Assembly (NCBI GenBank): GCA_004193545.1
Contig: RPGO01000040.1
Coordinates: 62,001 to 126,000 of the forward strand
Origin: Candidatus Argoarchaeum ethanivorans
GTDB lineage: Archaea > Halobacteriota > Methanosarcinia > Methanosarcinales > EX4572-44
DNA length: 64,000 bases
Reading direction: 5' to 3'
Positions 1 to 64,000 of this stretch are shown here, piece by piece (positions within the stretch are counted from its first letter, which is position 1; every line of letters starts with the position of its first letter). A program made the translations under genes and the position numbers. The notes under the pieces were generated by a model. It was not told the DNA's origin. It made no database searches and saw nothing but the letters and a program-made list of their open reading frames with translations.

Positions 1-1658
1 TGGTCTGCCCTTTCCATTCTCTGGTCATGTTCCTGTACATCCAGCTACATTGCGGGATGGAAACACCCAGAATCCTATCGAGAATCTACTTGGTACCGGA
101 AACATCACCGAGACGTTTAACCCTTTTCGTATTCTTCACTCAATGAAAAATCGATCAAAAGAGACTTCTATATGTATTATATTAGCAAAAATGTTTTTTT
201 CCTATTGCCTTTTTGACTAGAAAAATATTCCAGTGCTGTTGTGTTTGCTTTAGGGTTGAGGGTGGGTTAGGAGTTTTCAAAGTTCTCTTTAGATGTTGTA
301 CTTTTTAATTGCTAGAAAATACGAATTGAGATCTGCGTTTCCCTTTCAGGACAGCATGGTATTGGCGGTAGATACCGATGGAAATATCAGTTATATTGAG
401 AATCCTGATAGAAATTCTCCTTTTGGTTTTAACTCCAGAGAACGATCGACGAATGTAATCTAAGGTCTTTATGGTACGAAATATCTGGCTGGGTCAATAG
501 TCATACAATCACCAGATATGCTGTGCGACCAGAGCCTCTTTTAGGACAAATCGGCTTTTGGCATAACCATTTTGTTTACTTTTACAGATGAAAAAACAAA
601 ACGAAGATGTCATCAATTTCTATATGATTTTGCAGTTATTATTTCTATATTTCATGGGATATCTATAGAATATCTATATATATATAAAAAGATTATAAAT
701 AAAAGTCACCCTTTGGGATCAATCGAATAGAAATGATGAAATTTCAAACCAAGAGGATATTTAAATGAAAATTTAAAAAAGTTTTTTCGGAGATACACAG
801 TCATACCGACAGTTTTAAATACTGTGCCCAAATCTACCCTCTGATGACAGAAATTTTCTAAGTTTTCAAAGAGTCTCACTACAGACTCAGCAAATATTTT
901 GCTTTAAAAACGTCTCGATATGCCAATTTTTGTTTTCCTAAATAAGACATTGCAATATATGGAACACCACTTCTACGATAAAGATTGGCATTTCAGATAC
1001 GATGTCAGACAATGATTAAACTTGCTGTGATGATGAAGTTTTCAGGCAGCAACCTTACAGGAAGGTTCTTTTGTCGGAAAATTACAAGCTGCTGGGTTTC
1101 AAAAGAAAGACAGGCGGGATAATGCAAATTCCATCAGATTGGTGCAGCTCCATCACTTTGTGGAAATTATCAGTTTAGATTAATTGGAAGGTTGTTAGTC
1201 AGGTATGGAGATGGTTTGTTGAGACTATCAAACTTGCCGATTCAAAGATGCTAAGAAGATTGGATTCAACCCCTTGGGGCTTCCAGGTATTCCACAAGCA
1301 TAGTGATTTCAATCCGCATTATAACTGCAAGATGGATAAGGCTCATATTGCGATGATTGGCATTATCCTGTCTTTATGACATACCAACGGTTTAGCAGGC
1401 GATTTCTCCCCGATTCTAACCTCGCATATAACTGCACGAATGAAGGCTGAAATCGATGAATATCGACTTGACGGCGCGAGATTATGATTCCCTTTTGAAC
1501 CACACTACTATTTGAATTTGGAGTTAAAAGGCTAAACCCTTGATTTTACAGTGATGGGCAGCTGTAATCAACAAGAAGGCGAGTTGGGGAAGATCAACCA
1601 CTGGAGCAAACAAGATGGCCAAAATTTGGAGGATCAAAACACACAACAATCAATAAAG

Positions 1659-3129
1659 TTAAAATTTCTCTATAAACCTTAACTCCGCATCAATTGGGGG
1701 AATATGTTCAGCAGAGATTTTCACTCCAGATTCCTTACCTTCTTTTAGGAACCTCGAGTACAGTGTTATGTACTGGGTCTGACTATGATAGACTTGCTGT
1801 GATTTGAACAACAGATCAATCGAAGTGAACTTGTGAGTTGAGGCTCCGCTTTCTTCAGAGCTGCTCAACACAGTGGATATAGAGTGAAAGAAACGCGATG
1901 AATACGTGTCCGAAGACACTCTCATCGTCCTGCAGGTAGAGCTTGTCCGCATTAAGAACCGTCTTGTAAGTGTCAAACATCTTCTCAACCACTTCTCGTT
2001 TCTTGTAAAGCAGATAAATTTCCAGCTTCTCGACATCTCTATCTGAGACAATAAGAATTTTTCCTGCCTTTTTCATCCCTATATTAAATTTTTCCTTCTC
2101 GATCTCGTGCTCATCCAGTTTCCTGTACAGCGTCTTCTGTTCTTCCAGTCTGAGATCCTGATCCTCAAAGAGGTAGAGGTAAAAATCGTTGTGTTTCCGT
2201 TTTCCACACTTTATCAGACGACTGTGATAAGAAAAGTATTCGTTGAGGTGGATACGTGTATCGTAATAACGGCTATTCCTCTTTGTCGGGAGTACGTAAG
2301 ATATCTTCTTGCCCTCCTTACCGCCCAGGAACTTTATGGTGCCTTCCGAGAAGAAACCCCGGTCAAGGATGAGGGTCTCCCCTCCAATATCAAGTTCATT
2401 GATCGAGTGATACAGCGTTTTTATGTCCTTCACACTGCCAGGAAGAGAGCGAATCATTGTCGGCAATCCCGTGTCTGCACTGCACAGGAGAGCGAGATTG
2501 ATCTGAGGTATCTGTATTTTATCCTTGTTGTAGCCCTTCTCCGCCTGATTGATGCTCATAGAGCGTGAGAACACAGAGCTTAGATCATAAACAAGCTGTT
2601 TGCCCAGATCTGCAAGTTCATTGAAGATGATATTCTGTCCAGCCCGGTTTACACCCACTTCACGTATAATTCCGGAGAGCTTCTTCGGGCTTAGATAAGG
2701 ATTCATGTTCTCTGCATTGTAGAGTTTCTCCCATGCATCCTTTACCCGTTTTAAAGGCACATTGCCAGTGGCACGCACCATGGCAATAGCACAGATTTCA
2801 GCCCAACAGTCAGGGAAACCCTCCTTCAATAGTGGTTTGAGATCCTTAATCGTTTCATGGAGCAGCATCGAGTTGCCATATTCCGTGATGTTTCTGATAT
2901 CAGACGGATAAATTCTATGTCTTCCCCCTGATTTGATAAGCCCTTTATCAGGATCAAGTGCTCCAAGATATTTCGAGATTTTTCTCGGCTTTTTGAGTGC
3001 TTTGTCCCAGTAAGTGCTCGAATGATACACATAATAACATTTTCCCCGCATCTTTACCTCAAGGCATTTTACACCTTGATCCCTCTGTTCCTCCACCCAG
3101 GCTTTGACCCATTGTTCCATATTTGACAT
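1659..3129 (-). pseudogene. IS4/IS1634-like DDE transposase, frameshifted near the C-terminus
   Basis: 424-aa ORF (1855-3129) with LILDRGFFSEGTIKFL and the C-terminal YLLYKKREVVEKMFDTYK...FGHVFIAFLSLYIHC signature of IS1634/IS4-type transposases. The expected tail (KFTSIDLLFK...) lies in another frame in ORF 1659-2051. Confidence 0.75.
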
Positions 3130-3906
3130 ATAGGGAATAGGTCAATATAAAAGTATCGGTTTTTATTTATGTTTGATTGGCAAAAGAGGAAATATTACGT
3201 GATAATCTGATTATACCTATTCCCTATTCAGACGGAGTTAAGGTATAAAAACAGAAGGCAGGAGCGGGTAGGCATGTATCTACGAAACCAGAACCTGAAA
3301 GACAAAACGTTTCAGAGACTCATGCAAACTCAGGAGTGAATGCGAAAGGATACACGGACACATAAAGAATACAATGAAATTTGACGTTCGCAGAGTAAAA
3401 AAAGAAAGCCGGGAACTCTACTCAAAGATTAGCCTCGTAATATACCAGTTACTGTTACTAACCAACCTGCAAAACTACATTAAACTACCAAACTCCTTCG
3501 AAATCTATATTTAACCTAAGCCAAAGCAAAAACAAGCCTGAAAAACAAGATAGCTCCAGCCATCAACCTTTTTGACTAAATTAAACTCATACAACTACAA
3601 AAAACCAGATAAAATCACAATTCTACTTAACAAGATATTTTCTCAGGATAAAAACCAAGGAAACCTCAAGAGAATAGAGAGATCCATCAAATTAGAAACA
3701 CGAAATTCACGGGGTAATTTGATAACCTCCACCATATATCGGCAAAACGTTATCTTTTTTTATATTTAAGCAATCTCGTCTGCTTGTCAAATTTCATCTT
3801 TACAAAATTAAATGAAAACTGGCATGGCTGCCACGGTATATATACTGTTGGTAAAAAGGCTGTTTTAAATATTCAGGTTATTCGTGCGCGGATGCCATAT
3901 CTTATT

Positions 3907-4563
3907 TCAGGGAAGGCGCACTTTGTTTGCTGCATCCCAATCAGTGTCATAGATATGAGCACTATCACACACATCCACAAATTTTACAATTTTCATGTCA
4001 TCCAAAATCTCGCGATATAACATATCGACGATGCCACAAAGATTGGATGACCATGCAGAATATGCATCACGGCTTCTCCATGAAAGATGCACTTCACAGG
4101 TACTTTCGCTGAGTGGACGAATCCAGATTCTCTGGAGGCATGGTGGGTGTTCTGTGTTAACATCTTGCCCTGGCAGCCATGTGATTGCCTGGGCTCTCCG
4201 TGTTATTCCCTTCTTAACCTTCTGTTTGAGTGCTGCCAGTTGATCAATGCTTCCATTATAATTTATGAGGCGATCCATGTATGTATATTCAAATCCTTGA
4301 GCCTTCCAGTCGTAGTCCCTGGTATATTGCTTCAGGTATTCACCTGTACGAATTTTCCCAAAAGGTTCTTGTGGATGCATCTCTTTTTTTAGTATCTGGT
4401 TTACAGCACCCTCGCTAAGAGTGATGCGACTGCAAACATCCTTCGATTTGTTTCCGTACTCTGTCGTAAGCACCATCCCCGAGATCATTATTTTCATTAC
4501 AAGTTTTGCCCATGCTTTGGGAAAGTCACTCTCTACGATGTCAATATTTGGTGGAAATTCCAT
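3907..4563 (-). CDS. thyA: Archaeal-type thymidylate synthase
   Basis: ORF contains HPPCLQRIWIRPLS...CEVHLSWRSRDAYSAWSSNLCGIV, matching the TS catalytic region. The track start at 4710 reads through a tRNA gene; the plausible start is MEFPPNIDIV at 4563. Confidence 0.8.
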   Translation of the reverse strand: MEFPPNIDIVESDFPKAWAKLVMKIMISGMVLTTEYGNKSKDVCSRITLSEGAVNQILKKEMHPQEPFGKIRTGEYLKQYTRDYDWKAQGFEYTYMDRLINYNGSIDQLAALKQKVKKGITRRAQAITWLPGQDVNTEHPPCLQRIWIRPLSESTCEVHLSWRSRDAYSAWSSNLCGIVDMLYREILDDMKIVKFVDVCDSAHIYDTDWDAANKVRLP

Positions 4564-4589
4564 GATTACAACCTTTTCTTTTAAGACAA

Positions 4590-4661
4590 TGTCCCGACCG
4601 GGACTTGAACCCGGGTCTGAGGCTCCGCAGGCTTCAAGGATATCCGCTACCCTATCGGGAC
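4590..4661 (-). tRNA. tRNA-Arg (anticodon GCG)
   Basis: Reverse complement GTCCCGATAGGGTAGCGGATATCCTTGAAGCCTGCGGAGCCTCAGACCCGGGTTCAAGTCCCGGTCGGGACA folds as a cloverleaf: 7-bp acceptor stem, loop CTGCGGA, T-arm CCGGGTTCAAGTCCCGG. There is one A-C mismatch in the anticodon stem. Confidence 0.9.
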
Positions 4662-4993
4662 ACCACTTGAGTGAATACATTGTACCCTTATTAAATATTG
4701 TGTTCTGCACGGCAGTGGGACAAAAATAAACTATGCCTCATTCCACAATACTTTTTGTAATTTCGTGAGATATGTTTTCTCAACCGTTGGGAATTAGAAA
4801 GAACTGGAAATGCACCTGTTTTCTCTGCGCCCTCTGTGTTCTCAGCGGTTAAATTCCCCAACTTCGACTCATACCTTCCTGTGCTTAAAGGATATTGACC
4901 ACACAGTATTCTGGCAAGTACACGATTTGATTCTGTCCCACGACCAGGATTTGCATAACCTTTATCTGTTTTGATGTGTGTGAGCATCCTTGA

Positions 4994-5689
4994 ATGTCGA
5001 TTGAGCGAAATCTTACAGGCGATCGTGCAAAACAGATTGCTGGAGAATATGCAGCACATCTTGTTAATGATGGTGATATTGTGGGTCTTGGCACAGGTTC
5101 AACTGCTGCCTATGCGATTAAAGAGCTTGGGCAAATAATTAAGAATGGCTTTAATATCCTTGGCATACCTACATCCTACCAATCACGTTTTCTTGCCATT
5201 GAATGTGGAATACCTCTTACCTCACTGGATGAGCATCCGGTACTTGACATTTCTATTGATGGTTCTGATCAGGTAGATAAGAAACTAAATGTCATCAAAG
5301 GTGGTGGTGGAGCACACATGCTTGAAAAGATTATTGCACAGTCTTCAAAGCGGTATGTGATTGTAGTGGATGAAGGAAAACTTGCCGATCACCTGAACTC
5401 TTCTGTGGCAGTAGAAGTGCTTCCCAGTGCACTCTCTTTTGTTAGAGAGAGACTTAAAATCATTGGCGGAAAGCCTGTTCTCAGAAGTGCTGTTAGAAAG
5501 GATGGACCAGTGATCACAGATCATGGCAACTTCATCCTTGATGTTGATTTCGGAGTTATTGACTTTCCAGAGAAACTTGCAGCAGAGTTGTCATGCTGCA
5601 CTGGTGTGATGGAGCACGGCGTCTTCAGTTTTGTAAACGAAGTGTGTGTTGGAACAAAGGATGGCAAGATCGATGTACTGAGGAGATAG
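4994..5689 (+). CDS. rpiA: Ribose-5-phosphate isomerase A
   Basis: DIVGLGTGSTAAYAIKELG, DGSDQVDKKLNVIKGGGGAHMLEKIIA motifs of RpiA. Confidence 0.95.
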   Translation: MSIERNLTGDRAKQIAGEYAAHLVNDGDIVGLGTGSTAAYAIKELGQIIKNGFNILGIPTSYQSRFLAIECGIPLTSLDEHPVLDISIDGSDQVDKKLNVIKGGGGAHMLEKIIAQSSKRYVIVVDEGKLADHLNSSVAVEVLPSALSFVRERLKIIGGKPVLRSAVRKDGPVITDHGNFILDVDFGVIDFPEKLAAELSCCTGVMEHGVFSFVNEVCVGTKDGKIDVLRR

Positions 5690-5692
5690 TAT

Positions 5693-6409
5693 ATGTTCAG
5701 CGTAATACCTGCCGTTGATTTGAAAGATGGGCGATGTGTCCAGCTCGTACAGGGTGTGCCCGGCACAGAACAGGTATCACTTGCAGACCCTGTTGGTGTA
5801 GCACTGAGATGGGTTGATGAAGGTTCCAGCATACTACACCTGGTGGATCTTGATGGTGCAATCAATGGCGTGCGTATAAATACCGGTGTGATTAAAGAGA
5901 TTGTAACCAGTACCAAGGTAGAAATACAGGTAGGAGGGGGCATTCGCACAAGAGAAGATGTTGTAGACCTTCTTGATACCGGAGTTGAACGGGTGATCAT
6001 CGGAACTGCTGCAGTACAACATCCGGAGTTTGTGGCAGAACTTGTCAGTGAATTTGGAAGAGAACACATAACAGTGGCTCTTGATGCAGTAAATGGTAAA
6101 GTTACAACTCATGGATGGAAGCAGGTGACAGAAGGCACACCGTCTGATTATGGCAAGAAATTTGAGAGTCTTGGTGCCGGAAGCATACTCTTCACAAATA
6201 TCGACACCGAGGGGTTACTGCAAGGAATTGCGCCTGCACCAACAGCAGAGCTTGTAAAAGCAGTTAATATACCGGTTATTGCCTCGGGTGGGATTACAAC
6301 CATCCAAGATCTTAAAACATTGAAACAGATTGGTGCAACTGGTGCAGTTGTTGGTACAGCATTGTATCTTGGAAAATTCAGGTTGAAAGATGCGATAGAA
6401 AGTGTTTAA
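5693..6409 (+). CDS. hisA: Phosphoribosylformimino-5-aminoimidazole carboxamide ribotide isomerase HisA
   Basis: MFSVIPAVDLKDGRCVQLVQG...LHLVDLDGA...VGGGIRTREDV...VIASGGITT: HisA TIM barrel. Confidence 0.95.
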   Translation: MFSVIPAVDLKDGRCVQLVQGVPGTEQVSLADPVGVALRWVDEGSSILHLVDLDGAINGVRINTGVIKEIVTSTKVEIQVGGGIRTREDVVDLLDTGVERVIIGTAAVQHPEFVAELVSEFGREHITVALDAVNGKVTTHGWKQVTEGTPSDYGKKFESLGAGSILFTNIDTEGLLQGIAPAPTAELVKAVNIPVIASGGITTIQDLKTLKQIGATGAVVGTALYLGKFRLKDAIESV

Positions 6410-6437
6410 CCGGCAGAACACGCTCTGTTATTTAACA

Positions 6438-6846
6438 TTCATGCCAATCTTCTGTTTTTGTAAATTGCCATATTTTTCTTCAGGTTCACAAAGAAATTCC
6501 TCGTCTTTGAATTTGTGCCCTATCAACACCTCAACATCCATTAGAAGAACAAGCTCATCCTTCACGATCTCAAGAAGCTCTGGTAGAACCCAGGTTCAAC
6601 CGTTCTTCTGTTTCAACCACCTCAACCACGATCTTACAGATCCCCGCTTAGCCGGAGTATGCTTGCAGTATGAAGGATACTGTGCACGCCATATCCCTCG
6701 ATACCCCGAAAGACTGTAGCACCACTAATACCGCTCCGTTTCAGGTATTCAACAACTGCGTGGTATGCAGTTTTTCCTTCAAACCTGTCGGACTCTCCAA
6801 AATATATTCGAAGTAACTTCACTTTCATACATTTACCCTCATACAA
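6438..6846 (-). pseudogene. DUF190 family protein, disrupted by two apparent frameshifts
   Basis: N-terminal ORF 6634-6846 (MKVKLLRIYFGESDRFEGKTAYHAVVEYLKRSGISGATVFRGIEGYG) ends in a stop. Other frames continue with IVVEVVETEER and then VLPELLEIVKDELVLLMDVEVLIGHKFKDEE. Confidence 0.75.
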
Positions 6847-6897
6847 TCACTGCCACATAAATATCCGATATACACCAGATAATATATGCCCACCTCT

Positions 6898-7272
6898 TCA
6901 CAGACCAAAAACAATCGTTGCCACAAACCACCTGCCAACGAAGACCCCGGTGATGCAAAGCCCAAGATTCACCAGCACATTAAATATAGCCAGCAACCAT
7001 CTGCCAGCCTCAATCAACCTGAATGTCTCATAGCTGAAGGTCGAAAACGTGGTGAAAGCGCCAAGCAGACCACTGTTAAAAAAATAGATAACAGACGTGG
7101 TTGGTTGGATATAGACTGCCACTGACAGGAGCGTGCTGCCGACGACATTCACAACAAGCGTCCCTGAGGGAAAATTATCCCAGCGCGATGCAAAACCAGA
7201 AACGACATACCGCAGCACTGCACCACAGCCACCACCGAGACCAACCAGTACCATGAGCAGCATCAACTCCAA
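6898..7272 (-). CDS. crcB: Fluoride channel FluC/CrcB, copy 1
   Basis: GGCGAVLRYVVSG...FPSGTLVVNVVGSTLLS...GLLGAFTTFSTFSYET: CrcB signature. Confidence 0.93.
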   Translation of the reverse strand: MELMLLMVLVGLGGGCGAVLRYVVSGFASRWDNFPSGTLVVNVVGSTLLSVAVYIQPTTSVIYFFNSGLLGAFTTFSTFSYETFRLIEAGRWLLAIFNVLVNLGLCITGVFVGRWFVATIVFGL

Positions 7273-7655
7273 CCAGCACCCCTCCCGAACAAAAAAATCG
7301 ACAGAGAACGCCCGGCAAAAATCGCAAGCAGACAGCAGAACACATTCAACAACACATTAACAAAAAAACCAGTGAAATCGAGACCAGCACTCTGGAGAGC
7401 AAAAGTAGAAAAAGTCGTAAAACTGCCACAAAAACCAATAGCAACAAAAAGACGCACATTTCTACTGAAAAAACCACCATACTCTAACGAATACATGAAA
7501 AATCCAAGAAGAAAACTCCCGACCACATTCACAACAAGCGTGCCGCTGACACCCGATATCGTTCCAGAGACCAGAACGCGCAGCACACTACCTGCAAACC
7601 CGCCCCCTGCTATCAGCAGAACCTGGCCCAAATCAAAATTCACCACAGACTTCAT
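7263..7655 (-). CDS. crcB: Fluoride channel FluC/CrcB, copy 2
   Basis: GGGFAGSVLRVLVSG...GTLVVNVVGSFLLGF...GFCGSFTTFSTFALQS. Overlaps the other crcB copy. Confidence 0.93.
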   Translation of the reverse strand: MKSVVNFDLGQVLLIAGGGFAGSVLRVLVSGTISGVSGTLVVNVVGSFLLGFFMYSLEYGGFFSRNVRLFVAIGFCGSFTTFSTFALQSAGLDFTGFFVNVLLNVFCCLLAIFAGRSLSIFLFGRGAGWS

Positions 7656-7687
7656 ACACCACGCTCACAATACAATTGTACACTCAC

Positions 7688-7927
7688 TCAAAAGAAAATC
7701 TTCATACTCCTCGCTGGATGATTCCTCACTTCAGCAGATGTCGTTACACAATCAAGATGCTCCTGTGCGAGAGCCACTGCCGCGGCAAGATCTTCTCTGG
7801 TCGGACGCCGTGAAAAATCATTCACAGGCACATACCTGATAATCCGGAGAGAGATACTACGACTGATAGACGCTAAAAACTCTGCAACCCGTCCAATCTC
7901 TGGAGAATCAACCACATGAGTATCCAT
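7688..7927 (-). pseudogene. C-terminal fragment resembling a radical SAM (activase-like) protein
   Basis: 79-aa ORF RIIRYVPVNDFSRRPTREDLAAAVALAQEHLDCVTTS resembles the C-terminus of radical SAM activase-like proteins. No CxxxCxxC N-terminus is present upstream. Confidence 0.4.
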
Positions 7928-8018
7928 TGATCGTATTCATATCTCGTCTTTCAAATTATGTTAAGGGTAATTCCCTGCAAGTGGCAGCTTTGGACAATGC
8001 CATGAAGTTCTTGTAATT

Positions 8019-9893
8019 TCACGCTGGTAGATTTTTTCGGTATTGTGCGCCGAAGAATAATGATATGCTCTGGCAGACGTTATCCAGATGTGACAAGTCT
8101 TTTTCTTCATATATTCCTAGTTGCATTAACGTTTCATGTAATCTTTTTTGTGGTTCTATTTTTTCACGTGATTCGATCACGTCGTCTACGAGTTCTTCAA
8201 GATCTTTGAACAAATGGTAATTGACTATAAAAAATTTAACGTCTTCTTCAAGGAGAGAATAGTGTTCATCTGACACAAACGACATCGGATGGCTTTTTGT
8301 TAAATAAGGGGTTAAATCCTTTTCATTTTTTTGTATGTAATTATAGAACCAAGTAGGCATGCCAGAATTCCGATCGGTGCGGAATAATCCATAGACTTCT
8401 TCTAAAAGTTTTTCACCTCTTATGTAGTTTCCAGAAAGTGCATAAGTTATGGCAGCTTTTGTGAATGGATCGCATCGGTTCAGTCTATTTGAGCCGATTT
8501 GATCTCCTATGAGCCAGTCTATCACAAGTTTTGATAAAACGCCAAAGCCTAATCTAAACAGGATTTTATCTTCTCCTGGTTTGGACAGTTTTTCAAATTT
8601 TCTTGAATATTTTTGCTCCATTCCAAATTCTCTATTAAACATATCCCTGCACGCTTTTGTTATTTCTTTATTAATATTGGGTATTGCAATCTCAAGATAG
8701 TTTAACCGGATTTCAACATTGGCAGGTTTTAAGTAGTCTTTACCTAACTTTAAGTTGATAAGCAAGCGTATACAAAATTTTCGTAACTCTTCTAATGTTT
8801 TAGATAAATTTAAAATATTTACACGTTCACCAGCATATATAGTCATATTATATCTCTGTTTTCCTTGTACAATAGTTTTCACTGTCTTTAAATTCCATTT
8901 CATTCCACCAAGTATTGTAGGATGCTTCTGTGCTTCTTTTAATAGCTTTTCTGTAAACTCTTCTGGTTGAGAGATGCGCATGGTAATGATAAAAGCGGGT
9001 GAAAAAATTTCAGGCATTTTTGAATTTTTGTTTACTGGCTGCATAAGCTCACTGCTTAATGACTGAGCTTCAGGAACATACACACCTGTTATTGGCTCTT
9101 TGATAATCTCTAATAAAAATAATGATGACGCAGGGTCTATCACATTTAGGTTAAGAAGTTTTTCTATCAAATTTTTTTTAGAGAACATGAACTCTTTTAG
9201 ACCGAACCGTATCAGCCTGCAGAACCTCTGTTCAGGATTTCCCACGATGAACTCAGTATCGAATGGTACATCGTTATTTATCAATGAATTCTTTATATAA
9301 ACATCGATAATTTTATTTTTATTCCAATCGATAATTTTATTGTAGGGAAAACCGTGTGATAATATCCAACGCAATGCAATAATTGCATTTTCAAACTTTT
9401 CGACTTGATAGTAAGTCTCGCCCATACGCCCATATCTTACGTTGTTCAATAAAACAAAAAATGGGTTGAATTGACCATTTCCTACAAAGCTATCAATAGT
9501 TCCATATCGATGATCTTCAAACGACTCTCCATCAGCCCCGCACACCAAAATATTTTTATTAGTTATGAAAAAAGGAGCATAATCTAATGCGGTTATAACA
9601 TTTACCATATATGTACCAGAACTTATTTTATCATGTTCTTTATTGAGTTCATCTGTTTCCAGTACAGCGTAAAACACACGTTCATCAAGTCTCGTAATGT
9701 GCTGTAAAAAAGACACTCGAAATGGTTTATTGTTGTTCGCATTATAATCTATAAAAATACACTCTATTGAAAACTTATGAGTGCCCTCCCCACCCAACTC
9801 ATAACCCCGCGATGGAAAAACGAAGACACCTTCCAGTGATTCAAGATCACTCGATATCACTTCAACATCTGACTTGTAAATATTGTACTTCAT
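8019..9893 (-). CDS. Uncharacterised 624-aa protein, third gene of the nitrilase cassette
   Basis: Long intact ORF starting 3 nt after the stop of the upstream gene. No family recognised by eye. Confidence 0.85.
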   Translation of the reverse strand: MKYNIYKSDVEVISSDLESLEGVFVFPSRGYELGGEGTHKFSIECIFIDYNANNNKPFRVSFLQHITRLDERVFYAVLETDELNKEHDKISSGTYMVNVITALDYAPFFITNKNILVCGADGESFEDHRYGTIDSFVGNGQFNPFFVLLNNVRYGRMGETYYQVEKFENAIIALRWILSHGFPYNKIIDWNKNKIIDVYIKNSLINNDVPFDTEFIVGNPEQRFCRLIRFGLKEFMFSKKNLIEKLLNLNVIDPASSLFLLEIIKEPITGVYVPEAQSLSSELMQPVNKNSKMPEIFSPAFIITMRISQPEEFTEKLLKEAQKHPTILGGMKWNLKTVKTIVQGKQRYNMTIYAGERVNILNLSKTLEELRKFCIRLLINLKLGKDYLKPANVEIRLNYLEIAIPNINKEITKACRDMFNREFGMEQKYSRKFEKLSKPGEDKILFRLGFGVLSKLVIDWLIGDQIGSNRLNRCDPFTKAAITYALSGNYIRGEKLLEEVYGLFRTDRNSGMPTWFYNYIQKNEKDLTPYLTKSHPMSFVSDEHYSLLEEDVKFFIVNYHLFKDLEELVDDVIESREKIEPQKRLHETLMQLGIYEEKDLSHLDNVCQSISLFFGAQYRKNLPA

Positions 9894-9896
9894 TTC

Positions 9897-11069
9897 TTAA
9901 ACGTGTTTTCGCTTATACTCCTGAAAGTCTCTATTCAGTTCTGACATTATATTCCCATCAAAAGGAAGGAGGTCTTGAGGTGGACCAAATATAGTAGACT
10001 CTAAGTCCATAAGCGCTGGGTTTTCATATGAATCAATAAGGCGGTTAATCAATCCATCTTCCATAGCTTTGTCATCTTTGCCTTTTACATAATCCGATGC
10101 AGCACATTGTTGAGCGCCTCTTATAGCTTGTTCAGACATTTGCAGAAGATCACTGATGAGTCTGTCTGAAATCTCTTTTGAATTTCTGTGTCTGACTTGG
10201 ATATCCTTGATAGTTCTGGAACCAACTGAATAATACTTGAGGTCTTCGATTGCAATTTTAAAATCATCCTTTTTAACCACCTGTATTTTATTTTGATCTT
10301 CAATATGTATTCTATCAGCAATCTTATCTCTGAAAATATCAATATTAAATAATCCTTCTGTTGGTACGATGATAACTGCTGTTTCTTCTTTTTTTCCACC
10401 AAAAAATGGTTGGAATGGAAAAAATGGAAACTTCTTCTTTTCTTGAATGAATAAATCTGAATAAATAGCCCCAGACTCATTTAACCCTTCACGATCAAAC
10501 TCAATTTCCACCGTTAAATGTGGATCAGCATCAAACGCATAATTAGATATAAATTTAGGCGCTATCCAGTTAATATGTTTAAGCTGCTGTGTAGGTATGT
10601 ATTCCCACAATTCATTAAGATAAGCTTTCGCCAAATCTCTTTGCTTATAATCTCTAACATCCTTTCTTACTGTGCTTGTAAAATAATATGCAAAATTGGG
10701 ACCATTAAAATGACAATTTAAAATTGTGTTTTCACGAGGAAAATCTATTTGCATACATTTATGATCTTCTGATGTTAGTGTAATAAAATAGGCACTTAGC
10801 CCTATTTTGTCAATCCCACATTCTCTGTTGGCATAACCAGCAATGTCTTCGAGACGTGATTCTAACCAATCATACTCTCTTTGAGAGTCATCAAACGCTT
10901 TAGTAGAACTCTTTTTTTTTAATCTTTCAATATACTTCAAAACAGGATTATAGTCTTCAGAAAAACTCTTTAAAATCTTATCTCCTTTTTCGACACCTTT
11001 ACATGGTTTATTTCCAGTTTTTTTTGGAATACCCCAATCATCTAAACTATACTCAACCATTCTTACCAC
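9897..11069 (-). CDS. Uncharacterised 390-aa protein, second gene of the nitrilase cassette
   Basis: Intact ORF whose start overlaps the 3' end of the upstream nitrilase-like gene by 7 nt. No family recognised by eye. Confidence 0.85.
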   Translation of the reverse strand: MVRMVEYSLDDWGIPKKTGNKPCKGVEKGDKILKSFSEDYNPVLKYIERLKKKSSTKAFDDSQREYDWLESRLEDIAGYANRECGIDKIGLSAYFITLTSEDHKCMQIDFPRENTILNCHFNGPNFAYYFTSTVRKDVRDYKQRDLAKAYLNELWEYIPTQQLKHINWIAPKFISNYAFDADPHLTVEIEFDREGLNESGAIYSDLFIQEKKKFPFFPFQPFFGGKKEETAVIIVPTEGLFNIDIFRDKIADRIHIEDQNKIQVVKKDDFKIAIEDLKYYSVGSRTIKDIQVRHRNSKEISDRLISDLLQMSEQAIRGAQQCAASDYVKGKDDKAMEDGLINRLIDSYENPALMDLESTIFGPPQDLLPFDGNIMSELNRDFQEYKRKHV

Positions 11070-12568
11070 TTCTTTGTTATAGACTTGATTATTTTTTTAC
11101 TTTGTTGTAAATATGTTCCTACAGTGTATAACTTATCTTTAACATTTTCATCTTCTGTTTCGGTTAATTTTTTGTCTTTGACCTTTTCGAGCTGATCTAA
11201 ACGCTTCACAAGTTGTTCCAGACTTTCAATAAGTTGTGTTGGAATTTCTTCCTTCTGTGTATATTCATAAATTCTCTGAAAAATGCCCAATAACTCATTT
11301 TTACGCAGTTCATCAATAACTACCTTGTTTCCTAAAGCACCATCTTCAAAATATCCTATAAACTCATCTGAACAATACATATCTATCATTGGATACAAAG
11401 AGTTCGAGTTTACTTTATCGTATATAACCTCTTTAGGAAGAACATAGTTCCATTTAGTATCCTTTCGCTCACAGATTTGCATAATCTCAATTGGATTCCG
11501 TGAGGCTCTCACAACCTCTTTATAATTAGATAAAAGAGCACATTCCAAAAAATATAGTCTATCTGATGTATTAACAAATTCCATCTTATGCAGATTTCCC
11601 CGACCCATTTTAGTCAATCTGTGTTCACTTGTATCATTAAATATTGCTTTTTTATTGAATACAAGAAGGCTGCCGTGAACAGGGGAGTCGTTCTTGTTTG
11701 GATTCGTGGAACCATCTGAAACATTGACAAACAGAGTATAAGTACATGCCCTCAACGCCCTCGTTGGTAGACACAAATAATATTCATATAGCGCTTCATC
11801 AATAGATGGATGATTCATCCGTGGATTATATTGTAATATAAAAACAATGTCTGGAGCACCGTGTTTTTTAGAATATTCGATTAGACTTTCAATCACCGAG
11901 AAACCTGCTTCTGTTTTTTCATACAGTTGATCGAAGCAGATTAGAGGGAAAAAACTAAATTTTTGCAATCCTGGCGTTCCATTGTTTTCTCTTGCGTTTA
12001 CTTTAAAGCATGATAAGCAGCCACCGTGCAATATTTCTGAATTGCGCGATCCAGTCTGTTCACAACCTGCTGGGAATAACTTTGACTGGAAATACTGCTT
12101 TACCTCATCACCTGATTTGACAATAATCGAGCAGAAATTAACAGGTTTGTCTTTTTTGATATGCGTGTAATCTGTACTTTCGATTATTGGTCTCACTTGT
12201 TCCTCCTTTTTACGGTTGTCTGATCCCTCTAATAATTCTACAAATCTTTCCAACGATATGTAATCAAAACCTGCTAACAGAATGAAATCAGAATTAAATT
12301 TCTTAACACATTCTTTTAGTTTATCTACACATTCGTGAGGAACAGACCATTCAGGAAACACAGCAACGTCAACACGACGACCTTGAAAATTTGATTCTTT
12401 TATAGTGTTCAATGTTTGTTCAATCAATTTCCATTGTTTTCCTGGATCTTTATGCCTTACAAAATTTCCATCTTTTTTCCAGCAAACAGGTAGCTGAGCC
12501 ATAGCAATAACAAGATTAGAATCAGAATTTACATTAAAATCAATAAAATCCTCATATATATCAAACAT
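11063..12568 (-). CDS. Nitrilase/carbon-nitrogen hydrolase-fold protein, first gene of the cassette
   Basis: NLVIAMAQLPV start strand, Glu in VAVFPEWSVPH, Lys in YFQSKLFPAG, Cys in FFPLICFDQLY: the Glu-Lys-Cys triad spacing of the nitrilase superfamily. Confidence 0.8.
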   Translation of the reverse strand: MFDIYEDFIDFNVNSDSNLVIAMAQLPVCWKKDGNFVRHKDPGKQWKLIEQTLNTIKESNFQGRRVDVAVFPEWSVPHECVDKLKECVKKFNSDFILLAGFDYISLERFVELLEGSDNRKKEEQVRPIIESTDYTHIKKDKPVNFCSIIVKSGDEVKQYFQSKLFPAGCEQTGSRNSEILHGGCLSCFKVNARENNGTPGLQKFSFFPLICFDQLYEKTEAGFSVIESLIEYSKKHGAPDIVFILQYNPRMNHPSIDEALYEYYLCLPTRALRACTYTLFVNVSDGSTNPNKNDSPVHGSLLVFNKKAIFNDTSEHRLTKMGRGNLHKMEFVNTSDRLYFLECALLSNYKEVVRASRNPIEIMQICERKDTKWNYVLPKEVIYDKVNSNSLYPMIDMYCSDEFIGYFEDGALGNKVVIDELRKNELLGIFQRIYEYTQKEEIPTQLIESLEQLVKRLDQLEKVKDKKLTETEDENVKDKLYTVGTYLQQSKKIIKSITKKW

Positions 12569-12862
12569 TTATACCATTCCTAACTTGACTTTATCACACT
12601 CACCCGCATGTATCTCGACACACAAATTCGACACACAAATTGAGGATTTTTATTAACTTGTAGTTTTACTATGATATTTGTAGTTTTCTAAATGGTTCGG
12701 ATGTATTATGAGGCTATCAAATCGCCTCGGAAATTTTGCGTTTCTGGCAGAGGTATGCCAATCCTCATTGCTGTAAAAGTATCGAGACATTCCGCAATGA
12801 TAAATAATTTTCAAGCGAGTCTGTGAAAGAGATTAACTTTTAAGTCAAAAAGCTAATTTTAT

Positions 12863-12909
12863 GGCTGTCGACTTGCTCAGGTATTATGCTAAAACTTCGA
12901 TTTTTCCAA
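12863..12909 (+). repeat. Relic of a mobile-element terminus
   Basis: ggctgtcgacttgctcaggtattatgctaaaact aligns with the outer end of the element at 63841-63974 (ggctgtcaacttgttgggtgttataccaaaact). Confidence 0.55.
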
Positions 12910-13286
12910 AAGACCTGAAACCCTGGTCAACAGGCACAACTCCGCCAGTTCCAACCACTGTATGACTAAAACAACCACGACAATTAAAATTACACCCAGC
13001 CAACTGAACAGTACACTAAAACTCAGACAGAGCGAGATAACACAGATTCACAACATCCATAAACCACACAAATCATTCAAGATACTATCGGACAAAATAT
13101 AGGGGTGTTGAGAAGCGAGAGTTAGCTTAATGGCGAGATCGATGAAACGGATCGAGAGATTGATAGAATGGTTTATGAGCTTTATATGGCGATGAAGGGA
13201 TCAACCAGATTCACAGATTGGAACGAATTCGTTAAAGAACTTTCCACGGAAAGGTTAGTATGACATGAGACAATATTAGTTTAGAG

Positions 13287-14267
13287 ATGAACAATATGAA
13301 AATGGTTTATGGACCAGTTCCATCACGGCGGCTTGGTCGTTCTCTTGGTGTCAACCCGATCCCACTTAAAACATGCAACTATTCCTGCGTGTACTGCCAG
13401 CTCGGCAGGACCGCACACGTAACCAATCAGCGTCAGGACTTCTTTTCACCGGAAGAAATATTAGGCGAGATCAGGAGTGCAATAGAAATAAAAGATGGTC
13501 GTGGCGATGGTGAAATAGATTTTGTAACTTTTATAGGAGAAGGTGAACCGACGTTATGCAAAAGCATCGGCTGGTTAATCAGGAAGACCAGGGAAATAGC
13601 AGATGTGCCAGTGGCTGTTGATACAAATGGTTCGCTTCTCTACAGGGAAGACGTAAGAAATGACCTTTTACAGGCAGATGTTGTTATGCCGTCCCTTGAC
13701 GCAGGCACCGCCGAAACATTCAGAAAGATAAACAGGCCGCACCACGAGATCGGTTTTAAGAAGGTTGTCGAAGGCATGGAACAGTTCAGGCAGGAGTATG
13801 CAGGAGAGATATGGCTGGAAGTCATGCTGGTAAAAGGAATCAATGACTCAGAAAAAGAACTAAAAGCAATAAGAAGCAGGCTTGAAAAGATAAAACCAGA
13901 CAGAATCTATATAAATGTCCCGATAAGACCTCCTGCAGAATCATGGGCGATTCCACCAGACAAAGAGACGATCGCATTAGTACACGCGATTCTTGGTGAT
14001 GGTAATGTGGTAGATATTGCTGCAGAAGAGACTGGTGAATTTTCTATCGAGGGCTTCACAAACCCAGAAGACGCTATTTTAGCAATAACAAGACGGCACC
14101 CGATGAGGGAGATCCAGGTTATAGAAACACTAAAGAAATTCAAGGCAGGGAATCTTCACGATGATTTAAAAAGGCTGAAGGAAAGCGGAAAAATAAAAAA
14201 GGTGAAATACCGGGAGAAAGTCTTCTGGCTTGCAGTGGAAGGAAAAAGAGGTAAAGAATATGAATAG
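13287..14267 (+). CDS. Radical SAM protein (COG0731-like Fe-S oxidoreductase)
   Basis: YGPVPSRRLGRSLGVNPIPLKTCNYSCVYCQLGRT contains CxxxCxxC; also FIGEGEPTLC. Confidence 0.88.
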   Translation: MNNMKMVYGPVPSRRLGRSLGVNPIPLKTCNYSCVYCQLGRTAHVTNQRQDFFSPEEILGEIRSAIEIKDGRGDGEIDFVTFIGEGEPTLCKSIGWLIRKTREIADVPVAVDTNGSLLYREDVRNDLLQADVVMPSLDAGTAETFRKINRPHHEIGFKKVVEGMEQFRQEYAGEIWLEVMLVKGINDSEKELKAIRSRLEKIKPDRIYINVPIRPPAESWAIPPDKETIALVHAILGDGNVVDIAAEETGEFSIEGFTNPEDAILAITRRHPMREIQVIETLKKFKAGNLHDDLKRLKESGKIKKVKYREKVFWLAVEGKRGKEYE

Positions 14268-14673
14268 TCCAAAACCTGGTGGTGGTAAAAAACCCAAAAG
14301 TATCGGCAAGTCTTTTTATCGAGCATTAAAAAGCTTGGGATCAGCTCTTCCAATGCTGCTGGCTGTTGTCCTGCTTCTTGGGCTTTTCTTAACCTTTGTA
14401 TCAAAACAGTTTATTGCATCTGTATTTACAGGGGAATTGTTTTGTGATACGATAATTGGTTCCGCGATTGGTAGTATTGCAGCAGGCAATCCTATCACCA
14501 GCTATATAATAGGCGGGGAGCTTATGAAAGAAGGCGTGAGTCTCTTTGCGATAACTGCATTCATGGTGACCTGGGTAACAGTTAGTATAGCTCAGTTTCC
14601 TGCTGAAGCAGCATTTCTTGGCAAACGATTCGCATTGATTAGAAACGCACTTGGGTTCATTCTTGCCATCCTA
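14260..14673 (+). CDS. Permease-like membrane protein; 3' end abuts the IS630 insertion
   Basis: Hydrophobic segments (ALPMLLAVVLLLGLFLTFV...FAITAFMVTWVTVSIAQFPAEAAFLGKRFALIRN). The frame runs into the left IS end. Confidence 0.65.
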
Positions 14674-14733
14674 GTGTCTCAGCAACTTAATTTTTAGACA
14701 AAGTTTATAAACCTGTGAGTCCAACCATATTCT

Positions 14734-15165
14734 ATGGAAAAAATAAAACTTACAGAGAAAGAGGTGGAGTATCTCAACGATTTCGTGAAAATGGGGCGTA
14801 AAAGCGCGAGAGAATTGACCCGGGCACATATTTTGCTTCTGGTCAATGATGGAAAAAAGGAAATGGAGATAAAAGATACGCTGCGGATCAGCAGGGCAAC
14901 CGTTTCCAACACCAAGAAGAAATACCGCGAAGAAAGTCTCCAAAGCGCCCTCGCGGAGAAACCAAGATCCGGTCAGCCTAAAAAGTATACAGAGAAACAT
15001 GAGGCGGAAGTTATAGCGCAGGCATGCACCGAATCACCTGATGGGCGCAAGAGATGGACACTTACACTACTAACAGAAGAAATGCGAAAGAAGGATGGGT
15101 TTGAAACGATAAACAAAGAGAGTATCAGGCTTATTTTAAAAAAAGCAAAACTAAACCTTGGTTAA
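14734..15165 (+). CDS. IS630 transposase OrfA (HTH region)
   Basis: IKDTLRISRATVSNTKKKYREESLQSALAEKPRSGQPKKYTEKHEAEVIA HTH region. Ends just after an A7 slippery run. Confidence 0.9.
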   Translation: MEKIKLTEKEVEYLNDFVKMGRKSARELTRAHILLLVNDGKKEMEIKDTLRISRATVSNTKKKYREESLQSALAEKPRSGQPKKYTEKHEAEVIAQACTESPDGRKRWTLTLLTEEMRKKDGFETINKESIRLILKKAKLNLG

Positions 15166-15170
15166 GGCGG

Positions 15171-15829
15171 ATGTGGTGCATACAGACGATCGACACCGAA
15201 TACAGAGAACGGATGTACGATGTTCTCGATCTGTACGAAGAACCGTACGACCCGGGAAGTCCCATTGTCTGTTTTGACGAGAAACCAAAGCAACTTCTTG
15301 GAGATAAAAGGATTTCCATCCCTATGAAGCCTGGAATCCCTGTGAAATATGATTATGAATATATCAGGAACGGTACAGCAAACATTTTCATGGCGGTCGA
15401 ATTTAAAGCAGGAAAACTGGTGACGAGAGGATCACCAAAAGAAGAACCATGGTAGATTTTGCACAATTCGTGAAGATACTTGTCGATGAAGAATACCCAG
15501 ACGTTAAAATCATCCGGCTGGTTATGGATAATCTCAATACTCACAAGGAAAAGTCATTTTACGAGGCATTCGGCGAGGGGGAGGCGGAAATGATTTTGAG
15601 CAAGATCGAGTTTCATTACACACCAAAGCATGCAAGCTGGCTTAATGCCGCTGAAATCGAGATCAATGTAATGGATATCGAATGCACTGACAGACGGATT
15701 GGAGATATGGAGATACTGACTCATGAGGTGACAGCGTGGACCAGGAGACGGAATGACGATGAAAAGAAAATCAACTGGGGGTTTACGAGGAGAAAGGCGG
15801 ATAAGAAACTGTCCAAGTATTATGTCTAA
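15171..15829 (+). pseudogene. IS630 transposase OrfB (DDE domain), frameshifted in copy 1
   Basis: ORFs 15171-15455 and 15449-15829 together match the single OrfB of copy 2. Copy 1 has gtgacgagaggatcacc where copy 2 has gtgacccagatcacc (+2 nt). Confidence 0.88.
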
Positions 15830-15851
15830 GAACTAAATTGTCGAGACACTA

Positions 15852-16171
15852 GTAAAGGTGGGTATCTGACAAATGAAGCACCTGAAAGAATGTATTTAGA
15901 TGCTGCAGAACTTGGAGTGGAATATTTTGTTGTTCCATGGACAAAAGTAGATAAAATGAAAAAATATTGTTCACTTTTATCAAAAGCATCAAATAATACA
16001 AAATTCCTTTTCCCTGGTATCAGACGTGACTATCAAGGTGGAGATATAATAGAAGCATTCAAAGCTGTTAAGCCATTTTCAAGTTATGCAATCGTTGGAA
16101 GAGCAATATACGCTGCTGGTGATATAAAAAAAGCAGCAGAAAGATTATATGAGGCTATTAAAGATTTTTGA
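15852..16171 (+). pseudogene. pyrF: 5'-truncated orotidine 5'-phosphate decarboxylase (PyrF-like) fragment
   Basis: GGYLTNEAPERMYLDAAELGVEYFVVPWTK...FLFPGIRRDYQGGDIIEAFKAVKPFSSYAIVGRAIYAAGDIKKAAERL resembles the C-terminal half of OMPDC. The N-terminal half is absent. Confidence 0.65.
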
Positions 16172-16267
16172 TTATAGTGTGCGTCTACCATCTTTTTAAG
16201 GTTATATACTTTTAAACCCTATAATTCATATGAAAATATAAGGGTGATAAAACGATGAGATTTATTT

Positions 16268-19042
16268 ATGGAGTCGATGTTCTTGAACGATGAGTATCAG
16301 CTTGATTATTTTAGTGATAATGGTTTTGTGAGAAAACAGTGTGTTTCCTGTGGTGGCTATTTCTGGACACGGGATTATGAACGTAAGACCTGTGGCGATG
16401 CACCATGCGATTCGTATGATTTTATTGGTGCGCCGGTCTTTAAAAAAGCTTTTTCGATCAGTGAAATGCGTGAGGCGTATCTCTCTTTTTTTGAAAAACG
16501 AGGTCACTCGCGGGTTGCACGTTATCCGGTTGTTGCACGCTGGCGGGACGATATTTACCTGACTATTGCATCAATTGCTGATTTTCAGCCTTTTGTAACG
16601 TCTGGTCTTGTGCCGCCTCCTGCAAATCCTCTGACTATTTCGCAGCCGTGTATTCGATTAAGCGATCTCGATGCTGTTGGTCGGAGCGGCAGACATCTTA
16701 CCACTTTTGAGATGATGGCGCATCATGCGTTTAACAGCAAGGATGATGAGATTTACTGGAAGGATACAACTGTTGAATATTGTGACGTGCTTTTGCGTGA
16801 GCTTGGGGCTGACCCTTTTGCTGTTACATATCGGGAGGAGCCGTGGGCTGGCGGCGGTAATGCCGGTCCGTGCCTGGAGGTGCTTGTCAGTGGGCTTGAG
16901 CTTGCAACACTTGTGTTTATGAATCTCCGCCAGACAAAGAACGGGGGAGTCACTATCAAGGGCGAGCGGTATGAAAAGATGGATAATTATATTGTGGATA
17001 CTGGTTATGGGCTTGAGCGTTTTGTGTGGGTATCCAATGGTGCGCCAACGATCTATGATGCAGTGTTTCCGGATATTGTTGGCGAACTTATGAACCTTGC
17101 AGGAATTGAGCATTCGATCGATGATCACGAGTATACGAGTATTTTTGCTGCTAATGCCAGATTTGCAGGTGTTATGGATATAAGTGGAAAAGCCAAGCTC
17201 AAAGAACTTAGAGCAAGGGTTGCAAAGAGTATTGGAATATCGGTTGAAAGGCTCCAATCAATCATGGAACCCGTTGAGTCCGTGTATGCTGTAATAGATC
17301 ATACCCGCTGTCTCACCTTTATGCTTGGAGACGGCATCATTCCTTCCAATGTCAAGGCAGGATATCTTGCAAGGCTGGTTCTTCGGCGGACTCTACGCTT
17401 GATGAACAATCTTGAATTAGATCTTCCTATTTCCGAACTGGTAGATATGCAGATTCGACACCTTCCAGAGTATCCGGAGTTTAGAGAGCGCTTTCGTACC
17501 GCCAGTGAAATACTCTCACTTGAAGAAGAAAAGTACAGGGACACGCTTGGCCGTGGCAGGCGTCTGGTTACGAAAACAGCTCTTCATTTTAAAAAACAGG
17601 GCTCTTTATCCATACCACTGGAGGAACTCATTCAACTTTATGATACTCACGGGATACCACCTGAAATATCAAGGGATGCGGCGGCAGAGGTTGGTGTTGA
17701 TGTTGACCTGCCAGACACGTTTTATTCCAGTGTTGCAGAGTCTCACATCAAAAGCGATTCCAAAGAAGCAGAAGTGTCCACCGATGTTACCGAAATAAAG
17801 CCAAGCAAAAAACTGTACTACGAAAAACCAGCAGATTCGGTGTTTGAGGCGACCGTGATAAAAGTTATTGAGAATGAAATCGTGCTCGATGGAACTCTTT
17901 TTTATCCGGAAGGTGGAGGCCAGCCAGCAGACCATGGAACAATTACTCTCGGGGACCGTGTCGTAAACGTTGTGGATGTGCAGATAACAGACAATGTAAT
18001 CTTTCACATTACCGATTCAGGCAACAAGATAAAAATAAAAGAGGGCGACCATGTCGTTGGCAGAATCAACACCATGCGTCGAGCTTCTCATTCTCGACAC
18101 CACACTGCTACACACATCGTACATGATTCTGCTAAGAAAGTTCTGGGACAACACGTGTGGCAGACCGGTGCACAGAAAACTGTTAACCGGGCGAGGCTTG
18201 ACCTCACGCACTACAAACGCATCACACCTGGGGAACTAAAACAGATAGAGCTACTGTCAAACAAGGTAGTGATTGCAAACCTTAAGGTTAAAAGCGTCTG
18301 GATGGACAGAGTAAAAGCAGAGCAGCAGTTTGGTTTCACGCTGTACCAGGGCGGAGTTCCACCAGGTCGTGAAATAAGAATACTGCAAGTTGGTGACGAT
18401 ATAGAAGCCTGCGGAGGCACACACGTACAATACACAGGAGACATCGGGCAGATTAAAATTCTTCGCACGGAACGCATACAGGACGGGGTGGAACGAATCG
18501 AGTTTGCAGCAGGAGATTCTGCTGTAAAACAAACACAAGAACGCGAAGAATTGCTCTACAATGCAAGCAGTGCTCTCAGGGTAACGCCAGAACGCCTGCC
18601 TGAAACCGTGCAGCGATTTTTTACAGAGTGGAAACAGCTTAAAAAAGAAGTGGAACGACTCCACGAGGAACTTGCAGAAGTTAGAGTGGTGGCAGACCTA
18701 GCCAATGCCAGTAAAATTGGAAACATGAACGTTATTGCAAAAGAACTATCAAATGCAGACACTAACGAATTAATCAAAATAGCATCAGAATTTGCAAAAC
18801 AACCAAACACGATAGCAGTGCTCGCAAGCCGGCACGATGGCGTTAAAATCGTGGCATCAGCAGGAAGCGAGGCTGTGAAAGCGGGAATCAATGCCGGAAA
18901 CATTGTACGAGAAATAAGCACCATAGTGGGGGGCGGAGGCGGAGGCAAACCCGCCATCGCACAGGGCGGCGGCAAAAACCCTGGAAAAATCGAAGACGCA
19001 CTACAGGCAGGAGTTGAAATCATAAAAAAGATACTCTTATGA
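16268..19042 (+). CDS. alaS: Alanyl-tRNA synthetase (archaeal type)
   Basis: 924-aa ORF with the archaeal N-terminal extension (QCVSCGGYFWTRDYERKTCGDAPCDSYDFIG), class II core, RRASHSRHHTATHIVH editing motif and DHHA1-type C-terminus. Confidence 0.97.
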   Translation: MESMFLNDEYQLDYFSDNGFVRKQCVSCGGYFWTRDYERKTCGDAPCDSYDFIGAPVFKKAFSISEMREAYLSFFEKRGHSRVARYPVVARWRDDIYLTIASIADFQPFVTSGLVPPPANPLTISQPCIRLSDLDAVGRSGRHLTTFEMMAHHAFNSKDDEIYWKDTTVEYCDVLLRELGADPFAVTYREEPWAGGGNAGPCLEVLVSGLELATLVFMNLRQTKNGGVTIKGERYEKMDNYIVDTGYGLERFVWVSNGAPTIYDAVFPDIVGELMNLAGIEHSIDDHEYTSIFAANARFAGVMDISGKAKLKELRARVAKSIGISVERLQSIMEPVESVYAVIDHTRCLTFMLGDGIIPSNVKAGYLARLVLRRTLRLMNNLELDLPISELVDMQIRHLPEYPEFRERFRTASEILSLEEEKYRDTLGRGRRLVTKTALHFKKQGSLSIPLEELIQLYDTHGIPPEISRDAAAEVGVDVDLPDTFYSSVAESHIKSDSKEAEVSTDVTEIKPSKKLYYEKPADSVFEATVIKVIENEIVLDGTLFYPEGGGQPADHGTITLGDRVVNVVDVQITDNVIFHITDSGNKIKIKEGDHVVGRINTMRRASHSRHHTATHIVHDSAKKVLGQHVWQTGAQKTVNRARLDLTHYKRITPGELKQIELLSNKVVIANLKVKSVWMDRVKAEQQFGFTLYQGGVPPGREIRILQVGDDIEACGGTHVQYTGDIGQIKILRTERIQDGVERIEFAAGDSAVKQTQEREELLYNASSALRVTPERLPETVQRFFTEWKQLKKEVERLHEELAEVRVVADLANASKIGNMNVIAKELSNADTNELIKIASEFAKQPNTIAVLASRHDGVKIVASAGSEAVKAGINAGNIVREISTIVGGGGGGKPAIAQGGGKNPGKIEDALQAGVEIIKKILL

Positions 19043-19097
19043 TTCCGTGAAGCTATTAAGTTTAAGTTATTAAAGATAAACACATAAGTAAATAATC

Positions 19098-19631
19098 ATG
19101 TTTTTCTTTGGACATCTTGGAATAACACTTGGAATCGCAGTGTTACTCTTTTACTTGTTGAAAATCAAACCGGATCGCAAGATTTACCTCGCGGTTTTTA
19201 TAGGTGCGATCCTTCCTGATTTAATAGACAAACCGGTAGGAGAAATCCTTCTTGCAGGGTCAATTTCAAACGGAAGAATTTTCGCTCACACGTTACTTTT
19301 TATTATCTCCCTTTTATTTATTGGAATGTATCTATACAAACGAAATAATGAGCTTAGAGGTCTTATTCTCTGCTTTGCTTCTTTTTTGCACCTCTGCGAG
19401 GATCAAATGTGGCTCATGCCAGAGACACTCTTTTATCCTGCTTATGGGTTTTCGCTCCCACAGGGTACTATGGAAGCGCACTGGTGGCAGTACTTCATAT
19501 CAATGTTCTTCAACACATATTCTTTTTCATCTGGGGTTGCGCACTCTTTTTATTATGAATTAATCGGAATTACAATCCTGATACTCTTCTTTCTCCAGAA
19601 ACTATCAGTCAAAAGAAGGTGGTTACAGTGA
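19098..19631 (+). CDS. Membrane-bound metal-dependent hydrolase, YdjM/DUF457-like
   Basis: FFGHLGITLG...GAILPDLIDKP...IFAHTLLFI pattern. Confidence 0.65.
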   Translation: MFFFGHLGITLGIAVLLFYLLKIKPDRKIYLAVFIGAILPDLIDKPVGEILLAGSISNGRIFAHTLLFIISLLFIGMYLYKRNNELRGLILCFASFLHLCEDQMWLMPETLFYPAYGFSLPQGTMEAHWWQYFISMFFNTYSFSSGVAHSFYYELIGITILILFFLQKLSVKRRWLQ

Positions 19632-20770
19632 GTATACGTTTTTCGAGGAAATACGTAATGATTGCAATTGTCGTTTGTGTGCTATCAATTCTTGCCCCTG
19701 GCGCCTGGTATTACAGCCTTTCAACAAACAGTGACGTTCTTGTCCTCGATGAAACAGCACTGACAGTGGTTTTAGATCGCCTTCCTGAAGATGAAAAGGA
19801 TGCAGTAGCAATATCGCAGGAGACGATTATTAATGCAACTGGCGTTCCGAAACGGGCATTTAACAAGTATTTCAAGCAGAAAAACGTGTCAAAAACAGAG
19901 TTCCAATGGCTTCTTTTGTATAATGTGACAGGAAACCCGGACCTTTCTGTTTTTATAGTAAAACGAATTACATCAGACGAGGGGTTCAGAATATCAGACG
20001 ATTATATTATTGGAATGGTTGGAATAGAATATTACAATGCACATTTTAAAAAAAAGGCGTTTGATTCTAACACAAACATCGCTTCCTACTCGTTTAGCTA
20101 TAATTACCTAACTGATAAGATTGAACTGACAATGTGGGTGAAACTTGGATATGACAGGAGTGTAATTAGCAAGCATGTAGTTACCACAGCACAAGAAGTT
20201 AAGGTGAGTTTAGAACAGGCGATAGAAATCGGAAGGACGAATGGACTAAGTGGCACTATTTCCGGGCGTCCAGTAGTAGCTGGCGGTGCCTTATGCTGGC
20301 GGGTCGTATGGAAACACACACCCACAAAACAGGACTACGATGCTCATACGATTTATGGCTTTGATATTCACTGCACTACAGGTGAAGTTGTTAGAACGCA
20401 CCGATACGTACTGCCAAAACCGCCTTCAATAAAAGCAACTCAAATCACACCACTTATTGATGATCTTGGAGTTGACGATCTGGAAGACGGTGCAGTAATA
20501 CAGTTACGCGTGATGAACAGTTCAAAAGAGACATTTTCCCTGACAAAGAGTTTTGGAAAAATGGTTGTGAAGAAGGGAGGGAAAACTGAAAATACAGACA
20601 TCACCCTGTGGATTGACAGGGAACTCATTGTTCATGCACTTGAAAGCGGGGATGTCATCAGTTACTTAAAGGAGAATGCCGAAGAAGGTCAGGTTGGTGT
20701 GGAACTCCATAAAAATGTCGTTATTTTAAAGAAAAAAGGCTACATGAGTTTGTATGAAAAATTAAAGTAG
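19619..20770 (+). CDS. Membrane-anchored protein of unknown function (possible PepSY-like repeats)
   Basis: 383-aa ORF with one N-terminal TM segment, overlapping the upstream gene. Confidence 0.6.
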   Translation: MVTVSIRFSRKYVMIAIVVCVLSILAPGAWYYSLSTNSDVLVLDETALTVVLDRLPEDEKDAVAISQETIINATGVPKRAFNKYFKQKNVSKTEFQWLLLYNVTGNPDLSVFIVKRITSDEGFRISDDYIIGMVGIEYYNAHFKKKAFDSNTNIASYSFSYNYLTDKIELTMWVKLGYDRSVISKHVVTTAQEVKVSLEQAIEIGRTNGLSGTISGRPVVAGGALCWRVVWKHTPTKQDYDAHTIYGFDIHCTTGEVVRTHRYVLPKPPSIKATQITPLIDDLGVDDLEDGAVIQLRVMNSSKETFSLTKSFGKMVVKKGGKTENTDITLWIDRELIVHALESGDVISYLKENAEEGQVGVELHKNVVILKKKGYMSLYEKLK

Positions 20771-20825
20771 CGATTAATCTGTAAGTTGAGATGCTTCTAT
20801 TGTTTACTAAGAGTTCCATAAATCA

Positions 20826-21350
20826 TTATTGGTTGAGTTTTCTTACTATATTTCTGAGTGCAACTCTCTCAAGTACAAGATCTGGTATTTTATCTTCTCC
20901 TGCAGCAGCTATCTCTTCTTGCGTAATATTGAACGCTGACATGAGTTTCTCTTTTTTTGAAATGGTGTAGTCAGCCACGTCCGGACATTCACTGATTAAT
21001 TTTTTTAATTCCTGTTCTACACTATCGGTATTCTTCTCGCTCTTGCTGATTATTAGTAGTGCTATATTGTTACATCCCTTTTTCACTCCGAATTGCAGGG
21101 CTTTTTCAATTTGGCGTGACCCTGCAACGTATAGGAGTGTCTCCATTCCAAGATTGTTTGCTACATTGGTTTTCTCGCGAAATGAACGAATGGCTCTCTC
21201 TGCTGCCGTGATCAGGTGTTTTCTTCCTGCTACAAGATCCGTGTCTACTGCCTGTATCACGACATCGTATCTTTGGGAGATTTCATTCAGTTGATGTATA
21301 AATTCTTCTGCATCCTTTATTGTGGCAGTTCCGCAGATTATGTGTATCAT
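20826..21350 (-). CDS. KEOPS complex subunit Cgi121
   Basis: VIQAVDTDLVAGRKHLITAAERAIRSF...NLGMETLLYVAGSRQIEKALQFGVKKG: Cgi121 signature. Confidence 0.85.
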   Translation of the reverse strand: MIHIICGTATIKDAEEFIHQLNEISQRYDVVIQAVDTDLVAGRKHLITAAERAIRSFREKTNVANNLGMETLLYVAGSRQIEKALQFGVKKGCNNIALLIISKSEKNTDSVEQELKKLISECPDVADYTISKKEKLMSAFNITQEEIAAAGEDKIPDLVLERVALRNIVRKLNQ

Positions 21351-21354
21351 TTTG

Positions 21355-22188
21355 CTATGTAGTTGTTAGTATTTCTCCTTTGAACACTGTTTCTGCACTT
21401 CCTTCCATGTATGCAGTATCGTTTTCAAGGGCGATGCGAAGTTGTCCTCCCATGGTGTGTACCAGAACTTTATCACCAGTTTTTTTGAGACGATTTGCTA
21501 CTGAAGCACTTGCCACTGAGCCTGTGCCACAACTCAGCGTTTCAGCTTCCACGCCGCGCTCATAAGTGCGGATGCTAATCTCATCCGGGGATTGAACTTC
21601 AACAAAATCAACGTTTGTGCCATTCGGAAACAGTGAGTCATACCTGATTTTTGTTGCAGCCTCTAATAACGATACTGCTTTTAGATCTTTTGTAAACACC
21701 ACTGCATGCGGAACGCCAGTATTAACTGCTGACACTGTAAAACCATGAAGCTCATGGTTTATCAGTTCTCCCCCACCAACAGCAGGTATGCTCGGTCTAT
21801 CGTAAAGGGGTTTTCCCATGTTGACTGTTATCAGCAGATGCCTGTTTTTAGTGTGTTGTGTTCTCACATCAAGTATTCCGGATAGCGTATTGACGCTTAC
21901 TTTACCAATTTGTACATATCCTGCGTCCACTGCATATTTAACAATGCAACAGATGCCGTTTCCGCACATTTCAGCTTCTGTACCGTCTGGCTGGAACAAA
22001 CGCATTCCTATATCTGCAAACCGATTATTACTGAGAAACAGCACCCCATCAGCACCAACACCAAGCCTTCGATTGCACTGTGTTGATGCAAAATCGGCTT
22101 TGTTTTCATCAGTAACAACAGTACCATGATATTCATCGATAAGAATGAAGTCGTTTCCATTTCCCTGTAACTTGGTGAAAGGTATCAT
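21355..22188 (-). CDS. dapF: Diaminopimelate epimerase
   Basis: MIPFTKLQGNGNDFILID, EMCGNGICCIVKY, ETLSCGTGSVASA motifs with both catalytic Cys. Confidence 0.95.
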   Translation of the reverse strand: MIPFTKLQGNGNDFILIDEYHGTVVTDENKADFASTQCNRRLGVGADGVLFLSNNRFADIGMRLFQPDGTEAEMCGNGICCIVKYAVDAGYVQIGKVSVNTLSGILDVRTQHTKNRHLLITVNMGKPLYDRPSIPAVGGGELINHELHGFTVSAVNTGVPHAVVFTKDLKAVSLLEAATKIRYDSLFPNGTNVDFVEVQSPDEISIRTYERGVEAETLSCGTGSVASASVANRLKKTGDKVLVHTMGGQLRIALENDTAYMEGSAETVFKGEILTTT

Positions 22189-22199
22189 ATCGTCTTTTC

Positions 22200-22784
22200 T
22201 TAATTTGTTTTTTTTGCTGCCAGTTCAATTGCACTGGCAATACTCAATTTCGGTTTTATCGTAGCAACCGGTATATTAACTACTTTTTCAACCGTGGAGC
22301 TGACGATCGGTGCACATACAATCGCAGAAGCGTCGTCTTTTTCTGCCTGTATCGCTGCTATCATTGCCTCTTCCATGCTTGTAACCGCATATTCTTTGAT
22401 ATCAAAGATATCTCTTCCAGTGTCGAGGGTTGTTTTCTCAAGCACATCCAGACAGCCGCGGGAACAGACAACAGCAATGAATTTTTTATTCTTTTTCACA
22501 TGCTCATTTTCTATCTCCTCTACAGTATTTAGTATCCTTCTGAAGGTGCGAAGGTTTGGATCCCTTTCACCAGAGAGGATTTTGTAAAGCGTGCTTGATG
22601 GTATACCAGATTTTTCACTGAATTCTCCTATACTAATTCCAAGTTTCTGTTTGATTGTCTCTGTTAATACCACTGGCAGCTCTTTGTCGTGTTTGAATAT
22701 CTCGGCTACCATATTATCTGCAATACTCATATATGACAAATAATGACCTTTCTGATTGATATATCTTGCTGTGTTATTATACAA
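22200..22784 (-). CDS. HTH (XRE-type) transcriptional regulator, archaeal
   Basis: IGEFSEKSGIPSSTLYKILSGERDPNLRTFRRIL helix-turn-helix. A downstream Met (MSIADNMV) is the likelier start. Confidence 0.8.
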   Translation of the reverse strand: MYNNTARYINQKGHYLSYMSIADNMVAEIFKHDKELPVVLTETIKQKLGISIGEFSEKSGIPSSTLYKILSGERDPNLRTFRRILNTVEEIENEHVKKNKKFIAVVCSRGCLDVLEKTTLDTGRDIFDIKEYAVTSMEEAMIAAIQAEKDDASAIVCAPIVSSTVEKVVNIPVATIKPKLSIASAIELAAKKTN

Positions 22785-22889
22785 TTAGACAATTTAGTGC
22801 ACAAACAGAAAAATTTAAATAATAACTTGTGCTGGTAGAAGACTTGAGTATAAAAAATGCTCAGTAATGTAATATAAAATGGACCAAAC

Positions 22890-23918
22890 GTGATTAAAAT
22901 GAAAAAAAGAATTATGCTAAGTTTAATAGCTATCGTATCGGTTGCAGTGATTGCAATCTTTGCAGGATGTGTGGATGAAAAAACACCTTCAGAAATGACC
23001 ACTCTTCATATAGGATACCAACCAAGCACGCACCAGATTGCTGCAATGCTGGCATCAGAAAAAGGATGGTGGAAAGAAGACCTTGCAAAGTTTGGCATAG
23101 AAAAAGTAGAGATGAAGGAATTCCCATCCGGACCGCCGGAGATGCATGCAATGCTTGCTGGAGACCTTGATGTAGCTTACGTGGGTGTTTCACCACCTAT
23201 TGCCGCCATGTACGAAGGACTGGACGCAAAGATTATTGCTGGTGTACAGACGCAAGGCTCTGCAATCGTTATCCGTCCAGAGCTTGCTGATAAATATGAA
23301 GGGGCCCAATCGTTAAAAGGTATGACAATAGCAACCTTCCCCCCGGGATCGATCCAGCACACCATTCTTTCAAAATGGTTGTTAGATAATGGAATAGACC
23401 CTGAAAAAGACGTGGACATGAAAGCAATGGGTCCAAGTGATGCAATTACCGCCATTGGAGCTAACACCGTTGATTGCGTATTTCTTGCAAGCCCCTCACC
23501 CACCATCATTGTAGAGGAAGGCAATGGAATAATCGTTGAATGGTCTGGTTCGATGTGGAAGGATCACGCATGCTGCTGCCTGACTGCAAGTGATAAGATG
23601 ATCGAGGAACATCCAGAGATAGTAAAGGAAATTATTAAGACGCATATACGTGCCACTGAGTACGAAATTGAACATCCGGAGGAAGCAGCGGAGATTTGTG
23701 CAAAGTGGCTGGATGCAGATGTTAAAACGATACAAAAGTCGATAGATGCAACAGATATGCAATGGATTTATGATCCACATCTCGAGGTTGAATCAGGTCT
23801 TGAATATGCAAGAGTCATTTACGAACTGAACAAAGAGAGATATGAAGGAAAAGGTATAAAAGTGCTTGAAAAAGAAGATGTTTTTGATACAAGCTTCTAT
23901 GACGAAATAAAAAGATGA
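22890..23918 (+). CDS. ABC transporter substrate-binding lipoprotein (SsuA/TauA/NMT1-like)
   Basis: Lipobox-like IAIFAGC, TLHIGYQPSTHQIAAMLASEKGWW, MLAGDLDVAYVGVSPPI. Confidence 0.88.
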   Translation: MIKMKKRIMLSLIAIVSVAVIAIFAGCVDEKTPSEMTTLHIGYQPSTHQIAAMLASEKGWWKEDLAKFGIEKVEMKEFPSGPPEMHAMLAGDLDVAYVGVSPPIAAMYEGLDAKIIAGVQTQGSAIVIRPELADKYEGAQSLKGMTIATFPPGSIQHTILSKWLLDNGIDPEKDVDMKAMGPSDAITAIGANTVDCVFLASPSPTIIVEEGNGIIVEWSGSMWKDHACCCLTASDKMIEEHPEIVKEIIKTHIRATEYEIEHPEEAAEICAKWLDADVKTIQKSIDATDMQWIYDPHLEVESGLEYARVIYELNKERYEGKGIKVLEKEDVFDTSFYDEIKR

Positions 23919-24688
23919 AGATACCAATAAAAGAGAGAGGATTGTGGTTAGCTCCACTAATCACAGTTCTTGTTCTCTGGGAGCTTGTGGCAGGATATAT
24001 AATAAGAGATTCTTTAATCTTGCCGCGCTTTTCAAGCGTTATTTATTCCATCTACGTACTTAAGGGTGTTTTAATCCCGGATATACTGGTAAGTCTCCTT
24101 CATTTTGGTATAGGACTGACTTTGGCATTTTGTGCAGCAATTCCCATGGCAATTGCCATGGGATGGTTCGAGAAGATATTCAAAGCGATAGACCCGCTTA
24201 TTGAGATCGTGAGACCGATACCACCTCTTGCATGGATACCAGTTGCGATTCTCTGGATAGGTCTTAATCATTATGCAGCCGGGTTTATCATATTCATCGG
24301 TGCATTTTTCCCAATCTTAATTGACAGCTATACGGGATTCAGAAATGTGCCAAAGGTGCTGGTGGAAACCGGTAAAGTGCTTGGATGCACAGGCGATAAA
24401 AAGCTGATCAGGTATGTTGCTTTTCCTTATGCTCTCCCCTCGATTGCCACAGGAACAAGAGTTGGAATGGGTGTTGGATGGATGTGTGTGGTAGCTGCTG
24501 AGATGTTTGGAGTCAGCAACAGTGGACTTGGCTATCGGCTATTCCAGAAATTTTACTATCTGCATCAGATGGATTATGTAATAGCTTACATGCTTGTCCT
24601 TGGGTTGGTGGCACTGTGCACAGACCGCTTATTCAGGTATCTTGTTGAGGACAGGATGTTTAAATGGAAGAGGGGAATCGTGAAATGA
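23915..24688 (+). CDS. ABC transporter permease (SsuC/TauC-like)
   Basis: BPD_transp_1 pattern IEIVRPIPPLAWIPVAILWIGL...GAFFPILIDSYTG; overlaps the upstream gene. Confidence 0.9.
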   Translation: MKIPIKERGLWLAPLITVLVLWELVAGYIIRDSLILPRFSSVIYSIYVLKGVLIPDILVSLLHFGIGLTLAFCAAIPMAIAMGWFEKIFKAIDPLIEIVRPIPPLAWIPVAILWIGLNHYAAGFIIFIGAFFPILIDSYTGFRNVPKVLVETGKVLGCTGDKKLIRYVAFPYALPSIATGTRVGMGVGWMCVVAAEMFGVSNSGLGYRLFQKFYYLHQMDYVIAYMLVLGLVALCTDRLFRYLVEDRMFKWKRGIVK

Positions 24689-24719
24689 AAAATAAGGATT
24701 TTACGGGGTTAAAAAGTCA

Positions 24720-25124
24720 ATGATCGTACTTCACACTGGATGCCAAGCAAACACGTATGAGGGTTTAGATGTAAAATTAATTGCAGGGGTAGAGGCAAGG
24801 AAAGGTGCACTGGTTGTCAGTTCGGACCTTGTTGATAAATATAAAGAACCGCAATTTTTAAAAGATGTGACAAAGGGGGCTCACCCCCTTGTTTCCACTC
24901 CACACACAATTGTCTCAAAGTGGCTTTTAGATAACAGGATTGTAGATATAAAAGCAACAGGGCTGGTGGGCGCGGTTACAGCTACAGGGAGTAAAGCGGT
25001 AGATGCTGCTTTTATCTGCCCCCCGTATCCTTCAATTTTAGTTTCAAGCAGAAAAACAATTAGAGAACGTTATGAAGTGGCCAAGCAAAAAATAAAAATA
25101 GTGAGAGTGGATAAAAAGGATTGA
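24720..25124 (+). pseudogene. Degenerate partial duplicate of the SsuA-like substrate-binding protein
   Basis: YEGLDVKLIAGVEARKGALVVSSDLVDKYKE...STPHTIVSKWLLDNRI aligns with YEGLDAKIIAGVQTQGSAIVIRPELADKYEG...SIQHTILSKWLLDNGI of 22890-23918, lacking both ends. Confidence 0.8.
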
Positions 25125-25125
25125 A

Positions 25126-25887
25126 ATGAATCACAAACTCGAAATTCGGAATCTAACAAAGAGCTTTAACACCAATAGCAGTGAAACGAATGCACTGGAG
25201 AATGTTAATTTAGATGTTAAGCCAAATGAGTTTTTATGTATTATAGGTCCATCCGGGTGTGGTAAAACTACACTGCTTAGAATGATTGCTGGCCTGGACA
25301 AGCCAACCAGTGGAGAGATTCTCCTTGATGGTAAAGAGGTAAAAGAGCCATCTCCTGATAGAGGGATGGTATTCCAGGAATTCTCATTATTCCCATGGAG
25401 AACGGTCATCAAAAATGTTACACTTGGGCTTGAAATAAAGGAAATCGACAAAGAAGAGCAGTACAGGATTGCTAATGAATGTATAGCTCTTGTAGGACTG
25501 AAAGGGTTTGAGAACCACTACCCATACGAACTTTCAGGAGGTATGAAACAAAGGGTGGCAATTGCCAGGGCTCTCGCAAATGATCCCTCTATTTTATTAA
25601 TGGATGAACCGTTTGGCTCGGTGGATGCACAAACAAGAAACGTACTTCAGGAAGAATTACTGGAAATCTGGGAAAGAACAAAGAAAACTGTTTTGTTTGT
25701 GACACACAGCATCGATGAAGCAGTATATCTTGCTGATAGGGTTATTGTGATGTCTGCAAGACCGGGCAGCATTGTTGAATGTATGAATATTACAGTAGCA
25801 AGACCCAGAAAGCGGACCAGTATAGAGGCAAATGAACTTAGAGAGAGATTGCTTACTCTGTTAAAATTACATTGCGCACTCTGTTGA
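25126..25887 (+). CDS. ABC transporter ATP-binding protein (SsuB/TauB-like)
   Basis: Walker [12 protein letters not shown], signature [15 protein letters not shown], Walker [13 protein letters not shown]. Confidence 0.95.
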
Positions 25888-26035
25888 AATTACATAAAGC
25901 TTGGGTAGATTTGCGTTTCTTGCAGGCTTTGTTGTGGTGCATAAAGTACAACGTTATGTAATCGAGTTGTCCCCCAGGTGCAGCAAGGATTTTTTTGTCT
26001 TACAAACAACCTACAACCTGACTTTGCTGTTAAAC

Positions 26036-26413
26036 TTATTTCGCTGTTAGTTGTTTCAAACGATTAATATTGCTGAGTACCTTCTCTGTCTCTTTGTTTT
26101 TTTCATTCTCTAAGTGTTTAATAATACTGTTCATGCTTGCTTTGAGTTTATAGACTTTAAAAGGTCTTCCTTTTCCTGGCTTTTTCTCTTCACGTTCTTC
26201 AACCCAGCCAAGCCCTTTAAGCTCTCTCATAGCTATGCTAACCTCTGGTTGTCTCAGGTCTGATCCCCTCTCTAAATCGCGTGATGTTACCTCACTAACA
26301 CTTTTCAGGTAAGTTATCACCTTAGCCACATTTCTTTTAAGATCCAAATTCATGAGCGTTTCTATAAATTCTTCGTCTACCTGGTCAAGGAGACGTACTG
26401 ATTGGATTTTCAT
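26036..26413 (-). CDS. Archaeal winged-helix transcriptional regulator
   Basis: VAKVITYLKSVSEVTSRDLERGSDLRQPEVSIAMRELKGLGWVEERE wHTH pattern. Confidence 0.75.
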   Translation of the reverse strand: MKIQSVRLLDQVDEEFIETLMNLDLKRNVAKVITYLKSVSEVTSRDLERGSDLRQPEVSIAMRELKGLGWVEEREEKKPGKGRPFKVYKLKASMNSIIKHLENEKNKETEKVLSNINRLKQLTAK

Positions 26414-26713
26414 AATAATACCTCAAAACTAATCCATGTATTTATATAATATAAATTTTTCGGTAAAATACTAATTACTAAATTGAAACTGTGAATATAA
26501 TATACCGACCAACTTTGGCATTGCCACAGAAAAGTGAATATTTAAAAAGGTAGAGAGAATTATTATGAATGTGACAAAACCAACCTTGTCCAATCCATGG
26601 TTGTACAGGGGTTGTACGTCTAATATTATCGTTCATTACTAATGAGAATATTTTAACTAATCGTTCATTACCAGTGAAAACTTTATGTATAACAAAAAAC
26701 AGATACACCAATC

Positions 26714-28000
26714 ATGAATAAAAGACAACTCAAGGAGATCGTTGTCCAGCAAAGAGAAGAGCTAAAAAGGAAGGACAGAGGAATAGAGCGAGAAAATCTG
26801 GAAGAGATCGGAAGATACCTGAAAATCCCACACGTACTAATAATCAGCGGTGTGAGGCGGTCTGGAAAATCGACCCTGCTGACACAGATCATGTCAGAAT
26901 GGAACGATTACCAGTTCTATTACCTGAACTTTGAGGATGAGCGATTGATATCGTTTTCAGCAGAAGAGGACTTTGATCTCCTTTATCAGGTGTTCCTTGA
27001 ACTTTACGGCGAACAGAAAACCTTCTTCTTCGATGAAATCCAGAATGTTCCCGGCTGGGAACGGTTTGTGAGACGGATGTATGAACGCGACAAGAAGTTC
27101 GTAATCACAGGGTCGAATGCAAGACTGTTGAGCCGGGAACTCGCAACGCATCTGACCGGAAGGCATCTTGCAAAAGAGTTGTATCCATTCTCGTTCAGGG
27201 AATTTTTGAGGTTTAAAGGTGCTGAACCCGGAGAAAATTCCGAGTATATCACAGAAGAGCAGGCTAAAATCGCAAAACACCTCTCCCAATATGTTGAAGA
27301 CGGCGGTTTTCCTGAGTACCTGAAATACGGTGAGAATGAGATACTTCACAGGCTCTTTGGCGATATAATCTTCAGGGACATACTTGTGAGATATGGGATA
27401 AGAGAAACAAAGACATTCCGGGAGATTGCCAACTATTTGATGGCGAACGTCTCAAACACGATCAGTTACAACAGATTAAAGAACATCTTCAATCTGGGCA
27501 GTGTGAATACCGTAAAGAACTATGCTGAGTATCTGGAAAGCAGTTTTTTGATCTTTTTTGTCGATCGATTCTCGTATTCCGGGGGTGTGCGACACGCGTC
27601 CCCTAAGAAAGTTTACTGCGTGGATACCGGGCTTAGAAATGTGGTATCCTTTAAATTTTCAGAAGACATTGGAAGAGCGATAGAGAATCTTGTATTTATA
27701 GAATTGAAGCGCCGTTCATCGCAAACAGAGATCTATTACTGGAAGAACCGTGGCGAGGTCGACTTTGTGATAAAGAGGGGTCTGAAGGTCGAGGAATTGA
27801 TCCAGGTCTGTTATTCTATAAATGAAGAGACTGAAAAGCGGGAGGTTGGCGCGCTCGTGGATGCGATGGATGAGTTCAGGCTTAATAAGGGTCTGATCAT
27901 AACCGATGACATCGAGAGGGAAGAGGAGATCAATGGTAGAAGAATCGTGTTCATGCCGCTTTGGAAGTGGCTGCTAAAAGTTCCTGAAGAGTGGGCATGA
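26714..28000 (+). CDS. AAA+ ATPase with DUF4143-type C-terminus (COG1373)
   Basis: ISGVRRSGKSTLLTQIM Walker A, FFFDEIQNVPGWERFVRRMYE, YYWKNRGEVDFVIK. Confidence 0.9.
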   Translation: MNKRQLKEIVVQQREELKRKDRGIERENLEEIGRYLKIPHVLIISGVRRSGKSTLLTQIMSEWNDYQFYYLNFEDERLISFSAEEDFDLLYQVFLELYGEQKTFFFDEIQNVPGWERFVRRMYERDKKFVITGSNARLLSRELATHLTGRHLAKELYPFSFREFLRFKGAEPGENSEYITEEQAKIAKHLSQYVEDGGFPEYLKYGENEILHRLFGDIIFRDILVRYGIRETKTFREIANYLMANVSNTISYNRLKNIFNLGSVNTVKNYAEYLESSFLIFFVDRFSYSGGVRHASPKKVYCVDTGLRNVVSFKFSEDIGRAIENLVFIELKRRSSQTEIYYWKNRGEVDFVIKRGLKVEELIQVCYSINEETEKREVGALVDAMDEFRLNKGLIITDDIEREEEINGRRIVFMPLWKWLLKVPEEWA

Positions 28001-28359
28001 TGCTGCGATTGGATCTATATAGACTCTGGTGTGGCACATCTAATTTATAGTGAAGTTTTTAAGTCCTTAAATTTCACAACAGAGCACAACAGAGAACGGG
28101 AGAGGCACTATAAACTTGAGCAATGATTGAAACTGTCTTTAAACTCTGTGTGCTCTTGCCCTTCTCCGTGATGATGAAACACTCGGATTTTTGGATAGTG
28201 CCTCTGGTGCTAACTATAGACAAATCACCTCTAAAGTGTTGGGGGCAAAGCTATCGTTAATTTGCGTCTTAAAAGCGCCTATAAAAGGATGCGGTTTAGA
28301 TAAATCATTATTTGTGAGTTTTCTAAGCAGCGTTGCACATTGCATGAAGCAGCAAGAAG

Positions 28360-28738
28360 AATGCCATACATGGACACACAGCAGCAGAACTGATATCGGA
28401 GCGGGTCAATGGAACTAAATTGAATTTAGGACTAACTAACTGGAAAGGCAAGATAATCACAGCACACGATGCCACGACAGCAAAGAATTATTTGGGGGAG
28501 ATGGAGTTAAAAAGATTGGAACTGTTGGTTGATCAGTTTCTATCATTCGCCGAATTGAGAAGCGTTGAAAGATCGCAAATGTATATGTCAGACTGAATAA
28601 CTAAGCTCGACGAATTCTTGGCGCTCAATGAAAAAGAAATTTTGCATGATCTTGGCAAAGTAAAGCGAAATGATATGGAAGCAAAAGTCAGGATCAATTG
28701 GTTAAATATAAAAACCAAATGGAAGAAAAACATTGATT
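28360..28738 (+). pseudogene. RhuM-family (virulence-associated) protein fragment
   Basis: KKNAIHGHTAAELISERVNGTKLNLGLTNWKGKIITAHDATTAKNYLGEMELKRLELLVDQFLSFAELRSVERSQMYMSD*ITKLDEFLALNEKEILHD. Internal stop; no intact N-terminus. Confidence 0.75.
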
Positions 28739-29082
28739 GATTCGTCCACTAAAAAATGAGAATCGTGTACATGGGAAGCTAACATCAGGTACATGGGGGG
28801 GTCGGGATGATCGTGTAGTCGAAAGGTTTTTATTGAGTTTGATTGATGTGTAAAGTGACTGTTATCTGATCCTAAGACACAGGCGAATCATGACTGAAGA
28901 AAACAATATATTATCTGGCTTGCATATACCACCAAGTTTTCATTCCAAAATTGCTTAAAGAAAAAGATGAGTTTGTAAGCATTGATGAATTATAAAATAA
29001 GTCTTCATCCAAAAGCTGTAAGCTTTCTCAGTAAGCACAAGCAAGCAACTAAAATACCTAATAAGTCACCAATAATATTGAT

Positions 29083-31104
29083 TTGCAAACTAATCCAATA
29101 AATAAAGGAACAGAAATGATTGATGAAGACATTCTATTTAGCGAATATAATAAAATTATTCCAAGATATATAGATTTGGGAAGAAGTCTTCAGCAAGCCT
29201 TCCAAACTCTCTTATATAGTGCAAATCTTGATGTGCATCTGATAGATTCTCGGCCTAAATCTTTTGAATCTTTTATTGATAAAATAAAACGTAAAGGCTA
29301 CAAAGATCCGTTTCAAGAGACTGAAGACATTTGTGGCGTAAGAATCGTGTGTTTTTATCAATCGGACATGGAGAAAATATCTCAATTAATACATAGTGAA
29401 TTCGATGTTAAAGAATATTCAAATAAAGCAGTTTCATCTGAACTTGATAAATTTGGATACCGTTCGGATCATTTCATTCTAACAATAAAAAAGGATTGGC
29501 TAAAGGCACCCAACTATCGTGGTTTGGATGGTTTAAAAGCTGAGGTACAAGTCCGTACAATCCTCATGCATGCATGGGCTAATCTTTCACATGAACTTGC
29601 TTTTAAAAAAGAAGATTTGCCTGACGAATATATGCGTATATTATATCGGCTTAGTGCACTATTTGAAATGGCCGATGATCAATTCGATCATCTACGAAAT
29701 GGATTGAAAGGTAATAAGTTAACCCCACAAAGATATCTAAATAAATCGAGTGCATGGGGATTGAAAGGAAAAGAGGCTATTCAACGCTTAATATCGAGGC
29801 CTGTCCAACCAAGAATCTTGGCAAATGAATTTATGGTTGGCTTAGATCAAGGGAAGTATAATATTTCCGATCTTACTGATTTGATTTATAATTTGAGTAG
29901 GGTGAAAACTGATGATGTATGCGAATTAATAGAATATCTAAATATTTCTATTATTAAAGCAGAGTTTTCAAAAACAAATCTTAGTGTTTATGCTAATTTA
30001 TTAGCAGTTGTTAAACATTCTAAATGTGGAATTAATTATGTTGATGGACTCACCCCCGATTTTGAAATAATATTTTCACGTGTTTGTAATGGAACGGGAA
30101 GTGATTTGCGTAATATTATGGAAGCACTCTTTATGAATGACAAAATGCAGCTTTGGAGAGAGCTCACAGATGAAAATTTACAAGAAATCATTAATGTTTC
30201 AACCCTCAATCAACTCAATAACCTTCTAACAGATGCCTTAAAATCTAAAAATAAAACCTCCAAACAGCTAGGAAGTGATATAGCTACTAAATTAGTCAAT
30301 CTTGATCTTTCGGAATTGATGAAAAAATCTAATCTTAGTGAAGTGAGTATGTTCAATAATGCAGCGTTAACTCTTAAACCTCAACTCGAAAAAGAAATTT
30401 TTGAGCAGATTTTCCCTTATCTAGAAGATATCATCGAGAGTGAACCTGATGAAACAAAAATAATTAGCAAAATCAGCTTAATACTTCGGGATTTCCAAAA
30501 ATTGAGAGGTTTTTCTGAAATATCTCATTTTGCTTATAGGTTATTACAGAAAATAACTCAGCTAGATTTATTACCATATATTCAATCCTCAAAAGAGGGT
30601 TTAGTTCATTTAATATATTGGGCAATAATGATCGATAAAAATATTTCAAGAAAATGGTTTTATAAAATTGATAAACATATATGGATAGACAAGATTCTTG
30701 ACTCTTCTGAAGACGAAGCCTTTTGGATTATTTGGAATATTTGGCAGGTCGAACAAACTCTCGCATGCTCTTTCATAAATGAGGACAGCATAAGGGATAA
30801 AATGGCAACAACCCCTTATGGTGTATGCGTACTAATCTTTTGTGGCATTTCTATCGAAAATACTTGTATTATTCCATCACAATCGACTTATAACATTAAT
30901 GAGTCCGATCTTACTAAATTTATACTGCAACTTAAAGTTCTATGTCTCCCTAGTAATCAAGATATGGCTATTAACGTTCGTAGTAAAATAGATTTAGTGA
31001 AAATAAATGAGAAAATTCAGAAGTCTCTTATATTACATCCTACTAAGGAGTTATTCATGAAAATACTTGATGATTTCGAAAAAATCACCAATTATGGGCA
31101 ATGA
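29083..31104 (+). CDS. RelA/SpoT-domain (ppGpp synthetase-like) protein with a large C-terminal extension
   Basis: DSRPKSFESFIDKIKRKGY, EDICGVRIVCFYQSDM, FGYRSDHFIL, KAEVQVRTILMHAWANLSHELAFK correspond to synthetase motifs. Alternative start at 29116. Confidence 0.88.
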   Translation: MQTNPINKGTEMIDEDILFSEYNKIIPRYIDLGRSLQQAFQTLLYSANLDVHLIDSRPKSFESFIDKIKRKGYKDPFQETEDICGVRIVCFYQSDMEKISQLIHSEFDVKEYSNKAVSSELDKFGYRSDHFILTIKKDWLKAPNYRGLDGLKAEVQVRTILMHAWANLSHELAFKKEDLPDEYMRILYRLSALFEMADDQFDHLRNGLKGNKLTPQRYLNKSSAWGLKGKEAIQRLISRPVQPRILANEFMVGLDQGKYNISDLTDLIYNLSRVKTDDVCELIEYLNISIIKAEFSKTNLSVYANLLAVVKHSKCGINYVDGLTPDFEIIFSRVCNGTGSDLRNIMEALFMNDKMQLWRELTDENLQEIINVSTLNQLNNLLTDALKSKNKTSKQLGSDIATKLVNLDLSELMKKSNLSEVSMFNNAALTLKPQLEKEIFEQIFPYLEDIIESEPDETKIISKISLILRDFQKLRGFSEISHFAYRLLQKITQLDLLPYIQSSKEGLVHLIYWAIMIDKNISRKWFYKIDKHIWIDKILDSSEDEAFWIIWNIWQVEQTLACSFINEDSIRDKMATTPYGVCVLIFCGISIENTCIIPSQSTYNINESDLTKFILQLKVLCLPSNQDMAINVRSKIDLVKINEKIQKSLILHPTKELFMKILDDFEKITNYGQ

Positions 31105-31230
31105 TGTCCGTTTCTTCACTAACAACTTTCTTACAAGTTTTGGCCAATTAATTTCAAAAGTTTCAACTACAACCGAAAATGTTATATGGGTTTGATCTAA
31201 TACGCAAATTAAAAGGGGACTACGGTCTCC

Positions 31231-31262
31231 GGAAAGACATATAGTGTCTTTCCATTTTTTTC
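31231..31262 (+). terminator. Hairpin followed by T-run downstream of the RelA/SpoT gene
   Basis: ggaaagaca-tatag-tgtctttcc (9-bp perfect stem) followed by attttttt. Confidence 0.6.
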
Positions 31263-31373
31263 TCATCGGGAAGGTACAAAATACCTTTCCTTTATGCTTA
31301 CGTTCTTATTTAAAAAAATTCTGAATAAAGTCATAACTATTAATTCCATAAATGATATAATTAAAGTCAAATT

Positions 31374-31416
31374 GCGACGGCACACCCCGCTGCTCTGCAG
31401 CGGGGTGTGCCGTCGC
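31374..31416. repeat. Perfect 20-bp inverted repeat with 3-nt spacer
   Basis: gcgacggcacaccccgctgc-tct-gcagcggggtgtgccgtcgc. Confidence 0.95.
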
Positions 31417-31600
31417 TTTACTATTCGGTCTTATTCAAAAATCAAAACACAAATTTCAGTAAACTGACAAAAATACATAAGTTATGAGCATCCTCTTGAT
31501 GCCTTGGGCTTGCAGCCTGATGGGCGTTGACCTATGAGTTCCTTCAAGGTTTCGCAAATGTAAACTATCAAATTAACTGCCATCTTCACACTTTTTAACC

Positions 31601-33868
31601 TCAATTCTGCTTCTTCTTTTTTTCCTTAGCTGCCCTTGCCTCTACCTGCTCGGCAAACACATTCAGGAGGTTCATTAACTTCTCGTACTGTGCGGTCTCG
31701 ATGTGTGAATACCTAATAGGCTTCTTGTGGGCTTTTGTCTCCTTCTTCAACTGACTATAGAGACTTTTGGATCGTTTTGTCAGAACCTCATCTGTTGTTC
31801 CTTCAATTAACATCACTCCACCGGCACCACACTCGTAAGCATGGTTTATAATATCTGCATCCAGCATGTGTATGGACGGCACCTGAATAAACCTTATAAG
31901 CGGGGAATACGGAGATCGGTCCATACCTGCAAGATCGGCGGCTGCATAAGCTTCGGGATCGATATACACGATCACACCCATGCCTGCACTAAGAACTCCT
32001 TCTGCTTGTGCTTTTAACTGATCTCGTCGGTAGTTTGCAATCTCAACCGCTTTTTGTGGGCATGTTGCAACACAGATACCACAGAGATTGCACGACAGCG
32101 GATCAAGTACAGGCTTTCCATCTGCAATGGTTAGTGCATCGTATGGGCACTCCTCCACACAAATACCACAGCAGTCACACGTGTCCATAATCACCGGCTT
32201 TTCCGGGGAGATCGAAATGACCCCTTTTCCAAGAAAACTTGAAATCTTGTGAGCGGCCCCAATCCCCTCTGTGACTGAATCATGAATATCCTTTGGTCCA
32301 ACTGCACATCCTGCCACAAACACACCCTGGTTTAGTGTATTTACAGGATCGAGCTTGACATGTTTCTCTTCGATAAACCCATCAGCACCAACCGCTACAT
32401 GCAATTGATCTGCAAGCTCCTGCAATCCTTTTGAAGGGGTAAGCGATGGGCAAAGCACAATCATATCAAATTCATCACGTCCAATTTCTCCCAGAAACGT
32501 GTCTTCGTAGCGTGCCTGTAATTTACCATCGTCAAGTGGAGTAATATCAGCCACCCGCCCGCGAACAAAGTTTATTCCGAGCTCCTGTGTGTGATGATAA
32601 AACTCTTCCATACGCCTTCCTGCTGCTCTCATATCGATATAAAAGAGGGTGACATCTGCACCCGGGTTCATCTTGAGCACCAACTGCGCCTGCTTCTGTG
32701 AATATAAACAGCATACCTTTGAACAGTACTTGTTCCCGCGGTTGAAGTCGCGAGATCCGACACAGAGCACGAAAGCAACCTTTTGCGGCATCGTTCCATC
32801 CGATTTCTGTAGACGCATGCCTGTCTTACTCTTTGCAGAGAGCATCTCCTCAAACTCTATTGCTGTTATTACGTCAGGATGCCAGTAATTATACTCCTCG
32901 ATAATGGACGGGTCGATCGACTCAAATCCTGTTGTAATGGCAATGGCTCCAACGTTTATCTTTGTCTCCTTTGTAGCATCATCGAGCTTGATTGCAGCAG
33001 GAGCACAGACCTTTACACAAGCACCGCATTCATTGCATTTATCCTTGTCAATGATGTATGCCTGCGGGATAGCCTGTGCAAATGGTAGGGAGATTGCATC
33101 CCTTGAGCATTTCTCTTCACACCTGCCGCAGGCTGTACAGGTGTCTATATCCACGTATCGCGGCATTCGGCGCAAGGTTACCTCAAAATCTCCTACGTTT
33201 CCCTCGACCGATGCAACCTCTGTCTGGGTGTAGAGAGTGATGTTTGGATGGTTAAAAATAGCCACCATCTTTGGGGTGAGGATGCACTGTGAGCAGTCAA
33301 GAGTGGGAAAGGTCTTTGAAAGACCGATCATGTGTCCACCGATATATGGCTCCTTCTCAATAAGAATGACATCGCGTTCGTCAGCCAGTTCAAGTGCTGT
33401 GGTAATTCCGGTAATTCCTCCTCCCACAACCAGCGCCCGATTTTGTAAATTCTTTGTAAGAGGTTTTAGAGATTCAAGCCTCTGCATTCGCAAAACTGCA
33501 CCAGTTATTAAACCTGTTGCTTTTCTTGTAGCTTCTTCCCTGTCCTCGTGCACCCATGAACACTGCTCGCGTATGTTTACGATTTCAAGAAGTATCGGAT
33601 TGATCCCGGCCTTCTGTGCCATCGCACGAAACGTCTCAAGATGGAGTTTTGGAGAACATGACCCAATCACCACGCGATTGATCTTTCCTGCTTTGATGTC
33701 GTCCTCGATCTGACCCTGTCCGGCGCTGCTGCATAAGTAGTCCTGAATATTTATAAGTGTTACATTACTCATCCCGGAGATCTTATCCACGACCTCCTCA
33801 ACGTTAACAACATCGCTAATGTTGCCTCCGCATCTACACAAATATACACCAATATTTTTATTGCTCAT
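31601..33868 (-). CDS. hdrA: Heterodisulfide reductase subunit A-like protein with C-terminal MvhD-like domain
   Basis: GVYLCRCGGNISDVV, GGGITGITTALELAD, CTACGRCEEKC, CNECGACVKVC, CDCCGICVEECPYDA, CNLCGICVATCPQKA. Confidence 0.92.
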   Translation of the reverse strand: MSNKNIGVYLCRCGGNISDVVNVEEVVDKISGMSNVTLINIQDYLCSSAGQGQIEDDIKAGKINRVVIGSCSPKLHLETFRAMAQKAGINPILLEIVNIREQCSWVHEDREEATRKATGLITGAVLRMQRLESLKPLTKNLQNRALVVGGGITGITTALELADERDVILIEKEPYIGGHMIGLSKTFPTLDCSQCILTPKMVAIFNHPNITLYTQTEVASVEGNVGDFEVTLRRMPRYVDIDTCTACGRCEEKCSRDAISLPFAQAIPQAYIIDKDKCNECGACVKVCAPAAIKLDDATKETKINVGAIAITTGFESIDPSIIEEYNYWHPDVITAIEFEEMLSAKSKTGMRLQKSDGTMPQKVAFVLCVGSRDFNRGNKYCSKVCCLYSQKQAQLVLKMNPGADVTLFYIDMRAAGRRMEEFYHHTQELGINFVRGRVADITPLDDGKLQARYEDTFLGEIGRDEFDMIVLCPSLTPSKGLQELADQLHVAVGADGFIEEKHVKLDPVNTLNQGVFVAGCAVGPKDIHDSVTEGIGAAHKISSFLGKGVISISPEKPVIMDTCDCCGICVEECPYDALTIADGKPVLDPLSCNLCGICVATCPQKAVEIANYRRDQLKAQAEGVLSAGMGVIVYIDPEAYAAADLAGMDRSPYSPLIRFIQVPSIHMLDADIINHAYECGAGGVMLIEGTTDEVLTKRSKSLYSQLKKETKAHKKPIRYSHIETAQYEKLMNLLNVFAEQVEARAAKEKKKKQN

Positions 33869-34233
33869 GTTTTTTTACCTTCTTTTCAAGCTTTTATAAG
33901 CGGTAAGCTATTTAAGTTTTTCAATGAAAAGAATAAGTACAAATTTCCTACACCGTTAGCAAACAGCGAACAGTATAAGTGTTTATGGAGCTGGAAAGGA
34001 AACTACATTAACCATAAAAACCAGAATGATTAGTGATAGATACGGGAGCTGTGATAATCGAACTGAAACCAAAAAACTGTAGAGAAGTTAAAAGTCATCG
34101 GTAGAGAAGGTGAGAGCTGCGACGGTACTTTTCCAGCATCTGATAGGTGTGGTAGACTACGAGATATTTGTGCTGGAACAATATAAGATCGTGGATGAAG
34201 AAGATGGATTCCTTTAGATGATTTATTAGAAAT

Positions 34234-35499
34234 ATGAAAATAGCTGTACTGGACACGACACACGCAGGCTGCATAATAGCAGAGCACTATGCTTTAGCAG
34301 GGCATGACGTAACAGCAATAGACGTGTACCACACCACAACAACAGAGCAACCTGAAACGTACGCTCTAACACGAGACGTAGGGGGGGCATTCGATCTTGC
34401 AGTTGCACCAGTACACCTGTCTCCAGGATATTTTAAAAATATACACGCACAAGAATATCTCTCACACCATGAAGCAGTCGGGCAACTAATAAAAGAAAAA
34501 AACATTAACGCCATTATATTTGAAATTACAGGCACTCGCTCAAAAACTACAACAGCCCTTACGCTCTCGCACATCCTGCAGGAAAAATACAACGTTACAA
34601 CAAACACAAGCGCTGGCTTGATGTTTAACAACAAGAAAATAGCTGAGCTAAGTACAGCACCAGGAAACGTACTACAAGCAATAAAACTCACAGAAAACCT
34701 GCATCCGGAAATCTATGTTTTTGAAATATCACTCGGTGGAACAACACAGGCAGACTTTGGAATACTAACCACTCTTGAAAATGACTACCGTATAGCAGAA
34801 GCAACAAAACCTGCAGGTAGTGCCAAAATAAAAACACTCATTGGAGAGCACACCCATCCAATCATTAACAGCAGCATGCGCAGTCGGGTAAAAAAAGAGC
34901 CAAAAACCACCTTTGGAAGTGCAGAAGATGATGTGTACATTAAAGAGAATACACTCTACTACAAACTAAACAAATACAAAGGGACAATGCACCTGCCAAA
35001 ACTCTTTTATCCTGATGCATACAAAACCGGAATGGAAGCGGCAGTAGCGGCAGCACTCCACCTGATGACTCCAGATGAAATGCAATCACCGCTGTTAAAC
35101 TTTAAAGGAGTCACCGGAAGAATGCAATTTAACAACATACAGGGACGTACATTTATAGATAATTCCAACTCAGGCATGCGATCAGAAGAACTTGAGACGC
35201 TCATCCGGCAGGCATGCACCTATGGAAACGTATTCTTAATACACGGCGAGGACGGGAAAGTCTGTGAGCGCCTTGACCATGAGGCAAGCAAAAAAATAAT
35301 AAAAAAATGGCAGCATAGACTCATTGGAGTAGCGCTTGTGGGACCTGAATTTGAAGGTGTAGGATTCGAACAGGTGAGTATAGGACTCAAACTTGAAGGT
35401 GCGTACACAGCAAAAAATATTGATGATGCCACAAGGACAGCACTTCAGCACACAACAACTGGGGATGTTATACTTTCGTGCGTCAAATGCTTTAGATAA
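34234..35499 (+). CDS. cfbE: Mur ligase-like coenzyme F430 synthetase (CfbE-like)
   Basis: EITGTRSKTTTALTLSHIL P-loop-like motif, VFEISLGG, FKGVTGRMQFN...FIDNSNSGMRSEELETLI: methanogen Mur-ligase-like family. Confidence 0.75.
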   Translation: MKIAVLDTTHAGCIIAEHYALAGHDVTAIDVYHTTTTEQPETYALTRDVGGAFDLAVAPVHLSPGYFKNIHAQEYLSHHEAVGQLIKEKNINAIIFEITGTRSKTTTALTLSHILQEKYNVTTNTSAGLMFNNKKIAELSTAPGNVLQAIKLTENLHPEIYVFEISLGGTTQADFGILTTLENDYRIAEATKPAGSAKIKTLIGEHTHPIINSSMRSRVKKEPKTTFGSAEDDVYIKENTLYYKLNKYKGTMHLPKLFYPDAYKTGMEAAVAAALHLMTPDEMQSPLLNFKGVTGRMQFNNIQGRTFIDNSNSGMRSEELETLIRQACTYGNVFLIHGEDGKVCERLDHEASKKIIKKWQHRLIGVALVGPEFEGVGFEQVSIGLKLEGAYTAKNIDDATRTALQHTTTGDVILSCVKCFR

Positions 35500-35601
35500 A
35501 GTGGCGTTCTTTTTTTGTTTTTGGGGCACATAGTTAGTTTCATGTTTCTCTCCAATATCTATTTATATCGCAATCGGATTTGTAAGTAACAGGAGTGAAA
35601 A

Positions 35602-35714
35602 ATGGAGAGCCGATTTACTGCTGTCTTTCAAAAGACGGACAAATTGATGAAGCTCGTGAAAATCTCAAGGAGGCTGTTGAACTGATGCTAAAATCAAACC
35701 GTGAGCTTAAGTGA
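35602..35714 (+). pseudogene. HicB-like antitoxin remnant with internal deletion
   Basis: MESRFTAVFQKTDK in one frame, then DEARENLKEAVELMLKSNRELK* in another: start and end of a HicB domain. Confidence 0.6.
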
Positions 35715-35964
35715 ACGTGATCTTCTTTATCTCCCCCCTATCTTCAATATGAATGCGAATGGCGTCCCTGATGTTCTCTAAAACCTCTTCGTAGTTATCA
35801 CCTTGCGTATAGCATCCCTGAAGCTCGGAGCAGAAGGCAAAATAGCCATCTACGTCCTTCTCGATCACTACCGAAATCCGATATCTTTGCATTTGCTTAA
35901 GCCCCCCGTGGTTGTTTTCCAGAGGGTCAAGTGTTAATTCTACTTCTGTTGTTGCGGCTTGCAT
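35707..35964 (-). CDS. HicB-family protein
   Basis: YRISVVIEKDVDGYFAFCSELQGCYTQGDNYEEVLENIRDAIRIHIED. Confidence 0.85.
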   Translation of the reverse strand: MQAATTEVELTLDPLENNHGGLKQMQRYRISVVIEKDVDGYFAFCSELQGCYTQGDNYEEVLENIRDAIRIHIEDRGEIKKITFT

Positions 35965-36063
35965 TTTTGTTTTCTCTCCTATTTTATGCGTATTGATCTA
36001 ATCTTTCCAGTATTGTCATTTTACTTATCTCGAATAAAATATATTGTTAGTTTATTAAAACTT

Positions 36064-38347
36064 TTACACCCCTCTGATTATTTTAATTTCTTCTTCGCAA
36101 AGTGGATTTTTGGCGTTTGGATTTAAGAATACTTTTTTCTTGAATTCATGGTCTCTATCATAACCAACAAAAACCACTGCCGATACTCTTGTGCTAGATC
36201 GAAATAGCCCCGAATTATCTCTATTCAGATATGTATCAATAATTTCACCAGTTTTATTACTTTTTAAAGTTGTTTCTTGTAACTTTCCGTAAAGTGCATC
36301 TTCCGTATAGCGTATCCCTGCATCATGCAATATAACGACATTTGGTTTGTTTTTAAGTAATTGCCTATTCTGTTTTTTACGTAGTGTCTCAGCAACTTAA
36401 TTTTTAGACAAAGTTTATAAACCTGTGAGTCCAACCATATTCTATGGAAAAAATAAAACTTACAGAGAAAGAGGTGGAGTATCTCAACGATTTCGTGAAA
36501 ATGGGGGCGTAAAAGCGCGAGAGAATTGACCCGGGCACATATTTTGCTTCTGGTCAATGATGGAAAAAAGGAAATGGAGATAAAAGATACGCTGCGGATC
36601 AGCAGGGCAACCGTTTCCAACACCAAGAAGAAATACCGCGAAGAAAGTCTCCAAAACGCCCTCGCGGAGAAACCAAGATCCGGTCAGCCTAAAAAGTATA
36701 CAGAGAAACATGAGGCGGAAGTTATAGCGCAGGCATGCACCGAATCACCTGATGGGCGCAAGAGATGGACACTTACACTACTAACAGAAGAAATGCGAAA
36801 GAAGGATGGGTTTGAAACGATAAACAAAGAGAGTATCAGGCTTATTTTAAAAAAAGCAAAACTAAACCTTGGTTAAGGCGGATGTGGTGCATACAGACGA
36901 TCGACACCGAATACAGAGAACGGATGTACGATGTTCTCGATCTGTACGAAGAACCGTACGACCCGGGAAGTCCCATTGTCTGTTTTGACGAGAAACCAAA
37001 GCAACTTCTTGGAGATAAAAGGATTTCCATCCCTATGAAGCCTGGAATCCCTGTGAAATATGATTATGAATATATCAGGAACGGTACAGCAAACATTTTC
37101 ATGGCGGTCGAATTTAAAGCAGGGAAACGTGTGACCCAGATCACCAAAAGAAGAACCATGGTGGATTTTGCACAATTTGTGAGGATGCTTGTCGATGAAG
37201 AATACCCAGACGTTGAAAACATCCAACTGGTCATGGATAACCTCAATACTCACAAGGAAAAGTCATTTTACGAGGCATTCAGTGAGGAGGAGGCGGAAAG
37301 GATTTTGAGCAAGATCGAGTTTCATTACACGCCAAAACATGCAAGCTGGCTTAATGCCGCTGAAATCGAGATCAATGTGATGGATATCGAATGCACTGAC
37401 AGACGGATTGGAGATATGGAGACACTGGTCCGGGAAGTGGCTGCATGGACCAGGAAACGGAATGACGATGAAAAGAAAATCAACTGGGGGTTTACGAGGG
37501 GGAAGGCGGATAAGAAACTGTCCAAGTATTATGTATAAGAACTAAATTGTCGAGACAGTAGTTTACTATTTATCTTATCTATATCACCAAAACCGATTCT
37601 GGCGGGTCCTATACAATGCACAGATGTGTAATCGAGATTGTCTCGTGGGTAGAAAATAATCTTTGCTTTGGCAGTATGTATTATATCGGAAAGCGGGTAC
37701 TTTTCTGGGTTGGTATAAAGGTCTTCGGGATCGTTTATTCCATCGAAACCATACCAATCTTTAGAATCTGCTGAAGAAAAATAGTAAGTAGTAACAGGCT
37801 TTAAAATTCCTTTTTCCTTAAAATCAGCAATTCTCTTCTTTATTGTTTTTATTAGCGGGATCAAATCTTCTTTTGAAAAACTCTCATTAAACACAACATA
37901 TATTGAGAATCTGGACTTTATTTTTTCAATCCTATTATCAATCTCTTTAGAATACACATCTAACTCTTGTTGTTCTTTCGATAGCCATCTATTTGTTATT
38001 TCAAAGTTTATCCATCGATCTTTAACCTTAACCTTCAAATCCGCCCCACTCTCTGGAAAATACGGTTCAATAATGACTGAGATGTTTTTATTACCGAAAT
38101 AAGCTGCCCATTCTATTTCAGGTAAAGTATCGTAAAACGTATTCTTTAATTTACCTTCCAAACTTTTCTGTTTATCTTCTCTTTTTGGGTCTTTTTCAAT
38201 GATTTGTAAGACCGCTTCGAGTTCGTCATTGAGTTTGCTAAGTCTTTCTGATCCAAGGTTGTTTTTTAGATATTCAAAACATTTAGCGCCTAAAAATTCT
38301 TTCAGCGTGGAGTATTTGTCCGTATAGCCCGGTATTTTATCTTTCAC
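36064..38347 (-). pseudogene. PD-(D/E)xK-like protein gene split by IS630 copy 2
   Basis: 5' ORF (37559-38347) and 3' ORF (36064-36381) join in frame when the IS and one TA are removed: ...DKINSKLRKKQNRQLLKNKPNVVILHDAGIRYTEDALYGK... Nuclease-like pattern IEWAAYFG...GADLKVKVKDRWINFEIT. Confidence 0.85.
36384..37558 (+). mobile_element. IS630-family-like insertion sequence, copy 2
   Basis: Near-identical to 14674-15849. TIRs present, with TA at 36382-36383 and 37559-37560. OrfA carries an extra G (gaaaatgggggcg), OrfB (36882-37538) is intact. Confidence 0.93.
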
Positions 38348-38550
38348 CCTCCAACCACCTTCATCTCCTTCTCCGTCCGCCCATACAACTCATAAACCAG
38401 CCCGTCAATCTGCGCATCCACAATCTTTATCTGCCGTTCGTAAAGCTCTTTATCTCGCTCTTTATAAACATCAAGATTATACCGGAATCGTTGGGCGAGT
38501 TCCCTGATCCTCTGCTTTGCCTCCTCTTTATTCATTTTACCTTTTGACAT
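38344..38550 (-). pseudogene. Small ORF resembling the C-terminal tail of Type II/IIG restriction-modification proteins
   Basis: YERQIKIVDAQIDGLVYELYGRTEKEMKVV; the stop overlaps the start of the downstream split gene. Confidence 0.5.
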
Positions 38551-38624
38551 TATGCTGCTTTACACGTACCTTGATTATCAAGATTCGTCATTTCTGCACA
38601 ACGAAGTTGTGCAGTTCGTTATTT

Positions 38625-39701
38625 CTATTCGCGTTTATGTGCAGTATCGATCGTGTACCATCTCGCAGACCATGTCAACACCCTTATCTTATCTATATTG
38701 CGCTTTTCTATCTTTGCTTTTGTGTCTATACTCCTTATGAGCAGCGGAAACTGACACCGATATACTGAATCCCCACCGGTAATTTCATTAATCAGATTAT
38801 GCTCGCCGCTCGCAACTACTATTTTGAGCTCGTTTTTATAGTCATCCACGAGCGTTTCAAATACTGCTCTTGCCTTCTCGGCATGATGCCTGACATCCTC
38901 GTCGCGGAGTCGCTCAAATCTACGCTGGCTCCATCCTCCTTTCGTGTGCTTCTCCTTTACACTACTACGAACAATCTTGTAATTAATAAACGCTTCCCGA
39001 TTTGATATTCCGATAAACGTCTCCCCTGCATGGGCCAATACGATGCAAATTGCCTGATTTTGCTCTAATAGTTCTTGTAGCTGTGTGGTATCAAAGACGC
39101 AGTCTATTTTCCACCCGGATTCACCTATTGGAAACGGCGGTGTTATGAGCATGCGAACCGCCCCCGGCGTTTTCATATCGTAGAAAAGTGCCATACCTGT
39201 TGGCGACTCGATCTTTTGCATCAGGCATTCAACATCTTGACCGAGTTCAATATCAAATCCATCAAGGTTGGCGAATGATTCGTTTGGACGCAGGTAGATC
39301 GTGGTAAGGTCTTTATTTCTTGACTTAATCGAACCAACCTGTGACAAAAAATCACAGGATTGGGGATTTGTTAACGTTACCGCCTGTTTAAAGGTCAGGA
39401 CGTCACCTTTTTGTGTTTCCTCCTTCAGATTGTCAAGCGCGCGTTTTAGATTGTCCACTCTTTCTTCTGCCCTTTTCAATGCCAGACCCGCTTCCTGTCT
39501 ATCAGATACCGCTTTTTTAGTTCGCACCTCCTGCTTTGACAATCGTGTAGAGAGTGATTTGTTTTCTGGTTCAAGCTCTTTAATACGTGCTTGTAGTATT
39601 TCAATCCTCTTTTTTGATTCTTTCCGATCAAAGAGCCCGTCAAACATACAAAACAACATGCGAAGTGCTTTGATAAAACTTTCGTTGGACGAGCCCCCCA
39701 A
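38625..39701 (-). CDS. Vms1/VLRF1-like (eRF1-fold) protein with N-terminal coiled coil
   Basis: N-terminal heptad-rich helix, then KEKHTKGGWSQRRFERLRDEDVRHHAEKARAVFETL, which resembles the eRF1 GGQ-loop region (KHGKGGQSxxRFxRLR). Confidence 0.75.
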   Translation of the reverse strand: MGGSSNESFIKALRMLFCMFDGLFDRKESKKRIEILQARIKELEPENKSLSTRLSKQEVRTKKAVSDRQEAGLALKRAEERVDNLKRALDNLKEETQKGDVLTFKQAVTLTNPQSCDFLSQVGSIKSRNKDLTTIYLRPNESFANLDGFDIELGQDVECLMQKIESPTGMALFYDMKTPGAVRMLITPPFPIGESGWKIDCVFDTTQLQELLEQNQAICIVLAHAGETFIGISNREAFINYKIVRSSVKEKHTKGGWSQRRFERLRDEDVRHHAEKARAVFETLVDDYKNELKIVVASGEHNLINEITGGDSVYRCQFPLLIRSIDTKAKIEKRNIDKIRVLTWSARWYTIDTAHKRE

Positions 39702-39794
39702 TTCTTCGTTTAGCCTCTTCTTTCATCTGGCGTTACATCTGTTTTGGTTTTCACTAACTATTATATGGTTTTAGCGTCATATATGTGTAAATAG

Positions 39795-40637
39795 GTGTTT
39801 CGTATGGATATTATAGGCGGTTGTTCGTCCCAATTGTTAGCAAGCAGGATTGCAGAAAAAATCGATGGGCGGCTAATACTTGCAGAATTTAAAACGTTTC
39901 CTGATGGTGAGCAGTACACTCGACTGCTCGATGCAGTTGATGATGAAGTGGTCATTGTGCAGAGCACCCCGACAGACTCTGATTTTATCAATTTGCTCCA
40001 GCTAATCGATGCATGCACGGATGCTAAAATTACGGCTGTTATACCGTATATGGGCTATGCAAGGCAGGATAAGCAATTCAAAGACGGGGAAGCCGTTTCT
40101 GCAAGAGCGATCGCCCGCAGTCTGGATGTTTCCCGGGTGATTACAGTAAACATTCATGAAGATTCAATTCTAAGTTATTTTAACACTCGTGCAGAAAGCC
40201 TTGATGCAACAAACCTTCTTGCAGAACACCTGCTTGATATGGATTTGCCTAATCCGGTGATTATTTCACCAGACAAGGGCGCCATCTATCTTGCCAGAAG
40301 GGCTGCAGCAGTGATGGATGCTGATTATGATTATCTTGAAAAGAAGAGGCTCAGTGGAGATACCGTGGCAATCACTCCAAAGAAACTGGATATTAAAGGA
40401 ATGGATGTCATTCTTATCGATGATATGATATCTACTGGAGGGACTATGGCAGAGGCGATAGCCACGTTCAAATCAGAGGCTTCAAGCCTGCATGCAGCCT
40501 GTGTACACCCGGTACTAACAGAAAACGCGGTGCTGCGTCTGTTTCATGCAGGTGTTAAAGACATCATTTCAACAGATACGATTGAAAAAGGCGTAAGTAA
40601 AGTGAGTGTGGCTTCGTTGATTGCATCTGCTCTTTAG
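39795..40637 (+). CDS. prs: Ribose-phosphate pyrophosphokinase
   Basis: FPDGEQYTRL, MGYARQDKQFKDGEAVSARAIA, VILIDDMISTGGTMAEA. Confidence 0.97.
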   Translation: MFRMDIIGGCSSQLLASRIAEKIDGRLILAEFKTFPDGEQYTRLLDAVDDEVVIVQSTPTDSDFINLLQLIDACTDAKITAVIPYMGYARQDKQFKDGEAVSARAIARSLDVSRVITVNIHEDSILSYFNTRAESLDATNLLAEHLLDMDLPNPVIISPDKGAIYLARRAAAVMDADYDYLEKKRLSGDTVAITPKKLDIKGMDVILIDDMISTGGTMAEAIATFKSEASSLHAACVHPVLTENAVLRLFHAGVKDIISTDTIEKGVSKVSVASLIASAL

Positions 40638-40645
40638 TTATTTAT

Positions 40646-42151
40646 ATGAAGGTTTTAGTTTTAACAGGCAGGCTTGCTGAACAAACCGTAGAGAGGGCGG
40701 TTGATGCCGCTATAGAGAAAAATATTGACGTTTTTGTGAAAGTGGTCGATGTGGATGTTGCTTCATTTATTACAGAGAGACATCTGGATGCTCTGGACAT
40801 ATCTGGCTATGATATGGTGTTGGTTCCTGGTCTTGTGTCAGGTGATTTTTCAGCAGTCGAGAGGGGGCGTGGTGTGCCTGTGCGACGTGGTCCAAAGCAT
40901 GCTATTGATCTTGGGTTTGTTCTAAACTTTGCAGATATAGTGGAGTTTTCACATTCTATTCCTGCTTGTGAGTTACTGTCTTCAAAGAATCGCAAGAAGG
41001 CTTTTGAGACTGTGGTTCGGCTTGAAGCTGACTCAACGTATGCTTTTACTGTCCGAGATACCAGAATTGGTGGAAATTCACGGATGAAGGTGATGGCTGA
41101 GGTGGTTGGTGCCAACTCGTTTAGCGTGGCTGAACTTGTTCATATTATACGTCTTTTTATGCACGAGGGTGCCGATATTATTGATCTTGGCATGTCACTG
41201 GATGCGCAGGTAGAGGACGCCATAAGAGCTGTTAAAACCGCAAGAAGAGTGTGTAACGTCCCGGTTAGTATTGACACACTTGACCCCGACCTTCTTGCTG
41301 CTTCAATTGACGAAGGCGCTAACCTTTGTCTGAGCCTCAACAGTGAAAATATGGACGCTGTTGCACCGCTTGCCGTTGATGTGCCGTGTGTAGTCATACC
41401 TGACCTCAAGCATGATGCGAGTGCCATGACCAACATTCGAAGCCTTGAGAAGAATGTTGCTGCTGCAAAAGAGTATAAAGTGAAACATATCATCGCAGAC
41501 CCGGTGCTTGATGCGATTAATCATGGCTTTTCCAAATCAGTTATACGATTTATGGAGTTTCACAGACGAAATCCGGATGTGCCATTATTTTTTGGGGTGG
41601 GCAATGTAAGCGAACTTGTTGACATTGACTCCACCGGTGTTAACGGCCTGCTCGCAGGCATCGGATGTGAGATTGGTACGAGTATTCTCTTTACGCCAGA
41701 GTTTAGCGATAAAAACAAGGGAAGTATCAGAGAGCTTAAGATTGCATCAGAGATGATGGTACTATCAAAGCATCGCGAGAGTGCACCAAAGGATCTTGGC
41801 ATTGATCTTCTTCGCTTAAAAGAAAAACGCCGCCGTCCGTTCGACGTGCCACCTCCCGTGTTTATACCAGTTAAAGCTTTAACGGGCTGGGAGCTCGATC
41901 CTGCTGGGTGTGTGAAAATTAGCATCACAGAAAGAACTGTACAGAATGGAAAAATTCTTGATGGCATGATTATTGCATCGCACAAGAACGGTGTGGTCGT
42001 GGGAAGAAACGCATCAGAAGTGCTGGATACACTGATAGATCGCGGGTTCGTGTCAACACTACACCATGTAGGTTATCTCGGGCGCGAACTCGCACGAGCC
42101 GAACTCGCACTTAACTTTGGGCGAAGCTTTGTACAGGATGGTGAGTTTTAA
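40646..42151 (+). CDS. Dihydropteroate synthase-like protein (TIGR00284-type)
   Basis: Pterin-binding-like barrel (EGADIIDLGMSLDA...VPVSIDTLDPDLLAASIDEGANLCLSLN) with archaeal N- and C-terminal extensions. Confidence 0.85.
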   Translation: MKVLVLTGRLAEQTVERAVDAAIEKNIDVFVKVVDVDVASFITERHLDALDISGYDMVLVPGLVSGDFSAVERGRGVPVRRGPKHAIDLGFVLNFADIVEFSHSIPACELLSSKNRKKAFETVVRLEADSTYAFTVRDTRIGGNSRMKVMAEVVGANSFSVAELVHIIRLFMHEGADIIDLGMSLDAQVEDAIRAVKTARRVCNVPVSIDTLDPDLLAASIDEGANLCLSLNSENMDAVAPLAVDVPCVVIPDLKHDASAMTNIRSLEKNVAAAKEYKVKHIIADPVLDAINHGFSKSVIRFMEFHRRNPDVPLFFGVGNVSELVDIDSTGVNGLLAGIGCEIGTSILFTPEFSDKNKGSIRELKIASEMMVLSKHRESAPKDLGIDLLRLKEKRRRPFDVPPPVFIPVKALTGWELDPAGCVKISITERTVQNGKILDGMIIASHKNGVVVGRNASEVLDTLIDRGFVSTLHHVGYLGRELARAELALNFGRSFVQDGEF

Positions 42152-42154
42152 CAC

Positions 42155-42173
42155 CTGCATGCTTTGCATGCAG
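42155..42173. repeat. Perfect stem-loop ctgcatgc-ttt-gcatgcag
   Basis: 8-bp perfect inverted repeat with 3-nt loop, directly after the stop of 40646-42151. Confidence 0.85.
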
Positions 42174-42231
42174 AGAATGTTCTAACCACGAGAGGTTTAA
42201 ACATGTTCCAGTTTTAACTTAACAATCGGTT

Positions 42232-42792
42232 TTAACCCCACCGCTTGTAGAGATTGTGTTTTATGCATAGCAGATCAAGCACGCGCCCAACCATAAAATC
42301 AATAAGATCGTCAATGGTTTTCGGCTTGTTATAAAAAGCAGGCGATGCCGGGAGAATGGAGGCACCAGCCTGCTTTAGCGTTGTCATGTTTCGCAGGTGT
42401 ATGAGATTAAGTGGCGTTTCTCGTGGAAGAATAATCAGGGAACGATTATCCTTAAGACACACATCGGCAGCTCTTGCTATCAACGTGTCCGATATTCCGT
42501 TTGCAATGGAAGCTAATGTTTTCATGCTGCAGGGCGCTATGATCATACCATCATGCATGTATGAACCGCTTGCAACAGGCGCTGTGAAATCGTCGTCGTT
42601 GTAAACAAAAGTCGCCAATTCGTCTATCTCTAAAAGATTCATGTCTGTTTCTAATTCTATAAGCTTTGCTGCAGAGTCTGAAACAATGAGATGCGTGGTC
42701 GTTTCTTTTTCTTTTAATACCTGTAATAATCGTATGCCGTATTGTACACCACTCGCACCTGTAATTCCAACGGTTAACTCCATGATACTCAA
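42232..42792 (-). CDS. ubiX: UbiX-family flavin prenyltransferase
   Basis: VGITGASGVQYGIRLLQVL, APCSMKTLASIANGISDTLIARAADVCLKDNRSLIILPRETPLNLIHLRNM. Confidence 0.93.
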   Translation of the reverse strand: MSIMELTVGITGASGVQYGIRLLQVLKEKETTTHLIVSDSAAKLIELETDMNLLEIDELATFVYNDDDFTAPVASGSYMHDGMIIAPCSMKTLASIANGISDTLIARAADVCLKDNRSLIILPRETPLNLIHLRNMTTLKQAGASILPASPAFYNKPKTIDDLIDFMVGRVLDLLCIKHNLYKRWG

Positions 42793-42832
42793 ACAGTTAT
42801 GTGTTAGACCATATAAGTATTAATCCTTGTCA

Positions 42833-43828
42833 CTATGTTTCTTCGTTGTTTGGTAATTCCTCTTTCTTTTCAGTAGTTATACCCTCTGTTGTGGCTATTT
42901 TCACTCTATAACTTCCTCCTTTTGTCCATTCATGCTCAACAGTAAAGTCCTTAGCTGATTTTGGACTGATTATCCCTTCCTCGATTTTCTTTGGTTCGCT
43001 ATTGATGTAGACCCTATCAACAGTTACTTCAAAGTCGTCGCTATTTCTAATTGTTATGTTGATCATCTTATCATCTTTTCCAGAGAATTGAACATTTTCA
43101 ATTTTTATTTGCTCTGTCTTTTTCTCCTCCACTTCCTTTTTTTCTGCAACTGTTTTTGATCCGAAATAAAATCCAACAACAATGCCAACAAGCTCGATGA
43201 ACGCTATAACAAGCGGCTGGTTAGATATTTCGTAGTAAAGAGACAAAAACACTAAGATGACAAAACCAGTAACAAGCGTGCCAGCAATAGCTCTCCTCAT
43301 CTCGCCTTTATTTAAGCTCTTATCAGCCCGATAGCCAAGCCCAATTAAAAGCACAAAGATGCCGAGTATCAAAAACACAACAAGTGTTGTCATCCGTTCA
43401 GAAATTGTCTCAGGTGTGGTTTGATTACCAGAAGCTGGGGGTGTATCTGGAGTGGACGTGGGTGATAGAACCGTTAAAGTTGCACTTACGTTATTCACTG
43501 TCACGTTGTATGTTCCAGCTTCATCTTTAGCCACCACACATTTTACTGTCTTTGTCTCACTTGGCTCAAGTATCACATTAACAGATTTTACTTCTTCTTC
43601 GTTTATCTTGAATACTATCGTCTCATTTTGGGTAGCATTGCCTGCATTCTCAACTGTTGCCGCTATTGTCGCATTTTCACTGATTTTAACGCTTTCCGGC
43701 GATACTGTCACAGTGGTAACTGTTACGTCCGCTTCTGACGCTGTTGTGTTCATACTAACGGCAACCACCATCACTGTCAATATCGCTAAAATCACTAAAA
43801 ACGATTTTTTCATTCTTCTTTCTTTCAC
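42833..43828 (-). CDS. Secreted/membrane protein with CARDB-like domain and TM segments
   Basis: N-terminal signal peptide; VTTVTVSPESVKISENATIAATVENAGNATQNETIVFKINEEEV; two or more TM helices. Confidence 0.65.
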   Translation of the reverse strand: MKERRMKKSFLVILAILTVMVVAVSMNTTASEADVTVTTVTVSPESVKISENATIAATVENAGNATQNETIVFKINEEEVKSVNVILEPSETKTVKCVVAKDEAGTYNVTVNNVSATLTVLSPTSTPDTPPASGNQTTPETISERMTTLVVFLILGIFVLLIGLGYRADKSLNKGEMRRAIAGTLVTGFVILVFLSLYYEISNQPLVIAFIELVGIVVGFYFGSKTVAEKKEVEEKKTEQIKIENVQFSGKDDKMINITIRNSDDFEVTVDRVYINSEPKKIEEGIISPKSAKDFTVEHEWTKGGSYRVKIATTEGITTEKKEELPNNEET

Positions 43829-44623
43829 TTCCTTTTTTATATCATTTCGGTTACTTTTAGATTTAAAGCTTTGTTTACCCCTCCCCTTCGTCCGATTTCA
43901 AACGGCTGGATTAAGCTTCATGGCTAGTAAAAGAGCGATCTGTGATCGCCCGCCGTCTTAAGTTTACCTGTTACAATTACCAAAGTCTCCGTTTTCAAGT
44001 CCTTCTACACTTGCAGGGGGCACTGTTCTATAATATTTTTGTAAGGAAGAAATAATTTCAACGATTTTTCTTTGATGTTTATTTCAAAAGTCATGCATCA
44101 AATACCTTTAGAAGTTCCGATTCTGAAGATATTTTATCAATGTTATGTATTGCCTTCAAATCTTCGGCTTCAGGTTCTTCTTCCGGAATTAACTTTTCCA
44201 CAAGTTTTGAGTACAGATTCGTAAGGAGATTAAGATCTGCACGAATTTTTTTTAATTCAGTGGTTGTTTCGGTTTCCATGTGATATCACTTATAAACTGA
44301 TTATTTAAATTATACATCAAATGTATAAAAAGGTAGTGGAAATGGCATTCCTCCAAATGCATAGAATATGTAAAACTAAATACACTTAAGATCATTCTGC
44401 TTAATTTCACAAATTCTCTGGGGTTGGGGTTTAACTAAATACGCAAAGTTCCCCCCATCGCATTCTGAAATATTTTACAACCTCTTCAATGACTTTTTCA
44501 TTGATAACTGCTTTGACAGCCTCATTAGCAATTTCATTGTAAATTATAGCGAAATTGGAGTCGTCGATGCGGTTTGGGTAGGTCACATCCACGAAACCAT
44601 TGGGGACGGCGTCTGTGCTTTTG

Positions 44624-46799
44624 TCACGTCAATGAGAATACCGCCTGTAGAATCATCAGTGCATCGAGAGATGTTACACCCCCATCACCATTGACGTCCA
44701 TAGCGTCGTCATGCGGACGGCTGCCGACCGCAATCTCAAGTGCAATCACTGCGTCCGTGGTGGTGAACGCAGGAGGCGTTTCCGTTATATTCCATATCCA
44801 TGTCTGCATAGTGGTTCCATTTGTATTGCTTGCCACAGCAGAGACATTCCAAACACCTATTACTGCACTTGTGTTTGTGTAGGACGTTTCAGTAACACTT
44901 GTGTTGAATTGAACCACTGTGCTGTTGATCTGCCAGGTTACGTTAACGGTTTGATTAATGGAGATGTTGAACGTTTTTGAGATGCCCTCCGTATCACTGA
45001 CATTAGAAGGTGGTGCAGATGAAGTAATGTTTGGAGGAGTGAGTGTATTAAGTACATCAGCCCTGCCATAGCCATAAATATTGTTGTGCCCTGCACTACC
45101 CAGGTCCACTGCTGAATCGTACAGCACTGAACAGATCTCATCACCTGTTTTATCTGGAAACGCACCCCAAAGTTGGGCTGCAATGGCAGCAACGTGTGAT
45201 GCCGCAGCGCTGGTCCTATAAAAAGGGATGGGGAAACCACCAGCGCCAGTCACAGTCACCCCATCGACTCCGCAGAGATCAGGTTTGTGTCGGCATACTG
45301 GCGATGGATAACTGATCGTCGCTGGTCCCTGTGATGAGAAATCCTCAATATCATCGTTGCCCGGATCGCTAGCGTTAATCGCTCCCACTGCAATAACGCT
45401 TGGCACAGCAGGATGACCAAAGATCGAATCGGCAGGATCGATATTGTTGGTGTAAACCGATGCACCATTTTCTGGATATATAAAAACTTCAAGTGTCTTC
45501 GTCGCGGCTTCACCATTATAGTTGGCGACTACAACGAAACATTCAATAAGGGAGTCCCCAGTGTTGATGGAATCAATAAACTCGATTGGATCATCATCAC
45601 CATCCTGGATTCCCTCGCTATAAAGCAGTATTTCTTCTGTGTAGTAGTCACATAAATACAGATCATAGTCGTTACATGAATCACCAAAAGCATCATTCCA
45701 TTGCAGGACGATACTCGCTGAGCTGCCAGGGTCAAAGTCGATGTACCAGACTTTATCGTGACAATTATAACCGTCGTTGTGATAGTCGCCCTGATAATGG
45801 CTATCACCAGCGTTACCGGCGGAAGAAACATAGATAATGTCGTTGCTGGCAAGCACCGATCCAATATGCGAAGCGACTACACCATCTTCAAAGAACGATT
45901 CACCGATCCAGGCAACATCATCGCAGATAACATCACACCCAGCGTCCACAAGCGCATTAATAGCAGCGTTAAACGCGACCACATTACCCCCCCAATCATG
46001 GAAATAAAGGTCTGCGTCCGGCACCATGTCGTGAACGATTTCGAGCATGGCAGTCCCTTCATCGCCACCCTGTCTGTTGCTTATTACAACCAAGTCGGCA
46101 GGCAGATCGCCAGAGTTCCGTGCGTCTATCCAATGGTCCACACCATCTGAGATAATCCCGACATTAACACCTGAACCGCTCCGTGAGTGTGCTGTACGCA
46201 TGTCATACGTATGATGAATTACATCTCCTTCCGTGGTAACTGAGCCTTTCCTCAACAGCGGTGTCATAACTGTCCGTATGGTTCGCACCGCTTCCTGAGA
46301 AGCCAGAGCTTCCAGATCGTTCACTTCTACCCACGCAACAGCAAGGTGATTTCCCTCATCCCTATCGGTTACTTCCACAACATAAGGTTCAATGGTTTGC
46401 GTTCCTGCATGTGGCTTAAACTTGATGCGGGCATAGAACTTGCCGGGCGAAACTGCCTTAAGTGCTTCATCTGCATCTTAAGAGTTTTCCTGTCCTGATC
46501 CTGTAGGAGAGGGCTATTGTCGACTAACTGAAAAAGATCGGTACTGAGTTTCTTTTGTGCGTCCGTGAGGTTTTGCTTAACATTTCCGATTTGCCAGATG
46601 CTTTTTGTTTTGTAAGATGAGATGTTAGCATCACCCCTATTGTTTGAAGACCTTGTGTAGCTGCTTTCATAGCCATTCCAATCATCCTCATCTTCCGGTG
46701 GGCTGATATTGCACTTATAAAACCTGCCAGAGCAACCGCCGCGATTCCAAAAATCATACATAATTTCCAAATACTTGTTCCTTTTTCCATTATTTTCAT
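44624..46799 (-). pseudogene. Secreted S8/S53-type peptidase with C-terminal dockerin-like motif, disrupted by two frameshifts
   Basis: Signal peptide frame 46524-46799; middle frame SIWQIGNVKQNLTDAQKKLSTDLFQLVD; main frame GVNVGIISDGVDHW...GDEGTAMLEIVHDMVPDADLYF...YRTSAAASHVAAIAAQLWG...DAMDVNGDGGVTSLDALMILQAVF. Confidence 0.75.
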
Positions 46800-47158
46800 C
46801 TCTTTAGCGTTATACTGTTATCTTGACACGTAATTCGTTGTGTCACAGTATATTTCTCAACAACTTCCAGATCCATGACCAATAGACTCATATATAATTT
46901 CTATAACTGTATCCTATACAAAGCTTACGGTTATAAAATATTTTGGTAAATATTTATACAAATTTAAAAGCCAAAAACCGTGTCTTGATTAGGCTATAAC
47001 TCTTCGCACCGTCTCATGCGGCGTACACATCTGTGAAGGGAAAGTTATAAAAAACAGATACGGTTTAGTATACGATCACTTCTACCTCGGTTTTCCAGTG
47101 GTTATATATACAATAGAACACTCATAACAAAACGTTTTTTATTTTAGGGGCTTGACAA

Positions 47159-48817
47159 TTGAACCACACTTATCTAATTGCTTATCTTTTTGTATTATAC
47201 TGGCTTGCTATTTCTTTTTTAAATAAAAGAGGATATCTTGAAAAGTATAACATCACTGCATGGGGACCAGTGTTGATGGTGCGAACGACTAAAGGTCAGA
47301 AGTTTCTTGATGTTCTTGCACAACCTAAAAAATTCTGGCGAGCCTTTGCAAACATCGGTCTCCCTCTAATGTTTGTTGGTATGTTCGTAATGGTTTTCAT
47401 TGTAGCGATTGCAGATTATGCTTTTATCTCACAGATTCAGGGTGACGGACTGCCAGAACCCGGCCAGTTCCATCAACCGAGAAACATCCTTTTAATTCCA
47501 GGGGTTAATGATTTTATACCACTAACATGGGGACTTATTGGTCTGGTGGTTACTTTAATTGTGCATGAGTTTTCACATGCCATACTCTGCAAGGTAGAAG
47601 GTATACGGGTCAAATCGCTTGGCATATTGTTGGCACCGATACCTATTGGCGCCTTTGCAGAGCCTGATGAAGAGCAGTTATTAGGTAAAAGTAAGGACGA
47701 CAAGCCAATAGATAAAAAGATTGCGACCAGAAACGAGAGGGTTCGCATCCTGACCGCCGGGGTGATGGCCAATTTTGTCACTGCTTTTTTTGCCTTTGCA
47801 CTATTTTTTATAGTTCTTGGTGCAATCGAACCATCAGGGAACATCCTGATAACAGATGTTGACGAGAATTCCATAGCTATAGACGCAGGAATTGAGCCTG
47901 ATATGATTATAACTCAATTAAATGGTGTAAAAATCAATTCTGGCAGTGATTTTGCTCTTGGAATTAGCAAAGCGGATATCGACTCAACGTTGTCTCTTCA
48001 GGTGATAAAAGACGGTACAACGAAGAATATAACGATGCCTGTGCAAAAAAATGATTTTGATCGAGCAGGTCTGGTTATTGGAGAGGTGGTGGTAGACTCT
48101 GCTGCACAGGATGCTGGAATTGTCGAGGGCACGGTCTTGCAGCAGATTGATGATACCAGAGTCCCTTCTTTTGGTGATTTTGTAGGTTTTATGAATAATA
48201 CCCAAAAAGGGCAGGTGGTTCTGGTCAAAACGTTCAACAGAACAAGCGACAACTGCGAAGTAGTCAATATAACGCTTGGTGCACATCCTGGCAAATCCGA
48301 TGACAATCGCGGCTTTCTTGGAGTATCTCAGCACACCGGGGGCGGTATCTTCTTTGGTGGGATTACTATCAGCGAGTTTCCGGCAAAAGAGTACCTTCAT
48401 GCATTAAGAAGCATTCCGTCTATGCTAAACGGTCTTACCGGCTGGTTTATTATCTTCACCCTTCCGATTTTTGGATTTGGTGGCGAGGGTTTTCCAGGTT
48501 TTGGTGATTTATTAATTAATTTCTATGAACCTGCTGGATGGGCACAGCCTCTTGGTATCTGGACTTTTTGGATAGCAAATTCTGCCTTGTGGATTGGATG
48601 GATTAACTTTTACGTTGGACTATTTAACTGCCTGCCTGCCGTGCCTCTTGATGGTGGGCATGTCTTCAAGGATACCTTAAGCAGCGTGTTTAATAAGATT
48701 TTGAAAAATGAAAAGAGGTCGGAGCAGATATCACACAGAATTATTACAGTCCTTGCAGTAATGATATTTTCATCCTTCTTTTTGATTATAGCTCTGCCAT
48801 GGATTTTTCAGCTTTGA
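47159..48817 (+). CDS. M50-family site-2 protease with PDZ domain(s)
   Basis: HEFSHAILCKVEGIRVKS (HExxH) and GLFNCLPAVPLDGGH, with intervening PDZ-like segments. Confidence 0.9.
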   Translation: MNHTYLIAYLFVLYWLAISFLNKRGYLEKYNITAWGPVLMVRTTKGQKFLDVLAQPKKFWRAFANIGLPLMFVGMFVMVFIVAIADYAFISQIQGDGLPEPGQFHQPRNILLIPGVNDFIPLTWGLIGLVVTLIVHEFSHAILCKVEGIRVKSLGILLAPIPIGAFAEPDEEQLLGKSKDDKPIDKKIATRNERVRILTAGVMANFVTAFFAFALFFIVLGAIEPSGNILITDVDENSIAIDAGIEPDMIITQLNGVKINSGSDFALGISKADIDSTLSLQVIKDGTTKNITMPVQKNDFDRAGLVIGEVVVDSAAQDAGIVEGTVLQQIDDTRVPSFGDFVGFMNNTQKGQVVLVKTFNRTSDNCEVVNITLGAHPGKSDDNRGFLGVSQHTGGGIFFGGITISEFPAKEYLHALRSIPSMLNGLTGWFIIFTLPIFGFGGEGFPGFGDLLINFYEPAGWAQPLGIWTFWIANSALWIGWINFYVGLFNCLPAVPLDGGHVFKDTLSSVFNKILKNEKRSEQISHRIITVLAVMIFSSFFLIIALPWIFQL

Positions 48818-49033
48818 ACACATCTTCGACCTGTCGTGGCCAATCTCAAGAAATATATAATAATACGCTTGATTACTTCGCGATCAAGAATTATATTCAA
48901 GATTCGTTATTTCCGCTCGCGATTTTATGTGAGTGTGGTTTTATGTTGATTTCCACAGTATTGTAGCCGCGATCTTAATCCCGCTGTTGAAAACCAGAGA
49001 GTCTTTGTGAAAACAGGCGGTTACAAAGTCGAA

Positions 49034-50014
49034 TTATTTCATTGTGATGCCGGTAATAGTATCCTTTTTGAAGTCGAAAACCGTTGCACTATTATTACCC
49101 TCATAGATATTAAGTGATGAAGTGCTGGTAATTTCACCAATAACATGTGCGGTCATTCCCACCTTTTCAAAGCAGTCTATGACAACATCTTCATTCCCTG
49201 GTGGTGCGGTCAGAATGAAAGCAGTAGCAGGGTGCACCAATAGCCATTGTTCAAGCTCCATATTTTCTGGAATTAGTATATTTTTCAGATATATGTCCGC
49301 ACCAACACCACTTACTTCAAGCATCATGCCAAGTGTGCCGATTATGCCCGGGTTGCTAATATCTTTACATGCGGTTGCAATCTTAAGCCTGCCAACTTCA
49401 ACAAGTGTTTGATACATTCTTTGCACCTCACCTGCTGTTTTCATTGTTGTCGAATCCCAGCTATATGGCGAATTTGGACCCACTCTCCCGTTCAGGTCAA
49501 CAGCTGCAATGATTGAATCGTGCTTTTTTGCTGTATCGCTTCGAAGCACGCAGTCCTTTTTTACAGTGCCTAAAATGGCAACAGAAATGGATGTGTACGA
49601 TGTATCCGGATGCAGGTGCCCGCCGACAACCGGAACACCGAATTTGGCAATACCATCCCTGATCCCTTCAAGAATATCGTCGAATGTCTTTTTGTCACTT
49701 GTTGAAAGTACGTCTACCATGGCAAGAGGTCGCCCCCCCATTGCTGCTATATCATTAACATTGACCAGCACAGAACTGTATCCAGCCCACCACGGGCTCG
49801 CATCAACTATTTTGCCCCACACACCATCAGCAGCAAAAAGCAGGTAGTCGTCACCATCAACGTCCATCACAGCAGCATCATCACCAAAACCAACGATGCA
49901 ATTTTTGTATTCTGCTTTTACTGATTCAAAAATGCTTGTGATGCCTGATATTTGTTTTTTACGAGTCAAGCCTTCAAATTCTCTTATTCTTCGTGCTATG
50001 TTTTCAAGCTCCAA
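49034..50014 (-). CDS. Methanogenesis marker protein 2 (AIR synthase-related)
   Basis: GFGDDAAVMDVDGDDYLLFAADGVWGKIVDASPWWAGYSSVLVNVNDIAAMGGRPLAMVDVLS. Confidence 0.85.
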   Translation of the reverse strand: MELENIARRIREFEGLTRKKQISGITSIFESVKAEYKNCIVGFGDDAAVMDVDGDDYLLFAADGVWGKIVDASPWWAGYSSVLVNVNDIAAMGGRPLAMVDVLSTSDKKTFDDILEGIRDGIAKFGVPVVGGHLHPDTSYTSISVAILGTVKKDCVLRSDTAKKHDSIIAAVDLNGRVGPNSPYSWDSTTMKTAGEVQRMYQTLVEVGRLKIATACKDISNPGIIGTLGMMLEVSGVGADIYLKNILIPENMELEQWLLVHPATAFILTAPPGNEDVVIDCFEKVGMTAHVIGEITSTSSLNIYEGNNSATVFDFKKDTITGITMK

Positions 50015-50379
50015 AATGGCATACTCCTTTTGTTAGAATATTTCAAAGATAGCGCCATAGTATATCATGGTTGTGTATCAAAAGAGCCCATCCAATAAAT
50101 AGTAAATAAGATTTAATCCCATCCACTTTTAATATGATAAATAAAGAGGATGGGGGGCACAACCCCAGAAATATATATTCCTCTTGAGTATAAAAACATA
50201 ACTTTCGTTGAAGACAAGGAATGCCAGCTATTTGCAGTGAATAAGATTTTATCAACGCGGGAATGGCTTCCCCTAATAGGAATTACGCTGCCTTTTACGT
50301 TGATTCCCAGTGAATTCATTGCTCTGATAAAAGAAGAAATATCCATCAACGAAAGAATTGATGATTCCATAGTGTAAGA

Positions 50380-50945
50380 GATATTGAGGAAGGAGAGATA
50401 TTCACTGAGAGATGAGCGAAAGCGACCATGGTCAGTGAGAATAAGGGGGCTTTTCAGAGGTGTTATTGACAAGCCCATTACAACCTTCGATGAGGAATTA
50501 GAATTAGCAGAGCGAGTGGTGATGGAATTAGGATTGCCGTGGAAAACGTCGAACAGGGGCAGACCACCTGTGTATGATTGGGTAAAACTGGCTGCTGCAA
50601 TCTTGGTTAAAGGAATGTGGTCTTTTGTGCAATTGGTTAAGGATCTGCGAATTGGAGCTGCACCATATCTTTCAAAAAATGCTGGGTGAATGGCTGGAAA
50701 AGGCACTGCAAAGACTTGATGAGCTATCAGTAGAGGAGTTTTCAAAATTCGGAGCAAATTTGAACATTTTTGTCATCGATGGCTCGGCACTCAATGCTGA
50801 AACACTGATGGAGAGAAGAGGCAAGTGCTACTACAAGATATCTGAGAGCAAACTAAAAGGGGCTATTCTCATCGTTTGTGAGCATAATATCATCGCTTAT
50901 TTCAAAAATAAAGCGTGGTGCGACCTATTTGTGAAGCTATAAATA
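50380..50945 (+). pseudogene. Decayed transposase
   Basis: Two overlapping frames: MRKERYSLRDERKRPWSVR...GLPWKTSNRGRPPVYDWVKLAAAILVK and LEKALQRLDELSVEEFSKFGANLNIFVIDGSALNAETLMERRG. Confidence 0.6.
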
Positions 50946-51202
50946 GAGGTAGGAAAAGGAAAAGCCACAGTTAGAGCGTAAGCTATCTTAAATGAATCGT
51001 TTTTTCATACCTAAAAACATATTTTGTTAAAAAATGCTACAAAGGAATGAAACTGTGTTGAGCCATTTATTATGTGGCGCTTTATTATGAGATCAATACT
51101 TAAATTTTTATCTATATGATACTAATTTTTGGATGGGCTCCTCTAAAGGGAAAACCTTGACTAAAAGAGAAAAAATAAAAAATAAAAAAGTGAGGGATTT
51201 AT

Positions 51203-52579
51203 TTATCCCTTTTTCTTCCTTGTTTTTATGCTCATCATAGCGATTACCGAAAGCAAGCCTACCAGTGCGATTAGCCCGATTGGTGTCATTGCTGGAACTG
51301 GTGCTGGTGCTGGTGCTGGTGGTGGTGGTGGTGGAGCGGCTTTTTCCAATGTGAGAAGAGCCCATTCTGTGATAATTACTGGTTCTCCTCTTCCTGATGA
51401 TGTTTGCCATGAACCATAGGTTGGCCCGGCTATCTTATCTTGCTGTGCCACTATCACATCTGAGAAGTCCTCAAACCAGTCTATGCCATCGAATGTGTCT
51501 ATGCCCATGTATTCCAAGCCCTTCATCGTTGTGTACATCGTGTGATATTGTGCAGGTGTGCCGTTCCATCCTGGTGGTGCATTTGCCCCACTTGCATCAT
51601 TCCAATGCCTTACAAGATAATCTGTTGCATTAGTAACTCTTTGCGTGGAGGGGGCATCTCCAACGAATGCCATCTCAAAGATGAGGGTTCCGGTTTTATA
51701 TATGTTCACCCCAATCGGGTCACCAGGATAACTATACCACGAACCCCCATCATTCGTGTCCCCATCAACATCATCTTGGAGATGATCAATATACACATCA
51801 AGTTCTGTTTTCACCCAGTCTGGAATTGTGCATCCGAAATTCTCAGCTTCACCAAGACCAATGGTTGCGTAGCCTGAGTTGGATTGGTCACCGTGGTAGG
51901 TTCCGACGCCTGTACCATTGTCAACAGCACGATAGTCCCACCCGCCTTCCCATACGATGTTAGGAACCGGAGATTCGACCTGCCCAAATGCCAGCCAGTC
52001 TACTATATCTTGTGCAACTTGTCCGTATGTCCATCCGTCAACAGGGCTGCCTGGTACATTCACGACCCTATTTGGTGTGCCACTTGCTGATATTGCGGCT
52101 AAGAGGATTCCTATGCTGTAAGTCTCACGATTTGTACCATGTCGTGCACATACTCCTACTCCATTACCATTGGTATCCGGGTCATCCACCGTACCCGTCG
52201 CTCCAGTTGTATGATCTTGGGGGCTTATGTCAACAACTGTTAAATGTGCGAATGTCCAATTTAGTCCATCCATGACATTCTGATGATACTCATAGTCTGG
52301 ATCAAACGGCGAGTCATATCCCAGCTCATAAGCACGTTCCTGTAGTTTATACAATGCCAAACCCGTACCCGTCTCCAGTTCGCTATAATATGCGTTCCAA
52401 CTACCATAATTTGGGTCTCCAGGATTGAGATTTTGCTGTGCAACAAGCCACACCAATCCATCGCTAATTGCCTGTTCTATTTCTGCCTCAGTAGCAGCGC
52501 TCGCAGTCATTGGAAAAACTGCGAATGCCGAAATCACTAATATCACTGCAATAAATATCCTTTTCTTTTTGTTATCCAT
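51203..52579 (-). CDS. Secreted alpha/alpha-toroid (terpene cyclase/prenyltransferase-like repeat) surface protein with Pro/Ala linker and C-terminal TM anchor
   Basis: Signal peptide; ISDGLVWLVAQQN, MDGLNWTFAHL repeats; APPPPPPAPAPAPVPAMTPIGLIALVGLLSVIAMMSIKTRKKKG tail. Confidence 0.7.
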   Translation of the reverse strand: MDNKKKRIFIAVILVISAFAVFPMTASAATEAEIEQAISDGLVWLVAQQNLNPGDPNYGSWNAYYSELETGTGLALYKLQERAYELGYDSPFDPDYEYHQNVMDGLNWTFAHLTVVDISPQDHTTGATGTVDDPDTNGNGVGVCARHGTNRETYSIGILLAAISASGTPNRVVNVPGSPVDGWTYGQVAQDIVDWLAFGQVESPVPNIVWEGGWDYRAVDNGTGVGTYHGDQSNSGYATIGLGEAENFGCTIPDWVKTELDVYIDHLQDDVDGDTNDGGSWYSYPGDPIGVNIYKTGTLIFEMAFVGDAPSTQRVTNATDYLVRHWNDASGANAPPGWNGTPAQYHTMYTTMKGLEYMGIDTFDGIDWFEDFSDVIVAQQDKIAGPTYGSWQTSSGRGEPVIITEWALLTLEKAAPPPPPPAPAPAPVPAMTPIGLIALVGLLSVIAMMSIKTRKKKG

Positions 52580-52838
52580 TTTTTTACCTCATTCTTTTCT
52601 TTACGACTGATGATATTATTTGACTATCACCACATTAGTTATATGTTGTTTTAATATTACTTAGTAGTTTCGGTAAATGCAGTATCCCCGAAAGAAATTT
52701 ATATGGGGCTGAGCTTCAAAGATGCGTTGTTATAGAGATGTGCAAGATGAACAACAAAAGAATTGTGTTGACAGAGAAGAAATCAGCAAGGGCGAACGGA
52801 TAGACGGCAGGAAGCTATCGCGTTGTCAGGCCATTGAA

Positions 52839-52900
52839 ACATCATGGGTTCAGTGGTAGTATGTCCACCGGGACCCGGGTTTTCTTCCCAGAAAATGCAG
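52839..52900 (+). pseudogene. tRNA-Gly-like relic lacking the anticodon loop
   Basis: tgggttcagtggtagtatgtccacc (archaeal tRNA-Gly D-arm pattern) followed immediately by gggacccgggttttcttcccag (T-arm-like). Confidence 0.45.
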
Positions 52901-53184
52901 TAGCTCGAGCTTGGGCACTCTCGATATTTTTGTTCATTCCCGTGGATTCGGAGATACTGAAATGTGTGCATTTCATCTTATCTTGAAGGACTGGGTTTTC
53001 TTGCATGAAGTCTGTAACATACCGACAGCCCATCTGGATAATATAAGATTCATTCCTTGAGTTCCATGCAGATCAGTGATGCCTCGAATTTAGAGAGACT
53101 CTTACAATTCGAAATCATAGTAAAAATAAGCCTAAATGGGGGTTCATATCGAAAAATAAGCATTCATTTTAGAAATATCTAATT

Positions 53185-53715
53185 ATGGGAAAAACTCTTT
53201 ATTTCGATAGTGAGATGTTGGACATAATAAAAATGAAAATTGATAAAGATGTGAAAATGAGACCTTCAACTGATGAGTATTTTATGGAAATCGCTCGTGT
53301 GGTAGCACACCGCTCCACCTGTCTTCGAAACAAGGTAGGCGCGGTAATTGTCAGGGATAAGCGCATCTTATCCACCGGCTACAATGGTGCGCCGCACAAC
53401 ATGGAGCACTGCCTGGACATTGGCTGTATGCGGGACCAGCAAAACATCGCATCTGGCACGCGGCATGAAGTATGTAGAGCAGTGCATGCAGAACAGAATG
53501 CAATCATCCAGAGTGCACTGCATGGCATCAGTATAAAGGATGCCACCATTTATTGCACTCACCAGCCCTGCATACTCTGTGCTAAGATGTTAATCAACGC
53601 ACACATCAAGCGGGTGGTGTTCGAGGAATCGTATCCGGACAGGGAAGCAATTAATTTTTTCAATATGGCAGCAGTGGAAGTAGTGCAGTTAGAGAGCAAG
53701 ATAGAAGAAAAGTGA
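53185..53715 (+). CDS. dCMP deaminase (ComEB-type)
   Basis: [35 protein letters not shown]...[12 protein letters not shown]...[23 protein letters not shown] zinc deaminase motifs. Confidence 0.93.
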
Positions 53716-55154
53716 TGAAAATTTATATTAAAACGTATGGCTGTACTGCCAACCATGCAGATTCCAGATATATTGCCGAGGCAATTACCAGCATCGGTCA
53801 CACACTCTGTGATGAAGCAGATGCAGATATGATTATTGTTAACACCTGCACGGTTACAGAATGTACCGAGCAGAGAGTGCTCTCATACATCCGGAGTCAC
53901 CACCATGACCACCACAGTGACAACCACTGCCATCACAGCGACAACCATGGAAAAGATATGATCGTTGCAGGATGCCTTCCCGCGGCACAGCCAGAATATA
54001 TGCGCCACCTTGGAATTGACAAATTCATTACACCAAGAACACTTAACGATATTACAAGGCTCATTCCCAAAAACACTACAAAGCCAGTTCCTGAAAACAC
54101 TGCACCAGGTTTGATACCCAAAAATTCTCTTCCAACCAGCACAGCCATTGCCGTTCCAATGGAAACAATGGGGTCCGGGCATAAAACATCTCACAACAAT
54201 CTTTCAACCAGCAGAGCTATAACAGCTCCAGTAGAAACAACGGGGCGTGACCGGAAAACAACTCACAATCGTCTTCCAACCAGTACAGCCATTGCCGCTG
54301 TAAATATTGCTACAGGGTGCATTGGAGAATGCTCCTATTGCATCGTCAAAAAAGCAAGAGGAGAGCTCACAAGCAAATCCATACCAGAAATAAAACAGGA
54401 GGTTACTAAACTTATATCAAATGGGATATGGGAGATTCAACTTGCTGGACAGGATACAGCATGCTATGGCCTGGATACAGGATACAGCCTGCCAGAGCTA
54501 TTGGACGAGCTATCAAACATTCGAGGGGATTTTCGCATCAGAGTGGGAATGATGAACCCTGCTGCTGCAAAGAATATTACAGGTGAACTGATTGAAGCCT
54601 ACCAGAATGAGAAGATATACAAGTTTCTGCATCTGCCGGTACAAAGCGGCTCTGACACCGTACTTGAAGATATGAAGCGCCATTACAAAACAGAAGACTA
54701 CCGCAAGATCATAAGCGCATTTAGAAGCAGCTATCCGGATGGAATCGTCTCCACTGATTTTATTGTGGGGTATCCGACCGAGAGAGGTGAGGATTTTCAA
54801 CACACGCTTGCATTGTTAAGAGAGGTGCAAGCATTCAAGGTTAACATCACACGCTTTTCACCACGCCCCCACACGAAAGCCAGCCAGTTAAAAGAGATTT
54901 CCAGTGGAATAAAAAAGGAACGCTCAAGAGAGCTTACAAAAGAACATCATCGAATAGCCAGGCAAATTCTTCATCGCTACATCGGCAAAACCTGCAAGGT
55001 AACAGTCACTAAACGTGGAAAAAATAACACCAGCGTCACTAGGGATGATAATTATCGATATATTGTGATAAAAGAAAAACTACCACTCACCTCACAGCAC
55101 AAAGTCAAAATAACAGATGCAGCAGTTACATATTTAGTAGGAGAGAGGATGTGA
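53712..55154 (+). CDS. Archaeal e-MtaB-type methylthiotransferase (ms2t6A synthase)
   Basis: [17 protein letters not shown]...[14 protein letters not shown]...[18 protein letters not shown]...[19 protein letters not shown]-terminal TRAM-like domain. Confidence 0.92.
54129..54300 (+). repeat. 72-nt in-frame tandem repeat within the methylthiotransferase gene (about 2.4 copies)
   Basis: Copies start at 54129, 54201 and 54273: ct[t]ccaaccagcacagcc... encoding [24 protein letters not shown] / [24 protein letters not shown] / LPTSTAIAA. Confidence 0.9.
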
Positions 55155-55197
55155 GTTTGCAGGCTAACATTTAATAGACCAACACTCTTATATGTGT

Positions 55198-55382
55198 TTT
55201 TACCTAACCATAATATTATGAACTCTATGAATTTGAAGAACACCGTCTTGCTTGTTGCAGCAGTGATTGTTGCACTCCTGCTTTTTCGCTTGCTTTTTCA
55301 ATTTATCGTATGGATTATATATGTAGTGCTGTTTTTAATAATTGTATACGCGGCATATAATTTTTTAAAGAGAACTTTATGA
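55198..55382 (+). CDS. Small membrane protein
   Basis: 62-aa mostly hydrophobic ORF (VLLVAAVIVALLLFRLLFQFIVWIIYVVLFLIIV). Confidence 0.5.
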
Positions 55383-55429
55383 ACTATTCCACCCCTTTTA
55401 TGTCATCATGATTTAGTGTTCAAAGGTTT

Positions 55430-55473
55430 TTTTATCTTAAAAAATAAAAAGAGTGCGTGGACATTCCACGCAC
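55430..55473 (-). terminator. Hairpin plus T-run terminating the Ca-binding repeat gene
   Basis: Perfect 9-bp stem gtgcgtgga-cat-tccacgcac (55453-55473), T-rich on the minus strand immediately after. Confidence 0.6.
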
Positions 55474-55484
55474 ACAGCACAGAC

Positions 55485-55889
55485 TTATCGATTACGTTCT
55501 TTGCCCTGTCCGCCATTACCGCGACCATTTCCATCTCGCAATGGCTCATAATCGTCGTCCTGCCTGTTTGGAATGCCATCGCCGTCAGAGTCTCTGCCGT
55601 TGATGCCGATGTTGTCACAGACACCATCACCATCTTCATCGACAAAGTTCATGCCGCCGCATCCGGATCCACCGCGTCCGCGTCCGCGGTCGTTATCGCA
55701 GACACCATCGCCGTCAGCGTCCACGAATTCTGGGCGGTCGCCGCTGTTGTCACAGATTCCATCGCCGTTAGTATCCACATATTTGGCGCCACCAACGCCG
55801 CCACCATGTCCGTACTGAGCAGCAGCAATTCCTGCGGAGAGTGCGACGAGTGCAACGATCAGGATTCCAGTTATTGTTCTTGTCTTCAT
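55485..55889 (-). CDS. Secreted protein with thrombospondin type-3/EF-hand-like Ca-binding repeats
   Basis: Signal peptide MKTRTITGILIVALVALSAGIAAA; repeated DTNGDGICDNSGD, DADGDGVCDN, DEDGDGVCDN, DSDGDGIPNRQDDD. Confidence 0.85.
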   Translation of the reverse strand: MKTRTITGILIVALVALSAGIAAAQYGHGGGVGGAKYVDTNGDGICDNSGDRPEFVDADGDGVCDNDRGRGRGGSGCGGMNFVDEDGDGVCDNIGINGRDSDGDGIPNRQDDDYEPLRDGNGRGNGGQGKERNR

Positions 55890-56005
55890 TTTTGTTTTCA
55901 CCTCCTGTTCGAGTTTAGCCCATTTGGGCAATACTCAATTAGTGGGCTTAATAAATATCATTATTCCAGAATTATATCCCAATCTAACCAGAATCATACC
56001 CAAAT

Positions 56006-56314
56006 TCACTCCGAACTGAGGTATAGCAGCACCAAAAGTGCCATAAATTCGAGTATGTCCGGTATCACGTCAAGCGGCCCGAGTACGCACATCCGACGCC
56101 CGCACGCAGCAGCATGCATGCATGGAGTCGATGTGACTGCCTGTAAGAGCAGGATAAACACAAATATCATCAAACCCAGTGTGAACTTCGATTTGATCTG
56201 TGCGTAACTTCGGATATAAATAGCAAGCAATAAAACCAGCAGTACTACATTTGCTGTGGTTATGATCGTCTTGATGTTCATTATGAGTACTGGATCGTAC
56301 ATAGATAGTTGCAT
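56006..56314 (-). CDS. Small multi-TM membrane protein
   Basis: 102-aa ORF with three hydrophobic segments, just downstream of a wHTH gene. Confidence 0.6.
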   Translation of the reverse strand: MQLSMYDPVLIMNIKTIITTANVVLLVLLLAIYIRSYAQIKSKFTLGLMIFVFILLLQAVTSTPCMHAAACGRRMCVLGPLDVIPDILEFMALLVLLYLSSE

Positions 56315-56326
56315 ATTATCACCTAT

Positions 56327-56614
56327 TTACTTTAATTTATTCCCAATTTTCTCCCAAATCTCTTCAAATAGAGCATAATTTCCCTCCATGACTGATGATA
56401 AAAAATACATTGTGCCATAGCCACCACCCACAGATGTGATCATGCCGTTGTCGGAAAGAACCTTTAGATGGTGTTTTATCGTCTTATAGTCCAATCCCAA
56501 CACTTCTGATAACTGATTGGCATTGTATGGGCGGTCATGCATCGCCTTGATTACGCGAGCACGGTTCACACCACCTTTTGTGCCTGCAATCAGCCACCAG
56601 AGTAAGCGTTTCAT
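56327..56614 (-). CDS. ArsR-like winged-helix transcriptional regulator
   Basis: RARVIKAMHDRPYNANQLSEVLGLDYKTIKHHLKVLSDNGMITSVGGGYGTMYFLS. Confidence 0.88.
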   Translation of the reverse strand: MKRLLWWLIAGTKGGVNRARVIKAMHDRPYNANQLSEVLGLDYKTIKHHLKVLSDNGMITSVGGGYGTMYFLSSVMEGNYALFEEIWEKIGNKLK

Positions 56615-56783
56615 AGCATGTAATTAACAGGCATGCTTTATAATCATAATCTCTTGAGAGCCCCAAAAAAAGCAGAGGAATGGGCAAACCAACCTTTCAC
56701 AGAAGCGTACATGGCAATCACCCGCACTTGCCGCCTATACATTGCAGTAACAAGCCCGGTGATCTAAGCATGTCACATCATAT

Positions 56784-57521
56784 TTACAACCGTTTTGGCA
56801 GGCTTCTCCCGTGAAGTTTTATTGCAACCGTCATAAAGATTACAAAGAATATCATAAGGGCTGTGGCATCAACTAAAATCGAATAGTAATTGGTCCCTTG
56901 GAACGAATATCTGCAAAGGTCAGTTATGTAGGTCAGGGGAGATGCCAATGCCAGCACCTGTCCCCACAATGGCAGTTCTCCGACCGGGATAAATATACCG
57001 CTTATGAATACCAGTGGAAATTTTACCATCGTGGATATCATCATCACGGTGGAGGTCATGCTGGTTGGTGTGGATGAGAATATCAGCCCCATAGCTGAGA
57101 AGCAGAATGCAGCCAGTACAATGCCAGCGGCAAGGATGAACGGATGTTCGACTGTCACACCGATTGCCATTCCAACCATTATTGGAACGAGAGATATCCC
57201 AATCCCGAAGAGCACGGATGCCAGCATATCACCCAGCAGGATCGTTGTGATGGAGACCGGGGCTGCTGCAAGTCGCTCCAGGCTCCTGGTCTGTGTCTCG
57301 GTGGGTGCAATCACAGGAGTGATCGACATTGATGTGAAGAAGATCGTCATGCTCAGCAGTCCTGCGATAAGAAAATCAACAGTTAGATCTCTTCCTATCA
57401 CGAATGCCAGAAAAAGGAATACTGGAAAGAGAATACCAAATATTACTACAGGTCCCTTCATATAATAAATCCTGATATCTTTTTTGGCAATTGCACAGGC
57501 ACGTTTTAGCTGATCGATCAT
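56784..57521 (-). CDS. ABC-2 type transporter permease
   Basis: Six-TM ABC-2 pattern, PTETQTRSLERLAAAPVS, LPLWGQVLALASPLTYITDLCRYSFQG. Confidence 0.9.
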   Translation of the reverse strand: MIDQLKRACAIAKKDIRIYYMKGPVVIFGILFPVFLFLAFVIGRDLTVDFLIAGLLSMTIFFTSMSITPVIAPTETQTRSLERLAAAPVSITTILLGDMLASVLFGIGISLVPIMVGMAIGVTVEHPFILAAGIVLAAFCFSAMGLIFSSTPTSMTSTVMMISTMVKFPLVFISGIFIPVGELPLWGQVLALASPLTYITDLCRYSFQGTNYYSILVDATALMIFFVIFMTVAIKLHGRSLPKRL

Positions 57522-58459
57522 CCCTTCTCCTCTGTGAGTTTGATGAACACATCTTCAAGCGTTGGTGTCAGCGTGTTTAGCATCACGATTTCCAGATTAT
57601 TTGACCGGGAATAATCCACCAGTTGATATATCGTCCTACCGGGTTCGTTCGTATACAAACGTAGTTTATCGCCGCTCATCCGGACATCGATGACTCCTGA
57701 TAGGTCTAAAAGATCAGAAGCATCTACAGGCATGTCAAAACTGACCTCCACCCATTCTAACCCAGCAATTCTCATTTTGAGCTTTTCCGGGGCGTCTATG
57801 GCTGCTATCTTTCCATGATTGATGATTGCGACTCTGCTGCACAGCTCGTTTGCCTCCTCCATGTAGTGAGTGGTGAGAAAGATGGTTTTACCTCCTTTGT
57901 TTAACTCCAGTACCATATCCTTGATCAACCGTGCACTTATAACATCCAGACCCGATGTTGGCTCATCGAGAAAAAGTATTTCCGGGTCGTTCATGAGAGA
58001 CATGGCAAGGATGAGTTTTTGCTTCATCCCTTTGGAGAATGTCTTAACCTTGTGATCTTTTCGATCATAGAGATTAAACTTGTTCAAAAGCTCTTCCGCT
58101 CTCTTTTTAGCATGGTTTTTTGGTACACCGTACAGGTCTGCCATAAACTGTAAATTATTCCACGCAGAAAGTTCGTTGTATGCATTTGACAATTCTGGAA
58201 CAACTCCAATGATCTGTTTGGCTTTAATCGATTCACTCCGCAGATCAAAACCCATGATACTAACCTTGCCAGAAGTTGGTTTGATAACTCCAGTAAGTAT
58301 CCGCACAGTTGTAGTCTTACCTGCACCGTTTGGTCCCAAAAAACCAAATATTTCCCCTTCTTCCACTTCAAAACTGATATGGTCAACTGCTGTAAATCCA
58401 TTGTAATCTTTTGTTAGCTCACCGACCTCAATTACGGTTTTCATTGTCCTGCGCTCCAT
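57518..58459 (-). CDS. ABC-2 type transporter ATP-binding protein
   Basis: Walker A GPNGAGKTTTVRIL, signature FSKGMKQKLILA, Walker B ILFLDEPTSGLD. Confidence 0.95.
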   Translation of the reverse strand: MERRTMKTVIEVGELTKDYNGFTAVDHISFEVEEGEIFGFLGPNGAGKTTTVRILTGVIKPTSGKVSIMGFDLRSESIKAKQIIGVVPELSNAYNELSAWNNLQFMADLYGVPKNHAKKRAEELLNKFNLYDRKDHKVKTFSKGMKQKLILAMSLMNDPEILFLDEPTSGLDVISARLIKDMVLELNKGGKTIFLTTHYMEEANELCSRVAIINHGKIAAIDAPEKLKMRIAGLEWVEVSFDMPVDASDLLDLSGVIDVRMSGDKLRLYTNEPGRTIYQLVDYSRSNNLEIVMLNTLTPTLEDVFIKLTEEKG

Positions 58460-58757
58460 TTCCTAACAAATCGATGACTATTTGCGTTGTTTTTAGTTTC
58501 CAGACTTTCTCAGGCGCTCCCCCTCCCTTTTCTCTGTACTCAGAAACTTCAATGATGCCAGCACGACTCAACTCTGACAGGTGATAATACAATCCGGAAG
58601 AGGTTAGTTTTGCGTTGCGCCCGGTTAAAAATTCATATATTTCCCTTGTGCTCTTGCTGCCCACTCCAATAAAATCAATGATTGTCCATCTGGTCGGGCA
58701 ATGGAGTGCACTGATGCATGTTTTAAATTTTAGCATACGTGGATGGCAATTACACAT
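58428..58757 (-). CDS. ArsR-like transcriptional regulator
   Basis: RWTIIDFIGVGSKSTREIYEFLTGRNAKLTSSGLYYHLSELSRAGIIEVSEYREKGGGAPEKVWKL. Confidence 0.85.
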   Translation of the reverse strand: MCNCHPRMLKFKTCISALHCPTRWTIIDFIGVGSKSTREIYEFLTGRNAKLTSSGLYYHLSELSRAGIIEVSEYREKGGGAPEKVWKLKTTQIVIDLLGNGAQDNENRN

Positions 58758-58954
58758 TGTATCACTTGAATATTACAGTGTTTCACAATAATATTACAGG
58801 CTTAAATATGTTTCGATGAGTGAAAACCATAGTTAAATCCTATTGAAACCAGAGAGACTGCAAACATTTGTTACGTCAATATGTAATCATATTTTTTGGA
58901 CAACGCGTATTGCTTTTATACTATGAACTCTTTAAAATTCACGGTTGTAGGCGA

Positions 58955-59875
58955 ATGTTGACAAGTTCTAATTTTGAGTCATTGCTAAAAAAACACGGCT
59001 ATCACATGGCAGGTAGTCATAGTGCTGTTAAAACCTGCCTGTGGTTAAATAAAAGCCTTCGTGGTGAAGGGAAATGCTATAAATTCCAGTTTTATGGTAT
59101 AGCTTCTCATCGCTGCGTCCAGATGACACCAACGATGCAGTGTAACCAGAAATGCCTCCACTGCTGGCGCCCAACTGAAATAGATGTTCCAGAAACAGGA
59201 TGGGACTCACCAGAGTTGATCGTAGAAGAGTCATTAAAGGCTCAGCAGAAATTAATCTCAGGTTACGGGGGTGCTGATATAATCGATAAAACGCTCTGGG
59301 AAGAGGCAAAAAATCCACGTCATGTGGCGATATCCCTCGCAGGTGAGCCAACGATTTATCCGTATCTCGACCGTCTTATTGATACATTCCACAGTAAAAA
59401 TATGACCACTTTTGTTGTTACAAATGGCACATATCCTGCAATGGTGGAACAGATTAATCCCACCCAGTTGTATTTGAGTCTCAATGCACCAGATGAATAT
59501 ACGTATCGGCAAACCTGCAACCCCCAGGAAGAGGGGTTGTGGAAACGTATCTGCAAGAGTCTTGACATCCTGCGAGAAAAAGAGACTCGAACTGTTCTTC
59601 GTATCACCTTAACAGAGGGGTTAAACATCAGCAGCCCAGAAGGCTATGCAGCTCTAATCGATCGTGCAAGTCCGGATTATATTGAAATAAAAGCCTACAT
59701 GCATCTTGGTTTTTCGCAAAAGAGGCTTGAAAGGTCTGCGATGCCAACTCACCAGCGAATTCGCGAGTTTTCAGAAAGAATCATGCAATACACTGATTAT
59801 AAACAAGCAGATGAAAGTCAGATCAGCAGAATAGTGCTATTATCTAAAAACGGGGATGTGAAAAAAATAGTTTAA
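58955..59875 (+). CDS. taw1: tRNA 4-demethylwyosine synthase Taw1/TYW1
   Basis: HRCVQMTPTMQCNQKCLHCWRPTE (CxxxCxxC), ISLAGEPTIYPYLDRLI, YIEIKAYMHLGFSQKRL. Likely start MLTSSNF at 58955 rather than 58868. Confidence 0.92.
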   Translation: MLTSSNFESLLKKHGYHMAGSHSAVKTCLWLNKSLRGEGKCYKFQFYGIASHRCVQMTPTMQCNQKCLHCWRPTEIDVPETGWDSPELIVEESLKAQQKLISGYGGADIIDKTLWEEAKNPRHVAISLAGEPTIYPYLDRLIDTFHSKNMTTFVVTNGTYPAMVEQINPTQLYLSLNAPDEYTYRQTCNPQEEGLWKRICKSLDILREKETRTVLRITLTEGLNISSPEGYAALIDRASPDYIEIKAYMHLGFSQKRLERSAMPTHQRIREFSERIMQYTDYKQADESQISRIVLLSKNGDVKKIV

Positions 59876-59895
59876 ATAGGGGAAACGGGTGTTAC

Positions 59896-61923
59896 TTGAT
59901 GATATCTGCTGTTTTGAAGCGTAATGGACGTCTGGTCAGTTTTAACCGCTTAAAAATTGATGCTGCAATCTTGAAAGCATTTGACGCAGTGGAAGAAGAC
60001 ACTTCAACAGTCTCCGAGCTTGCAGAAAAGGTTGCAGTGAAGCTTGAAGAAAGAAGCGGGACTCTCGGTGTCGAGGAAATTCAGGATGTTGTGGAGCATG
60101 TACTGATCGATGCTGGTTTTGCTGACGTTGCTAAAGCATATATCCTGTATCGAGAGAAAAGAAGCGAGATCCGCCGTGCCAAGATGTTTTTTGGAGTGCG
60201 TGATGAATTAAAGCTCAGTGTTAATGCTGCGAAGGTACTTGAAAAACGATATCTTTTAAAGGATAATCATGGCAGTGTTACAGAGTCTCCTTCACAGATG
60301 TTTTTTCGTGTAGCAGAAGCAGTAGATAGTAATCGCGGGCATGCAAGCGAATTTTATGAAGTAATGAAAAATTTACAGTTTCTCCCCAATTCGCCAACCT
60401 TGATGAATGCTGGCGCTCCACTCGGGCAGTTAAGTGCATGCTTTGCGCTGCCTGTCAAGGACTCTCTTGAATCAATTTTCACAGCGGTTAAACAGATGTC
60501 AATAATCCAGCAGTCTGGTGGAGGCACCGGCTTCTCATTTTCACACCTGAGGCCAAGAGGAGACATCGTGCGATCCACTCATGGTGTAGCGTCAGGTCCA
60601 GTGTCTTTTATCAGGGTATTTGATACAGCCACTGATGTGATTAAACAGGGTGGAAAGAGGAGAGGTGCTAATATGGCAGTGATGCATGTAAGCCACCCTG
60701 ATATTATCGAGTTCATCACAGCAAAAGCAAAAGGCGTTTTTACCAATTTCAATTTTTCAGTGGCAGTAGACGATGCTTTTATGAAAGCGCTTGAACATGG
60801 AGAAGAGTACGCTCTTATAAACCCAAGAAACCGGAGGATGGTTAGAAGTGTTGATGCAGGAAGCCTCTGGAATCTTATTGCTGAAAAGGCATGGGAATGT
60901 GGAGACCCTGGTCTTATTTTTATTGATGAGATTAACCGTTACAACCCAACACCAGAACTTGGAGAGATTGAAAGCACCAACCCCTGCGCTGAGCAACCAC
61001 TGTTACCTTATGAATCCTGCAATCTTGGCTCTATTAATCTTTCAAAACTGGTTAGAAATGAGGAGATTAATTGGGATTTACTATCAGAGCTTGTGACAAC
61101 CGGCATCAGATTCCTTGATTTTGTGATTGATGTTAACCGATTCCCGCTCAAAAGAATTGCCAAGGTTACAAGAGGTAATCGGAAAATTGGACTTGGTGTG
61201 ATGGGTTTTGCAGACATGCTTGTACAGCTTCACATACCTTATGACAGCAGTGAAGCACTCAAACTGGCAGAACAGATAATGAAACACATATCGAGGATTG
61301 CAGGTGAAACTTCAATGGATCTTGCAGAAAAATACGGTGATTATCCAAATATTGACAGAAGTATGCACCGTGTTAGAAGAAGGAATGCAACGCTTACAAC
61401 CATAGCGCCAACCGGCAGTCTGAGCATCATTGCTAATTGTTCAAGCGGCATCGAGCCGATCTTTGCTATATCCTTTGTGCGAAACATACTGGAGGGGGCA
61501 AGACTTGTGGAGGTAAATCCATATTTTAAACAGATCGCAAAACAGAGAGGTTTCTACAGCCCATCTCTGATGAATAAGATTGCAAGAACAGGAAGTGTAG
61601 CAAACATGAAGGATGTTCCACGTGATATACAGGAAGTGTTCAAAACAGCGATGGACATAACTACTTCAGCTCATGTGAAGATGCAGGCAGCATTCCAGAA
61701 ATATACTGATAATTCAGTATCAAAAACCATTAATCTGCCTCCTGATGCAGGAATAAGCGATGTGAAGCAAGCCTACATCCTTGCATTCAAACTTAAATGT
61801 AAAGGCATAACCGTGTTTCGCTATGGATGCAAGGACGAGCAGGTGTTATATCTTGGTGTACCTGGGGTTCCCGTTGATCCTGAATATGTGGGAAGATGCA
61901 CCCGCGACGACTGCGTGTACTGA
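59896..61923 (+). CDS. nrdJ: Ribonucleoside-diphosphate reductase, adenosylcobalamin-dependent (class II)
   Basis: ATP-cone N-terminus; LPNSPTLMNAG, QLSACFALPV, STNPCAEQPLLPYESCNLGSINLSKLV, TIAPTGSLSIIANCSSGIEPIFA. Confidence 0.92.
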   Translation: MMISAVLKRNGRLVSFNRLKIDAAILKAFDAVEEDTSTVSELAEKVAVKLEERSGTLGVEEIQDVVEHVLIDAGFADVAKAYILYREKRSEIRRAKMFFGVRDELKLSVNAAKVLEKRYLLKDNHGSVTESPSQMFFRVAEAVDSNRGHASEFYEVMKNLQFLPNSPTLMNAGAPLGQLSACFALPVKDSLESIFTAVKQMSIIQQSGGGTGFSFSHLRPRGDIVRSTHGVASGPVSFIRVFDTATDVIKQGGKRRGANMAVMHVSHPDIIEFITAKAKGVFTNFNFSVAVDDAFMKALEHGEEYALINPRNRRMVRSVDAGSLWNLIAEKAWECGDPGLIFIDEINRYNPTPELGEIESTNPCAEQPLLPYESCNLGSINLSKLVRNEEINWDLLSELVTTGIRFLDFVIDVNRFPLKRIAKVTRGNRKIGLGVMGFADMLVQLHIPYDSSEALKLAEQIMKHISRIAGETSMDLAEKYGDYPNIDRSMHRVRRRNATLTTIAPTGSLSIIANCSSGIEPIFAISFVRNILEGARLVEVNPYFKQIAKQRGFYSPSLMNKIARTGSVANMKDVPRDIQEVFKTAMDITTSAHVKMQAAFQKYTDNSVSKTINLPPDAGISDVKQAYILAFKLKCKGITVFRYGCKDEQVLYLGVPGVPVDPEYVGRCTRDDCVY

Positions 61924-61926
61924 AAA

Positions 61927-62025
61927 CTGCACAACTTCGTTGTACAGAGTTATTGGATAACCTTTAATTCTCGACTTTCGCAAGTACAGAGTTATTGGAT
62001 AACCTTTAATTCTCGATTGCGCGAC
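61927..62025. repeat. Stem-loop plus 42-bp tandem repeat downstream of nrdJ
   Basis: ctgcacaacttcgttgtacag stem-loop; gtacagagttattggataacctttaattctcga at 61942 and 61984. Confidence 0.85.
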
Positions 62026-62071
62026 ACATGCCCTGTTTTTCCAACCAGTTCTGCAATGTGTACTGAAATGT

Positions 62072-63502
62072 TCAGGTTAATGATTGCGTGACTCCCGGGG
62101 ATTTTTTCATCAGCTCCTTGATATACAGCCTTGCCCACACAAATGCTACTGTTACAGCAATGGTGTTTGCTGCAACCAGACCCCACCAGACCCCAACCAG
62201 ACCCCATCCAAAGATGAAAGCAAATACAACAGCAAATAATGGAGTTAGAATAAGCGTTCGTAAAATTGTGACAAGTAGTGCAGTCATCCCTTTCCCGGTT
62301 CCTTGAAAAAGCGAAGATGAGAGCATGCCAAATGATATTGTTGGGTAATAAAAACTGATTATCCTGAGAAAAATTGTCAACCCTGGTGCAATACGTTCCG
62401 CTCCTCCAGCTTGTGTAAATACCGCAGCTATCTGAGGTGCGAAAATAAAGGTTACAACAGCGATAACTGCTTCTATCACAAAACCAATCTTTATTGCATA
62501 GAGATGAGCAATACTGACCTTTTTAAAGGAGTGTGCACCAAAAGCAGCTCCACTTACCGAGACAAGTGCAGTAGCAATACCCATTGTCGGCAGAACCGCT
62601 ATACTTGCTACACGCCATCCAGTGGAGTAGATTGCTACACCATCCGTGTTACCAACCATTACTATAATGATATTTATTATTATCATCATAAATGACATGG
62701 AAACCATCATCACTGAACCTGGCAGACCAACTTTGAGAATATCTATAATAATATTCTTATTGAATTTAAAATCGCTGAAGTTAAACGATACATAAGTATC
62801 TCTTTTGAAAAAAAACCAGTTTAACATGACAATAGAAGTAATGCTTAGCGATAGTAGTGTTGCCCAGGCAGCGCCTGCAATACCTAAATCAAAGGTGTAG
62901 ATAAAAATAGGGTCTAGTACGATATTCAGACCAGCACCAAGTGCCATGGCATACATAGCTCTTTTTACATCTCCTTCACCCCTCAGTATTGCATTTGCTA
63001 TGTTTGTAAAAAATATAAAAATACTGCCTGCAATGATAACCTTGCCGTATGAGACAGTCATTCCTATGACATCAACTGCACCAATAAAAACAAATATCTC
63101 GCGAGCAAAGGCAAAAAGTGGTACAGTAAAGACGACTACAAATAAGAGCATTATAGCGATTGTATGAACTGCTATATTGTCTGCACCAGGTTTATCAGAA
63201 GCACCAATCCTGCGGGAGATGGCAGACGCTGCACCTATACCCAATCCATTAGATAGTCCCACAGCCAAAAAGAAAAACGGGAAAACGAAACCAATCGCAG
63301 CGAGTGCGTTAGCACCAAGACCAGAAACCCAAATCGCATCAGCAAGATTGTAGATTGCCTGTATAGACATAGCTGCAATCATTGGCAATGAAAGTTTGAT
63401 AATTGCCTTTTTAGGGTCTCCAAGTAGTGTCTTCACTCCTTTCGTTTTCTTATTCCTGGATGACTCATCTGAAATTTCTTTTTTTGTTTGTTTACTATTC
63501 AC
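62072..63502 (-). CDS. MATE-family efflux transporter
   Basis: 476-aa, 12-TM ORF; KLSLPMIAAMSIQAIYNLADAIWVSGLGANALAAIGFVFPF and MALGAGLNIVLDPIFIYTFDLGIAGAAWATLLS. Confidence 0.93.
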   Translation of the reverse strand: MNSKQTKKEISDESSRNKKTKGVKTLLGDPKKAIIKLSLPMIAAMSIQAIYNLADAIWVSGLGANALAAIGFVFPFFFLAVGLSNGLGIGAASAISRRIGASDKPGADNIAVHTIAIMLLFVVVFTVPLFAFAREIFVFIGAVDVIGMTVSYGKVIIAGSIFIFFTNIANAILRGEGDVKRAMYAMALGAGLNIVLDPIFIYTFDLGIAGAAWATLLSLSITSIVMLNWFFFKRDTYVSFNFSDFKFNKNIIIDILKVGLPGSVMMVSMSFMMIIINIIIVMVGNTDGVAIYSTGWRVASIAVLPTMGIATALVSVSGAAFGAHSFKKVSIAHLYAIKIGFVIEAVIAVVTFIFAPQIAAVFTQAGGAERIAPGLTIFLRIISFYYPTISFGMLSSSLFQGTGKGMTALLVTILRTLILTPLFAVVFAFIFGWGLVGVWWGLVAANTIAVTVAFVWARLYIKELMKKSPGVTQSLT

Positions 63503-63583
63503 GTATGAACCATCTTGTTAATTGCTCCTCTATTCCCGAGAGTGGACTTCCTGATGTAAGAATTTTAATATATATCTTAAGAA

Positions 63584-63780
63584 ACTGCATACAACGCATG
63601 CAGAGATAACCTTTGATTGTAACTTTTAATTCTCGACTCACGCAAGCACTACACAACTTCGTTCTGCAGAACTGTACACAACGCGAGCAGAGATAACCAG
63701 TAACTGCATACAACGCAAGCGGAGATGCTCGGTAACTCTTGATTACGAAGTAATCAAGTTGCGAAGCAACCGAGTGTAGA
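63584..63780. repeat. Cluster of imperfect 28-bp repeats and small palindromes
   Basis: actgcatacaacgcatgcagagataacc (63584), actgtacacaacgcgagcagagataacc (63671), actgcatacaacgcaagcggagatgctc (63703), then cttgattac-gaa-gtaatcaag and gttgc-gaa-gcaac. Confidence 0.85.
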
Positions 63781-63840
63781 AATCATGTATCGAATTTCAG
63801 TAGCAGTAGAACATGGTTGCATTTATATTTTCCTATATGT

Positions 63841-63974
63841 GGGGCTGTCAACTTGTTGGGTGTTGGCATTGTTTCGATCTGGTCGTATATTCAGGTATAA
63901 TGTCTACTGTTCTGGGTTTGAACGCATGAAAGAAATTAGAGTTTTGGTATAACACCCAACAAGTTGACAGCCCC
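63841..63974. mobile_element. MITE-like element with perfect 24-bp terminal inverted repeats
   Basis: ggggctgtcaacttgttgggtgtt (63841-63864) and its exact reverse complement aacacccaacaagttgacagcccc (63951-63974). Internal 86 bp has no ORF. Confidence 0.85.
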
Positions 63975-64000
63975 GAAATGGTTGGTGAGAAGACTATCAA

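Follow-up and report, generated by a model that had tools for sequence, protein, structure and literature searches.

The nitrilase domain is an emerging death-effector module that has been found with reverse transcriptases (DRT1 and DRT5), with SMC proteins (Lamassu) and with CARF sensors. For DRT1, abortive infection requires both the catalytic Cys of the nitrilase and the reverse transcriptase, and the substrate of the nitrilase is an open question according to the authors (PMC13275509). The effector types listed for LmuA of Lamassu include a C-N hydrolase, and LmuB is common to all Lamassu systems (PMC10586767). Within the archaeal order considered here, nitrilase domains also accompany TPR and STAND proteins. 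The pairing of nitrilase effectors with different, exchangeable sensors is already known, and the two partner proteins described below would be a new variant of this theme.

The locus examined is in Candidatus Argoarchaeum ethanivorans (GenBank assembly GCA_004193545.1), in a window of 64,000 nucleotides covering positions 62,001 to 126,000 of contig RPGO01000040.1. All coordinates refer to this window. The locus is a three-gene cassette predicted to encode a nitrilase-like protein, the putative effector, and two orphan proteins. The reading of the cassette proposed below resembles the TPR-nitrilase proteins of the order and the CARF-nitrilases of type III CRISPR systems (PADLOC) in coupling a nitrilase to a putative sensor. 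However, the sensor in those proteins is fused to the nitrilase and has a known fold, whereas the cassette has two separate proteins that are not recognised.

Gene arrangement of the cassette

The three intact, tightly packed minus-strand ORFs described in the original prediction are present. Gene 1 (11063..12568) encodes the 501 aa nitrilase-like protein, which was assigned from matches to PADLOC profiles, and is followed by gene 2 (9897..11069; 390 aa) and gene 3 (8019..9893; 624 aa), both orphans without a known domain. The overlap of 7 nt between genes 1 and 2 holds if gene 2 uses its GTG start; an alternative in-frame ATG three codons further on, at 11060, would instead leave a 2 nt gap. 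Genes 2 and 3 are separated by 3 nt, also as first described. The near-overlapping arrangement suggests that the trio is read as one transcript. When the inserted segment was simulated 300 times (Markov-1), the longest run without a stop codon averaged 107 codons and never exceeded 213, and the ORFs of 501, 390 and 624 codons, being far above this, are real genes rather than chance runs. The GC content of the three ORFs also differs by codon position as it does in coding sequence. Upstream of gene 1, two exact tandem copies of TCGACACACAAAT (12615..12640) are possibly an operator or a relic of an IS630 end.

The trio was met a single time in searches that covered genomes of the same phylum and reached bacteria and metagenomes by short exact peptide patterns at most. 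LmuA-type nitrilases are themselves rare in the phylum, occurring in 2 of 394 genomes, this genome included.

Insertion into a radical SAM gene

The cassette was acquired horizontally and is foreign to the site. Comparison of the window with two congeneric genomes (G295 and G296) using blastn gave an alignment that stops at 7915 and resumes from 12927, and the distance from crcB to the second radical SAM gene is approximately 1 kb in both congeners and 5.6 kb here. The empty sites of the two congeners, together with composition and an alignment of the junctions, define an inserted segment of ∼5.0 kb (7916..12926) that has taken the place of ∼319 bp within a radical SAM gene; its left boundary may sit 20–30 bases further in, as a short stretch just inside that junction is similar to sequence from deeper within this gene. 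Remnants of the interrupted gene were located on either side using tblastn, both on the minus strand. Codons 149–223 (7691..7915) are 96% identical to the copy in G295, and codons 1–29 (12965..13051) include one in-frame stop. Codons 30–148 of this 223 aa gene have been lost, with the segment in their place. The truncated radical SAM fragment noted earlier beside the cassette is therefore real, and belongs to a gene that the cassette has broken.

The radical SAM gene is whole in the four relatives (G295, G296, G297 and G299) in which the site is assembled, and the copies in G297 and G299 share 82% and 77% identity over 223 aa. Its product resembles activases of glycyl-radical enzymes (YjjW, NrdG2 and PFL-activase types), with every match below the cut-off. 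The second radical SAM gene (13287–14267) is full length, encoding 326 aa with 98% identity to its counterpart in G295. The trio is missing from the radical SAM site in all relatives tested.

The GC content of the insert is 33–36%, compared with ∼43% in the flanks. The codon-usage distance to the host gene set is 0.23–0.28 for the cassette and 0.10 for alaS, and is supporting evidence only, since alaS is a member of that set and a large distance is also found for some other genes of the flanks. The insert showed neither an integrase nor terminal inverted repeats, nor a target-site duplication. Within this acquired block, the genes of the trio are themselves intact, as had been claimed.

Gene 1 encodes a nitrilase-superfamily protein

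The product of gene 1 consists of a predicted nitrilase domain (approximately residues 18–315) and a helical C-terminal extension (residues 316–501). The best profile match is to PADLOC LmuA (59.6 bits, E = 4.8e-17) over residues 44–315, corresponding to positions 47–312 of the 604 in the profile, i.e. the nitrilase domain only. Further PADLOC matches are to RTasNitrilase (3.8e-5) and RT_UG5-nitrilase (2e-4). Gene 1 alone did not reach the general Pfam model CN_hydrolase (PF00795), which was reached by 3 of the 8 members of the set of gene 1 relatives. This set also matches the PADLOC CARF-nitrilase and RT-nitrilase profiles, and a profile built from the relatives matches NAD+ synthetase in its glutaminase domain, which has the nitrilase fold (E = 0.0012). 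Through this transitive chain of relatives, the nitrilase fold predicted for gene 1 is taken as established. Judged by profile matches, gene 1 groups with defence nitrilases and not with general enzymes, because the PADLOC LmuA and RT-nitrilase profiles match and Pfam CN_hydrolase does not. The earlier assignment to the nitrilase fold is thereby supported at the level of the superfamily, with defence nitrilases as the nearest relatives.

The Glu-Lys-Cys triad that had been read from the sequence was recovered by aligning gene 1 with other archaeal nitrilase-like proteins. The codons of the predicted catalytic residues, all on the minus strand, are at 12350..12352 for Glu73 (FPEWS), 12080..12082 for Lys163 (QSKLFP) and 11936..11938 for Cys211 (LICFD). 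E73 (in FPE), K163 and C211 are, together with a Q-x-N motif, common to four divergent proteins, among them an LmuA protein (L018) and a nitrilase-STAND protein (L020); TPR-nitrilase proteins from further genomes of the order show the same alignment. Glu73 is invariant in the alignments of relatives, and Lys163 and Cys211 are invariant in the four-protein alignment; in the wider alignment with archaeal nitrilase-like proteins, the Cys211 column has Gly in one TPR-nitrilase (L010). The intact triad suggests that the gene 1 product is active.

Genes 2 and 3 encode orphan proteins

The original prediction recognised no family for genes 2 and 3, and this was borne out, as no homologue of either was found in Pfam, NCBIfam, PHROGs, PADLOC, the PDB, phages, plasmids or IMG/VR, or in whole genomes of the phylum, of which as many as several hundred were covered in partly overlapping draws. 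Searches of genome_contigs for exact peptide words of gene 3 returned nothing. Both proteins lack the Walker A motif (P-loop), the reverse transcriptase catalytic motif ([YFM]xDD), transmembrane-like segments and recognised repeats, and no relatedness between the two was detectable. AlphaFold models from single sequences had pLDDT values of 36 (gene 2) and 35 (gene 3) and were unusable. At the sensitivity reached with family libraries, mobile-element collections and same-phylum genomes, genes 2 and 3 appear to be genuine orphans.

Two sets of marginal matches were rejected as chance. Residues ∼206–262 of gene 3 matched a short membrane protein, which we take to be an MrpC/NuoK-type antiporter subunit, in five genomes (E 0.007–0.08); these matches involve one housekeeping family, no NuoK profile matched and there is no such hydrophobic segment. 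The match of gene 2 in G080 (E = 0.007) lies inside a large vWA-like surface protein.

Comparison with Lamassu, DRT and STAND systems

Like the cassette, Lamassu (ABC-3C) systems with a nitrilase LmuA have an N-terminal nitrilase effector domain, an additional C-terminal domain and a multi-gene operon. They differ in that the cassette has no SMC/ABC LmuB, and its partners of 390 and 624 aa have no P-loop. The LmuB profile found no match in genes 2 and 3, and Walker A is absent from all three proteins. A bona fide Lamassu LmuA served as a positive control (L018 in G279), where the LmuA match of 1.6e-92 adjoins an LmuB match of 2.1e-84. The sole match to the LmuB profile in the genome under study is weak (19.3 bits), in a 1181 aa frame on another contig. 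As the nitrilase-STAND protein likewise matches the LmuA profile, an LmuA match marks the nitrilase domain and not Lamassu. Membership in Lamassu was rejected on the absence of LmuB and the restriction of the LmuA match to the nitrilase domain.

DRT1 and DRT5 (class 3 UG/Abi RT-nitrilase) share with gene 1 a nitrilase domain, thought to be the abortive-infection effector, and the corresponding profile matches are weak. However, the cassette has no reverse transcriptase and its nitrilase is on a separate polypeptide. Membership in DRT was rejected, as genes 2 and 3 have no RT profile match and no [YFM]xDD motif. The Rfam search near the cassette found only a tRNA, and so gave no sign of a DRT-type ncRNA.

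The nitrilase-STAND/NTPase fusion L020 (G000:C23) has the same triad as gene 1 and is in the same genome and on the same contig, but is a single protein of 1326 aa with an AAA NTPase and tandem repeats. Membership of the trio in STAND/NLR-like (Avs-type) systems was rejected, there being no Walker A in any of its proteins.

Proposed function of the cassette

By analogy with the systems above, the cassette is probably a horizontally acquired three-gene immunity (abortive-infection) module consisting of a nitrilase effector and two controlling partners; confidence in this defence reading is only moderate because the trio was seen once. Gene 1 would supply the effector, a Glu-Lys-Cys amidohydrolase with a C-terminal extension for docking or oligomerisation, and genes 2 and 3 would keep it inactive. 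On sensing of infection, genes 2 and 3 would switch gene 1 on, the active enzyme would be expected to hydrolyse an essential metabolite that bears an amide or amine, and growth of the infected cell would stop. We infer complex formation, sensing, enzyme activity, substrate and cell arrest by analogy, and the identity of the effector and the history of the insertion rest on computed results.

Counted against the defence reading were the single occurrence of the trio, an LmuA match (59.6 bits) in the nitrilase domain only, partners that have no sensor-like feature, and the failure to find a second known defence system right next to the cassette.

An intact cassette that has inserted into, and broken, a host gene, with tightly spaced genes and a possible repeat operator upstream of gene 1, might also be a toxin-antitoxin-like addiction or stabilisation module on a mobile element, with gene 1 as a toxin that gene 2 and/or gene 3 neutralise and with no sensing of viruses. 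Partners of 390 and 624 aa are large for usual antitoxins, however, and the insert carries no mobility gene. This explanation appears unlikely, and in practice it overlaps with the defence reading. The two orphans of foreign composition, which are typical of archaeal mobile elements, could instead point to a cargo block of unrelated, separately working genes, possibly derived from a virus or plasmid, in which gene 1 is a nitrilase and genes 2 and 3 encode proteins of the element. Such a block is highly improbable, given that no homologue was present in the phage, plasmid or IMG/VR collections and that the near-overlapping genes point to a single transcript.

Most members of the nitrilase superfamily are metabolic enzymes, and an accessory metabolic or biosynthetic operon, in which a nitrilase-type amidohydrolase acts on a small molecule, was also considered. 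Gene 1 is closer to the defence nitrilases than to the general CN_hydrolase model, the partners match no enzyme family, and the genes are missing at this site in all relatives tested, which makes a metabolic role quite unlikely. The original prediction had named placement of the partners in a known pathway, or of the trio at a metabolic locus, as grounds against it; no such pathway match was found and the locus is not a metabolic one. Finally, the top profile match of gene 1 is LmuA, and a true nitrilase-LmuA with LmuB exists in the same phylum (L018), as might be expected if the cassette were a divergent or broken Lamassu (ABC-3C) that has lost its SMC component LmuB or exchanged it for another protein. 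But the trio has neither Walker A nor, in genes 2 and 3, any match to LmuB, which all Lamassu systems share (PMC10586767). The one LmuB match of the genome is weak and on another contig, and the LmuA profile also recognises the nitrilase-STAND protein. A Lamassu derivative is hence very unlikely.

If the cassette is an immunity module, it may tentatively be regarded as an archaeal immune system of three components that has not been described before, its stand-alone nitrilase being controlled by two proteins that are neither NTPases nor reverse transcriptases and have new folds or belong to new families. This would represent a further independent way to wire a nitrilase 'suicide' enzyme to a sensor, and would bring two new protein families into archaeal immunity, a field much less explored than its bacterial counterpart. 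With a nitrilase that stands alone and two partners that are separate proteins, the effector could be expressed and mutated without its regulators, which would also make the system convenient for finding the substrate.

Surroundings of the cassette

Relics of both restriction-modification genes and mobile elements had been proposed next to the cassette. The sequence directly beside it yielded no further known defence system, and no restriction-modification relic was detected among the flanking ORFs tested, leaving that part of the claim unconfirmed. The mobile-element part of the claim stands, with a frameshifted IS630-type copy at 14671–15852. The gene content of the genome, which includes an HdrA-like protein, would fit an archaeon of the methanogen or ANME type, and the assembly comprises 1.99 Mb in 46 contigs.

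Nitrilase-like relatives of gene 1

TPR-nitrilase proteins are encoded in several other genomes of the same order, at loci L006, L007, L008, L010, L013 and L015. Open frames in this set extend for approximately 765–1450 aa, with the TPR and nitrilase portions specified by adjacent ORFs at L007, and CARF-nitrilase and RT-nitrilase profiles are matched by members of the group. In the alignment, the catalytic Cys position is occupied by Gly in the L010 protein.

The contig carrying the window also includes a gene for a 1326 aa nitrilase-STAND/AAA fusion (L020:2934–6914; contig positions G000:C23:5933–9913), ∼52–56 kb ahead of the window start. Tandem helical repeats make up the C-terminal half of the predicted protein, and because several copies are near-identical, the sequence suggests recent repeat expansion in a sensor region. 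A nitrilase-type Lamassu, consisting of a fragment of the effector gene lmuA and a broken lmuB (SMC ATPase), was found at L018:2985–4777 in G279, a genome of the same phylum; type I restriction genes resembling HsdS and HsdM flank it on either side.

Mobile elements and other genes in the window

An ArsP-like permease gene that is continuous in the congener genome G295 is interrupted in the window by an IS630-type element (14671–15852), whose ends form 30-nt inverted repeats and whose transposase gene carries a frameshift. The element is followed by a truncated OMP decarboxylase fragment (15890–16171), and a second, related IS630 copy lies at 36882–37538. Upstream of gene 1, the TIR-like 10-mers TATCTCGACA (at 12611) and TGTCTCGATA (inverted, at 12780) resemble the IS630 ends, and together with a doubled 13-mer mark a possible MITE relic (12611–12789).

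The 673 aa RelA/SpoT-domain protein (29083–31104, plus strand) weakly matches PADLOC PDC-S33. Its gene, with a GC content of 32% and codon usage differing from that of the host, looks like a foreign gene for a (p)ppGpp- or tRNA-modifying toxin or for defence. A 358 aa protein (38625–39701, minus strand) combining an N-terminal coiled-coil with an acVLRF1/eRF1-like release-factor domain may be a ribosome-rescue factor.
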